From assembly GCF_000314995.1 (NCBI RefSeq), contig NZ_BAEO01000007.1:62001-126000 (forward strand): a stretch of 64,000 nucleotides of DNA, written 5' to 3'. The notes beneath the pieces are model-generated. The model was not told the origin of the DNA. It was given only the letters and a program-made list of their open reading frames with translations, and ran no database searches. The DNA is from Paraglaciecola arctica BSs20135 (GTDB lineage Bacteria > Pseudomonadota > Gammaproteobacteria > Enterobacterales > Alteromonadaceae). Positions 1 through 64,000 of this stretch are shown here, piece by piece (positions within the stretch are counted from its first letter, which is position 1; each line of letters begins with the position of its first letter). The position numbers were made by a program, and so were the translations under genes.

Positions 1-2
1 TC

Positions 3-680
3 AAACAAGAGCTGCTCCCCTTTGTAGGCCGTGAATACCGCACCAATAACAATAGAGTTTTAATGGGCAGCTCATATGGTGGCTTATTTACCTTATATGC
101 ACTATTTAATGAACCTAATTTATTTAATGGTTACATTCCCACATCTTCAGCATCTGCTTGGGACAACAAGCTGCTTTTTACTTACGCTAAGGCTTTTACC
201 GAAAAGAAACTGACTCGACCCATCAGACTTTATTCAGCCATAGGCGAGTTTGATGGTTTAATGCCAGCCTTTGATGACTTATCTGAATTTTTTGAAAAGC
301 ATAATTTCAAAGACCTGTCTTTTAAGTTCGAACGGCTACCAGGTTTAGGTCACGCCAGTCTTAAAAGCGCTGGCAATACTTGGGGATTACATTATGTGTT
401 TGCTAAACCCAAGTTGAATTTGAGCGAGCAACACCTGATGAAGTTTGTTGGGCAGTACCGAAGCAATACATCTAACTCCCTAGTCAATGTGTCGCTTGAA
501 CATGGGCAACTAAACCTTCAAATTGCCACTAAAAAGCATCCACTTTTGGCTAGTGCAGAGCACAGCTTTTATCAACAAGGTGAATTGTTGGAGGCTACTT
601 TTGACTCGGCTGTTAGGCCAAAAACATTGACAGTTAATCGTTTTATGAGTGTTGAGAATTTTTCGCGAATAGGGAAATAG
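3..680 (+). CDS. Alpha/beta-hydrolase (putative esterase, esterase-D type), 5' truncated by window edge
   Basis: The reading frame is open from the first bases of the window, so the start and the N-terminal domain lie outside; the ATG at 63 is internal. Just after it is a G-S-S-Y-G-G nucleophile elbow, followed by an acidic stretch (G-E-F-D-G) and a G-H-A-S segment near 345-360. Together these give a Ser-Asp-His triad in the order expected for the putative-esterase family (PF00756), which includes S-formylglutathione hydrolase and siderophore esterases. A roughly 75-residue tail after the His fits secreted members with an extra C-terminal domain. Substrate unknown. No terminator was seen before the next gene. 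Confidence 0.75.
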   Translation, partial: KQELLPFVGREYRTNNNRVLMGSSYGGLFTLYALFNEPNLFNGYIPTSSASAWDNKLLFTYAKAFTEKKLTRPIRLYSAIGEFDGLMPAFDDLSEFFEKHNFKDLSFKFERLPGLGHASLKSAGNTWGLHYVFAKPKLNLSEQHLMKFVGQYRSNTSNSLVNVSLEHGQLNLQIATKKHPLLASAEHSFYQQGELLEATFDSAVRPKTLTVNRFMSVENFSRIGK

Positions 681-752
681 CCGGCAGAGCTTAGGTTAGT
701 ACATGGTTGCTATAACTATTGCACAAATCGTTGATGCTCAGGAATTTTTAAT

Positions 753-1460
753 ATGCAAAATAAGTTATCTATTCGTTCGTATAATCGTGATCGTAGAAGT
801 CATTCTCATGACTTTTATCAGCTAGTGCTGCCTCTTAAAGGGGTTATTAATATCGACGTTGCAAAATTTAGTGGCAAAGTGGCACCCGGTGAATGTGTGT
901 GGATCAATAAGCACCAGATGCATCACTTTACTGCCAATAGTGAGGCGCGTTTTGTGGTGGCTGATATGGAGTTTTTACCACCAAACCTAACGGACTCTGG
1001 TCAGCTAGTGTTTGCTATTAACCTGCCACTGATAAGTTACCTTGAATTTATAGAACAACAACTGGGGTATCAAATTAATCCTGTTATGGAGCGCGCTATG
1101 TTCCATACCTTTTTTTTGTTATTGGCAGAACAACAGATATTACCGCGTCTAGATAAACGTATTGGCGCGGTGTTGGTGTTTCTTGAGCACAGGCTAGCAG
1201 AAAATATTACTATCTCAGATTTAGCGCAAATAGCTTGCTTGAGTGAGACACAGTTTAAAAAAGTGTTTCGAGAGCAAATAGGGCAAACTGCCATACAATA
1301 TGTCACCCAAAAAAGAATGGAAAAAGCCAAGGCACTGTTACAACACACCGACTATTCAATACAAATGATTGCAGAACATGTGGGCTATACCGATATCTCT
1401 GCGTTTAGTCGACGTTTCTCCACTCATTTTGGCTTAACGCCTACTCAGTTTTGTCATTAA
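753..1460 (+). CDS. AraC-family transcriptional regulator
   Basis: This 235-residue protein has an N-terminal cupin-like sensor half (H-S-H-D near residue 20 and the P-G-E turn near 50 are typical of AraC cupins) and a C-terminal double helix-turn-helix of about 95 residues. The second half carries the signature I-A-E-H-V-G-Y-T-D followed by F-S-R-R-F and G-L-T-P-T-Q-F, which is diagnostic of AraC/XylS. It lies about 100 bases upstream of an EamA exporter on the same strand. Regulator plus DMT exporter is a common pairing, so control of the transporter is a reasonable inference; the ligand is unknown. Confidence 0.9.
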   Translation: MQNKLSIRSYNRDRRSHSHDFYQLVLPLKGVINIDVAKFSGKVAPGECVWINKHQMHHFTANSEARFVVADMEFLPPNLTDSGQLVFAINLPLISYLEFIEQQLGYQINPVMERAMFHTFFLLLAEQQILPRLDKRIGAVLVFLEHRLAENITISDLAQIACLSETQFKKVFREQIGQTAIQYVTQKRMEKAKALLQHTDYSIQMIAEHVGYTDISAFSRRFSTHFGLTPTQFCH

Positions 1461-1561
1461 CTTACGGCTTCTGAAACTATAAAAGCGTCCTATCTGCATA
1501 ATGTTTAAATATTTATAGTTTAGTATATTTAGCATCATTTTAAGTCGCTAGGTATTATTCA

Positions 1562-2506
1562 GTGTTAGATAAATTTAACCACCATAAAGGCATAATATTA
1601 ATTTTAATTGCTAGCCTGTTTTGGGGGACAACAGGTACTGTGGCTAGCTTTGCACCCGAAATCAGTCCATTAGCAATTGGTGCCTTTGCAATGGGGGTGG
1701 GTGGGGTATTTCTAGTATTAAACTCGCTTAAAGAGTTATCTTTAGATTGGCGGCTTTTGAGAGGCAGTGCCAAGGTGTTTGTTTTTGGTGGACTGTCTGT
1801 GGCCTTGTATCCCTTGGCTTTTTACACTTCTATGCGTTTGTCTGGTGTGGCTATTGGTACTGTTATTTCCCTTGCTAGTGCGCCTTTTTTTGCGGCACTC
1901 ATAGAGCGCCTGATCAGCAATAAGCTGGTTTCTTTAAAGTGGATGCTTAGTTTTGCAATTGGGATCTTAGGGATCGTGCTTCTAACTTTGGGCAAGGTTC
2001 AAGAGCCTCTCGCTAATAACACCGCTATTGAACAATATGCAGGGATCTTGTTGGGGCTAGTAGCAGGTTTGACTTACGCTATTTATTCTTGGTCGGCAAG
2101 GAATATGATTAACCGAGGTGTCAATGCAAAATCAGCTATGGCGGGCATGTTTGGTTTTGCCGCAATCCTACTATTACCTTCATTAGCCTTTACTGGCGGT
2201 CACTTATTTTCTTCTGCTAATAATGCTTTTGTGGCTATTTATATGGCACTAGTGCCTATGTTTCTTGGGTACTTAATGTTTGGTTATGGTTTAAAGCAAG
2301 TAGAGGCGAGTACTGCCACTTTGTTAACCATGTTAGAGCCCATAGTGGCGACAATTTTGGCTGTGGTTGTTTTAGGTGAAGGGTTTATGTTTGTTGGGTG
2401 GATAGGGATGGGGTTAATCTTAGTTTGTTTATTACTGCAAACCTTAAAACTGCCTAAATTTAGATTTAATCAATTAAGGGGGATACCAATCCCAATAAAG
2501 AAATGA
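1562..2506 (+). CDS. EamA/DMT-superfamily inner-membrane transporter
   Basis: This 314-residue, strongly hydrophobic protein has about ten predicted membrane helices arranged as two EamA repeats. The first begins with the family pattern L-F-W-G-T-T-G near residue 20; the second ends with a segment containing L-E-P-I-V-A and G-E, the classic end of an EamA repeat. These proteins export amino acids or small metabolites, but the substrate cannot be told from sequence. The start is a GTG with an AGGT about ten bases upstream; no in-frame ATG gives a better start. It follows the AraC regulator and is probably controlled by it. Confidence 0.88.
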   Translation: MLDKFNHHKGIILILIASLFWGTTGTVASFAPEISPLAIGAFAMGVGGVFLVLNSLKELSLDWRLLRGSAKVFVFGGLSVALYPLAFYTSMRLSGVAIGTVISLASAPFFAALIERLISNKLVSLKWMLSFAIGILGIVLLTLGKVQEPLANNTAIEQYAGILLGLVAGLTYAIYSWSARNMINRGVNAKSAMAGMFGFAAILLLPSLAFTGGHLFSSANNAFVAIYMALVPMFLGYLMFGYGLKQVEASTATLLTMLEPIVATILAVVVLGEGFMFVGWIGMGLILVCLLLQTLKLPKFRFNQLRGIPIPIKK

Positions 2507-2785
2507 CGTCCGAGTGAACCCTTCTTTAGTGGTATAAAAATGCAAATACCATCATATCCAATACATGATCTCCTAGTTGGATTGTAAAGTTTATGTATAG
2601 GCTAAAATTTCCCCTCAAAAAAACGTTATGCTCCATTTAAAGTTGTTTGTTTCAGAACTGCTGTGGGTAATTCGGTGCTAGTTTGGACGTATACAACCCA
2701 CAATGCCAGCTGCTGCTAGCCATTTTACATTTAGAGTTTTAGACCTTGATTTTCAATCACATCTTATTCACCTTGGAATTCCATC

Positions 2786-3274
2786 ATGCTGCTGCGTTTT
2801 AATTTAATAATCCTACTTTTATCATTATGGTTAACCGCTTGTTCTAGTAAACCAGAGTTCGACAAAGCGGCGCGTAATCAATTCAGCACCGAGATCCATT
2901 CCGATGGTTCAAAGCGTTTTGTATTGTCTATGGCATATCCAACCGACAAACCTAAAGGTGGTCGAGGTGGAAACAAACGCTCTGGTAAAAAAGGTGAGGG
3001 TGGCGAACGTTCAGGCAAAGGTAAGGGCGGCCGCGGGCAATCAGGTAAAAAACGAGATGATAAGCAAGAGAGTTTACCGCAAAACAGTGAGTACATTTCA
3101 GACGATGAAAAACGTGAGGCTATTATTAGATTGCTAGACGAAAAAATAGCTGAAACTGGTTATTGTAGAGCTGGATATATTGAATTGAATTTTTCGCAAA
3201 TGCCTGATAATACTGAAATAATAGGAGAGTGTGTTGAAAGCGCTTCAGACCAAGATAAGCAACGCTGGGACTAA
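2786..3274 (+). CDS. Small lipoprotein with Gly/Lys/Arg-rich low-complexity middle
   Basis: The 162-residue product starts with a lipoprotein signal: hydrophobic Leu-rich core, then the lipobox L-T-A-C at residues 16-19, so Cys19 would be acylated. Residues about 55-95 are a low-complexity basic stretch of G, K, R and S (repeats of the type K-G-G-R-G). The C-terminal 50 residues are acidic and contain two Cys (C-R-A-G-Y and G-E-C-V) that could form a disulfide in the periplasm. I do not recognise a family. The basic stretch suggests contact with nucleic acid, peptidoglycan or anionic polysaccharide, but this is speculation. Confidence 0.7.
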   Translation: MLLRFNLIILLLSLWLTACSSKPEFDKAARNQFSTEIHSDGSKRFVLSMAYPTDKPKGGRGGNKRSGKKGEGGERSGKGKGGRGQSGKKRDDKQESLPQNSEYISDDEKREAIIRLLDEKIAETGYCRAGYIELNFSQMPDNTEIIGECVESASDQDKQRWD

Positions 3275-3412
3275 TGATTTAACATGGTACTTTGTGCTGC
3301 AATCATCAGGCAATAATGTGCAGTATCTCAGGCTTGAATAAAGAAAATGATAATACTAGGAGCTTGGCTTTGGATCCTGCGTTGTTTGTGCCTGCTTTTA
3401 ACAAGTTCTTAA

Positions 3413-3622
3413 GTAAAAGCTTTTGATAATTTGAATTTACATCGGCTAGAAGCCAATATTCAACCTGACAACATTGCGTCGATAAAGCTTGTTGCAAATA
3501 ACGGATTTATAAAAGAAGGGTTTTCACGTAATTATTTGAAAGTGGGCGCGGTAGAATGGAAAGATCATGAACGTTGGGCATCGGTAAACGCAAATTGGTC
3601 AGAAAAAGTTGATAACATCTGA
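3413..3622 (+). pseudogene. RimJ-type GNAT acetyltransferase remnant (C-terminal part only)
   Basis: The frame from about 3413 reads K-A-F-D-N-L-N-L-H-R-L-E-A-N, then N-I-A-S-I-K-L and N-N-G-F-x-K-E-G, and ends with W-K-D-H-E-R-W-A. This is the C-terminal acetyl-CoA-binding half of RimJ/RimL-like ribosomal-protein N-acetyltransferases (acceptor site loop, N-x-x-S-I-x-L helix and final beta strand). A stop codon at 3410 precedes it, and the N-terminal 100 or so residues are absent, so it is a truncated relic. The only start-like codon is TTG at 3431. No transposon end was seen at the break. Confidence 0.7.
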
Positions 3623-3668
3623 CGACTGAACATTTTGCATAAGTAGCTAATTTTAAGGTATATAACCA

Positions 3669-4127
3669 ATGAGCAAACTAACGAAGATTATTTGTATAAG
3701 CTTAATACTTTTAACCGGGTGTACATCCATTCCACCTGACTTGGGAGTTAACAATGGACAACTGACTCCATGCCCTGAGAAACCGAATTGTGTTAGTAGT
3801 TTAGCGACAGATAAAAGCCAATATGTTGAACCTATTTTGTATACTGGCACGTCATTACAAATTAAAAACGATTTATTGAAAATACTGAGTGAATCGCAAA
3901 ATGCCAAGGCCACTGTAATTGAAGATAGTTATATTCGCGCTGAGTTCACGTCTTCAGTATTTGGTTTTGTTGATGACGTAGAATTTTATTTTCCAGATAC
4001 AAAATCAGCCAATACCAACATTCAAGTGCGCTCAGCGTCTAGAATTGGTTATTCAGACTTTAGTGCAAATCGAAAACGTATTGAACAGATCCGCAGTCAA
4101 TTTAACGAACTTAATACAGAAAAGTAA
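3669..4127 (+). CDS. DUF1499-family lipoprotein
   Basis: A 152-residue protein with signal peptide and lipobox L-T-G-C at residues 15-18. The mature part shows the DUF1499 pattern L-x-P-C-P-x-x-P-N-C-V-S-S near residues 35-47, and a C-terminal A-S-R-I-G-Y-S-D-F-x-x-N-R-K-R-I segment that closes the domain. DUF1499 proteins are found across Proteobacteria and in chloroplasts; the molecular function is unknown. Its 3' end shares a bidirectional terminator with convergent dapD. Confidence 0.85.
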   Translation: MSKLTKIICISLILLTGCTSIPPDLGVNNGQLTPCPEKPNCVSSLATDKSQYVEPILYTGTSLQIKNDLLKILSESQNAKATVIEDSYIRAEFTSSVFGFVDDVEFYFPDTKSANTNIQVRSASRIGYSDFSANRKRIEQIRSQFNELNTEK

Positions 4128-4203
4128 TTTATAACTCTGGCTCCATACCTTAATTTTCTGTCATTTTTTATATAAGCTTTCAAAAAAACTGCTTAGAAAC
4201 TAA

Positions 4204-4241
4204 AAAAGCAGGCTCTCTTACAAAGAAGCGAGCCTGCTTTT
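4204..4241. terminator. Bidirectional rho-independent terminator
   Basis: A 12-base perfect stem (AAAAGCAGGCTC at 4204-4215 and its complement at 4230-4241) with a 14-base loop, and A/T runs on both sides. It sits between the convergent DUF1499 gene and dapD and can serve both. Confidence 0.85.
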
Positions 4242-4259
4242 GCTAATAATACACTACTG

Positions 4260-5156
4260 TTAATCGTTGCTATGCAAACTGGCGTTTAAACCGCCCCATT
4301 TAGATGAGTCTGCAACTACAGCTTCAACCACACCTGTTTGGCTGTTACGGCGGAACAATAAGCCATTCATACCCGATAATTGACGAGCAGCGACTACTTT
4401 GCCATCTGGGGTAGTGATCTTAGTACCAGCTGTTACATACAAGCCTGCTTCAACAATACAGTCATCACCCAAAGAAATTCCGATACCCGCATTGGCGCCT
4501 ACCATGCTGTTTTTACCTATAGCATTGATAGACTTACCACCACCGGACAAAGTACCCATAGTAGAAGCGCCACCACCAATGTCTGAACCATCACCCACTA
4601 CCACACCTTGTGAAATACGCCCTTCAACCATTGAGCTACCCAAAGTACCAGCGTTGAAGTTAACAAAACCTTCGTGCATCACAGTGGTGCCAGATGCTAG
4701 ATGAGCCCCCATACGTACACGATCAGCATCACCAATACGTACACCTTCTGGGATAACGTAATCGGTCATTCTTGGAAATTTGTCGATAGAAGTGACAGCT
4801 AAATGATGATCTTCAGTGGCAATCAATTCTCTTAATTCTTCCACCTTATTGGGTAAAACTGGACCAGCTGAAGTCCAAGCGACATTAGTTAATAAACCAA
4901 ACACGCCTTCAAGATTGATTTGATTGGGTAGCACCGCACATTCTGATAATAAGTGCAGACGTAAATAAGCGTCTTCAGCAGATTTTGGTGTTGCGTCTAT
5001 ATCAAGGCTAATTTCTACAAACTCGCCTTTAATCAAGCCAACTTTGCTAGCTAAGCAGTTACGCTCAATGTGTTTATTACTTCGGGGAAACCATACATCT
5101 AAGGTCTTGCCACTTTCGACATCAATATATCGGTGACCATTGCGGGTAATTGTCAT
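4260..5156 (-). CDS. dapD: 2,3,4,5-tetrahydropyridine-2,6-dicarboxylate N-succinyltransferase
   Basis: DapD succinylates tetrahydrodipicolinate using succinyl-CoA, a step of the lysine/diaminopimelate pathway in the cytoplasm. The 298-residue protein has an N-terminal alpha/beta domain and, from about residue 130, a left-handed beta-helix of hexapeptide repeats. Motifs include R-I-G-D-A-D-R-V-R-M-G-A-H-L, G-F-V-N-F-N-A-G-T, M-V-E-G-R-I-S and G-S-D-I-G-G-G-A-S. These match the longer DapD class known from Pseudomonas and actinobacteria, though here the N-terminal part is shorter than the roughly 340 residues of that class. An AGGA lies about 7 bases before the ATG. It ends at a shared terminator. 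Confidence 0.93.
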   Translation of the reverse strand: MTITRNGHRYIDVESGKTLDVWFPRSNKHIERNCLASKVGLIKGEFVEISLDIDATPKSAEDAYLRLHLLSECAVLPNQINLEGVFGLLTNVAWTSAGPVLPNKVEELRELIATEDHHLAVTSIDKFPRMTDYVIPEGVRIGDADRVRMGAHLASGTTVMHEGFVNFNAGTLGSSMVEGRISQGVVVGDGSDIGGGASTMGTLSGGGKSINAIGKNSMVGANAGIGISLGDDCIVEAGLYVTAGTKITTPDGKVVAARQLSGMNGLLFRRNSQTGVVEAVVADSSKWGGLNASLHSND

Positions 5157-5257
5157 TATTAGGTCCTAAATAGGGATTTTGAGTATGCACAGATTATCGC
5201 GTGAATTACGCTAAATCACAGCCAGTATTTGTTTATAGGTTATGCCAAATTTCCTAG

Positions 5258-6136
5258 TTACAATGAGATATCTGGTTTAACGTGGGGATTGCCGAGCTCT
5301 ATGACTTGTTGGTTAATTGGGAAGTCATGTAAGTCTAACTCTATGCCTCTACTATTTGGGTTAGCGCCGGCTTTATCAAAGAAGCAAAAAGTGAGTATTT
5401 GACTGAATGTATTGCTGTGCCATAAATAACAACGGTCAAACCCACTATGCATGAGGGCATAATCTTGTTCGCCCTTTACCCATTTACTACTTCTAGAGAC
5501 ATTACGTTTTTTGAAATACTCTAGTGCTAAAGGGTGTAATTTATTGTGAACTTGCAGCCCTTTAACAAATTGATCTAATCCTATTTCTCCATCTTTTTGT
5601 CCACTGTAATCATAAGCCTGTTCCATGGTCATTGGTTCACCAAACTTTTTAACTGCGGCGCTCAGACTTTGTTCGCGTATTGGTACTATGCTCAAATAGG
5701 CATCTTGTAAAAAATACGTGGCAGTGACTTGTTGGATAAAACCATTGTACTTATCGAAGTACAACTCTACTTTTTGCTCTAGGCGAGTACCTTCATATGG
5801 CTGATAAAAACTAAATTTTATTTTGTCGCTGCGAGTACCACCACGAATTCGTCCTAACTTACCACCTTGATCCGCCAATTGTATTGCTTGCTGCAATACG
5901 TTATCTCCGATTTTCACTCCTTTAATTGAGAGTAAAGTATCAGTTGGTTGATTGGCATTATGCATAGTTAAAGTGTTTGATTTATCAAAGCGCTCAAGAC
6001 CGCGTAATGTTTCAAAAGGGTGAGATTGAGCCCATACTGAGTTTGTTGCCAAGGCTGTTAGCAAACAACTTATTAACGCTAAACGTTTAGCCACTTTTCT
6101 TGACTCCTGCTTGTTCAAATATTGTAATTTTATCAT
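5258..6136 (-). CDS. Exported protein of unknown function
   Basis: A 292-residue protein with a basic N-terminus and a signal peptide (hydrophobic stretch at residues about 20-36 ending S-V-W-A-Q), so it is probably periplasmic. The mature part is mixed alpha/beta with R-I-R-G-G-T-R and F-S-F-Y-Q-P segments and no motif I recognise. Two Cys near the C-terminus (R-C-Y-L-W and F-C-F-F) may form a disulfide. It is transcribed alone, divergent from the VCBS-repeat gene, with about 150 bases between them. Function unknown. Confidence 0.7.
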   Translation of the reverse strand: MIKLQYLNKQESRKVAKRLALISCLLTALATNSVWAQSHPFETLRGLERFDKSNTLTMHNANQPTDTLLSIKGVKIGDNVLQQAIQLADQGGKLGRIRGGTRSDKIKFSFYQPYEGTRLEQKVELYFDKYNGFIQQVTATYFLQDAYLSIVPIREQSLSAAVKKFGEPMTMEQAYDYSGQKDGEIGLDQFVKGLQVHNKLHPLALEYFKKRNVSRSSKWVKGEQDYALMHSGFDRCYLWHSNTFSQILTFCFFDKAGANPNSRGIELDLHDFPINQQVIELGNPHVKPDISL

Positions 6137-6286
6137 ACCATCCTGTATTAAATAATGATTAAGTCTACTCTATTGGAGCGAATGAAACATGAATACGTAA
6201 GCCCTTACATTTTTTACACTTTTAGTACGGTTTATTTTGCTAATGTATACCATGTATCTTAAATCTATTTGGAGTTACGTTACTTA

Positions 6287-7825
6287 ATGAGTCATTTTTT
6301 TCGTCACACTTTTTTGTCTGTAAGCATAGTACTGTTGAGTTTCAGTTTACTGGCATTTTCGGTAAATGCTAAATACACAGAAATTTTCACGCCGCAGCAG
6401 ATTGACCTTAATTTTAACGTTAATCAACCTGTATTAATTGCGGATCTTTTGCCTCAAGCCGGCAAAGAGCTAGTGGTGGTTGGTGTTGATGATAAGCAGC
6501 AACGGTTTCTAGCCATTTATTTTTTCGATCCCCAAAGTAAAACTTATATTGAACAAGACAAGATAAAAATTGCCAACAATGTTTTTGCCTATGATGTGGG
6601 TGAACCTCAACAGAGTGGTTTACAAAGTTTGTACCTTTTAGACAAAACAATGGTGCATCGATATGTACCAGCCCATTTATCACATAAAGCGGTTTGGGTG
6701 CAGGCTGAGTTGGTTTCGTCTATGTATCTTGGCGAGCAGGCCGATTCATTAAGAAAAATGGACTTTATTCAAGATATAAATAACGACGGCCTTGATGACA
6801 TTATATTGCCGCACTTTGAACAGTTGAATTTATGGTTGTCCGATTGTTGTGGCGCGCGACATTTTCAACAATTACCTATTGCTGCGCGGATTGAAATGGA
6901 CAAAAGCAGCGTTAGTTATGACGACCAAGAACTATATTTTCAAGATATGAATGCTAATGGGAAAACCGACTTAGTGATAGTAGATCAAGGTCAACTGAGT
7001 GTTTTTTTGCAAAATGAAAATATGCAGTTTTCAGTTACACCTACAAAGATAAACATTAATAAATCCATTTATGCTTTGGATTGGTGGGATATCAAAGGTG
7101 TAAATGGACAGGGAATGGATCAAAGTAATATACAACACCGAGTCGTAAGAAAAATCGATGATTTTAACGATGATGGTATCCCAGATATAGCCGTTCAGTT
7201 TACTAAAAGTTCTGGTGTATTAGATAAAATTATCGATTTTGAATTTTTTTATGGTGCCCTAAACGAAGGGAAACTGAGCTATTCCGAAAAGGCCAATACT
7301 AGAATTACGTCTGAAGAAACCTTGTCTGACCTAACGTTTTTAGACAGAGATATGGACGGTAAACAAGAGGTACTAGTGTCGTCATTTGATATTGGAATTT
7401 CCCAGATAATAGGGGCATTGTTATCCGGCAGTATCGATCAAGATGTGTTAGTTTTTTCTATGGATGAAAATCATCAATTTGCTAAAGAGCCTCTTGTTAG
7501 TCAGGAAGTGGAAATGACCTTTAGCCTGTCATCAGGTACTCAGGGTCAACCTTTAGTTAAAATGATTGACGTCAATGGCGATGGCGTTAAAGATATAGTA
7601 TATTCAGATGGCGAGGATTTGATCCGAGCTTTGTTAGCCACACCTAATCAGAAAAAACCTTACTCCAAAAACTCACTACGGCAGAAAATTTCAATGCCTA
7701 AAAATCCCTTTAATGCGGCTACTGAAGATCTCAATGGAGACAGTAAAACAGACATAGTATTACATTATGGTCGGGCAGATAGCCCTGAACTTTTAAAGCG
7801 TGTGGTTGTGTTAATGGCGAATTAA
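6287..7825 (+). CDS. Exported VCBS/FG-GAP repeat protein
   Basis: An exported protein of 512 residues. The start at 6287 (ATG) is preferred over an in-frame TTG at 6269, because the only Shine-Dalgarno-like sequence (GGAG at 6271-6274) overlaps the TTG and lies 12 bases before the ATG. After a signal peptide ending near A-F-S-V-N-A there are at least five Asp-rich calcium-binding loops of the type D-x-N-x-D-G-x-x-D-I (for example D-I-N-N-D-G-L-D-D, D-F-N-D-D-G-I-P-D, D-V-N-G-D-G-V-K-D). These are hallmarks of the FG-GAP/VCBS beta-propeller of integrin-like surface proteins. Partner unknown. A terminator follows. Confidence 0.85.
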   Translation: MSHFFRHTFLSVSIVLLSFSLLAFSVNAKYTEIFTPQQIDLNFNVNQPVLIADLLPQAGKELVVVGVDDKQQRFLAIYFFDPQSKTYIEQDKIKIANNVFAYDVGEPQQSGLQSLYLLDKTMVHRYVPAHLSHKAVWVQAELVSSMYLGEQADSLRKMDFIQDINNDGLDDIILPHFEQLNLWLSDCCGARHFQQLPIAARIEMDKSSVSYDDQELYFQDMNANGKTDLVIVDQGQLSVFLQNENMQFSVTPTKININKSIYALDWWDIKGVNGQGMDQSNIQHRVVRKIDDFNDDGIPDIAVQFTKSSGVLDKIIDFEFFYGALNEGKLSYSEKANTRITSEETLSDLTFLDRDMDGKQEVLVSSFDIGISQIIGALLSGSIDQDVLVFSMDENHQFAKEPLVSQEVEMTFSLSSGTQGQPLVKMIDVNGDGVKDIVYSDGEDLIRALLATPNQKKPYSKNSLRQKISMPKNPFNAATEDLNGDSKTDIVLHYGRADSPELLKRVVVLMAN

Positions 7826-7840
7826 ACGCCAAACTTCACG

Positions 7841-7876
7841 GATAATGCTCGTATTTAGTACCAGCATTATCTTTTT
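7841..7876 (+). terminator. Rho-independent terminator
   Basis: A 9-base perfect stem (GATAATGCT at 7841-7849, complement at 7863-7871) is followed by five T, just after the VCBS-protein stop codon. Confidence 0.8.
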
Positions 7877-7885
7877 GAAACAATA

Positions 7886-9202
7886 CTAGTTCATCATATC
7901 TGACGCGGTAGATAGTTCAGTTAACATACGTTCAAAGGCTTGCCACTTTCCTGCCTCATCTTTACTTTGTTTAGATATATAAGCTGAGACTATGTCTTTG
8001 CCTAAATTATAATTCAGTACGTAAGCGCGATATTGTTCAATAAATCTTACACTTTGTTCAGCTCTTTGTTGCGACACTAAAGAATACTTACGGCGTTGTT
8101 CAATGGCTTGTTCTCGGCTAATTTCAGCATTGAGATAAAGTTGAGCTGTAGCGGTAATGGCGTGAGATAATTGCGCTGTTAATTTGTTGAGTTGCTCCAA
8201 TGTTTCTGCTGTAGCAGGATCTAAACCCGCAATAGGAAATAAAACATCTCGTTCAAAGATCACTTTTTGATCCTCAGGAAAAGCTAAATCAACCCCATAA
8301 TTGGCGCTACCTTCAGCAATCAATGCATAAGGACTAAATAACGGGAAAATAGAGTATTCAACCCAGCCATTTTTGCCGAGCAAATTATTTTCAATTAATA
8401 CATTCCACACGTGGTGACCAGGGTAACCTTCATGGCAGCCTAGACCAATGGCGCGATCGATTTGCATAGGAAAGTCTTGATTAATTTGCATCAAACTTTT
8501 GTTATCACCTTGATACCAGTTATATCCAGACCAACTTTTGTCTGTGACGTATTCCAATTCAAACCTTTCATTGTTGGGTAGAAAGATGTAGTTATCTGAA
8601 CGCTTTTTACATTCAGCAATGGCTAGGTTCACCACTTCACTCACTTTTTCTTCAGCTATTGCAAAACGACTCCTAAATGTATCGACTCGCTCAGCTAAAT
8701 CACCCTCGCCTGGCACAAGTTTGTCTATTTCATTTAAAGCCTGGTCAAATTTTGCGAAGTCATATTGAGGAATGTTAGTGTCGTAAATAAGTCGCGCTTC
8801 TTCAGCAAAAGTAAATGATTCGCCGACTAACATCCGCGCTCGCACATCCATAGCCCGAACATTACGGAATAGCGCTTTGTGGCGCAATTTTAGGTCTGGT
8901 TTAGCTACTTCTAGGTTTTCTAATTTTTGCAGAAGTTGACTAATATCACTCGCCAACTGTTGTTTGGAACGCAATTGAGCCTTTGCCTGTTTTTTCCACT
9001 CATCTGGGCCAAGGTAGGCATCAACATAATCTTTATCATATTCGCCTAGTTCCAGTCCAAGCTTTACATATTGCTCAGCGGCTTGATTAAGCACATTAGA
9101 GGCGTCTGATTGTTGTTTCGATACTTCAGCACAGCTGGAGAGAAGTGCTACTAGGCTGAAAAGTAAAGCGATAGTCAATTGTCGAAATTGTGCGGTTATC
9201 AT
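7886..9202 (-). CDS. DUF885-family lipoprotein, putative metallopeptidase
   Basis: From the ATG at 9202 the product has 438 residues and begins with a lipoprotein signal whose lipobox is L-L-S-S-C-A. An upstream in-frame TTG at 9244 would put a hydrophilic leader before the signal, so it is rejected. The diagnostic DUF885 motif H-E-G-Y-P-G-H-H is present near residue 260; the two His and the Glu resemble a zinc site and this family is usually considered peptidase-like. The second half is helical. It would act in the periplasm, anchored to a membrane. Substrate unknown; no operon partners. Confidence 0.85.
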   Translation of the reverse strand: MITAQFRQLTIALLFSLVALLSSCAEVSKQQSDASNVLNQAAEQYVKLGLELGEYDKDYVDAYLGPDEWKKQAKAQLRSKQQLASDISQLLQKLENLEVAKPDLKLRHKALFRNVRAMDVRARMLVGESFTFAEEARLIYDTNIPQYDFAKFDQALNEIDKLVPGEGDLAERVDTFRSRFAIAEEKVSEVVNLAIAECKKRSDNYIFLPNNERFELEYVTDKSWSGYNWYQGDNKSLMQINQDFPMQIDRAIGLGCHEGYPGHHVWNVLIENNLLGKNGWVEYSIFPLFSPYALIAEGSANYGVDLAFPEDQKVIFERDVLFPIAGLDPATAETLEQLNKLTAQLSHAITATAQLYLNAEISREQAIEQRRKYSLVSQQRAEQSVRFIEQYRAYVLNYNLGKDIVSAYISKQSKDEAGKWQAFERMLTELSTASDMMN

Positions 9203-9483
9203 AGATAATTCTGCTTCAATATTTATGTGTCGACTGTACCTCAATCATCACTCGTTTTCTCGCCGTTTTCTCTATTATTTCTACTGAAATGACCCTGAGG
9301 TAGTTATTTGTCTTTATGATTACATCTGACAATAATAGCGGGCGTTGCCTTCTATCTATACCTGTTTGGTCTAAGCATCATTTATTTGTTTTTCAGACAT
9401 TCTTACGCTGTGGTAAAATTTGTAGGTACTTAGATATCATTATGTTGAATAAACTTGATATCATACTAGTCGTTTTTTTAGGG

Positions 9484-9541
9484 GTTCAAATCTAGCTGAT
9501 TTGAACAACATGATAATTGAACCAACAGCAAGAACTGTTGG
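9484..9541 (+). promoter_or_regulatory. Two stem-loops in the leader of the RIO kinase gene
   Basis: Two perfect inverted repeats lie just before the start codon: GTTCAAATC (9484-9492) with its complement at 9498-9506, and CCAACAG (9522-9528) with CTGTTGG (9535-9541). The second ends 12 bases before the ATG and close to the likely ribosome-binding site (TTAGG). Neither is followed by a T run, so they look like leader structures rather than terminators. The rest of 9203-9483 shows no gene. Confidence 0.5.
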
Positions 9542-9553
9542 CCTTAGGTTTTA

Positions 9554-10411
9554 ATGAAAATACCAAAAAGATTACAACCACTTGTAGATGATGGTCTGAT
9601 AGATGATGTACTTTATCAGCTTATGAGTGGCAAAGAAGCCACAGTGTATGCTGTGCAGTGCGGCACTGAAGTACGTTGTGCCAAAGTGTATAAAGAGGCA
9701 ATGAAACGCAGTTTTAAAAAGGCTGCGCAATATCAGGAAGGACGTAAAGTACGTAATACTCGTCGTGCCCGTGCTATGGAAAAAGGCTCTAAGTTTGGTC
9801 GTAAGCAACAAGAAGATGCCTGGCAAAATACTGAAGTCGACGCTTTATTTAAATTAGCCAAAGCTGGAGTCAGAGTGCCTGAGCCTTACGGTTGTTATGA
9901 AGGTGTGTTACTGATGGAGTTGGTCACCGATGACAACGGCGAAGTGGCACCAAGACTCAACGATGTATCTATGTCTGCAGAGCAAGCCATTGAAGACCAT
10001 GCATTGGTGATGATTTATGTGATGCGTATGTTATGTGTGGGTTTGATACACGGTGATTTATCTGAATTTAATGTGTTGGTTGACGACTATGGTCCTGTCA
10101 TTATTGATTTACCTCAAGTAGTAGATGCCGCAGCGAATAACAATGCTTTCAGCATGTTACAGCGTGATGTACGCAATATGAGTGAATATTACGGCCAATA
10201 TGCCCCAGAACTGACGAAAACTTTTTATGCTGAAGAAATGTGGACTTTGTTTGAAGCGGGTGAACTAACAGTTGATACCGAATTAACAGGTCACTATGAT
10301 CTACCTGAAGATGACGCAGACGTAGACTCAGTATTAGAAGAAATCAAAGCGGCATTCGCCGAAGAGCAGGAACGCCAAGAAAGAGTAAAAGAAGCCAACG
10401 AACCGCTTTAA
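9554..10411 (+). CDS. RIO-family atypical serine/threonine protein kinase
   Basis: A 285-residue bacterial RIO kinase. Near residue 25-35 is the nucleotide loop G-K-E-A-T-V-Y, then a conserved Lys in C-A-K-V-Y-K (near 50). The catalytic loop is H-G-D-L-S-E-F-N (near 170) and the metal-binding segment is I-I-D-L-P-Q (near 185), exactly the RIO1 patterns. The region K-x-A-x-Y-Q-E-G-R-x-x-R-x-x-R-R is also RIO1-like. The C-terminus is very acidic. In eukaryotes and archaea RIO1 acts in small-subunit ribosome maturation; the role in bacteria is unknown. Confidence 0.93.
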   Translation: MKIPKRLQPLVDDGLIDDVLYQLMSGKEATVYAVQCGTEVRCAKVYKEAMKRSFKKAAQYQEGRKVRNTRRARAMEKGSKFGRKQQEDAWQNTEVDALFKLAKAGVRVPEPYGCYEGVLLMELVTDDNGEVAPRLNDVSMSAEQAIEDHALVMIYVMRMLCVGLIHGDLSEFNVLVDDYGPVIIDLPQVVDAAANNNAFSMLQRDVRNMSEYYGQYAPELTKTFYAEEMWTLFEAGELTVDTELTGHYDLPEDDADVDSVLEEIKAAFAEEQERQERVKEANEPL

Positions 10412-10450
10412 TTAGTAGATTACAGCCACTGAGGATATCCAAGATATTAC

Positions 10451-10624
10451 ACGTCATTCCCGCGAAGGCGGGAACCTATTAATAGCTACCGTAACCTCAC
10501 TTAAGATCTTATAAGAACACCATAACAAAGTTAAATTCTCACTAATTTTTTAAGATGATGAAAACAAGATTCTTTAGCGATTTCTCAGTTTTTGTAGGGG
10601 TTCCCGCTTTCGCGGGAATGACGT
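10451..10624. repeat. REP-like pair bounding a 174-base element
   Basis: Each end is a short palindrome (TTCCCGC, 4-base loop, GCGGGAA, at 10457-10474 and 10601-10618) flanked by GTCAT on the outer side. The two ends are inverted copies of one another, so the whole segment is an inverted-repeat unit. This resembles REP/MITE elements seen between convergent genes; it lies between the RIO kinase and HMG-CoA reductase 3' ends and may act as a terminator. No transposase is encoded. Confidence 0.75.
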
Positions 10625-10655
10625 GGGGTTCGGGGATGAAGGTCTTGTTAAGTTA

Positions 10656-11831
10656 TTAGTCGCGGTTGCGACCCAACTTATCGTGGCTACTAACCCAGTG
10701 GCCTCCAATAACCGCACATCCCAAGGAAATGTCTCCAGCCAAAACTGTGGCAGCGACAATTTCCGCCAGTTTGTTAGCCTTGCCTTGACCATAACAACCC
10801 AATAATTCTAGGCATTCTTTTTGGGTGGGAAGTCCTGTTCCACCGCCGTATGTCGCCACGATCAAAGAGGGTAGGGTCACCGACATATAGATGTCGCCAT
10901 TGTCTAATAATTCATGGGCTAAAATGCCTGCATGAGATTCCACCACGTTAGCTTCGTCTTGGCCTGTGGCAATAAACATTGAGGCAATGCCATTGGCAGA
11001 GTGGGGGCCATTGTACGCAGCACCGGCCATCATGGCACCGGTATTCGCTAACACAGTCGCCCGCGCCAGAGTTTTAGTATCAACTTTCATGATTTTTTTA
11101 AGTACGGATTTTTTAAGTACCACTTCAGCGATCACACGTTTGCCGCGGGAATGTAACATGTTCAGATGAGAATGCTTTTTGTCTGTGTCCATATTGCCCG
11201 ACAGTAAATATTCGCATTTGTGAGGATAGTTTGCACAGATCCACTCACAGGCGGCCAGTGTGGCTTTTCCGACCATGTTCTGCCCAGCTGCATCACCTGT
11301 TGTATAGTTGAACCTCAGATACTTGGTTTTCGATACTGACCATTGTTGAATATGTTCCAACTGCCCTATGCGGGTGGTGGTTTCAGCCACGGTTTTGATT
11401 TCGTCAAAGTGCGCAGTGATCCAGTGACCAAAATCTCTGGCTTCTCGGGCATCTTCAAATATAAAGGCCGGCGCCCTTTGCATAAATTGCTCTACTACTG
11501 TGGTTTTTACGCCACCACATTCGTTTATTACCCGCATTCCTCGGCTGTAACTGGCCACCAAAGTACCCTCGGTGGTCGCAAGTGGGACATAAAATAATCC
11601 CTGGGCATATTCGCCGTTTACTTGAATTGGCCCTGCTATGCCTACCGGCAACTGCACTACACCTATAAAGTTCTCCACATTACCAGGCAGCAGACTTGGA
11701 TCCACTGAATAGTGTCCGGTGTTGTTTAATGTGGCACCGGTTTTTTCGGTTAAAAACTGCCGTCTTTTTTCGGCCCATTCATTGCTATGATCATTCATAG
11801 TGTTACGGGGGATACGGTTAGGATCACTCAT
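10656..11831 (-). CDS. Hydroxymethylglutaryl-CoA reductase, class I type
   Basis: HMG-CoA reductase makes mevalonate from HMG-CoA with NADPH. The protein (about 391 residues) shows the catalytic-domain motifs in order: E-N-F-I-G-V-x-Q-L-P-V-G-I-A-G-P, P-L-A-T-T-E-G-T-L-V-A-S, T-G-D-A-A-G-Q-N-M-V, then N-G-P-H-S-A-N-G, G-Q-D-E-A-N-V-V-E-S and G-G-G-T-G-L-P-T-Q. The catalytic Glu (T-T-E-G), Asp (G-Q-D-E) and a C-terminal G-G-H are present. There is no membrane anchor, so it is cytoplasmic. Of two close ATGs, the one at 11831 has the better spacing to AAGGA. No other mevalonate gene is in the window. Confidence 0.93.
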   Translation of the reverse strand: MSDPNRIPRNTMNDHSNEWAEKRRQFLTEKTGATLNNTGHYSVDPSLLPGNVENFIGVVQLPVGIAGPIQVNGEYAQGLFYVPLATTEGTLVASYSRGMRVINECGGVKTTVVEQFMQRAPAFIFEDAREARDFGHWITAHFDEIKTVAETTTRIGQLEHIQQWSVSKTKYLRFNYTTGDAAGQNMVGKATLAACEWICANYPHKCEYLLSGNMDTDKKHSHLNMLHSRGKRVIAEVVLKKSVLKKIMKVDTKTLARATVLANTGAMMAGAAYNGPHSANGIASMFIATGQDEANVVESHAGILAHELLDNGDIYMSVTLPSLIVATYGGGTGLPTQKECLELLGCYGQGKANKLAEIVAATVLAGDISLGCAVIGGHWVSSHDKLGRNRD

Positions 11832-11837
11832 TGTCAT

Positions 11838-12273
11838 AATTCCTTAAGTAAAAAACGTTTCCTTTACACAGATCTAAACACTATAAGTTTGTTCGTTAGT
11901 ATTTAATCTAAGCTGACATTCAAGCTTACTGTGTTGTTAGAGTATGTAAGGTCTCGGTGCTAAATATATATGCAGGAGTGAGGCCAACCCCTAAGTCTTT
12001 ATTATTATGGATTTTTCTGTGTTTTATTTAATGAAATTTGAACATAAAACTGCACCAGAAAATCCCCTCCTTGCACTATCATAGAGCTCTTTCTCAATCC
12101 CAATCAATAGTGGATTGTTTTAAATTATGAGTTAGTGACATTAAACTAAAATGACAAATTTCTCGGAAAAATATTATCCTTAAAGTTAGTTACAAAACAA
12201 GGTGAGCAGAACTAATAAAATGCCAACTTTGCACCAGAGACAGCTGACTTATGAGGGACCGCAAGTTCGCGAG
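11838..12273. other. Intergenic region between HMG-CoA reductase and MocR genes
   Basis: About 435 AT-rich bases. It holds the upstream region of the HMG-CoA reductase gene. A short plus-strand frame at 12202-12390 runs into the 3' end of the MocR gene and has no recognisable product. I see no RNA gene or repeat here. Confidence 0.5.
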
Positions 12274-13680
12274 TCACCTATCTACACACAAATTAGACAA
12301 TATTTTGAGAGCATTTTTCCGATTTCCTATGCTTGGATGATTGAAGCTCAATCTAATAAAGTTGTGAAACCTATCTTCAACACTAAATAAGCTTCCCGGT
12401 GTCAGTATTATTTTCCTTTCTAAGGCTTGGTAGTACAACGTTTGGGTGTTAATTTTGCTATCGAGTTTAATCCAAAGTGCCAACCCACCATTAGGGATGG
12501 AGAAATGCACAGAGTTCGACCAGTATCGTTGAATATTGGTTATCAACTGATCTCGCTGTTGTTTTAGTATTAATCTTTTTTGATTGATGTGCCTTTTATA
12601 ATGGCCATTTTTTAAAAAACTCGCCAAACCTATTTGAGTTGCTTGACTGTTTGCTAAGCTAGTCACCAATTTTAGTTTGACTATATCTTTTTGCCAACGC
12701 CCACCTATGATCCAACCAACTCTTATATCTCGAGACAGTGATTTTGAAAAAGAGCTGCAGAGTATTACCCTGTTTTCAGTATCCAATGATTTTAATGGAA
12801 ATGGGCGTTCCATAAATCCTAAATCTGCATAGATATCATCTTCGATGAGAGCAATATCATATTGATTGGCTAGGCTAATTAAGTTTTTTTTATGTTCTGT
12901 AGGCATAGTGGCACCTGTAGGTGTTGCAAATGCGGGTGTCACTACTAAGGCCTTAATATTCCATTTTTTAAGTGCTGACTCGAAAATATCAATATCTACC
13001 CCTGTTGTAGGTGAAGAAGGAATTTCTATGGCATTTAATTGCAGTTGTTGAAGAAGCTGCAACACACCATAAAATCCCGGACTTTCAACCGCCACATTGT
13101 CTCCTGGCTGACAGGTTACCATTAAGGCAAGAAACAAACTTTGTTGGCAACCAGAGGTAATGCAATATTCTTCGCTAGATAAACTCAGTCCGTTGTGGCG
13201 ATAATCATCTTGAAGTTGGTTTCGTAAAACTAATGAGCCTTGGGGCTCATCGTAATACATCGCTTTTTTGTTCGCTTGAAAACGCATCGCGTTATTAATG
13301 TGTCGATGCAGGGTAATAAGTGACGAAGACGGCGGTGCTAATGGTTCGTTTGGGAGGATATCAAATGCTGCACTACGATCCATAATGTCCTGAAAAATTT
13401 CCGGAACATTCACTTTAATTGGCCGTAAAAATTTAATTTTTTGATGAGTTGGAGCAATGTTCGCTGCCTGTAAAGATACATAGAATCCACTTCTGGCTCT
13501 TGCCTCAATTACATTTTCCGACTCAAGTATGTGTAGCGCTTTTATGACAGTATTTTTTGAATGCCCATATGTGACACACAATACACGGATAGAAGGCAAT
13601 CTTTCACCGACTATCCAGTATTTTTCTTCTATCTGATGTTTTAAACGAGTGGCAAGCACTGCATACAGAGGTTGTTTTAT
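12274..13680 (-). CDS. MocR/PdxR-type regulator (GntR helix-turn-helix fused to aminotransferase fold)
   Basis: The N-terminal 65 residues form a GntR winged helix (L-P-S-I-R-V-L, then S-K-N-T-V-I-K-A-L and a basic wing). From about residue 110 there is a fold-type I aminotransferase domain with the PLP-binding pattern S-F-S-K-S-L-S-R-D-I-R-V-G-W and E-D-D-I-Y-A-D-L. MocR proteins bind PLP as effector and regulate metabolic or transport genes. The conventional start is GTG at 13659, but the frame continues upstream as K-Q-P-L-Y-A, a typical MocR N-terminus. An AAGGAG (13687-13692) lies 6 bases before an ATA codon at 13680, so initiation may be at ATA. Divergent from ccoG. Confidence 0.88.
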   Translation of the reverse strand: MKQPLYAVLATRLKHQIEEKYWIVGERLPSIRVLCVTYGHSKNTVIKALHILESENVIEARARSGFYVSLQAANIAPTHQKIKFLRPIKVNVPEIFQDIMDRSAAFDILPNEPLAPPSSSLITLHRHINNAMRFQANKKAMYYDEPQGSLVLRNQLQDDYRHNGLSLSSEEYCITSGCQQSLFLALMVTCQPGDNVAVESPGFYGVLQLLQQLQLNAIEIPSSPTTGVDIDIFESALKKWNIKALVVTPAFATPTGATMPTEHKKNLISLANQYDIALIEDDIYADLGFMERPFPLKSLDTENRVILCSSFSKSLSRDIRVGWIIGGRWQKDIVKLKLVTSLANSQATQIGLASFLKNGHYKRHINQKRLILKQQRDQLITNIQRYWSNSVHFSIPNGGLALWIKLDSKINTQTLYYQALERKIILTPGSLFSVEDRFHNFIRLSFNHPSIGNRKNALKILSNLCVDR

Positions 13681-13797
13681 GTGTTGCTCCTTTTAATCTG
13701 TACCCATTAATATTTAAAAATGTGTATCTGTAACTATTATGTGGAAATTTTAAAATGACTGCAAAGTATAATCTACGCAAAAGAGTTAAAACAAAGG

Positions 13798-15216
13798 ATG
13801 CAAAACCCTAATCATATCCCTATTCGCTTTGTTAAAGTGGCTAATCGTGAGCCCACAAGTGTAAAAATACAGCAAGGAATACCCCACAAAATTTATGTTC
13901 GTGCGGTAAAAGGGGTTATTGAGAACTATAGAAGGGGATTTGGAGGTCTATTTTTAGCTGTGTTTATGTTAATTCCTTGGTTAACTTACAATGGTAACCA
14001 AGCTGTATTATTTGATTTTGTCGCGCAGCGGTTCCACATTTTTGGCACAACCTTGTGGCCACAAGATCTGACACTGTTAGCTTGGCTATTGATAGTTGCT
14101 GCTTTTGGTCTGTTTTTAATCACGGCTATATGGGGACGCGTTTGGTGTGGTTTCATTTGCCCGCAAACAGTCTTTACTTTTTTATTTGTGTGGGTTGAAG
14201 AAAAAGTTGAAGGTAGCAGAAACAAGCGAATTCATTTAGATAAGCAGTCATTAAGTAGCAATAAGTTTATTCGAAAATTTCTTAAACATAGTATTTGGTT
14301 GGCTATTTCGTTGATAACAGCTCTTACGTTTGTTGCTTATTTTTATCCCGTTAAAGAGTTGTTTGTGTTTTTTTTCTCTTTTAATCTTCATTTCTGGCCG
14401 TTATTTTACGTATTACTTTTTACTATTTGCACCTATGCAAATGCGGGATGGATGCGTGAAATCATGTGCACCCACATGTGCCCATATTCGCGTTTTCAGT
14501 CATCAATGTTCGACAAGGACACTGTCACTGTCACCTATAATAAAGCGCGAGGAGAGAAGCGAGGCCCGCGTTCACAAAAACTAAACAGTATTGAATACCA
14601 AGCCAAAGGTTTGGGTGACTGTATTGACTGCAACCTTTGTGTGCAAGTTTGCCCTACAGGTATCGATATTAGAAACGGTTTGCAGTATGAGTGTATAAAC
14701 TGTGGGGCCTGCGTAGATGCCTGTAATGGAGTAATGGAAAAAATGGACTATGCCAAAGGCTTAATTGATTATGTTTCCGAGTCATCCTTAACTGGTCAAA
14801 AAGCACGTTTTTGGCGTCCTAAAGTTGTGGGTTATTTTACAGTATTTATTGTTATATTTGGATTTCTTAGTTTTGAAATTTATACACGTCCTTTACTTGA
14901 TTTAGATGTGGTGAGAGATAGAGCATCGCTTTTTAGAGAAGGCACCCACGGCAATATCGAAAATACTTATACTTTGGTTTTAATGAATAAAAGCCAATAT
15001 GCGCAAACTTTTACGATTGCAATACAAGGACTTGAAGGGGCAAATATAATTGGTGTAAAAAGCATTGATGTTAAGGCTAACGAGTTAGTCAGGCACCCAA
15101 TAACTGTGGCGCGAGATGTTGCAGACATTGGTGCAGTTGTGGCTGATTTTAGTTTTGTCATTTCCAATAACTACAATCAACAGGCACAACAAAAATCGAC
15201 TTTTCTTTATCTTTGA
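13798..15216 (+). CDS. ccoG: Cytochrome c oxidase accessory protein CcoG (FixG/RdxA family)
   Basis: A 472-residue membrane ferredoxin-like protein involved in copper delivery to cbb3 oxidase. It has about five membrane helices, the motif W-G-R-V-W-C-G-F-x-C-P-Q near residue 115, and C-T-H-M-C-P-Y near 225. Two 4Fe-4S sites follow (C-I-D-C-N-L-C-V-Q-V-C-P near 275 and C-I-N-C-G-A-C-V-D-A-C near 300). The C-terminal 110 residues form the periplasmic Ig-like FixG domain. Length is normal for the family. The cbb3 structural genes (ccoNOPQ) are not in the window, so the gene stands alone, divergent from a MocR regulator. Confidence 0.93.
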   Translation: MQNPNHIPIRFVKVANREPTSVKIQQGIPHKIYVRAVKGVIENYRRGFGGLFLAVFMLIPWLTYNGNQAVLFDFVAQRFHIFGTTLWPQDLTLLAWLLIVAAFGLFLITAIWGRVWCGFICPQTVFTFLFVWVEEKVEGSRNKRIHLDKQSLSSNKFIRKFLKHSIWLAISLITALTFVAYFYPVKELFVFFFSFNLHFWPLFYVLLFTICTYANAGWMREIMCTHMCPYSRFQSSMFDKDTVTVTYNKARGEKRGPRSQKLNSIEYQAKGLGDCIDCNLCVQVCPTGIDIRNGLQYECINCGACVDACNGVMEKMDYAKGLIDYVSESSLTGQKARFWRPKVVGYFTVFIVIFGFLSFEIYTRPLLDLDVVRDRASLFREGTHGNIENTYTLVLMNKSQYAQTFTIAIQGLEGANIIGVKSIDVKANELVRHPITVARDVADIGAVVADFSFVISNNYNQQAQQKSTFLYL

Positions 15217-15223
15217 GCTTTAG

Positions 15224-16396
15224 TTACTTAATAAACATCACAGATTGTCTTTGGTCTATTTTGAAATCGAATTCTCGTAGAAAATTCATGCCTAATAAAC
15301 CATCGGCATTTTCTATGCTTTGCATGGGTAATATCACCACAGGTAAGTTTTCTACAGTGACATGGTTGATGGTTAATTCTTTAAATTGATACATTTTCGC
15401 CATAATGTTGCCACCTGCTGTACCAATATTAAAACTTCCTAGGTAGTTGCCTTGGTATCTGCTGCTTAAACTATCAAAATACTGCTCTGATATTGCAGTT
15501 ACCGATGCGCCAGTATCAATTAATAATGCCACCGGGTTATTGCTTAGTTGTGCTTCGACAACATAATGATTACCAAATTTTTTAAGTGGAACAGCTGGCC
15601 CTAGATTGGCTGTTACTTTATCTATTTCGAACTCATCCTCACCACTGTTAAGAGGGGCTTGTTGACGTGCCACTAGGATATCCCTAATGCTTTGGGCATC
15701 AGGGTCGTCAGACGCTAGAGAAGCCAGCACATTTTCCATCAGTCCTTCTTGAAAAAGCTCTGCGTACGCCTGCGCCAGTGACAATATATATAATCTGTTA
15801 CTAGGTTCAAGTTGCAATAGCGGCTCGACAAACATGGCCAAAATATCCCAAGAATAGTTACGTTTTAGTTGCTCAATGGTGTTATTGCTCAAGCGTTCTA
15901 TTTGTTGTTCAATTTCTTCTTGCTGAACTGCTGTCATTGGGTTTCTTAATAAAACGTAATAGTGGGCTATGGCATCACTTAAAAGAGAGGTTTCCACTTT
16001 TAGCTTTGCTTCTAACAGCAAAAAGTCCATGTCTTGTGGGTATTGCTTCAAATATTCTTGTAAAAACTCACCTAAAGTTACTAAGTTTTTCTGTTGCAAC
16101 CACAAATTTGCTTTAGCTAGTAGTTCAGATCTGTTTGTTATGGATTGGTTTAGGGCTTTGTTTTTACTGTTATAGTCTGAATATAAAGTGTCTGTTGTTT
16201 GCTCTAATTGGTCAGCAGACTCTTCGGTAAATGACCCGTTTAATAGTGGTTCGGATACACTCGTTTTTGAAGGTTTGTTATTTTTATTTTCAGAGAGCCC
16301 GAATAGATCTTGCTGCGACGGGGCTAACAATAAATAGAGGTTTAGTGCCAAAGAAACACTAAGTAACAGCAATAATGCGCCTATCCATTTACTCAT
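15224..16396 (-). CDS. Membrane-anchored retropepsin-like aspartyl protease with TPR-like middle
   Basis: The 390-residue protein has an N-terminal membrane anchor (residues about 5-25), a long helical middle resembling TPR repeats (residues 90-240), and a C-terminal clan-AA aspartyl protease domain. The active site is L-L-I-D-T-G-A-S-V-T near residue 290; the second hydrophobic motif is G-L-L-G-M-N-F-L near 365. Such single-domain pepsins work as dimers, with the catalytic part in the periplasm. It is the last gene of a tight three-gene minus-strand operon, 6 bases after the thioesterase stop. Substrate unknown. Confidence 0.85.
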   Translation of the reverse strand: MSKWIGALLLLLSVSLALNLYLLLAPSQQDLFGLSENKNNKPSKTSVSEPLLNGSFTEESADQLEQTTDTLYSDYNSKNKALNQSITNRSELLAKANLWLQQKNLVTLGEFLQEYLKQYPQDMDFLLLEAKLKVETSLLSDAIAHYYVLLRNPMTAVQQEEIEQQIERLSNNTIEQLKRNYSWDILAMFVEPLLQLEPSNRLYILSLAQAYAELFQEGLMENVLASLASDDPDAQSIRDILVARQQAPLNSGEDEFEIDKVTANLGPAVPLKKFGNHYVVEAQLSNNPVALLIDTGASVTAISEQYFDSLSSRYQGNYLGSFNIGTAGGNIMAKMYQFKELTINHVTVENLPVVILPMQSIENADGLLGMNFLREFDFKIDQRQSVMFIK

Positions 16397-16402
16397 ATTA
16401 TT

Positions 16403-16849
16403 TTAATCAAATTTAATGGGGGATAAGGTGGCCGGGCCATAAACATTGGAAAATTCTTTCGGCATACGTTTAGGTTTACCTGTAGATAAAGCAATACACA
16501 CAAATTCTGTTCGTGCTGTTAATAACGTCTGTTGATCGCTGCGGCGAATAAACTGGAATTGACGAGCTAGTTTTAGTTTGTTGTCGCACTCTACAATCCA
16601 AGTAGCGCAATCAATCAGGTCATTAACATGAGCTGCAGCTAAATAATTAATATTATGGCGACTAATTGCCATGCCTCTATCTAAAGCCTGATATTGCTCA
16701 ATCGATAACCCCAAATGATTGGAGTGTGCCCATGAGGTGACTTCTAACTGACTAACGTAAGCGACATTATTCGCATGTTGATAATGGTCTATCTGTTCGG
16801 GTAAGACCTGCCAACTGCATAAATACGGATTAGGAAACATCCAAGACAT
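16403..16849 (-). CDS. Acyl-CoA thioesterase (hotdog fold, 4HBT/YbgC-like)
   Basis: A 148-residue hotdog thioesterase. The motif D-H-Y-Q-H-A-N-N-V-A-Y-V near residue 20-31 is the 4HBT active-site loop (its Asp acts as catalytic residue in relatives), and the rest follows the family pattern with R-H-N-I-N-Y and T-E-F-V-C-I. It would hydrolyse short or medium acyl-CoA in the cytoplasm; chain length cannot be deduced. It sits between the FFLEELY-motif gene (7 bases upstream) and the aspartyl protease gene (6 bases downstream), clearly one transcript. Confidence 0.85.
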   Translation of the reverse strand: MSWMFPNPYLCSWQVLPEQIDHYQHANNVAYVSQLEVTSWAHSNHLGLSIEQYQALDRGMAISRHNINYLAAAHVNDLIDCATWIVECDNKLKLARQFQFIRRSDQQTLLTARTEFVCIALSTGKPKRMPKEFSNVYGPATLSPIKFD

Positions 16850-16856
16850 TTAATAA

Positions 16857-17594
16857 TCAAACATTTGGTAGTGGGTTAGGTAAGTTGGGGTTAGCGAGTT
16901 GCTGCATAATTTGTTGTTCTTTATTGACTACAGGAGTAATAAATTCTTCTACATTACCGAGGTTTTTGAAAGATTTAAAACCTTTTTCAAGAAACTCATG
17001 TAAAGCTAATACTCCTGCCATTTTTGCCGGTTTTCGGGAAATAAACAATAAAGTAGAAATCCCCTTCATTTTGACTACATCAGCCAAGTCGTTACCCAAA
17101 GTCCGGATATAGTCGATTTGTTGTTGTCTGGTGGCAAGGTTGTTACAGCTGATATAAGCCTTGGCATAAGTATCTCGATTTATCGTGGTATCTATTAAAT
17201 TTTTGGCTAAATCAAAATCTAATTCAAAAGATAAAGTATTTAAGTGTAACGCCGAGGCTAATGAGTGCAGTGCGCTTTCAGGTAGAAATTTCGACATCTT
17301 TGGCACAATACGCGCAATGTCTTGATCGCGCTGGCTAAAATCATTGGGTCCATAAAGTTCGTTAATAAAAAATTCAACCGCAGGTTTGAAACGTTTTTGT
17401 TGATACATTTGCTGATGAGTGGCCAACAAACGTTTGCACTGCCAAGCCTGCACTGCTCGTATTGTCGGCATTAAGCCAGCTTTGTCTGCAATTTCTTGCA
17501 TGGTGCTGATACCGTGTAAATGTCGAATAATTTGTTTGGTGCTGTCGATCATATTTTTAAGCTTACACTGCCAAATTGGTTGGCAATTATCCAT
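16857..17594 (-). CDS. FFLEELY-motif protein
   Basis: A 245-residue soluble helical protein. Its central motif F-F-I-N-E-L-Y-G-P-x-D-F-x-x-R-D (residues about 80-96) is the signature of the FFLEELY family, followed by I-A-R-I-V-P-K-M. The family has no established function. It is first gene of the three-gene operon with a thioesterase and an aspartyl protease. The start could also be the Met 14 residues later; the leading segment with two Cys is not obviously needed. Confidence 0.75.
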   Translation of the reverse strand: MDNCQPIWQCKLKNMIDSTKQIIRHLHGISTMQEIADKAGLMPTIRAVQAWQCKRLLATHQQMYQQKRFKPAVEFFINELYGPNDFSQRDQDIARIVPKMSKFLPESALHSLASALHLNTLSFELDFDLAKNLIDTTINRDTYAKAYISCNNLATRQQQIDYIRTLGNDLADVVKMKGISTLLFISRKPAKMAGVLALHEFLEKGFKSFKNLGNVEEFITPVVNKEQQIMQQLANPNLPNPLPNV

Positions 17595-17822
17595 CCAGGG
17601 TTAATGTTTCCATTTTTGTTCAGTGTTGCATTAATGTGTGCACAAAATAGGAACGTTCGAAGCAAAAAACTTACACTGTATGATAGCTAAAGTTATTTTT
17701 TATAGCTTGGCTCAATTTTTGAGCGAAAACAATAGCTAAGCCCAAACACATAGACAAAATGTTGGGGTAATTTAGGACTAAAGCTGCACCTGAAGACTTT
17801 TTATGTATAAAATGCCGCCCTT

Positions 17823-18419
17823 ATGAATGCAAACTCCAACCTAGCCTTTGAACAAACATTTTCCTCGTTGTCAGCAGCTGAGGCAAGTGTGCACAACTAT
17901 CAAGATTTGATTGTATTGTTCAACGCAACTTTTACCGACACTGAAAATACAGTTTTGGTTAAAGGAGGCGATGAGCCTATCTATATTCCTGCTAACAGCA
18001 ACCATCAAAATCACCGGATTGTGTTTGCCCACGGCTACTTTGCCAGTGCACTGCATGAAATATCTCATTGGTGTATTGCCGGTAAACAAAGACGATTGTT
18101 GGAAGATTATGGTTATTGGTATAGCCCTGATGGCAGAAATGTTCAGCAGCAGGCTGAGTTTGAAAAGGTAGAAGTTAAACCCCAAGCTATCGAATGGGCT
18201 TTTTCATGTGCAGCAGGCAAACCTTTTAGGGTGAGTACCGATAATTTAAATGGTGCCCCAGTGGATCTTCAGGGTTTTCAAGAAGCAGTAAAACAACAAG
18301 TGTTGTTTTACCTCGAACATGGCTTTCCACCTCGCGCCACTGAGTTTATTGATGTGTTACTAGGGTTTTATGAAACCAAAAATCTAGAGAAGGAAATGTT
18401 CGATGTTGCATCAGCCTAA
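17823..18419 (+). CDS. epmC: Elongation factor P hydroxylase
   Basis: EpmC (YfcM) hydroxylates the beta-lysyl-lysine of EF-P, the last step of its modification. The 198-residue protein has the diagnostic segment H-G-Y-F-A-S-A-L-H-E-I-S-H-W near residue 75 (metal-binding His/Glu) and G-R-R-L-style R-R-L-L-E-D-Y-G-Y-W-Y, then F-S-C-A-A-G near 130, typical of this family. It overlaps the next gene by 17 bases. In E. coli epmC is also near yfcL, mnmC and fabB, so the neighbourhood supports the call. Confidence 0.92.
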   Translation: MNANSNLAFEQTFSSLSAAEASVHNYQDLIVLFNATFTDTENTVLVKGGDEPIYIPANSNHQNHRIVFAHGYFASALHEISHWCIAGKQRRLLEDYGYWYSPDGRNVQQQAEFEKVEVKPQAIEWAFSCAAGKPFRVSTDNLNGAPVDLQGFQEAVKQQVLFYLEHGFPPRATEFIDVLLGFYETKNLEKEMFDVASA

Positions 18420-19584
18420 ACTTACACCTAAGCCTAGTCGATTGTTTAAGTTAGGTTTGTTAGTTAATCCTTACGCAGGAATTGGCGGCGCACTCGCACT
18501 TAAGGGTAGCGATGGTGTTGAAATCCGCGAAAAAGCCTTAGCCATGGGAGCAGAAAAAAAAGCCCTAGATAAAACTCGTATAGCCCTTGAACATATAGTG
18601 TCTATCAAAGATCAAGTGCAGCTGTATGTTGCATCAGGTGATATGGGCGAAGTCTTAGCGAAGGAAATGGGCTTTAGTTATAGTCTGGTGTATCAGCCAA
18701 CAAACACACAAACAGAAAGTCATGATTCAGAGGCTACTGCACAAGCCTTACTTGCTCAACAAGTCGATTTAATCCTCTTTGCTGGTGGTGACGGCACGGC
18801 CCGTAATGTCTGTCAGGTGGTTGGCAGCTCAGTGCCGGTTCTGGGTGTGCCAGCAGGCTGTAAAATTCATTCAGCTGTTTATGCTATTACGCCAGCTGCA
18901 GCAGGTAGAGTCTTAAAACAAGTGATAAATGGTGAAATTGTTAGTGTTAGTGACGCACAAGTCATGGACATTGATGAAGCTTTGTTTAGACAAGGTAAAG
19001 TTAATGCCCGTCAATTCGGTGAAATGCAAGTGCCTACTGAACTGAGATACATTCAAGCCGTTAAAATGGGTGGTAAAGAGTCGGATGAATTAGTCTTGGC
19101 AGATATAGCTGCACATATTATTGAAATCATCGAGGATAACCCTGAACAGATATTTGTAATGGGCTCAGGCTCTACTGTTGATTTTATCATGCAAGAACTA
19201 GGCATCAAAAATACCTTGTTAGGTGTCGATGTGATCCAAAATAAACAACTGATTGCCAGTGATGTAACCGCTAAAGAGTTATTGGCACTGACCACCAATA
19301 AAAGCTGCAAGTTGGTGCTGACGTTAATTGGTGGACAAGGGCATATAATAGGCCGCGGCAATCAGCAACTCAGCGCTGATTTTCTAAAGAAACTAGGTAA
19401 AGATAATATTTTGTTAGTCGCCACTAAAACTAAAATCAGTCATTTGTCTGGTCGCGCTCTGATTGTAGATTCTGGCGATCTAACTGTAGATCAGCAATTG
19501 TCAGGATTAATCAGCATTATCACCGGTTACCATGATCAAGTGTTATACCCCATAGCCAATTTACAATCCAAGGATCCAGTATGA
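18403..19584 (+). CDS. ATP-NAD kinase-like protein
   Basis: A 393-residue protein of the ATP-NAD/AcoX kinase superfamily. The nucleotide-binding motif G-G-D-G-T-A-R-N-V is near residue 125, followed by V-L-G-V-P-A-G-C-K-I. It begins V-N-P-Y-A-G-I-G-G, another family hallmark. It is longer than the housekeeping NAD kinase and of the separate AcoX-like class whose substrate is not settled. It overlaps epmC by 17 bases and yfcL by 4 bases, so the three are co-transcribed and probably translationally coupled. Confidence 0.85.
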   Translation: MLHQPKLTPKPSRLFKLGLLVNPYAGIGGALALKGSDGVEIREKALAMGAEKKALDKTRIALEHIVSIKDQVQLYVASGDMGEVLAKEMGFSYSLVYQPTNTQTESHDSEATAQALLAQQVDLILFAGGDGTARNVCQVVGSSVPVLGVPAGCKIHSAVYAITPAAAGRVLKQVINGEIVSVSDAQVMDIDEALFRQGKVNARQFGEMQVPTELRYIQAVKMGGKESDELVLADIAAHIIEIIEDNPEQIFVMGSGSTVDFIMQELGIKNTLLGVDVIQNKQLIASDVTAKELLALTTNKSCKLVLTLIGGQGHIIGRGNQQLSADFLKKLGKDNILLVATKTKISHLSGRALIVDSGDLTVDQQLSGLISIITGYHDQVLYPIANLQSKDPV

Positions 19585-19874
19585 CATCATCTAATCAACA
19601 ACCCAACGAACTCACATCTTTTATCCAAAAAACCGAAGAGTATTTAGATCAGGTAGTTGGACACGGAAATGATCAAGAATTATTTATTGCCAGCTATCTG
19701 CAGGGACACTTTGCTGTAGCTGCGGGTAAAAGCCAAGTTTTGCATATGACACAAATAGAACAATTAGCTGAGTTAATGAATACAAGTTTAGTGGCGGCTT
19801 TTGATAATAATGAGTTAGCCGCTGATGATCAGCAACAAGTGTTAAGTTTATGGCAAAAGCTTCTCGCTAGTTAA
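19581..19874 (+). CDS. yfcL: YfcL-family protein
   Basis: A 97-residue acidic cytoplasmic protein, helical throughout, resembling E. coli YfcL in length, in the central A-S-Y-L-Q-G-H-F-A-V-A segment and in position next to epmC and mnmC. Function unknown. Its ATG overlaps the stop of the kinase-like gene by 4 bases (ATGA). Confidence 0.8.
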   Translation: MTSSNQQPNELTSFIQKTEEYLDQVVGHGNDQELFIASYLQGHFAVAAGKSQVLHMTQIEQLAELMNTSLVAAFDNNELAADDQQQVLSLWQKLLAS

Positions 19875-19912
19875 CTGGAATTGGGGCTAGTTCACCCAAA
19901 AAACATTAAGCT

Positions 19913-20572
19913 TCATTGCCTGAATAACGTAATGGGTAGCGTATTCCCCTCTGCATACATATAGCCGTTTAATACATTGCCTTGTGAGCCAATAGTTAAC
20001 TCAGCCTCAATTTGTAAACTCATTACAAATAAATAAGGTTCTACCCAGTTTAATAACACATTTGTGCCTTGAACAACGCCACTGCCGTTACCAACGTTGT
20101 TACCGTAACTGTCATATTCCTGTAAAAATACTTCATTGCCATTTTGCTCAAATACAAAAACATAAGTGCCCACTTGATTGGAATAGTTCCAGCGACCATT
20201 AATATTGCTGGTGATATTGTGTTGGGTATAATTATTTCCATTGATAGTTTCTGCAAAAGTGTCAGCTTGGTTGTTTTTTGCCCTAAGTGCCGCTAATTCT
20301 TGTTCGGCTAAGAGTTTTTGTTTTTCTTGATTAATGCGTAAATCATCAAGCTCTTTTTGGCGTTTTAATGCTTGAAGTTGCTTTTGGTGATCTTGCTCGG
20401 ATAGATTGCCCACTAGTTTTGCGGCAGGTTTGGGTCCATTGTTGAAATTAAACCCTCCAGTTGCCGCATATAACCCCGTTACTGCAATGATTAATGAGGT
20501 AATGGCGGTAATTACACCAGTAAAGGTTTGAAAAAACGACTTTTGGGGTTCGCTCATAACAAGTAGATCCAT
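19913..20572 (-). CDS. Membrane-anchored coiled-coil protein of unknown function
   Basis: A 219-residue protein with one membrane helix near residues 17-40, a charged coiled coil rich in Gln, Lys and Glu at about 55-100, and a C-terminal beta-rich domain of about 100 residues (N-G-R-W-N-Y-S pattern, many Asn and Gly) that looks like a lipocalin- or beta-barrel-type fold. I do not recognise a family. A second Met at 20557 is an equally possible start; neither has a clear ribosome-binding site. It lies between yfcL (convergent) and mnmC. Confidence 0.65.
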   Translation of the reverse strand: MDLLVMSEPQKSFFQTFTGVITAITSLIIAVTGLYAATGGFNFNNGPKPAAKLVGNLSEQDHQKQLQALKRQKELDDLRINQEKQKLLAEQELAALRAKNNQADTFAETINGNNYTQHNITSNINGRWNYSNQVGTYVFVFEQNGNEVFLQEYDSYGNNVGNGSGVVQGTNVLLNWVEPYLFVMSLQIEAELTIGSQGNVLNGYMYAEGNTLPITLFRQ

Positions 20573-20652
20573 TATCAGAGGTGGTTTATCAGTATTCTCT
20601 GATTAAAAAGTATAGACCCAAGTTCGAAAACTGAAAATGTCTGCTGCAAATA

Positions 20653-22644
20653 TCATCCCTGTCTGCGAATAAGCCCCCTGACCAAAAATCGATTGGGGTT
20701 TAAAGCATCTAACAACTGGTTGGCTAACGGCAATGGTTCGTCCAATATCTGGCTTACTAATATTTCGGCGCAAAGCGGCGCAGTGGTTAACCCTCTAGAG
20801 CCTAAACCACAGAGCATAAATAAGTTAGTGTGGTTAATAGGTTGCGGGTAATGTTTGGCAGGCAAAGCTTTATACAAGTCATGATATTTCTGTGTTTGTA
20901 TACTGCTTTCAGGTACCGCTCCCACCATAGGCAAATGGTCAGGTGTGCTGCATCGTATTGCGGCTCGACCCTTAGTTGTGGCTTGTATATCATGAATCCA
21001 GTCACATTTTGTCAGGGCTTGCTGATGCATAGCTAGATTAGTGTGTTGTTCTGTTAATCGATAATCACAGCTTTTATCATCCTTAATATAAGTTGAACCC
21101 AAAGCGTGAGATCCTTGCCATGCTGGGGTTAAATAACCTTTATGGCATAACACTGTTGCTAGGTCGGCTAGCTGGTTTTGACTGTTAATGTTTTCTACTT
21201 GACCTCTGACTAAACGAAAAGGCAACTGCGACATCTGCTCACAGTCAGCGCTATCGCTACCCGTTGCCATGATCACAATATCAGCATCTGTGTGGCCACC
21301 ATCTTGCCAATTAAGTTGCCAAGCGCCATTGAACCGCTCTAAAGACGTTAACTGTTTATTCGTTTCTACCTTTGAGTCTGCCGCTTTGACCAGCCCCGAC
21401 ACCAACTCAGGTAAGTTAATCCAGCCACCTTGTGGAATATATAAACCCGGATAGGGTAAATCCAAGTTGGCCAGTGTGGTGGCTTGTTTTGCGTCAATCC
21501 AATGTACCAAAGACTCTGGCCATGTTTGGTTGTTGATCAATTTATGATAACGGCTGGCCACTTTGTCATTAAAGGCTAGCTGGATAGTGCCGCACCACTG
21601 ATGACTATAATGGATCCCTTGATTGAATAACTGTTTATAGAGCTTGCTAGCATAATTGAATGCCAAGGCATGAATTTGACTGGCATGTCCTGCTTCTGCA
21701 TTAAGCTGCGGGTAAAAACCGCCTTGAGCATTACCTGAGGCCCCCTGGGCTAGATCGTCGTCTTGGCAATAAAGTGTGGCTTGTAAACCTCTTTTACTTA
21801 GGGCATAGGCACAATTTGCTCCCGCAAGACCACCACCAATAATGGCAATTTTTGGTGTTTTATTCATGGTGGCGGGTATACGAGTAAAATAGGGGAGGCG
21901 ACTTAGGTTTTCTGCGGACTTATCAATTGACCCCGCTAACATATCCCGCTTGCGTCCATGGCCTGGTTGTTTTTCTACTGTAAACCCAGCTTCTCTTAAG
22001 CCGCGTTTAACATGGCCTGCTGCGGTGAAAGTCGCAAAGTGACATTGATCTTTGGCAAGTAACGCCATGTTCTCAAATAAACTTTGGGTCCACATTTCAG
22101 GGTTTTTACTAGGCGCAAAGCCATCAAGAAACCAAGTGTCGACTAAACCTTGAGGTTTGTTTTCTATTTTAGGTAAAACATTGTGCACATCGCCTAACCA
22201 CAAGTCTAAAATTACCTTGCCGCCAAGAAAGCTAAGGCGGTGACATCCCTCCACTGGGATCGGGTATTGCTCAAGCAAAGGTTGCGAATATTGCTCTAAC
22301 TGCGGGTACAGGGATAGCGCTTGAGCTAGATCTACATGGCTGATTGGAAATTTTTCGATAGAAATAAAATGTAATCTAAAAGCTGGGTTGCCAACTTGTT
22401 GCATAAACTTTTCGAAGTACAATATAGTGACTAAGACGTTGAGACCTGTACCAAATCCAGTTTCCGCGATTGTAAATAGTGGCTCTGAGTACTCTTTCCA
22501 ACGTTCTAACAATTTATTGTTTTTAACAAACACGTGGGTAGTTTCATCAATGCCTTGGGCATCAGAAAAGTATAAATCTTCAAATTCCGTGGCATAAGGG
22601 GTGCCATTTTCATTGAATCGAATGTTTGCATTAGTAATAGTCAA
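20653..22644 (-). CDS. mnmC: Bifunctional tRNA mnm5s2U biosynthesis protein MnmC
   Basis: MnmC completes mnm5s2U at the tRNA wobble position. The 663-residue protein has both halves. The N-terminal SAM-dependent methyltransferase (residues 1-245) has A-E-T-G-F-G-T-G-L-N near 60 and D-x-W-F-L-D-G-F-A-P-x-K-N-P near 170. The C-terminal FAD-dependent oxidase (about 265-663) has the dinucleotide fold I-I-G-G-G-L-A-G-A-N near 268 and G-S-R-G-L-T near 625. Length is as expected. It is divergent from fabB, as in related genomes. Confidence 0.95.
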   Translation of the reverse strand: MTITNANIRFNENGTPYATEFEDLYFSDAQGIDETTHVFVKNNKLLERWKEYSEPLFTIAETGFGTGLNVLVTILYFEKFMQQVGNPAFRLHFISIEKFPISHVDLAQALSLYPQLEQYSQPLLEQYPIPVEGCHRLSFLGGKVILDLWLGDVHNVLPKIENKPQGLVDTWFLDGFAPSKNPEMWTQSLFENMALLAKDQCHFATFTAAGHVKRGLREAGFTVEKQPGHGRKRDMLAGSIDKSAENLSRLPYFTRIPATMNKTPKIAIIGGGLAGANCAYALSKRGLQATLYCQDDDLAQGASGNAQGGFYPQLNAEAGHASQIHALAFNYASKLYKQLFNQGIHYSHQWCGTIQLAFNDKVASRYHKLINNQTWPESLVHWIDAKQATTLANLDLPYPGLYIPQGGWINLPELVSGLVKAADSKVETNKQLTSLERFNGAWQLNWQDGGHTDADIVIMATGSDSADCEQMSQLPFRLVRGQVENINSQNQLADLATVLCHKGYLTPAWQGSHALGSTYIKDDKSCDYRLTEQHTNLAMHQQALTKCDWIHDIQATTKGRAAIRCSTPDHLPMVGAVPESSIQTQKYHDLYKALPAKHYPQPINHTNLFMLCGLGSRGLTTAPLCAEILVSQILDEPLPLANQLLDALNPNRFLVRGLIRRQG

Positions 22645-22748
22645 ATTTAAAAAGCTCTAAATTGTTGTGTTTGAAACCAAGGTGATTATACATATTCTTT
22701 TTCATTTCAATCGCAGTTATAATTTGCAAGCATAAGATTTTATATTTA

Positions 22749-22766
22749 AGCTAACACGTGTACGCT
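22749..22766. promoter_or_regulatory. FabR-like operator upstream of fabB
   Basis: The 18-base near-palindrome AGCTAACACGTGTACGCT closely resembles the FabR operator type (AGCGTACA-N-TGTACGCT), which represses unsaturated fatty acid genes in gammaproteobacteria. It lies 65 bases before the fabB start. FabR control of fabB is established in E. coli; here it is inferred from the site only. Confidence 0.7.
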
Positions 22767-22831
22767 GAAAGCAGACCAGTTGGCTGAGTAAATTCATTAG
22801 AATATGGCAAATTTTTCCTGAAGGGTTAATC

Positions 22832-24046
22832 ATGAGAAGAGCGGTAATTACTGGACTAGGTATAGTATCCAGTATTGGAAACAATAAAGATGAAGTCACA
22901 ACCTCTCTAAGAGAAGGTCGTTCGGGTATTACTTTTTCGGAAGAATTTGAGCAAGCGGGTATGCGCAGCCAAATTTGGGGCAAAGTAGATTTAGATATTA
23001 AAGATCATATTGACCGTAAAATATTACGCTTTATGGGCGAAGCGGCAGGTTATGCTTATATCGCGATGCAACAAGCCATTGATGATTCTGGCTTGAGCGA
23101 TGATATGGTGTCAAACGTAAGAACAGGTATTATTGCCGGTTCTGGCGGTGCATCATCAAAAAACCAAGTCGAAGCCATCGATATTTTGCGTGAAAAAGGC
23201 GTTAAACGTATTGGGCCATATATGGTCACCCGTTGTATGGGCAGCACAGTCTCAGCTTGCCTTGCCACACCGTTTAAAATAAAAGGTGTGAACTATTCAA
23301 TTAGTTCGGCCTGTTCAACTAGCGCCCATTGTATTGGAAATGCATTAGAGCAAATTCAATTAGGCAAACAAGATATTGTTTTTGCTGGTGGTGGTGAAGA
23401 ATTACATTACACTTTATCTGCTGAATTTGATGCTATGGGTGCCATGTCAACTAAGTACAACGACGATCCAACAAAAGCATCCCGTACCTATGATACAGAT
23501 CGTGATGGATTTGTTGGTGCTGGCGGTGGTGGCATGGTGGTAGTTGAAGAGCTTGAACATGCTTTAGCTCGTGGTGCCAAAATTTATGCTGAAATTGTGG
23601 GTTATGGCGCTACGTCAGACGGTGCAGATATGGTGGCTCCATCTGGTGAAGGTGCGGTACGTTGTATGCAACAAGCTATGCAAGGTTTAGATAAACCAAT
23701 CGATTATATCAATACTCACGGTACTTCTACCCCAGTAGGCGATGTAAAAGAGCTATGGGCAATTCGTGAAGTCTTTGGTGATACAACGCCACCACTTAGC
23801 GCAACTAAAGCCATGACAGGTCATGCGCTTGGAGCCGCGGGTGTTAACGAAGCCATTTACAGTATTTTGATGATGGAAAACGACTTTATCGCACCATCAA
23901 TCAATATTGAAAATTTAGATGAACAAGCCAAAGGTATGGACGTGGTCACTACCACTCGTGAGAGTAAATTAACCACAGTCATGTCAAATAGTTTTGGTTT
24001 TGGTGGCACCAACGCCACTTTGGTGATGCAAAAGTATCAAGGGTAA
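22832..24046 (+). CDS. fabB: 3-oxoacyl-[acyl-carrier-protein] synthase I
   Basis: FabB condenses malonyl-ACP with acyl-ACP and is required for unsaturated fatty acid synthesis. The 404-residue protein shows the KAS catalytic set: Cys in S-S-A-C-S-T-S-A-H near residue 163, His in N-T-H-G-T-S-T-P near 298, Lys-His in [13 protein letters not shown] near 330, and the C-terminal [10 protein letters not shown]. The N-terminus ([13 protein letters not shown]) is FabB-specific rather than FabF-like. AAGGG precedes the ATG at good spacing; FabR-like operator upstream and terminator downstream. Confidence 0.97.
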
Positions 24047-24093
24047 CTAGTCACCCTAATCTTAGTATTCACAAAACCTATGTTTGATAACAA

Positions 24094-24124
24094 TGTCGCT
24101 CACTAAAATGAGTGGCATTTTTTT
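24094..24124 (+). terminator. Rho-independent terminator of fabB
   Basis: A 9-base stem with two G-U pairs (24094-24102 with 24109-24117), 6-base loop and seven T, about 50 bases after the fabB stop. Confidence 0.8.
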
Positions 24125-24259
24125 GAGTTTGTTATCCCGAGTTTAGGTTTATTAGCCTTAAAAACGCCGCTTTGTTGTTTTTATAAGCAGTCAGAAGCAT
24201 TTTAGTAAACTAAGCTTGCGTAGTTGCTCCATAGCCGCTATCTTGCCGCTCGAATCGGA

Positions 24260-24336
<77 letters not shown>

Positions 24337-24380
24337 ACCGATTCTTCAAAAGTATCAGCATATTTCTCAGAATATTCTAA

Positions 24381-24630
24381 GCCCTCGGGCTAGCTCTTAT
24401 TATCCGCGAAAGGTCGTAGGTTCAAATCCTGCTCCCGGAACCAACCGATTCTTCTGTATTTTCAAAAATTCAAAAAATATTCGCCTTAGGCTCCCCTTTA
24501 TAATCCGCGAAAGGTCATAGATTCAAATCTTGCTGCCGCAACCAGCCTATTCTTCAAGTTCGATAATAAAGTCGCCCTCGGGCTCATTCTTATTATCCAC
24601 GAAAGGTCGTAGGTTCAAATCCTGCTGCGG
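24381..24630 (+). repeat. Three decayed copies of the tRNA-fMet 3' half
   Basis: Downstream of the tRNA, the block running from the variable loop to the acceptor 3' end recurs at about 24406-24453, 24504-24554 and 24599-24630, each about 30-48 bases long and spaced about 95 bases apart. Each is preceded by a segment like CCTCGGGCT then CTTATTATCC, which looks like a degenerate anticodon arm. Copies have lost pairing in the acceptor and lack the 5' half, so they are not functional tRNAs. A further copy lies at 30845-30880. Confidence 0.85.
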
Positions 24631-24900
24631 CTAGCTAATGCTCTTATAATTATTCCCTTCTGTCCTCAGCTATTAAAGATGGCTTAAAAATTGCCCTATA
24701 TATTTGACCCTAATGCATTCTAACTGGTTGTCTTAATTTACGTTTGCGTTTGTTTGCTAAAGGACTAAGGGATATGTAGTCCTATCCATAGTCGTAAAAA
24801 TGATGCTTGTTATTGAGGATTGTTAGGATCTTGGGCACGTATTTTCCATTGAGTAGGGCAAAACGGCAAAAAAGTGCCGTCTCTTTTTTAAGGACAAAAG

Positions 24901-25926
24901 ATGATCAACAACATTCAATTTAGCGAAAAGTCACATAATCTACTCAGCCTTAGGCAACTCAGCAATGATGAGATACAACAATTCTCTGACATACTGAGCG
25001 AAGCCAAAAACCAGCAAGGCTCAGCAAAAGACACCTTACTCGCCATGACTGCCAATGAACTGGCGTTAGTGCAAAAAGCGAACTCGTTAGCACACAGCAT
25101 AAACGTAACAAGCCTTTCTGAAGAAGGTGCCACCAATCTGTTAAGTCAGCCAGACCACTCCGATAAGGTTGATTTAAATAACGATGGGATTGTAGAGGTT
25201 GGTGCCGCGAAAACGCTTATTTTTCCTCCCGTAAATGCTCCCGCACATGTTAAATCTGCCTGGGAAAGTGCCACTTCCGACATGAGTGAATCGAATAAAA
25301 TGATGCTCGAGTTAAGAATGCACATGGCCGTTTTTGGGGTTAACATCGAAGGAGTGGAAGGCAAACAAGCTCTCAGCCCATACCAGCAATGGAGCGAGCA
25401 AGGCATTGAAAAATTATTCAAAGACCTAAGTGGTAATCTTGAATTTAGAGTCAATATGGAAGGATGGACAGATCATAATCTGATGTTAAAAGGTTTTTAT
25501 GATCGTTTTGGATCTGCCCTTAAGCAACCCTCGACCTCTGTTATATCAAGCACACAATCTGCAGCTAACTCCACGAGTAACACTACTCAGTCTGAACTCA
25601 TGAGTGATCAGGAAAAACAGGTTGTCGAAGATGAAAGCAACTCAACCTATTCTCAGATGATGCAACTTTTACTCGACGCCCGTATGGGCATTGACCGTAA
25701 AAAACTGGAAGAAATAGAAGAAAAAATCAAAGCCGTTGAAAATAATCCCAATTTGGACAGTAAGCAAAAAAAGCAATTAATTAAGGCTTTACAACAGCAA
25801 AAAGAAATCATACTCGAAGAAGCTGAAAAGCGCACAGTAGAAAACGAAAAACGAAAATCGTTGATATCAAATAATGTTAATTTACTTGAACGTTTAGAGG
25901 AACAGCAATTGAAAGGCGTGGGTTAG
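24901..25926 (+). CDS. Hypothetical protein with EF-hand-like loop and C-terminal coiled coil
   Basis: A 341-residue protein without signal peptide. Residues about 88-103 contain a calcium-loop-like D-L-N-N-D-G-I-V-E-V. A Ser/Thr/Asn-rich linker follows around residues 200-230, and the last 90 residues are a charged coiled coil (repeated E/K with Q). The family is not known to me. The ATG has AAGGA six bases upstream. It stands alone after the tRNA repeats. The linker and coiled coil suggest an assembly or scaffold role, but this is inference. Confidence 0.7.
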   Translation: MINNIQFSEKSHNLLSLRQLSNDEIQQFSDILSEAKNQQGSAKDTLLAMTANELALVQKANSLAHSINVTSLSEEGATNLLSQPDHSDKVDLNNDGIVEVGAAKTLIFPPVNAPAHVKSAWESATSDMSESNKMMLELRMHMAVFGVNIEGVEGKQALSPYQQWSEQGIEKLFKDLSGNLEFRVNMEGWTDHNLMLKGFYDRFGSALKQPSTSVISSTQSAANSTSNTTQSELMSDQEKQVVEDESNSTYSQMMQLLLDARMGIDRKKLEEIEEKIKAVENNPNLDSKQKKQLIKALQQQKEIILEEAEKRTVENEKRKSLISNNVNLLERLEEQQLKGVG

Positions 25927-25949
25927 TAAACTAGTTCTCAGCAGCGTAT

Positions 25950-26040
25950 AAAAAGTACGCTTCGCGCCATCGCGGAGTAAGCAACGGCCTTACAATTAAA
26001 ACATGGGTTGCACGCACTGAAATACCCTGCGGTGGCCGTT
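25950..26040. repeat. Fragment of the island-type short repeat
   Basis: The segment near 25950-25970 contains ACGCTTCGCGCCATCG, the core of a repeat that recurs at 30490, 33428, 34507, 34623 and, in inverse, at 41140 and 43040. The rest (GGCCTTA and TGGCCGTTTG segments) is not repeated elsewhere in the window. Confidence 0.55.
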
Positions 26041-26053
26041 TGATTAGTACACC

Positions 26054-26686
26054 TTATTGCAGCAACCAGACGGCTTCATTACCAGGCGTTTGGCCTTTTA
26101 TTCCTCCCGTGACGTTTTTACGCTCAATGAATTTTATGGCGTAATCCGGACTATAATATTGCTGTATATTTTCATGTTTTATTGAAAAAGGAGGCCCCGC
26201 CATAACACTTTGGTCATATTCAAAACAAATCAAGAGTTGTGGCGCTTTATTCGTAATTTCTATCAAGTGATGCGTATATTTATTTCTTAGTTCTACAGGT
26301 AAGGCTACTAAAGCAGCTCTATCATATATGGCATCGACTGAGCCAATAATATCCGTAGACAAATTGAAAATGTCGCCAACAAATATATCCAAATTTACCG
26401 CCTGATAATGGTCAAATTTTCCATTTTTTGAAACGTTTGGTTCAATACCAAGGTTTTTAAATAATTCCTGCACCGCAAACTGGCTTAATTCAGCTCCTAC
26501 AACTTGGTACCCTTTTGACAGCAACCAGGCTATATCCAAGGTTTTACCGCACAAGGGTATAAATACACGGCTACTTATCGCCAAATTTAGTAGTGAAACG
26601 TGCTTTTTTAGTAAAGGGTTGCCGTCATTTTCATGAAAAGCAATATCATTATCTGCCCATTTTTGGTGCCAATAGCTTTCTTTCAT
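26054..26686 (-). CDS. tpm: Thiopurine S-methyltransferase family protein
   Basis: A SAM-dependent methyltransferase of 210 residues from the ATG at 26686, which has AGGA about 7 bases upstream. An earlier in-frame start at 26788 would overlap the promoter and the divergent merR gene and is rejected. Typical TPMT features: N-terminal W-H-Q-K-W and D-I-A-F-H near residue 5-16, R-V-F-I-P-L-C-G-K-T-L-D (SAM loop) near 40-51, G-A-E-L-S, and D-A-I-Y-D-R-A-A-L-V-A-L-P near 120. Bacterial TPMT detoxifies selenium and tellurium oxyanions by methylation. Divergent from a MerR regulator with a 19-bp-spacer promoter between them. Confidence 0.9.
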   Translation of the reverse strand: MKESYWHQKWADNDIAFHENDGNPLLKKHVSLLNLAISSRVFIPLCGKTLDIAWLLSKGYQVVGAELSQFAVQELFKNLGIEPNVSKNGKFDHYQAVNLDIFVGDIFNLSTDIIGSVDAIYDRAALVALPVELRNKYTHHLIEITNKAPQLLICFEYDQSVMAGPPFSIKHENIQQYYSPDYAIKFIERKNVTGGIKGQTPGNEAVWLLQ

Positions 26687-26714
26687 TTTCGTTCCTAATG
26701 TGTGAAGGGCAGGT

Positions 26715-26746
26715 ATAATACAACTTAAAGTTGACTTGAGGTCAAC
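26715..26746 (-). promoter_or_regulatory. MerR-type promoter/operator (19-bp spacer) driving tpm
   Basis: On the minus strand, a -35 TTGACC (26745-26740) and a -10 TATTAT (26720-26715) are separated by exactly 19 bases, the over-long spacer that MerR proteins correct by twisting DNA. The spacer region carries an imperfect dyad, CCTCAAGT-CA-ACTTTAAG (26741-26724), similar to operators of SoxR/CueR-type regulators. Two perfect short palindromes overlap it: 26721-26733 and 26730-26746. The tpm start is about 29 bases after the -10. Confidence 0.8.
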
Positions 26747-26766
26747 AGGTAATTTAGGAAGCAAAA

Positions 26767-27177
26767 ATGGATATAGGTGAAGTATCAAAGATCACAAATT
26801 TACCGCCTTCAACATTACGGTATTATGAAGATAAAGGTCTAATAAAATCAGTTGGTCGCGTTGGTTTGCGACGATTCTTTGATAGCCATGTATTAGATCA
26901 ACTTTCCTTAATTTCTTTAGGACGCAAAGTTGGTTTTTCCCTCGATGAAATTGCAACTGTGTTTACCGCCAATGGTCCTGAAATTAATAGAGAGATGCTG
27001 TCGCAAAAGGCTGATGAGTTAGATAAAAAAATTGCCGAGTTATTGTCTATGCGAGATGGGCTTCGGCATGCGGCTGCGTGTGATTCAGCTAGTCATTTCA
27101 CATGCCCCAAATTTTTACGGATACTAAATGTTGCAGGTAAAAATAGGTTTAGAGCAAAGAATAAACTTAATCGCTGA
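26767..27177 (+). CDS. MerR-family transcriptional regulator
   Basis: A 136-residue MerR protein. The N-terminal winged helix carries the signature L-P-P-S-T-L-R-Y-Y-E-D-K-G-L-I (residues 12-26) and R-R-F-F-D-S-H-V near 35-42, then the dimerisation helix (residues 75-105). The C-terminal part has C-D-S and F-T-C-P segments; these Cys could bind metal or sense thiol-reactive compounds, but the spacing is not that of known metal sensors. It is divergent from tpm and is the likely activator of the promoter between them. Confidence 0.9.
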   Translation: MDIGEVSKITNLPPSTLRYYEDKGLIKSVGRVGLRRFFDSHVLDQLSLISLGRKVGFSLDEIATVFTANGPEINREMLSQKADELDKKIAELLSMRDGLRHAAACDSASHFTCPKFLRILNVAGKNRFRAKNKLNR

Positions 27178-27586
27178 AATGAAATAATTGATATTAGAAA
27201 AAGGGCAGAACACACTTTAACGATTAATTACCCGTCCCATTCGAAATACATTTTGACTTTGTAGCCGACATAATTAGTGCCAGTTAAATAGTCATTTTTA
27301 TCATACTTAGTTTCTCGACAATCAACCCTGCATTGCTCTACTTGCTGCGGTCGCTTGTCGGACTTTTCTGCTGCTCGAAACTAGTCACAATGCTGAAAAT
27401 GAAACTGATTTTTTGCTGTTACTAAGGAACTGTAATTAAGGGTGTCTATGTAATTGCAATTAAGGGTGTCTATGTAATTGCAAATTTCTTTCGCCAAAAA
27501 CAAAAATGCCGTTCACCTTAGGTGAACGGCATTAGCTTTAATAAGCGGCTTATCTAAGTGGATTAGAAAAGCGTATTAAAAGCAGC
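27178..27586. other. Intergenic region with a perfect tandem duplication and a terminator
   Basis: About 410 bases without a gene. A 24-base unit (starts AATTAAGGGTGTC, ends GTAATTGC) is present twice in perfect tandem at 27434-27457 and 27458-27481. The TonB-receptor terminator is at 27506-27533. No promoter or RNA gene was recognised. Confidence 0.7.
27506..27533 (-). terminator. Terminator of the TonB-dependent receptor gene
   Basis: A near-ideal hairpin: AATGCCGTTCACC (27506-27518 region), 3-base loop, and its exact complement at 27521-27533. On the minus strand it runs into TTTTTG. It lies about 55 bases beyond the receptor stop. Confidence 0.88.
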
Positions 27587-30133
27587 TTAGAAAGTCACAG
27601 CTACCTTGCCGTAAACAAAGCGACCAGTAAAACCAAAGGGTGAGAAGCCAGAGTAAGGGAACAAACGTGAGAAGGTTGATGCACTTTCTACCAGTTCACG
27701 TGTTGGATCTGGATACACATCAAACAAATTGTTTGCGCCAAGAGTAAGACTAATATTTTCAGTGACGTCATAACCTACATCTAAATCTGTTACCCATTTT
27801 TCCGGTAATACTTCATTAAGTGCTGGCGTATCTGAAGGGTCCTGAGTCTCACCGTAACGAGTGGTGCGTAATGTGGCACGCCATTCGTCCATGTTCCACA
27901 CCGCACTTAAATTAAGCTTGGTTTTTGGTGAGCTTACTTCAAAACGACTTAGTTCTACTGAACTGAATAAATTGTCTTGTTCAACTCCTTGCCCTTGCAA
28001 TATTGCAGGTGGGTCAATGACGTTAGTCACTTCATTTTTGTTGTAGTTAAAACCAGCGTTAAAGGCTATTTCTCCCATGTTTTGTATATCAGTATTATAG
28101 GATGCCACTATATCAACACCCGATGTTTTGCTATCGATAGCGTTTAAGAAAAACCGCGCTCGGTTGGCTCCCGTACCTGCTAACAAGGCTTCAATACCAG
28201 GACCAGATAAGTTGTTCGAAAGCACAATACGATCATCAATTTTGATGTTGTAATAATCAACTGTAAGGCTAAAGTTCGAATCTGGAGACCAAGTTACACC
28301 CGCGCCATAGTTGACTGCTTCTTCGGCATCTAAGCCCGGTGAGCCTAAAGCTTTAGCCACATCACTGCCAGGTGAAAATGTACCTGTTTCGGTAGGTACA
28401 TCATCAACAAATACGGTAGCAATAGAAGTAAAATGCTGTTGTTGTAATGATGGCGCCCGGAAACCTGTTGAAACAGAGCCTCTCAAAGCTACCTCATCAG
28501 ATATGGTATAACGTGTCGCAAATTTGACATTTACTGCATCACCAAAATCTGAATAATCCTCATAACGCGCTGCAACTGTGACATTCCAGTTGTCGGTAAT
28601 ATAGGCTTCTAAGTCAGTATACAAACTAATGTTGTGACGGCTATTAGAGCCTGCTGATTCTGGTGTAAAACCCGGAAATACTTGAGAACCCGCTGCACCA
28701 GCAAACTCACCTTGGATATAAGACGCAGTTTCACCGGCTTGTATCTCGTAGCCCTCACGACGATATTCAGCGCCTACAGCTATGTTAACGCCACTGGCTA
28801 AACCAGCCACATCTATTTCTCGGCTAAAATCTACGTTTAAGGTAAGTTGGTCATAAATTAAAGTACCAGCATCAAATACCGTTTGGCTTGTTGGCCCAAG
28901 AGAAGTGTTTAAGCTGTCTTTTACCCCAAATTTAAACTCATCTTCACCATATACTGCTGATGCATCGTAATACCATTCGCTCAAATCACCTTTGATACCC
29001 ATAGCCATGGAATAGTCGTTTATGTCAGAAGTGATAGTAGGTAAAAATCCATCAGGGTAGATGGCTTCGATATTACGACTATCTTGTGCACGGCGATAAA
29101 AGCCACCACCTTCACCTTCACGAGTGCTGTAAGAGCCAAAAGCGTATAACTCGGCTTCTGGGGTTAACGTTAGGCCTGCGTTTACAAACACTGCTATGTC
29201 TTCAACGCTGCCATTACCATAAGTGTGGTTGTAACGGTTGTACGTTAACTCACGAGGATCAAGTAACCCATCTTCTGAACCATCGTCTAAGCGAGCGTAG
29301 TTTTCACGTTGATCATAATCAGAGCGGTTACTAAGACTACGATCACGCAATTCGGCTGATACATTTATAAAGCCATCTTTACCTAGCTCAAATCCCATAT
29401 TGGCGCGCAATGTTGCTGTTTGTCCGTCGGTTAACTCTCGGTCGCTACCTTCAGTAAAGGCCAAGTTACCGTCTTCACCAATGGCCACGTCTTTTAAATC
29501 AGGTACACCGTCCATAGTGGTGACGTTGGCACCATAAGTCACCGAAGCAGAACCGCCGCTACTGGCACTTTTAAGCACTATGTTAATCACACCCGCAATA
29601 GCATCAGAGCCATATTGCGCCGCCGCACCATCGCGCAATACTTCAATGCGCTCGATTGCATTAGCTGGGATTGCATTGAGATCGACAGCCGACGAACCTC
29701 GACCGGTAGAACCGTTTAAATTAAGTAATGCACTAGAATGACGACGTTTACCGTTGACTAAAACCAAGGTGTGATCTGGCGCTAAACCACGTAACTGCGC
29801 AGGACGAACATGATCAGTTCCATCGGTTAATGACGGTTGCGGAAAGTTAAAACTAGGCAACAAACTCCCTAGGATCATGTTTGTTTCAGTTTGCCCAGTA
29901 CTGCTTAATGCGTCTGCGCCAATCATATCGATGGGAACAGGACTATCTTCTACTGTACGACCTAAACGACGAGAGCCGATGACACTGATTTTTTCGATTG
30001 CACTGTCTGTAGCCTCTACTGATTGTTCTTGTGCAAAGGCGTTAGTTCCAATCAGCAATGCTGATGAAGCACTCATCATCAATGCAACTTTCAGAAAATG
30101 TTCTTTAGCTTTGAATTTGTGTGTGTTTTTCAT
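27587..30133 (-). CDS. TonB-dependent outer-membrane receptor
   Basis: The product has about 848 residues from the ATG at 30133; a TTG at 30172 only adds a hydrophilic leader before the signal peptide (which ends N-A-F-A-Q). The plug domain follows, with I-E-K-I-S-V-I-G-S-R near the TonB-box region and the motif I-E-R-I-E-V-L-R-D-G-A-A-A-Q-Y-G-S-D-A-I-A-G-V-I-N closing the plug, characteristic of the R-R-H-S-S-A-L-L type. The rest is a 22-strand barrel ending in Phe. Ligand unknown: no sugar, vitamin or siderophore genes lie next to it. Confidence 0.93.
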   Translation of the reverse strand: MKNTHKFKAKEHFLKVALMMSASSALLIGTNAFAQEQSVEATDSAIEKISVIGSRRLGRTVEDSPVPIDMIGADALSSTGQTETNMILGSLLPSFNFPQPSLTDGTDHVRPAQLRGLAPDHTLVLVNGKRRHSSALLNLNGSTGRGSSAVDLNAIPANAIERIEVLRDGAAAQYGSDAIAGVINIVLKSASSGGSASVTYGANVTTMDGVPDLKDVAIGEDGNLAFTEGSDRELTDGQTATLRANMGFELGKDGFINVSAELRDRSLSNRSDYDQRENYARLDDGSEDGLLDPRELTYNRYNHTYGNGSVEDIAVFVNAGLTLTPEAELYAFGSYSTREGEGGGFYRRAQDSRNIEAIYPDGFLPTITSDINDYSMAMGIKGDLSEWYYDASAVYGEDEFKFGVKDSLNTSLGPTSQTVFDAGTLIYDQLTLNVDFSREIDVAGLASGVNIAVGAEYRREGYEIQAGETASYIQGEFAGAAGSQVFPGFTPESAGSNSRHNISLYTDLEAYITDNWNVTVAARYEDYSDFGDAVNVKFATRYTISDEVALRGSVSTGFRAPSLQQQHFTSIATVFVDDVPTETGTFSPGSDVAKALGSPGLDAEEAVNYGAGVTWSPDSNFSLTVDYYNIKIDDRIVLSNNLSGPGIEALLAGTGANRARFFLNAIDSKTSGVDIVASYNTDIQNMGEIAFNAGFNYNKNEVTNVIDPPAILQGQGVEQDNLFSSVELSRFEVSSPKTKLNLSAVWNMDEWRATLRTTRYGETQDPSDTPALNEVLPEKWVTDLDVGYDVTENISLTLGANNLFDVYPDPTRELVESASTFSRLFPYSGFSPFGFTGRFVYGKVAVTF

Positions 30134-31140
30134 GTGGCTACTGTCCTTATCATTATGTGAAGTGTTCAACACTGTGGCTGCCTATTAGCAAGGAGCTTAT
30201 TATTGTTATTATCACAGTTGATTGGTGTTTATTTTACCCAATTAAATTGAGCAACTTTATTATTAACATGAAAATTGTCCAATCGGCAGAAATACCTATA
30301 TTTTTTTATGAATCTTTAGTAATCAAATATATCAATGCATGATTAGAGCAAAGCTTAGAAACGGGGTGGGGAAGTGGAAGCAACGGATTTCGCGGGATTT
30401 GGGTTTAAACTTAGTTTTTGCAGTGTTAGATTTGTTTCGTAATTGAATGAGTTGATACGATTTATGCGTAAACAACCCAGGAAAATCATTTACGCTTCGC
30501 GCCATCGTCCGTGATGGTTTTTGATTCAAATGTCGATGTAGATAAAGTCAAAAGTATGCGTTGCGCGCTCCGGCTTCAATGTCTTCTTTCAAACAGCATC
30601 TCGATAACTGCTCCGGCGTTATTCTACCTTCCAATATCCATGGCGGTCGCTTGTCGAGCTGTGCAACTGGGCGAAGCCGTGCTTCTAAAGAAACCAGTTT
30701 CACCCTACTAAATCCCAAAAGTAATCGGAGAACATACATGCGATGGGAAGGCAAAAGTAGTGGCTACACAATCAAAAATATTTAGTTTTGTGGATATAAT
30801 GGATTCACTATTATGGCTGTCTTGTTAATTTGTCTTAATTTTCTTATCCGCGAAAGGTCGTAGGTTCAAACCCTGCTTCAACAAACCTAATATTTAATAA
30901 AGTTAATTTAATTATCTATTCTATTGCCCAAGATCTTCATATATCTACTGGAGTAAACCAATAAATATCATGTGAGTCGGTGTGTATTTATTACCTAAGC
31001 AATTGAAAAATAGTGGTTTATACTAAAGTATAAGAGTAAATTTTAGTTGCTTATTGTTCTGGTGTGCTAATCTAATAATATATTTTACATAATCCAATTC
31101 TGAATTTAGGTAATAAACTCAGATGTAGTTAGGAAGGTTA
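30134..31140. repeat. Intergenic repeat-rich spacer
   Basis: About 1 kb without a convincing gene. It contains the repeat core ACGCTTCGCGCCATCG at about 30491-30506. At about 30640-30710 is a segment that matches, in inverse orientation, the core of the composite repeat at 42779-42850 (TGTCGAGCTGT and GTGCTTCTAAA are shared words). At 30845-30880 is another copy of the tRNA-fMet 3' half (CGCGAAAGGTCGTAGGTTCA). Just before it, near 30812-30825, the word TGGCTGTCTTGTTAATT resembles other repeats in the island. Confidence 0.65.
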
Positions 31141-31143
31141 ATG

Positions 31144-31371
31144 ATGAATTTGCTAAAAGCTAACTGTGGTAATGTCGATCGTATTATTAGAGCTTTATTA
31201 AGCGTGGCACTGCTTTTGTATTGTGTGTTTTTTTGGGAATCAATAGGTGATGTTTTCCTACAATCAATTATTCTGATTTTTTCCATTTTGAATTTAATAT
31301 CCACAACAATTGGCTGGTGTCCAATTTATCAACTTGCCAATATCAATACTTGTAAATCAGATTTCAAATAA
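31144..31371 (+). CDS. DUF2892 (YgaP transmembrane-domain-like) small membrane protein
   Basis: A 75-residue inner-membrane protein. It begins with the family pattern N-C-G-N-V-D-R-I-I-R-A-L-L and has two membrane helices (residues about 15-32 and 38-55). It ends with G-W-C-P-I-Y-Q-L-A-N-I-N-T-C, the conserved Cys-Pro-Tyr segment of DUF2892. Of two adjacent ATGs (31141, 31144) the second has better spacing to AGGAAGG. Function unknown; in other proteins this domain follows a rhodanese. It is 15 bases upstream of a GGDEF-EAL gene and probably in the same transcript. Confidence 0.85.
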   Translation: MNLLKANCGNVDRIIRALLSVALLLYCVFFWESIGDVFLQSIILIFSILNLISTTIGWCPIYQLANINTCKSDFK

Positions 31372-31386
31372 GCATCTGTTTTTGAT

Positions 31387-33348
31387 ATGCGAGCTAACGG
31401 GCCTATCAAATTAGATACAAGTTTACGCAGGCGTTTGCTTTTTGGCTCTGTTGGGCTAGCTGTTGCTGTATCTGTCATATTTATCTCTGTTGCCTATAAA
31501 TTGGCTTGTGATTTAGGCGAGTCTATGGAGCTTGAAAACACTAATAAGCTGGCGAAGCAGCTAATTTACCAAATACCCTTTCTAGCTACTCAGTCAACTA
31601 AAGATCCCCTCCAAAGTAAAAAACTTTACAACAGTCACCTATTTCAATCTTTAGATCCAGAAGTTGTTGGTATAGAAATCTGGTTTGTTGGGCAGCACGT
31701 TAAAATTAGAAGTTACCCAGAATGGACATATCCTGCAGAAATTGCTTTGGCTATAGAGGCTGGTGTTGATAGCAGCGGCTTCACTGAGTATCAGAAAGAG
31801 CGTTTGCTGTGGGTTTACAAAGCAGATACTGATACTGGCCTATCGGTTTTGTTACTGCATAAGGCTAAAACTCTAAATATTGCCTTAGATTATGTTGCTA
31901 ATAGACTTTCCATTACCGCGTTTTTAACTTTTTGGCTGGCTGTATGGGCAGCACTTGTTATGTCCGCCTTAATTACCAACCGATTCGAGAAAAATAATAA
32001 AAAGTTGGCTTATATGGCTAGCCATGACGACTTGACGGGTTTACCTAACCGATATTACCTAGTATCGATGTTAAATGATTTTCTAAGTAAAGTTGAAGCC
32101 TCCAGGATTCCCTTTAAACAACGTAAAGGCGCATTGTTGTTAGTAGACCTAGATAAGTTTAAGGACGTGAATGACACTATGGGCCATGCAGCGGGAGATG
32201 ACTTGCTAGTGTCTATTGGCAAACGCCTCACTGAATTAGCCGGAGCTAAGGCGCAAGTAGTAAGGTACGGAGGTGATGAGTTTGTTATTTGGCACCAAGA
32301 AATCGACAGTGTTGAAGCAGAGATTTTAGCCCAAGATATTGTTGCTGCTTGCCGCCAACCTCTATTAGTTAATAATAATCAGTTTGAAATTGGTGCTAGC
32401 ATAGGCGTTGCTTGTTATCCGCAACACGGGACTAAAGTAGACGAGTTGTTAAAGCGAGCAGATATTGCAATGTACCACGCTAAAGAACTGCGGCTGGGTT
32501 ATCAATTATTCGATCAAACCCTTAATTCCAAGTCAGCGCTTTGGGTATCATTAAGAGGGCAATTAAATAATGCACTGCAGCAAAATCAATTTGTTTTGTT
32601 TTACCAACCCAAAGTTAGCTTACCGCAAGGAACAATAGTTGGGGTGGAGGCGTTGGTTAGATGGGAGCATCCAGAAAAAGGCTTACTAGCACCTGGTGTG
32701 TTTATCGATATTATTGAACAAAGCACTGTTATTCACGAGTTTACCCGCTACGTTTTAAAACAGGCCATTATACAATGTCGCTTATGGCTGAACCAAGGTG
32801 TCCGCATCAGCGTAGCGGTTAACTTATCTCCGTATAATCTTAGAGATGACGAATTTATTCCTTATTTAAAAGAGCAGTTAAGCTGCCACCAAGTTCCTGC
32901 TGAACTCATCGAAATTGAACTAACAGAAAGTGGAACCATGTTAGATCTAAACGTCGCCCAGAGAGTATTTCCTGAGTTACGCGCAGTAGGAGTGAAATTG
33001 TCAATCGATGATTTTGGGACAGGCATGAGCTCGCTCGCATATGTGAAAAAACTGGATGTAAACTTCATTAAAATAGACCGTTCATTTATTACAAATATCA
33101 CCACAGACTACCGCGACGTTGCAGTGATAAAAAGTATGTTATTACTCTGCGTCAATTTAAATAAAGAAGTTATTGCCGAAGGTATAGAAACTTCAGAACA
33201 AGCAGAAATACTTCATGAATTAGGCTGCAAATTTGCACAAGGCTATTATTTTGGTAAGCCTATGCATCCTTTGGTCATTACTCCACTGCTAACTAAAGAT
33301 TTGCCAGTTTCGGCTAAAGTCACGCCCATAAAAGAGGGTTACTCCTGA
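31387..33348 (+). CDS. Membrane GGDEF-EAL protein (cyclic-di-GMP turnover)
   Basis: A 653-residue signalling protein. Two membrane helices (residues about 14-38 and 178-200) bracket a periplasmic sensor of about 140 residues with no known fold. The GGDEF domain (about 210-380) has the intact active site Y-G-G-D-E-F. The EAL domain (about 395-635) has E-A-L-V-R-W, the metal site N-L-S-P, E-L-T-E-S and D-D-F-G-T-G, so both synthesis and hydrolysis of cyclic-di-GMP look possible. No RxxD inhibitory site was seen before GGDEF with certainty. Output pathway (biofilm or motility) is inference. Confidence 0.92.
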   Translation: MRANGPIKLDTSLRRRLLFGSVGLAVAVSVIFISVAYKLACDLGESMELENTNKLAKQLIYQIPFLATQSTKDPLQSKKLYNSHLFQSLDPEVVGIEIWFVGQHVKIRSYPEWTYPAEIALAIEAGVDSSGFTEYQKERLLWVYKADTDTGLSVLLLHKAKTLNIALDYVANRLSITAFLTFWLAVWAALVMSALITNRFEKNNKKLAYMASHDDLTGLPNRYYLVSMLNDFLSKVEASRIPFKQRKGALLLVDLDKFKDVNDTMGHAAGDDLLVSIGKRLTELAGAKAQVVRYGGDEFVIWHQEIDSVEAEILAQDIVAACRQPLLVNNNQFEIGASIGVACYPQHGTKVDELLKRADIAMYHAKELRLGYQLFDQTLNSKSALWVSLRGQLNNALQQNQFVLFYQPKVSLPQGTIVGVEALVRWEHPEKGLLAPGVFIDIIEQSTVIHEFTRYVLKQAIIQCRLWLNQGVRISVAVNLSPYNLRDDEFIPYLKEQLSCHQVPAELIEIELTESGTMLDLNVAQRVFPELRAVGVKLSIDDFGTGMSSLAYVKKLDVNFIKIDRSFITNITTDYRDVAVIKSMLLLCVNLNKEVIAEGIETSEQAEILHELGCKFAQGYYFGKPMHPLVITPLLTKDLPVSAKVTPIKEGYS

Positions 33349-33425
33349 CCCATAATCGTTAAATAGTATTCGAAATCTCATTGCCCAAATGCTCACGTAG
33401 CTAAACTTATCGCTGATAATTTAAA

Positions 33426-33727
33426 AGCACGCTTCGCGCCATCGTCATTATGGTTTTTGATGTTTTAGAGTAACGGCTTTGCCGCCAAGGCATGAGCTGC
33501 GCTCACAGGGATTAAAAACCTTCAAAAAATAACTGCTTTGCTTTTTATGGTAAAAATAGAAATCTCGGTTGTTCAATAAAAACACTAAAAACAACTGTTT
33601 ACGTTCGATGGATATGAATATTTATGGCAAGTGATTTGGAGTTAGTACACCTTGCGTTTAATTAGGGTAAGGGATTGTTGCTTAAACTTGGTGATTCGAT
33701 TCCTCATTTGATTTCTATTTTTCAACG
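33426..33727. repeat. Long island repeat, left copy (R1)
   Basis: Begins with the word AAAAGCACGCTTCGCGCCAT, continues with AACGGCTTTGCCGCCAAGG and then about 233 bases (33494-33727) that recur almost unchanged at 35599-35831. The two long copies are in the same orientation and enclose both toxin-antitoxin modules. No open frame of interest inside. Confidence 0.85.
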
Positions 33728-33776
33728 AAGCTGAACCCGCAGGTTGGGAACTTATCAGTTGTATGCTTTTTATTTG

Positions 33777-33800
33777 CAGTGTACAGTGTACAGTGTACAC
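33777..33800. promoter_or_regulatory. Putative toxin-antitoxin autoregulatory operator
   Basis: Three tandem GTGTACA heptamers (33779-33799) end in a perfect 15-base palindrome, GTGTACAGTGTACAC (33786-33800). The site is 36-59 bases before the toxin start, where a TA promoter is expected, and the antitoxin has an Xre-type helix-turn-helix that could bind it. Confidence 0.6.
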
Positions 33801-33835
33801 CTCGTGTTTGTCGATTCAGGATAGGAGGATACCTA

Positions 33836-34171
33836 TTGAGTCATGCAATTGATTTTGTTGAAACTTCTATCTTTACTAAGCAGATCAGAGATATTGCTAC
33901 AGACGATGAACTAAAAAACCTTCAAGTGGAGCTTATTTCACAGCCAGAAAAAGGTGATTTGATTAAAGATACTGGTGGTCTACGAAAAGTACGAATGGCT
34001 GTAGGTAATCAAGGAAAAAGCGGGAGTGTTCGTGTGATCTATTTTTTAGCTCATGTTGAAAAGATACATTTGATTTTGGCCTATCCTAAAAATGTTAAAG
34101 ACACCTTAAGCAGGGGAGAAAAAGCCGAGTTGAAAAAACTTGTGAAATTGTTGAAAGGGGAAAGTAAATGA
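33836..34171 (+). CDS. RelE/HigB-family toxin
   Basis: A 111-residue mRNA-interferase-type toxin starting at TTG 33836, which has a perfect AGGAGG (33823-33828) 7 bases upstream; the longer frame from 33779 crosses the operator and is rejected. Features: D-D-E-L-K-N-L-Q-V-E-L near residue 20, G-L-R-K-V-R-M-A and S-G-S-V-R-V-I-Y-F mid-chain, and L-I-L-A-Y-P-K-N. These match the RelE/HigB proteins that precede NadS-type antitoxins. Toxin-first order and 4-base overlap with the antitoxin support the pair. Confidence 0.85.
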   Translation: MSHAIDFVETSIFTKQIRDIATDDELKNLQVELISQPEKGDLIKDTGGLRKVRMAVGNQGKSGSVRVIYFLAHVEKIHLILAYPKNVKDTLSRGEKAELKKLVKLLKGESK

Positions 34172-34452
34172 GCATTTTTAATGATTTGAAAGCCTCTCTT
34201 GAAGAAGCGGTGGCAGTTGAACAAGGAAACAAGAAAGCCTCTCGTGTGACATCTTATGAGATTGCTGATGTTAAGGCTATTCGTGCCCAACTTAACGTTT
34301 CTCAAGTAGAGTTTGCGGCAGTACTAGGCACTAGCGTTGACACTATCAAAAGTTGGGAGAAAAAACGCCGAAACCCAACGGGCCTTGCTGCCAAAGTTCT
34401 GGCTACAATCAAAGACAATCCCGCTATGTACCAAGAATTAGCAAATCATTAG
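34168..34452 (+). CDS. Xre-type (HigA/NadS-like) antitoxin
   Basis: A 94-residue antitoxin with a helix-turn-helix at residues about 37-75 (V-S-Q-V-E-F-A-A-V-L-G-T-S-V-D-T-I-K-S-W-E) and the following R-N-P-T-G-L-A-A-K-V-L. This is the NadS/HigA pattern. Its ATG overlaps the toxin stop (ATGA), so the two are translationally coupled. It would neutralise the toxin and repress the operon. Confidence 0.88.
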   Translation: MSIFNDLKASLEEAVAVEQGNKKASRVTSYEIADVKAIRAQLNVSQVEFAAVLGTSVDTIKSWEKKRRNPTGLAAKVLATIKDNPAMYQELANH

Positions 34453-34919
34453 ATGCATTGATGTCGCGTTGTTACAACAATTTCTATTTTGGGGAAGTTT
34501 AAAAGCACGCTTCGCGGCATCGTCGCCTGATGGTTTTCGATATTTGAGAGTGACGGCTTTGCCGCCAAGGCATGCGCTGCGCGTACTGGAATTTATTCTT
34601 TTTTAAAACTGAAAATCAAAAGCACGCTTCGCGCCATCGTCCGTGATGGTTTTTGAGATTTGAGAGTAACGGCTTTGCCGCCAAAGCATGAGCTGCGCTC
34701 ATAGTGAATAAAACGCCCTAAAAATAACTACGTTGCTTTTCTGGGGGAAAGTATTTATCTCGGTTGTAGAATAAAAATATCAAAAACAACAATGTACGTT
34801 TGATGGATATGAATATTAAGTTCTTCATTTGAGCCAGCAGGTTCTTTTTTAGTCACCTTTTTTATTCAAAAATGGCAATTCAGTGATAAACTTATTTTAT
34901 TGTTAGTGGAGGTAAAAAT
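34453..34919. repeat. Two partial repeat copies between TA modules
   Basis: From about 34500 and again from about 34618, the repeat start AAAAGCACGCTTCGCG recurs, each followed by the AACGGCTTTGCCGCC or GACGGCTTTGCCGCC word. The second continues into a diverged version of the R1 body (CTCGGTTGTAGAATAAAAAT and GATGGATATGAATATT) to about 34820. The promoter of the next TA pair must lie between about 34820 and 34919. Confidence 0.75.
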
Positions 34920-35141
34920 ATGTCTGAAGCTTTGAAGTCTGTACTTGAAAATATAGAACATATGACATCCAGTGAAAAAGCATTAGCCGCACATTGCTTA
35001 TTGTCTTCACTTGAAGAAAAACCAAATGATGATGTTGATTCAGCTTGGTTAGCTCTATCGCAAGCGCGAAGCAAAGAGCTAGTTACTGGTGAAGTGAAAG
35101 CGGTGAGTTGGGAGCAGATAAAAAGTCAGATCGTAAAATAA
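34920..35141 (+). CDS. Addiction-module antitoxin (PF09720-like)
   Basis: A 73-residue acidic helical protein. The pattern M-T-S-S-E-K-A-L-A-A-H-C-L-L-S-S-L near residue 15-32 and the C-terminal R-S-K-E-L-V-T-G-E-V-K-A-V-S-W-E match the putative addiction-module component family, in which the antitoxin precedes a ParE/RelE toxin. AGTGGAGG lies upstream of the ATG. One base separates it from the toxin start. Confidence 0.85.
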   Translation: MSEALKSVLENIEHMTSSEKALAAHCLLSSLEEKPNDDVDSAWLALSQARSKELVTGEVKAVSWEQIKSQIVK

Positions 35142-35142
35142 T

Positions 35143-35436
35143 ATGTTCACGCTGTCGTTCCATCCCGACATTAAAAATGATACGCAATCATCATACGATT
35201 GGTACCAACTTCAAGCACAAGGGTTGGGTAATGATTTTATTGCAGAGTTAGAATCTGCGTTCGAGACGATAGCATCCCTCCCTCAAACTTGGCCTAAGTT
35301 TGGGGCAAACCACCACCGATTTTTACTTTCACGATTTCCTTTCTCTGTTATTTATCAAATCCAATCAAAACATATTTACATCGTCGCGATTATGCACAAT
35401 AGCAAACGACCAGGGTATTGGCTGAAGAGAAAGTAG
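35143..35436 (+). CDS. ParE/RelE-superfamily toxin
   Basis: A 97-residue toxin with F-H-P-D-I-K-N-D near the N-terminus, Y-D-W-Y-Q-L-Q-A-Q-G-L-G-N-D-F at residues 19-33, F-P-F-S-V-I-Y-Q-I near 66-74 and the terminal H-N-S-K-R-P-G-Y-W motif. This is the ParE-type toxin that pairs with PF09720 antitoxins. It is one base downstream of its antitoxin and is followed by a hairpin terminator. Whether the target is gyrase or mRNA is unknown. Confidence 0.88.
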   Translation: MFTLSFHPDIKNDTQSSYDWYQLQAQGLGNDFIAELESAFETIASLPQTWPKFGANHHRFLLSRFPFSVIYQIQSKHIYIVAIMHNSKRPGYWLKRK

Positions 35437-35554
35437 AAAGCTTTCACCTTATCGCACTGAAAGCTTTATTTTATGTGCTCAAGTCATATGATGGCTGCTC
35501 TGTTAATTTTTCTTAAATATCAACTTCTCAATAATTTACTTTTTTGAGAAGTTG
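35437..35554 (+). terminator. Terminator hairpin after the ParE-like toxin, plus a second palindrome
   Basis: A 10-base perfect stem (AAAGCTTTCA at 35437-35446, complement at 35458-35467) followed by ATTTT begins right after the stop codon. A second 11-base stem (CAACTTCTCAA at 35521-35531 with 35544-35554) follows. The remaining spacer is repeat R3. Confidence 0.7.
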
Positions 35555-35598
35555 GTCACGGTTTTAATCAAAAAATCTTAATTTTGAGAAGTGATGAG

Positions 35599-35831
35599 GA
35601 GCTGTGCTCACAGGGATTAAAAACCTTCAAAAAATAACTGCTTTGCTTTTTATGGTAAAAATAGAAATCTCGGTTGTTCAATAAAAACACTAAAAACAAC
35701 TGTTTACGTTCGATGGATATGAATATTTATGGCAAGTGATTTGTAGTTAGTACACCTTGCGTTTAATCGGGTAAAGGAATTGTCGCTTAAATATGGTGAT
35801 TCAATTCCTCACCTGATTCTATTTTTCAACG
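35599..35831. repeat. Long island repeat, right copy (R3)
   Basis: A direct, nearly identical copy of the 33494-33727 body, lacking the first 70 bases of the left copy. It lies between the second TA module and the HEPN gene. The pair R1/R3 therefore brackets 1.9 kb holding both TA operons. Confidence 0.88.
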
Positions 35832-35860
35832 CACCTGATCTCGCATGCTTCGATTTAATC

Positions 35861-36352
35861 CTACTGTTTCACCATGGCGTCAATTAATGTAACCAAGCCA
35901 ACAATAGTGGTAAAAGCTGTACGAACAGAAACAAGCGTAACGCCCGTTGTATTTGATTCCTGCCCGTGGGCAATGCCATTACGCCAACGCACAATTGAAT
36001 TTATATTCCTTTTTCTATTATCTTCTTGCTCCAGCCAAGATGAAAACTCTTCACTCCATTTAGAATTGAATTGAGCCAAAATATCATTAATATTTTTAGT
36101 ATTCATATTTCTTGATCTTGGCCACGTTTCTTCTATATATCTCGATATCTGAGGTCTGGCCCCCTTAGAAGCATAGTGCAGCAATAATTCTTTAATAGCC
36201 TGTTCTAAATAGCCTGATACTAAAACTGCAAGATATTTTGCACTGTGTGCCTGAGATTCAGGACTGCTGTCTTCAGCAATATATGACTTAATCAAACTAT
36301 CTATTCTAGATTTATATTTATCATGGCCAGCATGACGAGAATGAGATGCCAT
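35861..36352 (-). CDS. HEPN-domain protein (RiboL-PSP-HEPN-like), putative RNase effector
   Basis: About 163 residues from the ATG at 36352; an ATG at 36367 would overlap the upstream gene by 11 bases. It is all-helical with the HEPN active-site motif R-N-G-I-A-H (an R-x4-H) near the C-terminus, in the context I-V-R-W-R-N-G-I-A-H-G. The S-G-Y-L-E-Q-A-I-K-E-L-L-L helix near residue 50 fits RiboL-PSP-HEPN. HEPN proteins with this motif are commonly ribonucleases in defence or TA systems. It is last in a three-gene minus-strand set with DUF262 and a nuclease-like gene. Confidence 0.8.
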   Translation of the reverse strand: MASHSRHAGHDKYKSRIDSLIKSYIAEDSSPESQAHSAKYLAVLVSGYLEQAIKELLLHYASKGARPQISRYIEETWPRSRNMNTKNINDILAQFNSKWSEEFSSWLEQEDNRKRNINSIVRWRNGIAHGQESNTTGVTLVSVRTAFTTIVGLVTLIDAMVKQ

Positions 36353-36356
36353 AACT

Positions 36357-37949
36357 CTATGCTTCAAATATTTTGATTGCAGTTTTAACTCTACCGATTA
36401 CATTTCCAGTGTCATTGATGAATTCATTGGTAAAGCTAATATAGTTGGTATCAGCTAGTAATTGCTCTATCTTGGATCTTATTTCTGTATCATTAAAAGT
36501 TCTTCCTGAAGCAATAACCTTAGCAAAACCTACAGTTACAGCGTCGAACTTGGATAGAAGAAGAGTTCCACTAGTTTTAAATAATGACTCTCCACATGCT
36601 TTTAGAAGTAAGGTGGTGGTTTTATTAAAGAGTTCACTTAGCTCTAACATCTTGTCAGCTATCATATTACGGTTTTCTTCCATATATTTATCAAGAAAAC
36701 TGGGCATAGGTGCCTTGTAATTTTCAACGTTTTCATACAAAGCCAAAAACCTCAAAATAGTTTCAACGTCTTTATACCGACTATGCTCTGCACCAAACAA
36801 ACTGCGCCATGAATCATATTTATTCATATTATGAAGGTGAGTATCAAATGGGCCATAGAATATGCACGATCTAACTTCTTGCGGCTGCAATGCCTTTCCG
36901 CTGGTATTTAACCTTCTGAATATTTGTATGACTGCTTTGTTATACTCATATCCGTAATCAGGGCTATCTGAGGAAGGGTCCGGTTTTATCACAATGCTGT
37001 GCAATATAGAATCGGTTAAAGTCCTTTCATCTGCATCTTCAAGTACTTTAGATTTTATTGTTTTAGCTACTTCACGGTTAAAGTAACATCCACGGAGATC
37101 CTCATGAATTTTCTTACTGTTGGAAATTGGAAACTTACCAGCCAAATATCTCTGGAGTGTTTTTAATCGTTGTTGTCCGTCGATGATATTCATTGTTTTT
37201 GAATCGCCATCTTTTGCTAGAAAGATATTTGGAACAGGTAGGCCAAGAATCAGTGATTCAATAAATCTAGATTGCTCAGTGTTACTCCACACGAATCCAC
37301 GTTGAAATCCTGGCAGTTTGATGTCGCCTCGATTCATTCGTTTCACTAGCCCTTCAACATCGCTATCCCAACCATAGCTAGAAACTTCGAATCGAGATGG
37401 TTCATCAATTTCACTACTAATAGCTTCTTCAACTTCGGTCTCTTTCACGACATTGTCTGTACCTAGGAATTCATTTGGTTCAACATTAATACTGTCTAAT
37501 ATTTCAGATAAATAAGATCCCTCATTTACGTCAAGTTTCTGCTCTTCTGATAGGTTTAAAAGTATGATGGTACTATTTGCAATAAATAGAGCGAAAATCT
37601 GGTTAGGTTCCGCGTAGTCTTTGAATCTTCCTGGCCAAAAACGTTTATCTCCCCTCTGATTTGCACGATATAACGAAACCTTTGTCTCTTCACGTATACC
37701 ACCGCTCAATATGATGCATGGGAACATCACCTTATAGTTAGTTCCAAAAGGCTGAAGGTCAAAATTGTGCACTTGTTCTTGATTCAGTAAATTAGAAATG
37801 GATTCTGTTGCGTCAAAGATATTTTTTGTAAGGCCAGTTGCTGTTACGAAAAGTAGCTCATAATTTATGGATAAACCTTTTAAAATTTCAGTTTTTGTAG
37901 TTTCGACTTGAGTAAGCTTTCGTGTATTCATGTTTATTAGATCCGTCAT
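36357..37949 (-). CDS. DUF262-domain protein with extra N-terminal domain
   Basis: A 530-residue protein. Residues about 195-500 carry the DUF262 (GmrS/ParB-like) motifs: L-P-G-F-Q-R-G-F-V-W near 212-221, the N-x-I-D-G-Q-Q-R-L core near 254-262, and R-R-L-N-T-S-G near 345. In GmrSD-type enzymes this domain hydrolyses nucleotide and licenses cleavage of modified DNA. Residues 1-180 form a separate domain with a V-S-L-Y-R and K-R-F-W-P-G-R pattern that faintly recalls EcoRII-N-type DNA-binding domains; this is uncertain. No C-terminal His-Me nuclease (DUF1524) was seen; the HEPN protein may supply the nuclease. It starts about 45 bases after the stop of the gene upstream. Confidence 0.82.
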   Translation of the reverse strand: MTDLINMNTRKLTQVETTKTEILKGLSINYELLFVTATGLTKNIFDATESISNLLNQEQVHNFDLQPFGTNYKVMFPCIILSGGIREETKVSLYRANQRGDKRFWPGRFKDYAEPNQIFALFIANSTIILLNLSEEQKLDVNEGSYLSEILDSINVEPNEFLGTDNVVKETEVEEAISSEIDEPSRFEVSSYGWDSDVEGLVKRMNRGDIKLPGFQRGFVWSNTEQSRFIESLILGLPVPNIFLAKDGDSKTMNIIDGQQRLKTLQRYLAGKFPISNSKKIHEDLRGCYFNREVAKTIKSKVLEDADERTLTDSILHSIVIKPDPSSDSPDYGYEYNKAVIQIFRRLNTSGKALQPQEVRSCIFYGPFDTHLHNMNKYDSWRSLFGAEHSRYKDVETILRFLALYENVENYKAPMPSFLDKYMEENRNMIADKMLELSELFNKTTTLLLKACGESLFKTSGTLLLSKFDAVTVGFAKVIASGRTFNDTEIRSKIEQLLADTNYISFTNEFINDTGNVIGRVKTAIKIFEA

Positions 37950-37991
37950 TGTATAGTGACTATTTTGTCAATCGCATGATTAGTTAAAATA

Positions 37992-38927
37992 TTAGCTTTG
38001 AATTAAATATTTTGAATGCTCTTTTTGCAAACCAAAGTATGAATAATCGGTCTCTAGCAACGCAACTTGTTTATCAAGCCAACCAATTAAATCTGCCTCA
38101 GGGATATAATCACTTAAATTTCTACCGATGAATTCATTTAGTGAATCAGCCACACCATCTTTAGTGGGCAGTCCCCAATAATTTCCTCCACTTATATTCC
38201 GTACTCTATTCACTGAGGTACTAGTAACCTTATAGTTTTTATCTATGTCTTTTTGTGAAGGTACTGTGACAAATGAGTAAGTAAAACTGGCAAATGATTC
38301 TATAGAGCGGCCCTTTGAACCAACAGTTACATTCCTGCCAAATCCTTTTGCTGAATAAACCATATCCCAGAGCATGGGTATCTGTGCGTTATCATTCCAG
38401 TTAGTCTTTGTTTGGATAACGCCAATTGATATATCTTTCATAGAAAATACAATTGACAAAACACGGTCGAAATATGTTGAAAAAAGCTCCTTTTCACCTT
38501 TTTCTGGCCAATCCTGCACCTTTGGAAAAGCAATATAGATTAAGTCTGCTTCGGTATTCGACTTGAAGTTATTATATTTGACGGCAATAGCATCAGTTAT
38601 AAAGCGAGGTAATAAATCTTTTTTACTTTTTATAACAACAACATTGCTACCAATTAAACATAGGTTCAAATACCAACAGACCAAACTCTCCCATGCAGCC
38701 CCTCCGGCCGATACGCTTGAATTAGTATTTTCACCTACTCGAGTATTTCCTTGAGATGAGGCGTTAAAAATCTCCCTTAGATGATCACCGAGATCAAAGA
38801 TAATCCTACCGGAGAGCCTGTCGTTAGTAATCGTGGAAATATACTTAGCCCAGTGCGGAAATGAATTCTTTGCACTATTTGTCGACATTGCAGACTCAAC
38901 AGCCGCTTTTCGGTAAGACTCAATCAT
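37992..38927 (-). CDS. Putative restriction endonuclease (PD-(D/E)xK-like)
   Basis: A 311-residue protein not recognised by family. The order E80 (in A-A-W-E-S-L-V), D128 (in T-E-A-D-L-I-Y) and Q172-T-K174 (in G-V-I-Q-T-K-T-N-W) with hydrophobic strands around each fits a PD-(D/E)xK nuclease core of the E-D-QxK variety. It is divergent from a cytosine-5 DNA methyltransferase with 260 bases between, the common arrangement of type II restriction-modification pairs. The function is inferred from these two facts only. It begins the minus-strand set that continues with DUF262 and HEPN. Confidence 0.6.
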   Translation of the reverse strand: MIESYRKAAVESAMSTNSAKNSFPHWAKYISTITNDRLSGRIIFDLGDHLREIFNASSQGNTRVGENTNSSVSAGGAAWESLVCWYLNLCLIGSNVVVIKSKKDLLPRFITDAIAVKYNNFKSNTEADLIYIAFPKVQDWPEKGEKELFSTYFDRVLSIVFSMKDISIGVIQTKTNWNDNAQIPMLWDMVYSAKGFGRNVTVGSKGRSIESFASFTYSFVTVPSQKDIDKNYKVTSTSVNRVRNISGGNYWGLPTKDGVADSLNEFIGRNLSDYIPEADLIGWLDKQVALLETDYSYFGLQKEHSKYLIQS

Positions 38928-39187
38928 TAAATTCCCTTAAATTATGATTTATTTAACAGGCAACGATACTAATATGACTTTTCTATAAATACAATTTTCC
39001 TAAAATTTTCAAGATGTTATCATTATCGACTAAATAAAAATTAACTGTTTATATATACAGTGCTATTCTAAAGTACTGAATGGTAACCAGGTAGGAATAC
39101 AGGGGCAGGTTATCTGTAAAATAACTACCTGGACTTTTAGCCTGACATAATTTATCATCTTCGCATTAAATAATGAGTTAGCAATAC

Positions 39188-40849
39188 ATGAACCACATAG
39201 AGCTATTTGCCGGCTGCGGCGGTCTATCCCTTGGACTAGAATCCGAGGGCTTTGACTTATTACTGGCAAATGAATTATCCCCTATGGCAGGAGAGACTTT
39301 TGCTTATAACCACCTTGGGTTAAACCTTGAAGATAACGGTATTAGAGACGACGATCCTGTTTATTGGATTAGTAGCGAGCATCACCGTGATAATTCAGAA
39401 GCTCGACTAAAGGAGAACCCCTACAATGCTGCGGGCCTAAAGAATAGAGAGTCCGATTTAGTTGGATTAGAAAATCATCCAGAAAAATTGCGTGGAAGTT
39501 TATTGATTGGCAGTATTTTAGATCTCAATGTTTTACTGAAAAAAACTAAATTCAAAAAAGCTTTAAGAGAAGGTTTAGGTGATGGTGAGGTCGATCTTGT
39601 TTCTGGAGGCCCTCCTTGCCAGAGCTTTAGCATGGCTGGTATGCGACAGCACTCAAACCAGAGGAACTCCCTCCCATGGGCTTTTGCCGAGTTTGTACGG
39701 CAAGTTAAACCCAAAATGGCGTTACTTGAAAATGTAACTGGAATTCTCCGAGCATTTAATATTGATGGTGAAAAATACTACGCCTGGTACGAAGTAGCAA
39801 AAGCCTTTGCCTTAGAAGGGTATGTACCATTATGCCTGCATGTAAACGCAAAGTATGCTGGAGCAGCACAGAATCGCCCACGCTTTATTATGCTGGCGTT
39901 CCGAAAAAATGTATTTGCCCAAATACTTAAAAATAATACTGATAACGCATTAAGCGAAGCCCTAGAAAATTCTCACCAATTCTTTAAATTGGTATCTAAA
40001 GAAGGTGGCGAACTCGAATATGGCCACCTTAAGTACCATGATGTAGAAAATGGCTCTCCAATCTATAACTCTACAATATTTGAATCTATTGTAGCTATGA
40101 GATCGGCTACAAATAAACTGATAACCACAAAAGAAGCCATTGACGATTTGAATAAAGAAGTAGGCAAGCCCAGCGATTATGTCAACTCTATCAACGGTCA
40201 GGCTTACAAATCAACTGAAGCTAAAGCTCACAGACATAAAGAATGGGAAAAACGATTAACAATAAATGGTAAACCGTCAAATCAAGAACATCGCGGTAAT
40301 AGTAATCGAGTTCGCGCTCGGTTTAGACTCTATCAGGTACTAAATAAATTGGAGTCTAACAATGTAAAAAGAGAGATTAAGTCATTCCTTAAAACTGGCG
40401 ACGATATTCTGATTAGTAATGAATCCTTAGTTATTCTCGCAAATCAAGACTGGCTGCTAACTGAACTTGGTGAACGGGTTGAGCGGCCTGCGCCTAAAGT
40501 TTTGCGCAAACTATTGGCGTCATTACAAACTAAAAAACAAACCCAAAAAGCCTTAGTTGCGGACAAGCCTGCACCAGCAGCATTATCAATACCTGATGAT
40601 GCTTGCCATTATGATGATGAAACTCAGAGAACAATGACAGTCAGAGAAATGGCTAGGTTTCAATCATTCCCAGATTGGTTTGTTTTTCGCTCTAAGGTTA
40701 CAACTGGCGGGCACATGCGAAGGTATCAAGTGCCGCAATATACACAAGTTGGAAATGCCGTTCCCCCTATACTGGGAAAAGCGTTGGGGAAAGTATGCAG
40801 CCAGTTCTTAAAACTATCTGACAAGCAATTAACAAGACAGTCACCATAG
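39188..40849 (+). CDS. DNA (cytosine-5) methyltransferase
   Basis: A 553-residue m5C methyltransferase. Motif I is F-A-G-C-G-G (7-12), motif IV P-P-C-Q with catalytic Cys144, motif VI E-N-V (181-183), motif VIII Q-N-R-P-R-F (228-233), motif IX region M-T-V-R-E-M-A-R-F-Q near 490, and motif X Q-V-G-N-A-V-P-P near 525. The insert between motifs I and IV is long, and the region between VIII and IX (about 250 residues) holds the target-recognition domain; the recognition sequence cannot be read. It probably protects host DNA against the divergent endonuclease-like protein. Confidence 0.95.
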   Translation: MNHIELFAGCGGLSLGLESEGFDLLLANELSPMAGETFAYNHLGLNLEDNGIRDDDPVYWISSEHHRDNSEARLKENPYNAAGLKNRESDLVGLENHPEKLRGSLLIGSILDLNVLLKKTKFKKALREGLGDGEVDLVSGGPPCQSFSMAGMRQHSNQRNSLPWAFAEFVRQVKPKMALLENVTGILRAFNIDGEKYYAWYEVAKAFALEGYVPLCLHVNAKYAGAAQNRPRFIMLAFRKNVFAQILKNNTDNALSEALENSHQFFKLVSKEGGELEYGHLKYHDVENGSPIYNSTIFESIVAMRSATNKLITTKEAIDDLNKEVGKPSDYVNSINGQAYKSTEAKAHRHKEWEKRLTINGKPSNQEHRGNSNRVRARFRLYQVLNKLESNNVKREIKSFLKTGDDILISNESLVILANQDWLLTELGERVERPAPKVLRKLLASLQTKKQTQKALVADKPAPAALSIPDDACHYDDETQRTMTVREMARFQSFPDWFVFRSKVTTGGHMRRYQVPQYTQVGNAVPPILGKALGKVCSQFLKLSDKQLTRQSP

Positions 40850-40869
40850 TTAGAAGAACTAAAAGTAGT

Positions 40870-41180
40870 GGCAGAGCCACTAAATCAGAGATCGGCGCAG
40901 CCGATGCCCTTGTCTTTTGATCTACCCTCGCATGTATGTTCGCCAGTTATTTGGTGAATTTCGTAGGGCAATTTACAGGAGGTAAATTGAGTCGCAGAGT
41001 GCCGGGAGCACATTGTGACGACCTGCTAAATTCATCAAATAATTGGATGAAGAACATAATTTGGCGAGCGGCTTCTTTTTGGTTACTTTATTCTTAGCTG
41101 CAGAAGAAAAAGTGACTGGCTTGAAAGGATTCAAGTCAAAAACCATCAGGACGATGGCGCGCAGCGTGCTTTTGATTTTA
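40870..41180 (+). repeat. Composite island repeat, copy A
   Basis: Left flank ends GCATGTATGTTCGCC. A core of about 103 bases (40944-41046) is bounded by inverted arms (TTATTTGGTGAATTT and AAATTCATCAAATAA). The right flank starts GGATGAAGAACATA, runs through TGGCGAGCGGC, a hairpin of the type GGTTACTTT / AAAGTGAC, and ends in ACCATCAGGACGATGGCGCG and GTGCTTTT. The latter is the inverse of the short repeat at 33428 and elsewhere. Confidence 0.85.
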
Positions 41181-41242
41181 AAAAATAAAGAGGGTTGCGT
41201 GGTCAACGCCCTTAAAACAATCCCATTACCCATACAAAGCCC

Positions 41243-41320
41243 TATAAAGCCGACACCCTACGATACTTCGCCAAAATTCGTTCAGACTGCCGCGCTATCT
41301 GCCACCTTAGCTCGCGCCTG
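41243..41320 (-). pseudogene. Remnant of a DUF2293 gene (3' end)
   Basis: On the minus strand a frame reads R-E-L-R-W-Q-I-A-R-Q-S-E-R-I-L-A-K-Y-R and then stops. It matches the C-terminus of the intact DUF2293 protein at 48047-48727 (R-R-E-L-R-R-Q-I-A-R-Q-S-E-R-I-L-A-K-Y-R). Only the last part is present. It marks the edge of the duplicated prlF-yhaV block. Confidence 0.8.
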
Positions 41321-41382
41321 AATACAAAGTTATCTTGAAATACGATCCAGAGGACTTCCTTGGGGAAAAGCGAGCGCTGTGC

Positions 41383-41856
41383 TTATGGGGAGAGTGTTTT
41401 GTCCTTGACTGCTTTTAAAAGATCATCCCATTTTTCAGGTGGAGTACCAGACTTCAACATCTTTTCGAATACTTTGTAAGCATCGGTCTTACTACCATAA
41501 GCTCGTTTATTTTTATCGTCATTTACCCAAGCATAAACGATCACTTTCGACTCTAAGTGGTAGCGGAAAAACAAACGGTATTGTTGGAAGAACTTTGCCC
41601 TAAACCAATGCTTGTTAGCATAACCTAATGTACTTCCTTGACGAAATTCAGAACTGGTAGGGTCGTGTGGTATTAATTCGAAGATTAACCTTTGAATAGC
41701 AGCTAATCGTTTAGTGGCATTTTTCTTAATGTAACCTTTAGGGTCATTTTTACGTAGAGCCTCAACTTGTGTTTTAAGACTCAAATACTGCTCTTTAAAC
41801 AATGGATGAGTGTAAAGTGTCCAACCATTTACCACCATTGGTATCGTTTTTTGCAA
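41383..41856 (-). CDS. yhaV: YhaV-family toxin, copy 1
   Basis: A 157-residue ribosome-dependent mRNA interferase of the YhaV family (RelE superfamily). Characteristic segments are M-V-V-N-G-W-T-L-Y-T-H-P-L-F near the N-terminus, I-P-x-D-P-T-S-S-E-F-R-Q-G-S-T-L-G mid-chain, W-F-R-A-K-F-F-Q-Q-Y-R-L-F-F-R-Y and V-Y-A-W-V-N-D. It is nearly identical to copy 2 at 43849-44322 (a few changes such as Y/F, K/R and the last residues). Its antitoxin partner upstream is truncated, so it is odd that this toxin frame is intact; it may be silenced by lack of a promoter, or neutralised by the second PrlF. Confidence 0.88.
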   Translation of the reverse strand: MQKTIPMVVNGWTLYTHPLFKEQYLSLKTQVEALRKNDPKGYIKKNATKRLAAIQRLIFELIPHDPTSSEFRQGSTLGYANKHWFRAKFFQQYRLFFRYHLESKVIVYAWVNDDKNKRAYGSKTDAYKVFEKMLKSGTPPEKWDDLLKAVKDKTLSP

Positions 41857-41858
41857 AC

Positions 41859-42160
41859 TTACTCGTCCTCATCCAATAACGGAGCATCTAAATCTATCTC
41901 AACACCTTGAACCAATGCATCGACACTTTCGCGCATACTTGCTGATAACGGTTCAACCTTTCCAGGATTAGCCAGCATATCACGCGCTATAAATGCTAAG
42001 AATTCACCAATAATCGGGTCGTTTTGTTGTGATGCTGCACGCGAGATAACAACGCTGCCATCAGACTGAATTGCATATTTTATTTTGTCTTTCTTTTCTA
42101 AGTGTAACGCCTGACGAACAGAACTAGGCACTGTAGTTTGAAAACGGTCTGTGAGTGTTT
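41859..42160 (-). pseudogene. prlF: PrlF-family antitoxin, copy 1, N-terminus replaced by repeat insertion
   Basis: The frame matches the intact PrlF at 44325-44654 (V-P-S-S-V-R-Q-A-L-H-L, D-K-I-K-Y-A-I-Q-S-D-G-S-V-V-I and L-D-A-P-L-L-D-E-D-E) but breaks off at 42160, where the repeat with ACCTGCGGGGTCAGGTTCG begins and gives an in-frame stop. The first 13 residues (the beta strand before D-R-F-Q-T-T-V) and the promoter are lost. A GTG at 42131 could give an 90-residue product without the first DNA-binding strand of the AbrB fold. Confidence 0.82.
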
Positions 42161-42262
42161 AACCTGCGGGGTCAGGTTCGTTGAAAATTAATTAAACTCA
42201 AGTTGTAAAGTACAAAATTTAGTACGTAATAAAGTCTATTATTGTGTTCTTTAGGTGCGTAT

Positions 42263-42369
42263 ATGTCAGTGCAATTAATTTTGGCCGAAAAAACGGTTTC
42301 AGTTTCTGAGTTAAGAAAAAAGCCGATGGATTATTTTATAGATGAGCCAGTAGCCGTTTTATCTAATAA
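42263..42369 (+). pseudogene. Phd/StbD-type antitoxin gene, truncated by repeat
   Basis: ATG at 42263 opens M-S-V-Q-L-I-L-A-E-K-T-V-S-V-S-E-L-R-K-K, then P-M-D-Y-F and E-P-V-A-V-L-S-N, the N-terminal half of a Phd/StbD-like antitoxin. At 42370 the frame enters the GGGGTCAGGTTCG repeat and is lost. The promoter region upstream (about 42195-42262) is shared with the second copy at 45012-45089. Confidence 0.8.
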
Positions 42370-42472
42370 GACCTGCGGGGTCAGGTTCGTTGAAAATCAT
42401 TTCCTAAGACAGCCATAGACCTGCGGGGTCAGGTTCGTTGAAAATCATTTCCTAAGACAGCCATCATAGTGA

Positions 42473-42633
42473 CTAAAGTCGGCCTCGCCGATGCCCTTGT
42501 CTTTTGATTTCCCCTCGCATGTATGTTCGCCAATTATCTGGCAAATTTAGCAGGTCGTCACAATGTGCTCCCGGCACTCTGTGACTCAATTTACGTCCTG
42601 TAAATTGCCCTGCGAAATTCACCAGATAATTGG
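42473..42633 (+). repeat. Composite island repeat, copy B, core inverted
   Basis: Has the same left flank as copy A (ATGCCCTTGTCTTTTGAT and GCATGTATGTTCGCC). The 104-base core (42530-42633), however, is the reverse complement of core A, as seen from words GCTCCCGGCACTCTGTGAC versus GTCGCAGAGTGCCGGGAGC. The right flank is replaced by the GGGGTCAGGTTCG repeat. Confidence 0.85.
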
Positions 42634-42679
42634 ACCTGCGGGGTCAGGTTCGTTGAAAATTATTATCTAAGACAGCCAT

Positions 42680-43075
42680 CATAGTGACTAAAGTCGGCCT
42701 CGCCGATGCTCTTGTCTTTTGATTTCCCCTCGCATGTATGTTCGCCGATTATTTTTGATATTTTGTAGGGCAATTTACATGGGTGAAACTGGACTTTTTA
42801 GAAGCACCGCTTCGCCCAGTTGAACAGCTCGACAAGGAAGTCGAGATTGGGTGCCGATCATCAGGGATGTGTGATTGACTCAATCAAAGTGGTTACATCG
42901 GTTTGGGATGATCGTATTGAAATATCAAAAATAATTGGATGAAGAACATATCTGGCGAGCGGCATTTTTCTGGTTACTCTATTTTTTGCTGCTGAAAAAA
43001 GAGTAACTGGCTCGAAGGGATTCGGGTCAAAAACCATCAGGACGATGGCGCGAAGCGTGCTTTTAATTTTTTATA
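42680..43075 (+). repeat. Composite island repeat, copy C, with a different core
   Basis: The left flank (TCGGCCTCGCCGATG to GTATGTTCGCC) and right flank (GGATGAAGAACATA to GCGTGCTTTT) match copy A. The core (42745-42938, about 194 bases) is different. It is bounded by inverted arms CCGATTATTTTTGATATTTT and GAAATATCAAAAATAATTGG and includes a stretch (42779-42850) found in inverse at about 30640-30710. Confidence 0.82.
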
Positions 43076-43081
43076 CAGAGT

Positions 43082-43325
43082 AAAACATGCGCTAGCGCTT
43101 ACCGCCCTCCATGGCTTTGTTCACACAGCATCCTTGCTGTACGACTTACTTTTTGCCTGCAGCAGCATAAAGTAAGCAAAAAGTGCCGCTCGATGGCAAT
43201 GCTCTTCATCCAACTATTAGGCAAATTTAGCAGGTCGTTTGTACTTGCTCCAGGCAACGACAAACTTAATTTGCATCCCTGCAAATTATCCCACTAAATT
43301 CACCTAATAGTCGGCGAGCCTTGAG
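43082..43325 (-). repeat. Composite island repeat, copy D, reversed
   Basis: Reads in the opposite direction to A-C: GCTCTTCATCC precedes the core (about 43210-43314), and the core arms are CCAACTATTAGGCAAATTTA and CTAAATTCACCTAATAGTCGG. Relative to its own flanks, core orientation is as in copy A. The inner sequence has diverged (TTTGTACTTGCTCCAGGCAA). Confidence 0.78.
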
Positions 43326-43329
43326 TCGA

Positions 43330-43738
43330 GGGTAAAGCAAAGAAAAAACTAAAGCTTCGGCTCCGCCGATTTTTATCTTTGGTGGCTCCGCCACAGCTTT
43401 CCCGCATTTAAAGTTTCAGCACAAAAAGGCTTATTTTAGGGGCAAATGACAGGGAAGTCATTTGAGTGAAAGCTGGAGGGACACATTCTGTAGCGACCCT
43501 AAAATAAGCCTTTTTGTGCGGTTAAGAACTTTAGTAGAGAGCGGCTTTCTTTGCTTACTTTCTTGAGCTGTAGCAAGAAAGTAAGTCAGACAGCAAGGAT
43601 GCTGTTTGAAGAAAGGCATGGATGCCTGTGTGCAAAGCACATGCTTTTAATTAACACATAGAAAAGTGACTGGCTTGAAGGGATTCAAGTCAAAAACCCG
43701 CAAGGACGCGGGTGCCCGTCAGGGCATAAACCTCTATT
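43330..43738. repeat. Repeat unit E with a 23-base perfect inverted repeat
   Basis: GCACAAAAAGGCTTATTTTA plus GGG at 43419-43441 pairs exactly with 43497-43519. Between them are an inner palindrome (AAATGAC at 43444-43450 with GTCATTT at 43457-43463) and about 35 more bases. Downstream is a hairpin of the type GCTTACTTTCTTG / CAAGAAAGTAAGTC (about 43551-43590) and then the GTGACTGGCTTGAAGGGATT tail shared with copies A and C. A decayed relative lies at about 49835-50037. Confidence 0.82.
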
Positions 43739-43790
43739 TAAAATTAGCTCAGACTGACGCGCTATCTGTCGCCTTAGTTCGCGCCTGAAT
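43739..43790 (-). pseudogene. Second remnant of the DUF2293 gene 3' end
   Basis: The minus-strand frame reads R-E-L-R-R-Q-I-A-R-Q-S-E-L-I-L, the same segment as at 41243-41320 and in the intact gene at 48047. It sits at the same position relative to yhaV copy 2 as the first remnant does to copy 1, so both belong to one duplicated block. Confidence 0.78.
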
Positions 43791-43848
43791 GCAAAGTTAT
43801 CTGAAATACGATCCAGAGGACTTCCTTGGGGAAAAGCGATCGCTGTGC

Positions 43849-44322
43849 TTATGGGGTGAGTATTTTGTCCTTGACTGCTTTTAAAAGATCATCCCATTTT
43901 TCAGGTGGAGTACCAGACTTCAGCATCTTTTCGAATACTTTGTAAGCATCGGTCTTACTACCATAAGCTCGTTTATTTTTATCGTCATTTACCCAAGCAT
44001 AAACGATCACTCTCGACTCCAAGTGGAAGCGGAAAAACAAACGGTATTGTTGGAAGAACTTTGCCCTAAACCAATGCTTGTTAGCATAACCTAATGTACT
44101 TCCTTGACGAAATTCAGAACTGGTAGGGTCGTGTGGTATTAATTCGAAGATTAACCTTTGAATAGCGGCTAATCGTTTAGTGGCATTTTTCTTAATGTAA
44201 CCTTTAGGGTCATTTTTACGTAGAGCCTCAACTTGTGTTTTAAGACTCAAATACTGCTCTTTAAACAATGGATGAGTGTAAAGTGTCCAACCATTTACCA
44301 CCATTGGTATTGTTTTTTGCAA
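43849..44322 (-). CDS. yhaV: YhaV-family toxin, copy 2 (intact module)
   Basis: A 157-residue YhaV toxin, nearly identical to the protein at 41383-41856; it keeps all family segments (W-F-R-A-K-F-F-Q-Q-Y-R, V-Y-A-W-V-N-D). It begins 2 bases after the prlF stop region, so the two are coupled. In E. coli PrlF neutralises YhaV and the complex represses the operon; the same is expected here. This copy looks functional, with its antitoxin complete. Confidence 0.92.
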   Translation of the reverse strand: MQKTIPMVVNGWTLYTHPLFKEQYLSLKTQVEALRKNDPKGYIKKNATKRLAAIQRLIFELIPHDPTSSEFRQGSTLGYANKHWFRAKFFQQYRLFFRFHLESRVIVYAWVNDDKNKRAYGSKTDAYKVFEKMLKSGTPPEKWDDLLKAVKDKILTP

Positions 44323-44324
44323 AC

Positions 44325-44654
44325 TTACTCGTCCTCATCCAATAACGGAGCATCTAAGTCTATATCAACACCTTGAACCAATGCATCGACACTTTCGCGC
44401 ATACTTGCTGATAACGGTTCAATCTTTCCAGAGTTAGCCTGCATATCACGCGCTATAAATGCTAAGAATTCACCAATAATCGGGTCGTTTTGTTGTGCTG
44501 CTGCACGCGAGATAACAACGCTGCCATCAGACTGAATTGCATATTTTATTTTGTCTTTCTTTCCTAAGTGTAACGCCTGACGAACAGAACTAGGCACTGT
44601 AGTTTGAAAACGGTCTGTGAGTGTTGATTCAGTTTCTAAAGCAACTTGAGCCAT
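44325..44654 (-). CDS. prlF: PrlF-family antitoxin, copy 2 (intact)
   Basis: A 109-residue antitoxin. The N-terminal swapped-hairpin AbrB-type DNA-binding domain (T-L-T-D-R-F-Q-T-T-V-P-S-S-V-R-Q-A-L, residues about 10-28, then I-K-Y-A-I-Q-S-D-G-S-V) is complete. The C-terminal acidic tail (D-L-D-A-P-L-L-D-E-D-E) would bind the toxin. AGAGGTTGTT precedes the ATG. This is the likely neutraliser for both YhaV copies in the window. Confidence 0.92.
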   Translation of the reverse strand: MAQVALETESTLTDRFQTTVPSSVRQALHLGKKDKIKYAIQSDGSVVISRAAAQQNDPIIGEFLAFIARDMQANSGKIEPLSASMRESVDALVQGVDIDLDAPLLDEDE

Positions 44655-45089
44655 AACAACCTCTATCTTTTACTTCTATTAAGAGTTTTTATTTTAGTAT
44701 GAATGAACAGGTAATGCAAATGCATTGCCTGTTCTGATGGGGCTAGAAAATACTCTGGTCACTTACAATTAACTGGGCAGGAAAACTATCGGGGTCAGAA
44801 CAAAGTTGAATCAATAAACAGGACTGTCATCAAAGTGGTTGTTTATAAAAGAATGGATTCCGGCCTAAAAGCACACCGGAATGACGTAAGTAATCAGTAG
44901 GATCGTAAATCCAATAAACAGGACAGACATGATAATTAGGTTCAGGCTTACGCTACTTAACTCTGCACTACGACCCCTTTTTCACGTTCCAGTCAATCGT
45001 CATCAAAGCCATTAACAACCAAACTCAAGTTGTAAAGTACAAAATTTAGTACGTAATTAAGTCTATTGTTATGTTCTTTAGGTGCGTAT
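44655..45089. other. Repeat-bearing spacer upstream of prlF
   Basis: Contains two short repeats AATAAACAGGAC (about 44813 and 44911) of the same kind as the tandem array at 49710-49763. It also has a REP-like palindrome near 44847-44885 (GGATTCCGGCC and CACCGGAATGACG). From about 45012 it shares the promoter region of the Phd-like remnant at 42195. No gene was found. Confidence 0.6.
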
Positions 45090-45222
45090 ATGTCAGTGCA
45101 ATTAATTTTGGCCGAAAAAACGGTTTCGGTTTCTGAGTTAAGAAAAAAGCCGATGGATTAATTTATAGATGAGCCAGTAGCCGTTTTATCTAATAACAAG
45201 ACTGCTGGGTATATCATTACCA
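45090..45222 (+). pseudogene. Second Phd/StbD-type antitoxin relic with a nonsense codon
   Basis: Same start as the relic at 42263, but the codon for Y in P-M-D-Y-F is TAA. After the stop, the frame continues E-P-V-A-V-L-S-N-N-K-T-A-G-Y-I-I-T-S, more of the antitoxin than the first copy retains, and ends where the next gene's 3' end begins (45217). No toxin gene follows. Confidence 0.8.
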
Positions 45223-45636
45223 GCTTTCAGCCTCAAAGCGAGCAACTCTTGCCTCTGCCTCGGTGCAATGGGTAAGTAATACCAATTTTGATAACGTAAT
45301 ACTTGGGGTTTGCGTGATCAATCGAATCAACTTTGCTTCTAATGTTTCTAATTTATCAGCATGTCCCAATAAAGCAGTTTCAATCTTCCTGATAAGGTAA
45401 TGAAACTCACCATCACCTTGTTTATTTAACTTATGTGAAATCATTTGATGTGCTTTTAGCTGCACGACGTAAGTTTGAATCTTTATCGCATCACCCGTTA
45501 CACTCCAATTTCTTGAGCGACGTACTCGTTTTAATTCGCATTCATACTGTAATGCAATTGCTTTAGCTTGTTTAGCGGTCTCGCCCCCGATCCGGTGAAT
45601 GAGAGAAGGAAGCGCAATGATAATATCTTCATTCAT
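45217..45636 (-). CDS. Small basic protein, possibly ribosome-recycling-factor-like family
   Basis: A 139-residue protein. Its N-terminal L-P-S-L-I-H-R-I-G-G-E and E-L-K-R-V-R-R-S-R-N-W pattern and C-terminal T-L-S-K-L-V-L-L-T-H-C-T-E-A-E-A-R-V-A-R-F recall a small family annotated as ribosome-recycling-factor-like in Shewanella and Vibrio relatives; I am not certain of this. It has a helical middle and is basic at the centre. It is intact but surrounded by decayed genes. Confidence 0.55.
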   Translation of the reverse strand: MNEDIIIALPSLIHRIGGETAKQAKAIALQYECELKRVRRSRNWSVTGDAIKIQTYVVQLKAHQMISHKLNKQGDGEFHYLIRKIETALLGHADKLETLEAKLIRLITQTPSITLSKLVLLTHCTEAEARVARFEAESW

Positions 45637-45786
45637 GGCTGTGAGTGCGTAAGTTTAATAAGGCTTTATGACTACCTATTAAATCATTAAGTAGGATATT
45701 TCCCCACTTGTTTCTTATTTTTGCTATTCAATGAATAAATCAAAAGAACGAGTGCTATTAAGCACCGAAGCGCTCTGTAGATAAAA

Positions 45787-45890
45787 GGGGGGCGAACCAA
45801 CTCCGCCCTTAGTTGCATTGCCTTTACCCTTAAAGCGCAGCCATCACCATACCCATTGCTTGCATAAAAACATACATAGTTGCAGCTCTG
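45787..45890 (-). pseudogene. 3' fragment of a second tag gene
   Basis: The minus-strand sequence matches the 3' end of the intact tag gene at 47428-47560, including the frame G-C-A-L-R-V-K-A-M-Q-L-R-A-E-L-V-R-P. It has a short internal deletion (the N-D-H-A segment) and nothing upstream. It is a duplicated scrap. Confidence 0.82.
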
Positions 45891-46045
45891 TTTCGATTGC
45901 TGCAGTTGGATAATAGTGGCGAACAGGGCTATAAATATGGGTTGGCTATTAACAGCGCTTCGAGCTTTGACAAAAGCAGTTTCGCAGGCGATTCTTGGGA
46001 TCCGGTTCACAAACTGCTCTCTTGTTGGTTTTTTTCGCAGGAGGT
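45889..46045 (+). pseudogene. Possible coding relic of unknown protein
   Basis: One plus-strand frame reads G-Y-K-Y-G-L-A-I-N-S-A-S-S-F-D-K and then D-S-W-D-P-V-H-K-L-L-S before losing sense. The composition looks like real protein rather than random translation, but there is no start and I do not recognise it. Support is weak. Confidence 0.3.
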
Positions 46046-46182
46046 TGCTGGGAATATTGCAACGTAAAAGACTTCAAATATACAGGGGCTGATATCCTCA
46101 GCGCTACGGGGTAAATAGGTAAACTGCCCCTGAAGTTTCTGAGAAATTTGTTACACTGTGTCTTTTTTGACAGGAAACAAAG

Positions 46183-46860
46183 ATGCTAAAACTCCACGGA
46201 TTCTCTTCCAGTAATTACTACAACGTACCCAAGCTCGCCCTGCTTGAAAAAGGCCTGCCGTTTGAAGAGGTCGTGTCCTATACCGGCGTCGGTCCGAAAT
46301 ACAGGCCTGAGTATCTGCAGAAGAGCCCTTTGGGCAAAGTACCTTGCCTTGAGACACCGGAAGGCTTTATCAGCGAGTCCCTGGCGATCCTTGAATACAT
46401 CGAGCGGGCGCATCCAGAACCTTCCCTGTTACCCGACACGCCGTTTGGTGTTGCCAAAGTACAGGAGTTTTCGCTGTTCATAGAGCTGTATTTTGAGCTG
46501 GTGGCACGCCGATTGATTCCGAACCTGCTAAGCGGCAGACAAGCGGATCCGGCGGTGCTTAAGGAAGTAGAATCAGGTCTTACTAAAGCAGCCGCTGCGC
46601 TGCCGACATTATCCAGCTTTGAAACCTTTGCTTATGGCGATCAATTTACGCTGGCCGATATCGCCGCGATCCTGAACTTGCCCGTCGTCCGCAACGTGGG
46701 CAACCGGTTCTTTAACAAAGATCCCTTGGCTGCAGTGCCCGGCCTGAGCGACTACTGTGCACGCATGGAAGAGCGACCTCACGTCAAAACCATCCGCGCC
46801 GATGCCGCAGCTGACAGGCCGGGTTTTATGGCACATTTGAAGGAACTCTACGGGATTTAG
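46183..46860 (+). CDS. Glutathione S-transferase
   Basis: A 225-residue cytosolic GST. The N-terminal thioredoxin-like domain (residues 1-80) has F-S-S-S-N-Y-Y-N near the active-site turn, S-P-L-G-K-V-P-C-L (cis-Pro loop) at 48-56 and E-S-L-A-I-L-E-Y-I at 65-73. The helical C-terminal domain carries the N-capping motif F-T-L-A-D-I-A near 150. AGGAAACA lies before the ATG. Base composition is clearly more GC-rich than the genes around it, which suggests acquisition from another genome. Confidence 0.92.
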   Translation: MLKLHGFSSSNYYNVPKLALLEKGLPFEEVVSYTGVGPKYRPEYLQKSPLGKVPCLETPEGFISESLAILEYIERAHPEPSLLPDTPFGVAKVQEFSLFIELYFELVARRLIPNLLSGRQADPAVLKEVESGLTKAAAALPTLSSFETFAYGDQFTLADIAAILNLPVVRNVGNRFFNKDPLAAVPGLSDYCARMEERPHVKTIRADAAADRPGFMAHLKELYGI

Positions 46861-47067
46861 CATAAAGAGGCGGGGTAGCAAGCAGTGACAAAGTCGAGCA
46901 CCGCCACAGATAAGTCTGTTTGAATAAAAGCCGTTCATCATCATAAGCAATATTCAGAGCTGGTTTGCACAACAGCGGGAGGCGCTTGTTCTGAATTATG
47001 TGAAAACAGTTGAGTAATAGGAGAGAAGTGGCTGACAGCTAATTACAATAATTACAAAGCCACCCAT
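46861..47067. other. Spacer after the GST gene
   Basis: About 200 bases without a recognised feature. GC content falls again to that of the island. No attC-like structure (no GTTRRRY/RYYYAAC pair) was seen. Confidence 0.5.
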
Positions 47068-47379
47068 GTTTAAAACAATACCTTTGCAGAACTAGCAACT
47101 TCTCTTAATGAGGCAAAAGAACATAGCGAAGGGAAACTAACCTTAAAAACCCACGAGGTTAAAATTGTTGATGAACTGGTAATTTTACCCAATGAAATTT
47201 TGTCTATTCGTGAAAAATTTAATATGTCTCGTGGCGTATTTGCTAATTACTTACACACATCAGTGCGCACTTTAGAAAATTGGGAGCAAGGGCGCAGTGC
47301 GCCCAATGGACAAGCGGTAACCTAGTTGAAATTAGTACAATCTCATCCCGAAACCTTATCGCATATTGCAGCGTTGTAA
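47068..47379 (+). pseudogene. Xre/HigA-type antitoxin, frameshifted and with a stop
   Basis: From 47093 the frame reads F-A-E-L-A-T-S-L-N-E-A-K-E-H, then I-L-S-I-R-E-K-F-N-M-S-R-G-V-F-A and T-L-E-N-W-E-Q-G-R-S-A-P-N-G-Q-A, an Xre antitoxin with its helix-turn-helix. The ATG at 47068 is in another frame, and a TAG interrupts the frame after Q-A-V-T; the tail continues K-L-V-Q-S-H-P-E-T-L to 47379. No toxin gene is adjacent. It is a dead antitoxin. Confidence 0.82.
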
Positions 47380-47427
47380 TTCTTAGGACTGAATAAGTAG
47401 GTCCGTTATTTTAAGCAAAGCTCCAAG

Positions 47428-48033
47428 CTAAGGCCGAACCAACTCCGCCCTTAGCTGCATCGCCTTTACCCTCAAAGCGCAACCATCAGCATGATCATTC
47501 ACCATACCCATGGCTTGCATAAAAGCATACATAGTAGTGGGGCCAACAAATTTCCAACCGCGTTTTTTTAAGTCTTTAGATAACGCGACAGATTCTTCGC
47601 ATGTGGCCATAAACCCTGGGGCAATAGTTTCATCTCGCTTTGGCTCAAATTGCCAAAAGTAATGAGCTAATGAATCAAATTCCGCCATCATTTGTTGCGC
47701 CCGCTTGGCGTTGTTTATGGTGGCAGTGATTTTGCCGCGATGCCGCACTATGCCTGCGTTTAGCACTAAACGCTCAACATCGTCATCGGTAAATTTAGCC
47801 ACAAGATTAAAATCGAAATTAGCAAAGGCGGCTCTGAAATTGTCACGCTTTACCAAAATAGTTAGCCAGCTCAGGCCTGACTGAAATCCTTCTAAACAAA
47901 TCTTTTCGAAGAGTCGTTGATCATCGGTAACGGGGTAGCCCCATTCGTTTTCGTGATACGCAACATACTGAGGCGTTGCCTGACACCAAGCACATCGTAC
48001 TTTGCCATCCTCGGCGGTATAGATTTCTGACAT
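47428..48033 (-). CDS. tag: DNA-3-methyladenine glycosylase I
   Basis: Tag excises 3-methyladenine from alkylated DNA. The 201-residue protein has the zinc ligands and active-site segments of the family: R-C-A-W-C near residue 13, Y-H-E-N-E-W-G-Y-P near 27, E-x-F-Q-S-G-L-S-W near 48, H-R-G-K-I near 95, and a C-terminal G-M-V-N-D-H-A-D-G-C. Length is normal. A 3' fragment of the same gene lies at 45787-45890. It is followed upstream on the strand by a DUF2293 gene 13 bases away, suggesting co-transcription. Confidence 0.93.
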   Translation of the reverse strand: MSEIYTAEDGKVRCAWCQATPQYVAYHENEWGYPVTDDQRLFEKICLEGFQSGLSWLTILVKRDNFRAAFANFDFNLVAKFTDDDVERLVLNAGIVRHRGKITATINNAKRAQQMMAEFDSLAHYFWQFEPKRDETIAPGFMATCEESVALSKDLKKRGWKFVGPTTMYAFMQAMGMVNDHADGCALRVKAMQLRAELVRP

Positions 48034-48046
48034 AGTTACATCTCAC

Positions 48047-48727
48047 TTATTTTGTATGTAATACCGTATAAAGTGGGCAAGCCTTAAAATCGACATCAGC
48101 TCCACTGCGGTACTTTGCTAGAATTCGTTCCGATTGACGGGCTATCTGTCGCCTTAGTTCGCGCCTTGCGCCCTTAACACTGGGAACAGGTGTTGAATCA
48201 TAAGCACTGGTTTGATGTCGCATCCAGGCCATGACTGCCATGGCCGCCTTATCTTCCAAGGTGACTGATGAGCTACGGGCTACTGTACCGCTGCCCACGG
48301 GCACCGCATGTTCTTTTACCAACTTTGACAACTGCTCAACCAAAAGCTGATGTTTTGGGTCGAAGTTGAGAAATTGCATGATCTCTTGTTGAAAGTCTTC
48401 GCCGAAGACCGTTTCCTTTGCTTCGCGGTGAACTTTGGCCTGGGCTAATTTCTTTTGATGTTTGGGATCGGCTCGTTGCGCTTCGACAAGTGTTATCGCT
48501 TCTTCAATCTGTTCTTTTGCAGCCCAAACGCCGTGAGAAAATGCCTTGCGGCCTTTTTTTTCCTGAACTGTCCAAGTCGGCCCTAAGGATTTTAACTTGC
48601 GTGTAACCGAGGCATCTCCGGCAGGTAAATTTTCCCAACCTGTCGGCACTGTAAAAACCTTGCCCGTTTTATCTTTAAGGCTATTATCGGAATTGGTGAT
48701 TAAAAAGCTGCGTGTTTCTGTAGGCAT
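48047..48727 (-). CDS. DUF2293-family protein
   Basis: A 226-residue protein. The C-terminal DUF2293 domain has H-Q-T-S-A-Y-D-S near residue 170, then K-G-A-R-R-E-L-R-R-Q-I-A-R-Q-S near 186-200. The domain resembles RNA/DNA-binding helical modules but its function is not known. The N-terminal half is charged (K-x-x-K-R motifs). Two short remnants of its 3' end occur in the prlF-yhaV duplicates. It is 13 bases upstream of tag. Confidence 0.82.
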   Translation of the reverse strand: MPTETRSFLITNSDNSLKDKTGKVFTVPTGWENLPAGDASVTRKLKSLGPTWTVQEKKGRKAFSHGVWAAKEQIEEAITLVEAQRADPKHQKKLAQAKVHREAKETVFGEDFQQEIMQFLNFDPKHQLLVEQLSKLVKEHAVPVGSGTVARSSSVTLEDKAAMAVMAWMRHQTSAYDSTPVPSVKGARRELRRQIARQSERILAKYRSGADVDFKACPLYTVLHTK

Positions 48728-48912
48728 TTATTACTTCCATGGGTGTTTCAGCTTTCTTCGGTTCAATTTTTCGATTCAGTTCTCGATTCAATTGCCACCA
48801 AAAATAGCAACATCAGGCTCTTCTTCCAGAGAGCTGAAGAAGACTCTTTACTCTGTAAACGTTGAAATATTTAATTGTGGATTGTACTGGGTATTTGCAA
48901 TCCGCGAAATAC

Positions 48913-48953
48913 AAAAGGGGGAGTGAATTTTATTACTATTCACTCCCCCTTTT
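48913..48953. terminator. Strong bidirectional terminator
   Basis: A 15-base perfect stem, AAAAGGGGGAGTGAA (48913-48927) with its complement at 48939-48953, loop of 11 and T runs on both sides. It lies downstream of the minus-strand FKBP gene and serves it. Confidence 0.85.
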
Positions 48954-49000
48954 TTCCGGAATGAAACTCTCTCCGGGCCATTTTTGCTGGTCTTATTAAC

Positions 49001-49498
49001 TTAACTTGCTGCTTGTTCTTGGTGTTGATGGCCGCCTTCACCATGAACATGGCCATGAGTGAGTTCTTCTTCAGTCGCTTCTCTCACTTCAATTACCGAG
49101 CCTGAAAAATGCAGTATTTTACCTGATAACGGGTGATTAGGATCGACTGTGATTTCATCACCGTCAACTTTAGCGATCGTCAATTGAACCGGGCCGTTTT
49201 GAGCTTGGGCAGTAAAAACCATGCCTGTTTCAATGCTTTCAACGCCTTCAAATACCTCGCGAGGCACAACTTGTAGAATTTCTTCATTGTATTCACCGTA
49301 GGCATCGGCCGGTTCAACGGTTACATCAAACTCTTCACCAGGGGCTTTACCCACAAGTGCAGCTTCTAAACCGGGAATAATATTGCCTTGGCCATGTAAA
49401 TATACCAGTGGTGCAGCCCCTTCTGAGCTATCAACAACTTGGCCTTCGGTGTCTTTCACTGTGTAGTTCAAAGATACTACTTTTTGATCTGTAATCAT
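49001..49498 (-). CDS. slyD: FKBP-type peptidyl-prolyl isomerase, SlyD-like
   Basis: About 165 residues from ATG 49498, which has AGGAGAG upstream; the earlier ATG at 49513 contains that ribosome-binding site and is rejected. The FKBP fold is split by the IF chaperone insert (residues about 70-120), as in SlyD. Motifs are Y-L-H-G-Q-G-N-I-I-P-G-L-E near 37-49, D-A-Y-G-E-Y near 73-78, and P-N-H-P-L-S-G-K near 127. The His-rich tail (G-H-V-H-G-E-G-G-H-Q-H) can bind nickel or other metals. Cytoplasmic folding helper. Confidence 0.9.
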   Translation of the reverse strand: MITDQKVVSLNYTVKDTEGQVVDSSEGAAPLVYLHGQGNIIPGLEAALVGKAPGEEFDVTVEPADAYGEYNEEILQVVPREVFEGVESIETGMVFTAQAQNGPVQLTIAKVDGDEITVDPNHPLSGKILHFSGSVIEVREATEEELTHGHVHGEGGHQHQEQAAS

Positions 49499-49709
49499 TT
49501 TCTCTCCTGTCATATTTAGTCAGTTGTATTTATAGCGAAGGTGGATGCCACCAATATTCAAGTCGCTCAAGCACAATTGCACTATAAATGTCTCACCATA
49601 AGAATTTGGGGCCTTCTCACTCAATTCAAGGGGGGCCATAGAACTTAGCGCTGACACTTGTTGGCAGATCCTCTGCGCTTAGGATCACTAAAATCAGAAA
49701 AAATAAACA

Positions 49710-49763
49710 GAAATAAACAGGACAGCCAAAATAAACAGGACAGCCAAAATAAACAGGACAGCC
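49710..49763 (+). repeat. Three tandem 18-base repeats
   Basis: The unit AAAATAAACAGGACAGCC is repeated three times with no change in period (49710-49727, 49728-49745, 49746-49763), preceded by a partial unit at 49701. Single relatives occur at about 44813 and 44911 in this island. Confidence 0.88.
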
Positions 49764-50037
49764 ATGTTAATCTCTCATCGAAAAAAAAGAACTGTTCTTA
49801 ACTCTTTAGTAAAACCTCTGGAGGCTTTGCCATTGCCTTTCCCGCAATTAAAGTTTGAGCACAATAAGCCATTTTATGGGTACTCTTTTTTGCTGTTCCA
49901 TATTGACAGGATAAATATAGAACAGCTTCAGCTGGTCTTTAGGTAAAGGTCTGGATCTACTTTTTAAAAAGAGTATCTGGCTAGAAGAGATTCTAGCCAA
50001 AAACCATCAGGACGCAGCGCTGCTACGCGCCCTTAAA
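49764..50037. repeat. Decayed composite repeat (E/A type)
   Basis: Words from unit E (TTTCCCGCAATTAAAGTTTG and GCACAATAAGCCATTTTA near 49839-49880) are followed by GAGATTCTAGCCAAAAACCA and a diverged TCAGGACGCAGCGCTGC end. Part of an upstream plus-strand frame is not a gene. Confidence 0.65.
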
Positions 50038-50038
50038 A

Positions 50039-50683
50039 TTACGCTTGTTTTTTAAACCTACGTAAACCTAACCCCATCAAGCCAAATGCAAAAATAGCCG
50101 TGTTAGAAGGAGCAGAAACATCACTCGTGGGTGCTTGAATAGCAAATGACCGCAAGTTATTGAACCCAATGAAGGCGTTGCTAAATTGTATGTATTTTAT
50201 GGTGTTGGATGCGCTGTTGAACCCGAGGTCGAACCCTGAGTTATCTGCCGCTCCAGTGTCGAAGTTTAATGTGTGAGATTCTATCAGAGTAAAACTCTCA
50301 TCAAAAATACTCATTATCGGGATCCCGCCCCATTTCGGGTTATAATTCACAAATGCTAAAACTTCGCTTACCGCGGAGTCAAATTCTATGGTCAGATCAC
50401 CGATTGATTCATTTAGCCCTATCATATCCATTGAATTCCAAGTTCCGTTGGGGTTGAACTTATATGCACCCTCATATCCATATAGTGAATATGAGGATGT
50501 GGATGAATATGTGATGCCACTTTCTGCTATAGTCCCAGCTGTGTAGTAAACACTGCTAATAAACTCATGGGTGGCAGCCCCTGAGGATATGCTGGTTATT
50601 AACCCTGCGTTAGCGATATTGAGCACACAACTGGTAGATAAAATAATGCCTGCGAATAGTGTTTTTAGAAAATTAGATTTCAT
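50039..50683 (-). CDS. Exported PEP-CTERM-type protein 1
   Basis: About 214 residues from ATG 50683 (AGGAAT upstream). A signal peptide ends near N-I-A-N-A-G. The mature part is beta-rich and Ser/Tyr/Asn-rich, with no catalytic motif. The C-terminus is S-A-P-S-N-T-A-I-F-A-F-G-L-M-G-L-G-L-R-R: a P-x-x-hydrophobic helix and basic end, the exosortase sorting signal in a variant (A-P-S-N rather than P-E-P). Such proteins are cleaved and retained by exosortase during export of polysaccharide. The shared motif lies about 160 bases upstream. Confidence 0.82.
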   Translation of the reverse strand: MKSNFLKTLFAGIILSTSCVLNIANAGLITSISSGAATHEFISSVYYTAGTIAESGITYSSTSSYSLYGYEGAYKFNPNGTWNSMDMIGLNESIGDLTIEFDSAVSEVLAFVNYNPKWGGIPIMSIFDESFTLIESHTLNFDTGAADNSGFDLGFNSASNTIKYIQFSNAFIGFNNLRSFAIQAPTSDVSAPSNTAIFAFGLMGLGLRRFKKQA

Positions 50684-51169
50684 TTGATATTCCTTTTTAA
50701 CCAATTCAATTATTTGAACGGCCAACGTTAATAAAATAAGCTACAAACTCCATGATCTAGCGTGCTTTTGCGTGGCGATTTAGCCTAATATTTTGTTTTC
50801 AAAATATTATTTTCGGTGATTATAGAAAGTTTTAAATTGCTCTACTATCCGATTTTCGCAAACCCTAGTTAAATATCTTTAATCTTGAATTGGATTTATT
50901 CTGCAGCGTATTCAGTCATTTTTATTTGACGTAAAAATACATGGTTAGGGAATAGCGTTCGCTGGAGAGTGTTACGAGGATAAAGTTGGCTGCATTTTTC
51001 CAAGTAACTACTTGGAATACCACGCTAGGTGAAATTAGTTGTCACTTAAAATGTGTTTGGATTAAGTCGTTGTATGAGTAATGGTATCAAGGGCGCTTTC
51101 AAACCCCCTTGATTATATGAGTCATGCTGTCTGGTAAAGCATGAGCACTTTTTTAAGACGAGCGGTATA
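50684..51169. promoter_or_regulatory. Upstream region with the shared motif and palindromes
   Basis: Holds the motif CTATCCGATTTTCGCAAA at 50845-50862. Further on are a palindrome with 8-base arms (TCCAAGTA and TACTTGGA, 50999-51016) and two hairpins downstream of PEP-CTERM protein 2: ATCAAGGG (51086-51093) with 51106-51113, and TCATGCT (51122-51128) with 51138-51144. No gene was seen. Confidence 0.65.
50845..50862 (-). promoter_or_regulatory. Shared regulatory motif, site 1 (PEP-CTERM protein 1)
   Basis: The plus-strand sequence CTATCCGATTTTCGCAAA is about 162 bases upstream of the minus-strand start at 50683. A TTAAAT follows 24 bases after the motif start. The sequence is identical at 52770 and 55513. 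Confidence 0.75.
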
Positions 51170-51793
51170 TTAAACGCTATATTTACGACGCATCACGAGG
51201 CCGAATAAACCTAATGCCATCAACAAAACACTAGCAGGCTCTGAGACTTCTGGCGTATCAACAATCAAAGCTTCGCCGAAGTCAAAATCATCTATAGCAA
51301 TAGCAGAATCATTGGGGGAGACTGAATTCCATGAGAAAGTTTTCACATTGTCCCAGCCAGCAAAAACAACTTGTTGCCAAGATGCAGTGATGTCGACCGA
51401 TAGAGAATAAAGCACATTACCGCCTACACCATCTAAACCTTGGAAAAGCACAGTAGCGTCACCCAGCCTAGCATCGGCATGAACAAACAAACTGTTAAGT
51501 GAAAAGTTACCTACATCTCGGGTAAATTCAGCAAATGAATCAGGCGCATTCAGCATAAATTTATCACCGCTATTCGCCGTCGGTGTAGTAAAAAAACACG
51601 TGCTAGTATTATTAAACCCGCCAGAACTAACGCCTGCGCCTGGTCCGGAACGATTACTTAATGTAAACCCATCAACGGTTCCCCCAAAACCTATATTACA
51701 ACTAGAGGGATTCGTCGTAGATTCAAAATCAATCAGAGTGGCATTGGCTGAGGTAATAAATAACCCCAAACATATTACTATTAATTTTTTCAT
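51170..51793 (-). CDS. Exported PEP-CTERM protein 2
   Basis: A 207-residue protein with signal peptide ending near S-A-N-A-T. The N-terminal mature part (F-E-S-T-T-N-P-S-S-C and G-F-G-G-T-V-D-G-F-T-L) is a jelly-roll-like beta domain seen in many PEP-CTERM proteins. The C-terminal sorting signal is S-E-P-A-S-V-L-L-M-A-L-G-L-F-G-L followed by M-R-R-K. It lies between the other two PEP-CTERM genes. No perfect copy of the shared motif is upstream. Confidence 0.87.
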   Translation of the reverse strand: MKKLIVICLGLFITSANATLIDFESTTNPSSCNIGFGGTVDGFTLSNRSGPGAGVSSGGFNNTSTCFFTTPTANSGDKFMLNAPDSFAEFTRDVGNFSLNSLFVHADARLGDATVLFQGLDGVGGNVLYSLSVDITASWQQVVFAGWDNVKTFSWNSVSPNDSAIAIDDFDFGEALIVDTPEVSEPASVLLMALGLFGLVMRRKYSV

Positions 51794-51909
51794 TAAATTT
51801 TCCTTAGTTTAACTGAAGTTAGTCCTATTTCTGCAATTCAAAATTAATTTTAGAGGCAAAATATTTGTTATATCATCTAAATTTAATCTGAAAAAACAGA
51901 CAATGATTA

Positions 51910-52629
51910 TTAACGCTTGGTATTCCAAGTTGTATGTCTACGACGGATCACTAGCCCAAATAATCCTAATGCCATCAATAAGGCACTAGCAGGCGCTGAA
52001 ACTTCATTTACCGGGGCAATGGCGCGTACCAATGCAACGCCATAATATTCTGATGGACCGAATGCTCCCCCTTGGGTATCGCTAAGTAACCTTGCGTATC
52101 CGTTTACTTTGGTATAGTCCGGGTAATCGTCAACGGTATAATCACTGCGAAGCTCTGCAACGTTAGTCTTTCCGTCAGAGTCTGTGTCTAGTCCAAAAAA
52201 TGCGCCAGTGGCATCGACAGGATCTGAAGGAAGTGAAGGATCGCCCCCATATAAAAAGCTAATGCTGAATAAGGTTAAAAACTGTTCAATCGGGTCGCTA
52301 TTGATATCATCTCCCGAGTTCCATGGCGTCACTTGGGTTTGTGATGTATTTTCATTGTCGTCCCAAGGCGTGCTTGCGCCAAAACCAAAGGCATTGAACA
52401 ATCCTGCCATGTGCACATTGGAAGCAACGCCCCAGCCCTGTGAGGCATAAATTGCTAATGCGGAATCAATAGACAGACCTCTTGTTTCATCCCACTGTAA
52501 CCATTCCAAACCGCCGCTGGTGACAATGTTAGTAGCTTCATCGAGGGTATAGTCGTTGTAAGTAACCAATGCAGCATTAGCAAAACTACATGTGCATAAT
52601 AAACCTAAGCCAAGCAGTACTTTTTTCAT
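51910..52629 (-). CDS. Exported PEP-CTERM protein 3
   Basis: A 239-residue protein with a signal peptide ending near F-A-N-A-A. A domain with Y-T-L-D-E-A-T-N-I-V-T-S-G-G-L-E-W-L-Q-W resembles the PEP-CTERM-associated domain with repeated W-L-Q-W. The C-terminal signal is S-A-P-A-S-A-L-L-M-A-L-G-L-F-G-L then R-R-R. The sorting helices of proteins 2 and 3 are almost the same, which suggests one sortase. The shared motif is 141 bases upstream (52770). Confidence 0.87.
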   Translation of the reverse strand: MKKVLLGLGLLCTCSFANAALVTYNDYTLDEATNIVTSGGLEWLQWDETRGLSIDSALAIYASQGWGVASNVHMAGLFNAFGFGASTPWDDNENTSQTQVTPWNSGDDINSDPIEQFLTLFSISFLYGGDPSLPSDPVDATGAFFGLDTDSDGKTNVAELRSDYTVDDYPDYTKVNGYARLLSDTQGGAFGPSEYYGVALVRAIAPVNEVSAPASALLMALGLFGLVIRRRHTTWNTKR

Positions 52630-52769
52630 CCGTTTTACCTATATATTGAGGACTTGATAATTGTTGAAGGTTGTAATGACAGTTGTCGACATAGCAACAA
52701 CAATCAAACCAATATTTAGATTTCAAGAGTAAGTTTTGAGCGGATGATAACTATTTCAAAATCAAGCCA

Positions 52770-52787
52770 CTATCCGATTTTCGCAAA
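52770..52787 (-). promoter_or_regulatory. Shared regulatory motif, site 2 (PEP-CTERM protein 3)
   Basis: Identical 18-base motif; TTAAAT follows 25 bases after its start. It lies between the minus-strand gene at 52629 and the 3' end of the histidine kinase gene. Confidence 0.78.
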
Positions 52788-52920
52788 ACTGAAATTAAAT
52801 CACGGGCATTTTTATTGATTTTTCAAAGAATGCCTATCAACCGAAAGGATGATTTTGAGGTAGAGAATTATAATTTTAGTAAGGTTTGAATTTTGTATAT
52901 TTGTGTTATTTAGACGTTTT

Positions 52921-54654
52921 CTAATGAATAAGATGACTCATAGCTATGCGTAATTGTGCGGGTTTAATCGGTTTGGTTAGCCTGACTTGTTTGGCTGCAT
53001 TGATTTCAGCGATGACGTCGTTACCTGTATCGCCGGTCAAAATTATCCCAGGAATATCACCGACTTGTTGTTGAATAAGCTTTATCAGTTCACAACCATT
53101 TATGTCACCCGGCATTCTATAATCTGCAAGTATAATGTCTGGTTGGTAACCGTCTTGAATAAGTTTGAGAGCTTTCTTAGTGGAATCGGCGCTGGTGGCG
53201 TGGCTCCCCCAACTGACAATAATGTTTTCCATGGCTTGTAAAATCTGTACTTCGTTGTCGATGACCATCACTTTTAAATTATTGAGTTTGTCTTTTAGTG
53301 CTGGATGCGAGGGCTTATGTTTATTTTGCTCAGTTTGTTTGCCTTTGGGAAGTACAACAATAAACTCCGTTCCTTTGCCTAATTTTGTTGTAAAGCTGAG
53401 TTGGTAATTAAGCCTTTGAGATATTCTTTTTACAATCGCCAACCCAAGGCCAAGCCCTTTATTTCTATCGCGTTCTGGGTTGTTTAATTGATAAAACTCG
53501 TTAAATATTTGTTCTTTATCTGCTTGTGGTATGCCGATGCCCGTATCGCGGATATGCAGCTGTAAATTGTTATTATTCTGGGTGCAATGAATGTTAATTT
53601 CACCCTGTTTAGTATAACGAATCGCATTCGATAAGAGGTTACGTATGACTTGTTCAAGAAGAACGGGGTCGGTATAAACAAAATGCTCGCAATCTTTTAT
53701 CACTAGTTTTAGCTGTTTATTTGCCGCTTGGATTGAATACTGCTCAATCCATTTAGACATGAGTAGCGCAAGTGAAAAATTGCTGTTGCTTATGCGTAAC
53801 GTATTTGAGTCAATTTGGGTGATATCGAGTAACGCATTGAAAAGTTCATCTAAAGAATCCAGTCCGTGTCGAATATGCATGAGATCGCTTTTTTGATCGT
53901 TGGTTGTTATTTTTTGCTCTAAGGTTTCTACAAATAAATTAACCGCATGTAATGGCTGGCGAAGATCGTGACTGGCTGCAGCGAGAAACCTCGATTTATC
54001 AATGTTGGCCTTGTTGGCCGTTTCGGTTTGTTTTTTTAAGTCTGTGACGAGGTCGATATTTTGGTACTTCAATTCGAGAGAGTTATTAATAACACGATGC
54101 ATATTGCGGCTAAACACAAAACTTATAGCCATATAAATGAGAATGCCAAAACAAGACCACATATAAAGTAGACTATCTTGCAAAAACATCATGATAACAA
54201 TGGGCGCACTAGCCGGGAAAGCAAAGGCGGCATGGGTTAAAGGCCTAGATGATAGTGCAATCATGCTAGCCCCAATCACCACTATCAGTGTGAGTAGAAT
54301 GGCGGTAAAGGTTTCTAATAATTCAGGTCGAAAAAATAACAATGCGACGCTGCCCCAGAGCAGTCCTGCAATTAATGCGGTTATTGTATACGCTTTGCCT
54401 TGACGATAAATTTGCTCGATAGATGCGTTTTTACTATCGAATGAGCGTTGGTGTATCCATCGCGCAAACGTCAGTAAATAGATGCTGCCAACCCAAGATA
54501 ATATTTTGAAGGGGGACTCACTGTCCCAAAGTACACTCGCAAGTGGAATACAGCCTATTGCGTTGCCAATTAAAGTAACTGGCATATTATCGTGAACAAT
54601 TAAAATTTTATCGGCAATGATCCTATCTGTATGAGAGTTTTCTGTTGTTATGAT
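52921..54654 (-). CDS. Hybrid sensor histidine kinase/response regulator
   Basis: From the N-terminus: about six membrane helices (residues 1-170), a HisKA domain with phospho-acceptor S-H-D-L-R-Q-P, an HATPase with N-L-L-S-N-A-I-R-Y, D-T-G-I-G-I-P and G-L-G-L-G-L-A, and a C-terminal receiver with phospho-Asp in I-L-A-D-Y-R-M-P. The first ATG is at 54585 and has no ribosome-binding site. The frame is open upstream and encodes R-I-I-A-D-K-I-L-I-V-H-D-N, as in relatives, back to an ATC at 54654 with GGAG 8 bases upstream. The start may therefore be non-AUG. No His-phosphotransfer domain is present; it probably pairs with the NarL-type regulator just upstream. Confidence 0.85.
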   Translation of the reverse strand: MITTENSHTDRIIADKILIVHDNMPVTLIGNAIGCIPLASVLWDSESPFKILSWVGSIYLLTFARWIHQRSFDSKNASIEQIYRQGKAYTITALIAGLLWGSVALLFFRPELLETFTAILLTLIVVIGASMIALSSRPLTHAAFAFPASAPIVIMMFLQDSLLYMWSCFGILIYMAISFVFSRNMHRVINNSLELKYQNIDLVTDLKKQTETANKANIDKSRFLAAASHDLRQPLHAVNLFVETLEQKITTNDQKSDLMHIRHGLDSLDELFNALLDITQIDSNTLRISNSNFSLALLMSKWIEQYSIQAANKQLKLVIKDCEHFVYTDPVLLEQVIRNLLSNAIRYTKQGEINIHCTQNNNNLQLHIRDTGIGIPQADKEQIFNEFYQLNNPERDRNKGLGLGLAIVKRISQRLNYQLSFTTKLGKGTEFIVVLPKGKQTEQNKHKPSHPALKDKLNNLKVMVIDNEVQILQAMENIIVSWGSHATSADSTKKALKLIQDGYQPDIILADYRMPGDINGCELIKLIQQQVGDIPGIILTGDTGNDVIAEINAAKQVRLTKPIKPAQLRIAMSHLIH

Positions 54655-54718
54655 GGTAAATACTCCATAAAACCAATGTTATGTAAGCGTGTTAGAGCGG
54701 TACTAAAACAAAAATAAA

Positions 54719-55342
54719 TTAGTCTAACCCCAGTTGTTGTGCTTTTTTAATGGCTTCTGTTCTGCTTTGGGTGCCCAGAGCTTGAAAAATGGCTACTATA
54801 TGCGTTTTGACTGTGGCCAGACTCAGAAATAGCTGCTCGGCAATCGCCTTATTTGACAAGCCGTGACGTATCAAGCGCAACACTTCTAATTGTCTAATAG
54901 TCAGATTATGTTGGCTAGCCCAATCAGTAGATGTTGAATTGAGAGTATTTGACTGGTTATTATTGCTCGGTTTCACAATTTCGCCTCGTAGCACCGATTC
55001 AATGGCATGTTGTATTTGTTTGCCATTAGATGACTTAGAAACAAACCCCATTGCCCCTAATTCAAGGGTTTTATCCACATCCCATGGATCTTCAGATGCA
55101 GTCACCATAATGATGGGCGTTAAACACAGTGATTTGGACAATTCTTCAAGTAGGCTAAACCCATCAATTCCGGGTAACCGCAGATCAATCAATGCCACGT
55201 CATAGGCATTATTCGACAGTTTCTCCAGTGCCTGATGCCCATTACTCACACACTCGAATTCGACATCCGAGAATATGTTTTTCAAAACTGACCGTATCCC
55301 TTCAAGAAATAGGTGATGGTCATCTGCAAGTAATACTTTCAT
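54719..55342 (-). CDS. NarL/FixJ-type response regulator
   Basis: A 207-residue response regulator from ATG 55342. The receiver domain has the acidic pair D-D near the N-terminus (L-L-A-D-D-H-H) and phospho-Asp in V-A-L-I-D-L-R-L-P-G, then T-A-S-E and a Lys in V-S-K-S. The LuxR helix-turn-helix (last 65 residues) has L-T-I-R-Q-L-E-V-L-R-L-I and N-K-A-I-A-E-Q-L-F-L-S-L-A-T-V-K-T-H. It is upstream of the hybrid kinase on the same strand. The shared motif at 55513 lies about 170 bases before its start, which suggests autoregulation. Confidence 0.9.
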   Translation of the reverse strand: MKVLLADDHHLFLEGIRSVLKNIFSDVEFECVSNGHQALEKLSNNAYDVALIDLRLPGIDGFSLLEELSKSLCLTPIIMVTASEDPWDVDKTLELGAMGFVSKSSNGKQIQHAIESVLRGEIVKPSNNNQSNTLNSTSTDWASQHNLTIRQLEVLRLIRHGLSNKAIAEQLFLSLATVKTHIVAIFQALGTQSRTEAIKKAQQLGLD

Positions 55343-55512
55343 GGAGCCTGAGTATGGCATTAATAAAATCCAGAATAAAATCAACCTTTTGATTGATGTT
55401 GCTTTAGATGAATTATCTGTAAATTATGAGTCGCTCAACATAGTCAGTCCTCTTAATTAATTAAATGGGAGGATACTTTAGTTTTAAGAATATAAGACCT
55501 TAAATCTAAGGG

Positions 55513-55530
55513 CTATCCGATTTTCGCAAA
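55513..55530 (-). promoter_or_regulatory. Shared regulatory motif, site 3 (response regulator)
   Basis: Identical 18-base motif in the divergent region between the response regulator (start 55342) and the AraC gene (start 55660). TTAAAT follows 26 bases after its start. Orientation relative to the minus-strand gene is the same as at the other two sites. Confidence 0.78.
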
Positions 55531-55659
55531 AAAGGAATTTAAATTTTGGAGGGGTTAACTCTTGCGTAAAAGGGAGAGGGGGTAGTCTTTACATTATTGT
55601 AGGTTGTCAATTCCTGCATTGGGAAGTCATTATGAATTTATGTTGTATCAGTGGTGATT

Positions 55660-56631
55660 ATGCTTAAGCAAAGTACTCTTTTTCGCAAACTACCTTTATT
55701 TGATGCATGTGAACAGCAGTCGGCACAAAATTGGTTACCATTAGAGATAACTCAACTTTCGGCTGGCCCATATCAAGGTCAATTACGTGAAATTCAACAT
55801 CATGATGTCAGTGTGTTTTTTGAACAGCAAAACTGCATGGTTCATAAACGAGGCATAATGGTTGACCCATTTTGTACCGTTTCTTTTGCTCGCTCGACTA
55901 ACGCACAAGTACGTCTCTCTGAATATGATTCACAAGATAACTCTTTGTTTTTTATTCCCAGTGAAAGTGAGGTGGATGTTCAAGTTGCTGGTGATGTTGA
56001 AACTGTGTATTTTCGGTTTAATCAAGCAAAGTTTCTTGAGCGAGCAAGAGCTATCTCACCGCAATACTGGGCGACAGTGCCAGACAGTGCCTTGATTTTT
56101 GAATCACCTCTTAGAAAATCATTGGAGGTCTTTTCACATCACCTTTATTCACATCCTTTATTTCAATCTGATGCTGAGGTGACCAATGATAATCAAGGGC
56201 TGTGTTCATTTATTATGGACAGATTGTTATTAGCATTAGATGAGTCATCTGTTAATCATGATGTCCGTCAAGATTTGATAGCGCGGTACCGCGCTAAAGA
56301 ACGAGTTAATCAAGCATTAGACTATATCCATGGAGTGCTTGAAAATGAAGGTTGCCCCAGTATTGTGGATATATGTGTTGAAATGAACATAAGTCAGCGC
56401 AATCTACAGTACAGTTTTAAAAAGATATTAGGCTTCACGCCTAATGTTTATCTCTATCATCTTCGACTAAATCGTGCTCGTGCCCAACTGATAAAAGCTG
56501 ATAACAATAATATCACGGTGACTCAGGTTGCAATGTATTGGCAGTTTTGGCATTTAGGGCGATTTTCTAATGACTATCTAAGGTTATTTGGTGAATTACC
56601 TTCTGTTACTTTATCCAGAGTACTCACTTAA
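55660..56631 (+). CDS. AraC-family transcriptional regulator (EutR-like architecture)
   Basis: About 323 residues from ATG 55660 (a GTG at 55651 is also possible). An N-terminal AraC-binding-like sensor (residues 15-170) is followed by an AraC helix-turn-helix (last 100 residues) with I-V-D-I-C-V-E-M-N-I-S-Q-R-N-L-Q-Y-S-F-K-K and G-F-T-P-N-V-Y-L. The second helix-turn-helix has V-A-M-Y-W-Q-F-W-H-L-G-R-F-S-N-D-Y, the EutR-type signature W-x-F-x-H-x-G-x-F. Its ligand is unknown. It is divergent from the two-component genes. Confidence 0.88.
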   Translation: MLKQSTLFRKLPLFDACEQQSAQNWLPLEITQLSAGPYQGQLREIQHHDVSVFFEQQNCMVHKRGIMVDPFCTVSFARSTNAQVRLSEYDSQDNSLFFIPSESEVDVQVAGDVETVYFRFNQAKFLERARAISPQYWATVPDSALIFESPLRKSLEVFSHHLYSHPLFQSDAEVTNDNQGLCSFIMDRLLLALDESSVNHDVRQDLIARYRAKERVNQALDYIHGVLENEGCPSIVDICVEMNISQRNLQYSFKKILGFTPNVYLYHLRLNRARAQLIKADNNNITVTQVAMYWQFWHLGRFSNDYLRLFGELPSVTLSRVLT

Positions 56632-56891
56632 ACTCATGCCAAGAATTTTTATCTAAACAAATTAGTAAGCTAGTTATTTTAAAATAGCAGATGCCCTTCA
56701 GTGATAATAAACCAAGTCATTCTTTCAAACTTATAACAATATGCTTATTTTGTTCCCTAGGCATATAGGTATAGCGGGGGATTGAGAAAATTTTCTTTTA
56801 GGCAGTACAAAATATTTGGTGAATATCAAACAAGGGTATAACCTGTTGTTAACATTTGCTTGATTGTATTAACGTGGAGAACATATTTAAA

Positions 56892-57077
56892 ATGCCAAAA
56901 ACCAATTTATGGAATGTATTTAAAAGTGTCGCAGCCAGTGTATTGGGTGTGCAAAGTGACGCCAATTATAAAAGTGATTTTCAGCAATCTTCTTTTGTAC
57001 CTTTTGCCATAGTTGGGGTTGTGTTTGTTTTGGGTTTGATTGGCATCTTGATTTTGATTGTGAATCTGGTGCTGTGA
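56892..57077 (+). CDS. DUF2970-family small membrane protein
   Basis: About 61 residues from ATG 56892 (GTGGAGAA upstream). The N-terminal V-F-K-S-V-A-A-S-V-L-G-V-Q-S and the single membrane helix with P-F-A-I-V-G-V-V-F at residues about 36-58 match DUF2970. Function unknown; common in gammaproteobacteria. Confidence 0.85.
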   Translation: MPKTNLWNVFKSVAASVLGVQSDANYKSDFQQSSFVPFAIVGVVFVLGLIGILILIVNLVL

Positions 57078-57285
57078 TGTATAGCGTTGCTGGACGTATT
57101 GGCCAATTTCAAAAGAACTCATCTTTGCCTAAAACACCTGTCTAATTGGCTGTGACGTGCGACAGAATGTTCTTTCATTCTATTTTTATAGAATCAAATG
57201 TAATTGTTGGTATTTCATACAAGTCTGCCGATACATAGGTATCGAGCCTAGGCATCATATTTAATCTTTCAAAAGAGTCAATTTT

Positions 57286-58646
57286 ATGAATAAAACCAAC
57301 AAAATATTTACCTATCTTTTTTGTGCTCTATTTTTAGAAAGTTTGTTGCTTGCATTCTTTTTTGATTCATATATTTCGGCTTTAGTGATTGGATTTCCGG
57401 CTTTACTAGTGCCCTTATATTTTAATAGAACTGCTCCGTTGGCCGCCATTACTAGGCATGTGTCTGCAATGGCGACTATGATATTTGCCGCCTTACATAT
57501 ACATCAAACCAATGGGCTCATTGAAGTACATTTTGAAATTTTCATTTTGTTGGCTTTTTTAATTATTTATCAAGATTGGCGTTTACCACAGTGATCATTC
57601 ATGCGGTGTACGCTATTACAGAAGGTGTTGTAGCAGGCTATATGGCAAAATCCATGGCAGATGAGTGTAAAGCCGGAGAAGAATTAGCACTAGTAGCAAA
57701 AGAGTTGATGGCAGATCAAAGTGCAATAGATTTAAGTATAAAAACTAATGCAGGGGACAATAGCACCTTAATTTCATTTAACGAGTTGTTGGGGCTTTTA
57801 TTTAAGGTTATTAGCAATGTTAAGGAACAAGTGGTTGAGTTAAACGCTAACTCAAATACCTTAATAAACACAAAATTAGAACTGGAAAAGTCTTCTTCAC
57901 AACGTCAACTTGAAACCGATGTAATTGCCACATCTGCCGAAGAAATGGCTGTGACAGTAGCCTCAATAGCTAAAGATACCAGCAACTTAAGTGATCAAAT
58001 GAAAGAAGCTAATGATTATACTCAAGCTGCAAATGAAGATATTCTTTGTATCAATGTTCAAAATGAAGCCTTAACTACGGCCTTAGAAAAAACCAATGTG
58101 CAAGTGACTGAGTTGGTTAGCTCCACTGAGGCGATTTCAAATGTATTGTCAGAAATTGCCAGTATCGCTGAACAAACAAATTTATTGGCGCTTAACGCAG
58201 CTATTGAAGCTGCAAGGGCCGGAGAGCACGGAAGAGGGTTTGCTGTGGTAGCTGATGAGGTCCGTGCATTGGCCACTCGTACTAAAGACAGTACCAATAA
58301 AATTGGTGGCACACTTTCGTTATTGCAAGGGTATTCACAATCAGCGACAGAATCTATGGCTGATAGCATAGAAATTGTGCAATCAGTTATTGAAAGCGCC
58401 CATAAAGCTCAGCAACAAATAGCTCAGGCCACGAGTTTAGTTGATCAAGCTAGTTCCATATCTATCAATGTGGCGGCAGCTGTAGAGCAACAATCAGTCA
58501 CAACTGACGGGATTGCAAAAAGTGCAGAAACCTTAAGAGGTACTGTACAAACGGATATTGAAAAAGTTAATAATTTAGGGATTGAAGCCTCAAAAGTTAG
58601 TCAAACTGCAGCTGAGATGGAACAAAAAATTGCTCGCTTTAAATAG
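57286..58646 (+). pseudogene. Methyl-accepting chemotaxis protein, broken by internal deletion and frameshift
   Basis: The first part (57286-57594) encodes about 100 residues with three or four membrane helices of a known MCP type (the [11 protein letters not shown] segment followed by Y-Q-D-W-R). It stops shortly after D-W-R-L-P. The second part, in another frame from about 57576, continues [12 protein letters not shown], then a full signalling domain: A-E-E-M-A-V-T-V near 57940, the hairpin tip [19 protein letters not shown], and V-A-D-E-V-R-A-L-A. In intact relatives about 35 residues with two membrane helices lie between, so a deletion of about 110 bases shifted the frame. Confidence 0.82.
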
Positions 58647-59184
58647 CAAACTCAAAAAACGTCACCTTACTATTGTTGTTGTTTGGATACTTTTTACTGT
58701 TTTAGCCTTTGCCTACTTTACAAAACAAAGGTTAGTAAACTTTGATATTGATAATAAGTTGCAAGGAGTTGATCATCTTCAACTGGCAAATTATTTACAA
58801 AATTATACCTCTAGCGAAACTATAGGTTTAGGGAATGGATTAGATAGTGGTTTAGGAAATCGAGTGATACATTTTTCTAAACCTAATTGTGCTTGTCAAC
58901 AATTTAGCCAGGAGCATATTTCAGCTCTTAACAAAATGGCCGAAGCTAATCAGTTTAATGTTGTTAATGTGGTGGTTGAGCAAGATGATCTTATCCCCGC
59001 CACACCTTCGGTTGCCATATTAGATGGCAATGGCGATGTTATTTATTATGGCCCTTATGGACAAGGTCTAGGTTGTTCTCAGACTTCTGGTTTTGCACAA
59101 ACTATGCTTAACAATTTTGTAAAAGGTTTTTCAGCAAATATTATCATTAGGGAAGCAAAAGGTTGTTATTGCCACCTTGGATAA
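58630..59184 (+). CDS. DUF6436-like membrane-anchored thioredoxin-fold protein
   Basis: About 184 residues from TTG 58630; a start at TTG 58582 would overlap the MCP frame by 65 bases. One membrane helix ([16 protein letters not shown]) is followed by a periplasmic domain with a C-x-C motif (N-C-A-C-Q-Q) near residue 90 and [10 protein letters not shown], consistent with a thioredoxin-like fold. The two closing Cys (G-C-Y-C) are near the end. A redox or metal role is inference. It overlaps the MCP 3' end. Confidence 0.72.
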
Positions 59185-59209
59185 TGTGCTTCAATAATGT
59201 TTAAGATGT

Positions 59210-59899
59210 TTATATTTGACTCAATTTTTCCAGAGCTAACCGATTTAGTATCACTATTTTCCCATAACGTAGCTTAATGACTTGTTCTGTTTGTAGGCTT
59301 TGCAAAATCTTGTTCACTGTTTGTCTTGAACTGTGAATAAGCTGCGCTAGTGCATCTTGCGAAATCGACAGCTCGTTTGTCATAGTGTGTTGTTGCTCTT
59401 CCAAGCCCTTGTGTAACAAACTTAACCTTTTGCACAATTGCCCTTTTAAGGATAAACAGCCGGTTTCGTCTATTAGGCTGAATGTAGCCCGTACCCGCTG
59501 ACACAACAATCGCATAATGTGAATTTGCCATTGGTTATCTTCGCTTAATAAAAAATCAAAAACGGCTTTAGGGCACATAAGTAAGGTGGTGGCGCCTTCT
59601 GCATGTGCATCGTGGGTGCGCGGTTGACCGTCTATCAAAGATATTTCACCAAACCAATTTCCAGGCTGGATCCAAGTAAGCACAAGTTCCTTGCCTTCTA
59701 GAGTAAAATTACTGGCGCGAATTAGCCCTGTTAACACACAATAAAATCCATCTGCCATGTCGTTTTTTTGATGTAATATCTGTTTGTCATTTAGGTGTTT
59801 TATTTTGCATTTTTGTTGTAATTGCTTGGCTAAATTTTCAGGCAAAGAGGCAAACCAAGGATTTTGTTTGAGTATGTAATTTACTTCAGCGCTTTGCAT
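59210..59899 (-). CDS. Crp/Fnr-family transcriptional regulator
   Basis: A 229-residue regulator. The cyclic-nucleotide-binding beta-roll spans residues about 15-130 (G-F-Y-C-V-L-T-G-L near 52 and P-G-N-W-F-G-E-I-S-L-I-D-G near 78-90). The HTH_Crp domain is near 180-215 with S-Q-D-A-L-A-Q-L-I-H-S-S-R-Q-T-V-N-K-I-L. There is no N-terminal Cys cluster, so it is not an Fnr iron-sulfur sensor. It is divergent from an aldolase-like gene. Confidence 0.9.
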   Translation of the reverse strand: MQSAEVNYILKQNPWFASLPENLAKQLQQKCKIKHLNDKQILHQKNDMADGFYCVLTGLIRASNFTLEGKELVLTWIQPGNWFGEISLIDGQPRTHDAHAEGATTLLMCPKAVFDFLLSEDNQWQIHIMRLLCQRVRATFSLIDETGCLSLKGQLCKRLSLLHKGLEEQQHTMTNELSISQDALAQLIHSSRQTVNKILQSLQTEQVIKLRYGKIVILNRLALEKLSQI

Positions 59900-59988
59900 A
59901 AAAATTTTCCAATTGTCACATTGACGACAGTTTGTATTCTGCTCAGTAGATTAAGCTAGTGCAACTAAAATTTAGTCGAGAAATTGAT

Positions 59989-60744
59989 ATGACCTCATCA
60001 GTAAAACAACAAGTTAGTGAGCAAGAATGGCAAACCCGAGTTGATTTAGCTGCCTGTTATCGCGCAGTGGCTATGTTCGGCTGGGATGATCTAGTGTTTA
60101 CCCATATATCAGCCCGTGTGCCTGGGCCTGAACATCATTTTTTAATTAATCCTTACGGTTTTATGTTTGAAGAAATTACCGCTTCTAGTTTGGTTAAAAT
60201 CGACTTGCAAGGTAATAAGGTGATGGACTCGGATTACGATATTAATCCAGCTGGATTTACCATTCATAGTGCTGTGCATGAAGCCCGTGATGATGCCAAA
60301 TGTGTGCTTCACTTGCATACTGCTGCGGGTATAGCCGTGTCTGCGAGTAAACAAGGTTTGTTACCTCTTAGTCAACAATCATTGTTTCCACTTTCGTCAT
60401 TGTCTTACCATGATTATGAAGGTGTGGCTCTTAATCCAGATGAAAAATCACGTCTTGTGGCTGATTTAGGTGAAACCAATTTTATGATTTTGCGTAATCA
60501 TGGGCTGTTAACTTGTGCAGATACTATTGAGGATGCGTTTGTGTATATGTATTTTCTGGAATGTGCTTGCCAAATTCAGCTTAAAGCGCAAGCCAGTGGC
60601 CAAGAATTGATCCTTATTCCGTCGCAGATTTTGGCAGGTATTCAGGCACAAGCTAAACAGGTGACACGTTCAGCTGGTGGGGGCTTAGCATGGCCGGGAA
60701 TATTACGTAAATTAGACCGTAAAAATCCTGGATATGAGCTGTGA
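59989..60744 (+). CDS. Class II aldolase/adducin-family protein
   Basis: About 251 residues from ATG 59989; an earlier GTG at 59959 adds ten residues of unclear value. Family motifs are present: N-P-Y-G near residue 45, V-L-H-L-H-T near 105 (zinc His pair) and R-N-H-G-L-L near 165 (third His). An acidic residue for catalysis is likely E of the E-E-I-T-A segment. Such enzymes cleave or epimerise sugar phosphates, but some are degradation enzymes for aromatic or amino-acid compounds. It is 3 bases upstream of an alpha/beta hydrolase, so the two are one operon. Confidence 0.85.
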   Translation: MTSSVKQQVSEQEWQTRVDLAACYRAVAMFGWDDLVFTHISARVPGPEHHFLINPYGFMFEEITASSLVKIDLQGNKVMDSDYDINPAGFTIHSAVHEARDDAKCVLHLHTAAGIAVSASKQGLLPLSQQSLFPLSSLSYHDYEGVALNPDEKSRLVADLGETNFMILRNHGLLTCADTIEDAFVYMYFLECACQIQLKAQASGQELILIPSQILAGIQAQAKQVTRSAGGGLAWPGILRKLDRKNPGYEL

Positions 60745-60747
60745 TTT

Positions 60748-61638
60748 TTGACAACGCTTAATTTAGAAAAATACATAAAACATGCTGAATTTAGTGAGTT
60801 GTGCGGCCATCGTATCGCTCACTGGCAATCTGTGGATTTTCAAAAAAGTCATAACAAAGACACTGTTTTATTTATCCATGGTTTTCCAAGTGCTGCTTGG
60901 GATTGGCACTTTCAATGGAAACATTTAGCTGGGCAATACCGCTTACTTTGTTTAGATTTATTAGGTTTTGGTTTATCCGACAAACCCAAAGATCATCAAT
61001 ATAGTTTGTTGGAGCAAGCGGATATTGTGCAGGCGTTATTGAATAAGTTAGGCGTTAAAAATTATCATATTCTTGCACACGACTACGGTGATTCAGTTGC
61101 GCAGGAGTTATTAAGTCGCCAAGAAGCTAAAGATAAAGCCGCTAATATTTTGTCTCTTTGTTTTCTAAATGGCGGCTTATTTGCGTCACATCATAGGCCG
61201 CTATTCGCCCAAAAATTATTGAAGAGTCGACTCGGCGGTTTGGCCAGTCACTTTATGAATAAGGCGAGTCTGAGAAGAGGTTTTAATAAAATATTCGCCC
61301 CTAAAAGTCAGCCGAGCGATTATGAAATTGAGACCTTGTGGCAACTAATCGAACACAATGACGGTAAAAGGGTGTTACCTAAGTTATTAAGCTACATTGA
61401 CGAACGCAGCCAACACACAAAACGTTGGATTGACAGCATGAGCAGCACCGCTGTTCCTTTGTATTTTATCAATGGTGTGCACGATCCCATATCTGGGCAA
61501 CATATGCTTGACCATTATATCGACATTATTCCGAACGCAAGAACAACTGCGTTAGATGTGGGGCATTATCCACAGCTAGAGGCGCCAAAAGAAGTTTTGG
61601 CTTTGTACCAAACCTTTTTGAACGACGTCATAGGTTGA
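60748..61638 (+). CDS. Alpha/beta-fold hydrolase (MEST/epoxide-hydrolase-like)
   Basis: A 296-residue hydrolase starting at TTG 60748, 3 bases after the aldolase-like stop, so translation is coupled. The oxyanion segment is F-I-H-G-F-P-S-A near residue 42-49 and the nucleophile elbow is A-H-D-Y-G-D-S, with Asp as nucleophile as in epoxide hydrolases and haloalkane dehalogenases. The H-D-Y-G-D context is that of the MEST/PEG1 subgroup. A C-terminal G-H-Y-P-Q-L-E-A-P closes the active site. Substrate unknown. Confidence 0.85.
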   Translation: MTTLNLEKYIKHAEFSELCGHRIAHWQSVDFQKSHNKDTVLFIHGFPSAAWDWHFQWKHLAGQYRLLCLDLLGFGLSDKPKDHQYSLLEQADIVQALLNKLGVKNYHILAHDYGDSVAQELLSRQEAKDKAANILSLCFLNGGLFASHHRPLFAQKLLKSRLGGLASHFMNKASLRRGFNKIFAPKSQPSDYEIETLWQLIEHNDGKRVLPKLLSYIDERSQHTKRWIDSMSSTAVPLYFINGVHDPISGQHMLDHYIDIIPNARTTALDVGHYPQLEAPKEVLALYQTFLNDVIG

Positions 61639-61692
61639 ATTTTCTACACTCAACCTTATTTCTTTTGTCTACTCCCTAACTAAAGAATCTAT

Positions 61693-62154
61693 ATGTTTCA
61701 TTTGGCCCAGGTAAATATAGGCATCACTAAAGGCGCTATGGATAGTGCAGTGATGAAGGTATTTAGCGATAACCTAGATCCTATCAACGCTATCGCGGAA
61801 GCGTCAGAAGGTTTTGTCTGGCGACTCAAAGATGAGGGTGGCAACGCTACTGATATTGCGTTTTCAGACAATCCTAACGAACTGGTGAATATGTCAGTGT
61901 GGGAGTCGGTGGACGGCCTTAAGCATTTTATGTTTAAGACACATCATATTGATTTCCTGAAGCGCAAAAAGGAATGGTTTGAAACACCATCCGAAGCCAC
62001 CTACGTGCTTTGGTGGATCCGAAGCGGACATATTCCCACTATTGAAGAAGCTAAACATAAATTAAGCTTGATTAGGAAACACGGTGAAACAGCTGAGGCT
62101 TTTAGTTTTAAAAAGGTGTTTGCTGCGCCTAACGACGGCTTAATGAATAACTAA
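61693..62154 (+). CDS. DUF3291-family protein
   Basis: A 153-residue dimeric alpha/beta-barrel-like (ABM) protein. It begins H-L-A-Q-V-N-I-G, has G-F-V-W-R-L, then N-M-S-V-W-E-S-V-D and the Trp-rich Y-V-L-W-W-I-R-S-G-H-I-P, the DUF3291 pattern. Function unknown. It follows the hydrolase gene by 55 bases and may be in the same transcript. Confidence 0.87.
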   Translation: MFHLAQVNIGITKGAMDSAVMKVFSDNLDPINAIAEASEGFVWRLKDEGGNATDIAFSDNPNELVNMSVWESVDGLKHFMFKTHHIDFLKRKKEWFETPSEATYVLWWIRSGHIPTIEEAKHKLSLIRKHGETAEAFSFKKVFAAPNDGLMNN

Positions 62155-62228
62155 GCACCAGTTGGTTTTATAAAACACGTCAGGGCATGGCATAATATCC
62201 CTCTCATAAAATTTGTTATTTTTTATCT

Positions 62229-63353
62229 ATGAAAATATATTACGAAGACAGCATGCCTTATGCCGCTGAGTTTTTTAACGAACTTGGAGAGTGTCAGGTG
62301 TTCTCTCATAAAACGGTTAACGCTGCTATGTTGGCCGATGCTGATGTTTTATTAGTGCGCTCTACCACTAAAGTAAACGCTAACTTACTTTCGCAAAATA
62401 CCCGTCTGCAATTTGTGGCTACGGCCACTGCGGGAACTGATCATGTAGACCAAGAATATTTAGCAACACGTGGCATTCCATTTGTTTCAGCGGGTGGTTG
62501 TAATGCTGTAGCTGTAGCTGAATATGTATTGAGTGCCATGATAGTGACAGCCAATAAACATAGCTGGCAGTTAGCCGACAAAACAGTGGGCATTGTTGGG
62601 GCAGGGCATGTGGGCACTGCACTATCTAGTCTTTTAACTGTGCTTGGTATCAAACATAAGTTATGTGATCCACCTTTGGCTGATGGCGGTGACACTCGAG
62701 CTTTTGTGACAATGGACGAAATTATGCAATGTGATGTGATCACCTTGCATGTGCCATGGGTTAAAGAAGGCAAATATCAAACTCAAGGTATGTTTGATAA
62801 ACACAGGTTAAAACAATTGTCTGAACAACAATTATTGATCAACGCCTGTCGAGGTGAAGTCTTAGATAATCAAGCGGCACTAGAATTGTTTGAACAAGGC
62901 AAAAAGCTAAATTTAGTTTTAGATGTATGGGACAACGAACCTGATATTAAGTTGGAATTGATCCCGCATATTGCCTTAGCTACGGCACATATTGCCGGTC
63001 ACACTATTGAAGGTAAGGCCAGAGGTACCGAAATGTTGTATTTGGCTTTGTGTGAGTTGTGGGGTAAACAAGCCGATAAAAAACTCAGCGATTATTTGCC
63101 CAAAGCTACTATTGGACCTTTGATAGTCAAAGATACCCAAGATTTGCTAAAGGCTGCAAGCCAGTTGATACTTAAAGTGTATGATATATCTGAAGATGAC
63201 CAAGCTTTTAAAAAACAAGCTGATGGGCCAGATCAGTTTAGATATATCCGAAAACACTATCCTATAAGAAGAGAATTTTCTGCAATTGTCGTAAATGCTG
63301 GAAATTTTGTCGATTCAAAGGCAATCTACGCCCTTGGATTTTTGCCGCTATAA
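62229..63353 (+). CDS. pdxB: Erythronate-4-phosphate dehydrogenase
   Basis: PdxB oxidises 4-phosphoerythronate in the pyridoxal 5'-phosphate pathway. The 374-residue protein has the 2-hydroxyacid dehydrogenase fold: T-A-T-A-G-T-D-H near residue 60-67, NAD-binding V-G-I-V-G-A-G-H-V-G near 120, catalytic Arg in N-A-C-R-G-E near 207, Glu near 236 (D-N-E-P-D) and His in A-H-I-A-G-H-T near 255. A C-terminal dimerisation domain of about 90 residues (R-R-E-F) is typical. It is followed by asd, as in many relatives. Confidence 0.95.
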   Translation: MKIYYEDSMPYAAEFFNELGECQVFSHKTVNAAMLADADVLLVRSTTKVNANLLSQNTRLQFVATATAGTDHVDQEYLATRGIPFVSAGGCNAVAVAEYVLSAMIVTANKHSWQLADKTVGIVGAGHVGTALSSLLTVLGIKHKLCDPPLADGGDTRAFVTMDEIMQCDVITLHVPWVKEGKYQTQGMFDKHRLKQLSEQQLLINACRGEVLDNQAALELFEQGKKLNLVLDVWDNEPDIKLELIPHIALATAHIAGHTIEGKARGTEMLYLALCELWGKQADKKLSDYLPKATIGPLIVKDTQDLLKAASQLILKVYDISEDDQAFKKQADGPDQFRYIRKHYPIRREFSAIVVNAGNFVDSKAIYALGFLPL

Positions 63354-63412
63354 TAGCGTTTTAAAATTTGTACTTTAAACCAATAATTTAAATTTTTAGG
63401 AGTAATAAAACC

Positions 63413-64000
63413 ATGTCTCGGGCCTTTGATGTTGCCGTGTTGGGCGCTACTGGATTAGTAGGACAACATATGATCGAAATTCTTGAACAGAGAGATTTTC
63501 CGATTAACAAACTTTATCCATTAGCCAGCGCACGTTCTGCAGGCGGAAAGGTGACCTTCAAGGGAAAAGAGATTACCGTTTTAGATGCAGATGAATTTGA
63601 TTGGAGTCAGGTGCAACTTGGCTTTTTCTCTGCTGGTGGCAGTGTCTCTGAAAAATTTGCTCCTATTGCAGCCGAAGCTGGTTGTGTGGTGATCGATAAT
63701 ACCTCTCACTATCGCTACGATGCAGATATTCCTTTGGTTGTGCCAGAAGTGAATCCTCAAGCATTAGCCGATTTCCGTAATCGTAATATTATTGCTAATC
63801 CTAACTGTTCGACTATTCAAATGATGGTGGCTTTAAAGCCTATCCATGATGCAGTTGGTATTGAGCGAATTAACGTCTGTACCTACCAATCAGTATCGGG
63901 TGGCGGTAAGGAAGCAATAGATGAATTAGCCCATCAAACTGCGGCACTGTTAAGTGGCAAAGAAGTGAAGACTGAAGTTTTTAGTCGCCAAATCGCTTTT
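63413..64000 (+). CDS. asd: Aspartate-semialdehyde dehydrogenase (3' end outside window)
   Basis: The first 196 residues of a semialdehyde dehydrogenase. NADP binding is G-A-T-G-L-V-G near residues 10-16. The catalytic Cys lies in N-P-N-C-S-T-I-Q near 128-135. The E. coli Usg homologue at the equivalent place after pdxB lacks this Cys, so I call Asd. AGGAG lies 10 bases before the ATG. It makes aspartate semialdehyde for lysine, methionine and threonine, which links it to the dapD at 4260. Confidence 0.93.
   Translation, partial: MSRAFDVAVLGATGLVGQHMIEILEQRDFPINKLYPLASARSAGGKVTFKGKEITVLDADEFDWSQVQLGFFSAGGSVSEKFAPIAAEAGCVVIDNTSHYRYDADIPLVVPEVNPQALADFRNRNIIANPNCSTIQMMVALKPIHDAVGIERINVCTYQSVSGGGKEAIDELAHQTAALLSGKEVKTEVFSRQIAF

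Follow-up and report, generated by a model that had tools for sequence, protein, structure and literature searches.

PEP-CTERM genes are known to share an upstream DNA element, the PEP-CTERM box, which was described together with the PrsK/PrsR and sigma-54 network (Haft et al. 2006; PMC1569441, in part). In the same part of that paper, its authors point out that many upstream regions lack a sigma-54 element and that more regulators and DNA motifs await discovery. For Aquincola, the available portion of PMC9850573 reports RpoN dependence as demonstrated for one PEP-CTERM gene of the PrsR/sigma-54 network; in Desulfovibrio vulgaris, five predicted PEP-CTERM targets of the response regulator DVUA0057 were enriched in DAP-chip (PMC3333781, excerpt). 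Furthermore, NCBIfam names a LuxR-type regulator, EpsA (TIGR03020), as XrtB/PEP-CTERM-associated. In the open-licence literature searched, we noticed no report of control of PEP-CTERM genes by an AraC-type regulator or a NarL-type response regulator.

Related promoter architectures are those of XylS/Pm from pWW0 and BenR/Pben, which serve aromatic catabolism. Their regulator box has the consensus TGCA-N6-GGNTA (excerpts of PMC4225500, PMC1360089 and PMC6449761), the last source giving BenR the same consensus as XylS. According to the excerpt of PMC1360089, its authors did not find such a box for AntR, a relative of XylS; the proximal box of Pm overlaps the -35 region by two bases (PMC4225500, in part).

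The window analyzed here is a 64-kb stretch of Paraglaciecola arctica DNA, in which three predicted transcription units share an identical 18-bp site. The first unit is a minus-strand gene (50039-50683) for a secreted-type protein with a signal-peptide-like start. This protein gave no Pfam or NCBIfam match at 1e-3 and is absent from the Pfam PEP-CTERM matches; its variant PEP-CTERM tail (SAPSNTA...RRFKKQA) had escaped the preliminary description of the locus. The second unit begins with the PEP-CTERM gene 51910-52629 (minus strand; 21.5 bits against a cut-off of 20.7, with no Pfam match at 1e-3). About 116 bp behind it lies another minus-strand PEP-CTERM gene, 51170-51793 (PF07589, 25.8 bits), which had also been overlooked; it lacks an 18-mer of its own and is probably the second gene of the unit that begins at operator copy 2. 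Both PEP-CTERM units are predicted to encode secreted surface proteins. The third unit comprises the minus-strand genes of a response regulator of the NarL/VraR type, assigned by domain matches (54719-55342), and of a hybrid histidine kinase with HisKA, HATPase_c and receiver domains and a NahK/ErcS-like C-terminal part (52921-54585). In domain architecture and tandem gene order this pair resembles known NarL/VraR-family regulators with NahK/ErcS-like hybrid kinases, but differs from them in its linkage to PEP-CTERM genes and in its rarity. Divergently from the response regulator gene, the plus strand encodes an AraC-family regulator with an XylS-like DNA-binding domain (55651-56631), assigned by domain matches and comparison with XylS, which we propose as the protein binding the 18-mer.

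The 18-mer CTATCCGATTTTCGCAAA was found in three exact copies in the 64-kb window, at 50845-50862, 52770-52787 and 55513-55530, all on the plus strand as described earlier, all intergenic and all upstream of minus-strand genes; its gene-strand reading is TTTGCGAAAATCGGATAG. No further match with up to three mismatches was detected in the window. Three or more matches occurred in none of 100 shuffles (mean 0.10 at up to three mismatches), so the earlier statement that such a set is unlikely to arise by chance holds. The distances from the motif start to the start codon, 162 (ATG 50683), 141 (ATG 52629) and 171 (ATG 55342) bases, agree with the 140-170 bases given before. The hexamer TTAAAT, said to lie 24-26 bases from the motif start, indeed begins 24, 25 and 26 bases past it on the plus strand, which is the upstream side in gene orientation. 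It may be incidental, because the ungapped invariant columns on that side (3 in 30 nt against a shuffled mean of 2.7) do not exceed chance. The genome as a whole (5.96 Mb in 72 contigs) has no exact copies but these three; the scattered copies that the preliminary description had named as evidence against a regulon did not appear in the genome-wide scan that it had proposed.

On the gene strand, each 18-mer is followed after exactly 20 nt by a -10-like box, a feature that had previously gone unnoticed. These boxes, all on the minus strand, are TATAAT (50819-50824) past operator copy 1, which stands upstream of the PEP-CTERM-like gene 50039-50683; TATCAT (52744-52749) past copy 2, which stands upstream of 51910-52629 and probably serves 51170-51793 as well; and TATTCT (55487-55492), with an alternative TATATT at 18 nt, past copy 3, which is located between the response regulator gene and the divergent AraC gene, upstream of the former. 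The spacing was noticed by eye before its shuffle test, in which it was equalled in 3 of 5000 shuffles (offsets of 10-30 searched in shuffled flanks, dinucleotides being preserved only approximately). When the flanks were read in the opposite orientation, the best -10 offset common to the copies scored 10, as compared to 15 in gene orientation; furthermore, the promoter side of the 18-mer contains 8 invariant columns in 30 nt, whereas the shuffled mean is 2.7. Given the position of the -10 boxes, the site would span approximately -50 to -33 and be centred at about -41.5 with respect to the predicted start sites. The would-be -35 hexamers TAGTAG, TAGTGG and TAGCCC are all poor. Activator-dependent class II promoters have such a layout, with an operator at -41.5 over a poor -35. 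When the region was scanned for generic sigma-70 promoters, promoter-like sites were no more frequent than in shuffles and the three 18-mer promoters were not listed, as is expected if their -35 elements are poor. Apparently, the 18-mer looks like an operator and not like a dispersed repeat, and we consider it very probably the transcription operator of three local promoters.

More distant matches were not regarded as operators. The next best genomic sites are four places with three mismatches each, and these are regarded as background because a reversed-pattern control gave 10 matches at that threshold; none has a -10 box at the 20-nt offset within 32 flanking bases, and none coincides with a PEP-CTERM match. 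At up to one mismatch the 18-mer is present in 2 of 295 family genomes, this one and one other (G094), whose copy was rejected as a chance match as it sits inside a coding sequence.

We infer that the 18-mer is bound by an activator at three sigma-70-type promoters, the targets being one PEP-CTERM-like gene, the PEP-CTERM pair and the presumed response-regulator/hybrid-kinase operon. Centred at about -41.5 and overlapping the poor -35, such an activator would recruit RNA polymerase by class II activation. The likeliest activator is the AraC/XylS-type protein of the divergent gene 55651-56631, for which TGCG-N6-GGATA would serve as an XylS-type box; in this way, the genes for exosortase substrates would be turned on together with those for a dedicated two-component system. 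That this protein binds the 18-mer is a prediction to which we give a slightly better than even chance. Copy 3 ends 121 bases before the start of this protein's gene. The 18-mer matches 7 of the 8 positions of the XylS/BenR box in all three copies, the fourth base being G instead of the consensus A each time. Matches of this quality or better occur at 53 of about 128,000 window positions; the complete layout TGCR-N6-GGNTA-N21-TATNNT, by contrast, is found in the window only at the three 18-mer sites. In all three copies GGATA is followed after 21 nt by the -10-like box; the proximal box of pWW0 Pm, TGCAAAAAATGGCTA, is followed after the same 21 nt by TAGGCT, which we take to be the -10 of Pm. 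With their predicted start sites and an assumed spacer of 17 bp, the three promoters would also reproduce the two-base overlap with -35. The XylS-like double HTH region of the AraC protein (HTH_18, 66.5 bits) is 41% identical to that of XylS over 75 aa, and both contain HLGRF and FGELPS.TL.

The likeness to XylS/Pm and BenR/Pben has limits. XylS binds two direct repeats, whereas the site here is a single box, no second box scoring 5/8 or better being found 21 nt upstream in any copy. The N-terminal half of the AraC protein gave no match to a Pfam ligand domain, whereas AraC_binding_2 (PF14525) was detected in XylS, and the targets here are PEP-CTERM and two-component genes instead of aromatic catabolism. 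The idea of an XylS box arose after the motif had been seen and was checked afterwards; since the three copies are invariant, contact bases within the 18-mer are indistinguishable. Autoregulation of the AraC gene is not suggested, because in its direction no -10 is present at equal offset from copy 3 (GGGGTT). Among 394 other family genomes, none has a relative of the gene at E 1e-45; its link with the 18-mer thus rests on one genome. Altogether, the layout of the 18-mer is somewhat more AraC/XylS-like than response-regulator-like.

The preliminary description had taken the response regulator as the simplest binder: in its phosphorylated form it would bind the 18-mer and activate its own operon together with the flanking PEP-CTERM genes. 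One of the three 18-mer targets is indeed the operon of the response regulator, and autoregulation is common in two-component operons; furthermore, the -41.5 position would suit a NarL/LuxR-type activator as well. Of 394 other family genomes, two (G062 and G125) have relatives of the response regulator at E 1e-40 or better. In both, genes for the response regulator (49% identity), the kinase (44% and 43%) and a PEP-CTERM protein distantly homologous to 51910-52629 (26%) are adjacent with no AraC orthologue, which ties the two-component system to PEP-CTERM genes. The intergenic DNA between the PEP-CTERM and response regulator genes of G062 and G125, however, lacks the 18-mer (best match with 7 of 18 positions mismatched), despite the segment QLFLSLATVK(T/S)H common to the regulators. 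A conserved block in this DNA matches the 18-mer at 11/18 (G062) and 9/18 (G125) positions, so that a diverged version of the site is conceivable there, and the residues after the common segment differ (THIVAIFQAL in the window protein, SHISTLF(R/K)VL in the orthologues), so that the recognition helices are unlike at some positions, which could shift the specificity of the response regulator. Conversely, a conserved 25-mer of the G062/G125 intergenic DNA, considered as the response regulator's own site, was dropped as it has no copy in this genome within three mismatches. A dyad search in the 18-mer also gave nothing significant (at best 5 positions pair, a value equalled by 23% of composition shuffles); an operator of a NarL-type regulator would have inverted or tandem half-sites, and the dyad search bears on the inverted kind. 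With this missing dyad, two orthologues whose DNA lacks the 18-mer, and the match to an XylS-type box, binding by the response regulator has become doubtful, and we regard it as possible but less likely than not, the AraC/XylS-type protein being preferred. A regulator encoded elsewhere in the genome might also bind the site, and candidates are numerous, with at least 31 response-regulator matches; every exact copy in the genome, however, lies within 4.7 kb of the two regulator genes of the locus, which makes a distant regulator improbable. Finally, the copies could stem from a dispersed repeat, or the promoters could have been duplicated recently, in either case with no regulatory meaning. The copies are identical, and a repeat finder merges the stretch from the motif to the -10 into a single unit of 45 nt, in which two copies are 73% and 67% identical to the reference. 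Against this, invariant columns in the upstream flanks are not above chance, further exact copies are missing from the genome and the position in the promoter is always alike; such an origin is very hard to credit.

Beyond these two genomes, relatives of the response regulator are more distant. At the level of the class, they share 38-43% identity; beside 9 of 11 of them, and beside a family-level relative (G262), no recognisable PEP-CTERM gene was seen, the tail-pattern matches looking like frame noise. A response-regulator scan of 84,980 species, carried out with six exact 8-residue patterns and thus by a weak method, gave three loci with 25-33% identity that were not informative. The HTH of the G062 orthologue matches EpsA weakly; its 53.5 bits fall far short of the cut-off (170 bits), and only the HTH ends of the two proteins are aligned. 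In G062, a different AraC-family gene (FeaR-like, 99.8 bits) stands beside the PEP-CTERM gene, but not in G125; it is not close to the AraC protein of the window and was given no weight.

The P. arctica genome also encodes the canonical regulator. One PrsR, the sigma-54 regulator, was identified with 690 bits against a curated cut-off of 502.6, and one exosortase match lies on another contig. PEP-CTERM matches in the genome number 26 at E up to 1, of which 21 exceed the Pfam cut-off. After omission of three of the 26 matches with no credible start, a sigma-54 -24/-12 pattern, tightened after a first look, was detected within 350 nt upstream of 11 of the remaining 23, compared with 0 of 23 reverse complements. 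All 11 belong to the 21 scored PEP-CTERM genes outside the locus (11/21). A -24(GG)/-12(GC) element is absent from all four upstream regions of the locus; hence, the local PEP-CTERM genes appear to be outside the PrsR/sigma-54 network. Reciprocally, the 350 nt upstream of each of the 21 PEP-CTERM genes scored elsewhere contain no site closer to the 18-mer than four mismatches; one four-mismatch site, upstream of the PEP-CTERM gene L060, was discarded as it is on the opposite strand, and by a rough estimate such a site is to be expected by chance. The 18-mer regulon is therefore local and not a general PEP-CTERM regulon. It resembles the PrsK/PrsR and sigma-54 system in having an upstream DNA element common to PEP-CTERM genes, but is confined to three promoters instead of acting genome-wide, has TATAAT-type -10 boxes in place of -24/-12 elements, and would depend on a regulator of the AraC or NarL type instead of the NtrC type. 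Of the view advanced earlier, the local PEP-CTERM regulon thus persists, as a local promoter set that covers PEP-CTERM genes and the two-component operon and has no scattered copies.

The activator architecture is of a known type; its use on PEP-CTERM genes, which are otherwise associated with sigma-54, would be new. The three units may form a small regulatory circuit of their own that escapes the control usual for PEP-CTERM genes. Tentatively, and at somewhat less than even probability, we suggest that an AraC/XylS-type activator removed a small number of PEP-CTERM genes from PrsR/sigma-54 control and coupled them to a two-component system of their own. The outcome would be a second, sigma-70-based mode of controlling exosortase substrates, in which some of the surface proteins are governed by a two-tier switch. 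The locus provides a candidate set of three promoters with a defined 18-bp site and two adjoining regulators, and the PrsR-type system of this genome serves as an internal contrast. If this reading is true, subsets of surface proteins would be switched separately, by a small molecule or by a two-component signal.

A 25-bp block, ATTTCATACTTTYGGTYAGTTATTT, was found to be conserved in two other species of the family (L087:9505-9529 and L088:10387-10411, the loci holding it in the respective genomes). In both species, it lies upstream of the PEP-CTERM gene adjoining the orthologous response regulator gene, and a search allowing up to 3 mismatches revealed one copy per genome. The block is a candidate site of the orthologous response regulator.

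The reading frame of the hybrid kinase gene (window 52921-54620, minus strand) stays open 5' of the first ATG at 54585. Translation of the stretch preceding this ATG gives ADKILIVHDN, similar to the start of the kinase from G062 (AKDKVLFLYKN), one of the two other family genomes with the orthologous response regulator. No in-frame ATG, GTG, or TTG codon was found ahead of the ADKILIVHDN stretch; therefore, a rare codon may serve as the true start of the hybrid kinase.

Around the sorting signal, the two PEP-CTERM genes that lie in tandem have a similar stretch of 73 nt (window 51178-51250 and 51933-52005), with 84% identity in DNA sequence. Within its long leader, the response regulator gene carries a tiny ORF (ATG TTG AGC GAC TCA TAA; window 55424-55441, minus strand), which is preceded by a GAGGA sequence.

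Elsewhere in the window, a YhaV-type toxin gene is present in two copies (41383-41856 and 43849-44322) of 98% DNA identity, their starts separated by 2.5 kb. A 40-nt repeat occurs at 45789 and 47431 with 4 mismatches between the copies, which extend into the ends of neighbouring ORFs; at a guess, these copies are possibly integron attC-like sites. In the region 36357-40849, a GmrSD-like restriction protein gene adjoins a gene for which Pfam gave no match, as well as a C5 cytosine methylase gene in divergent orientation; together they possibly constitute a restriction-modification island.
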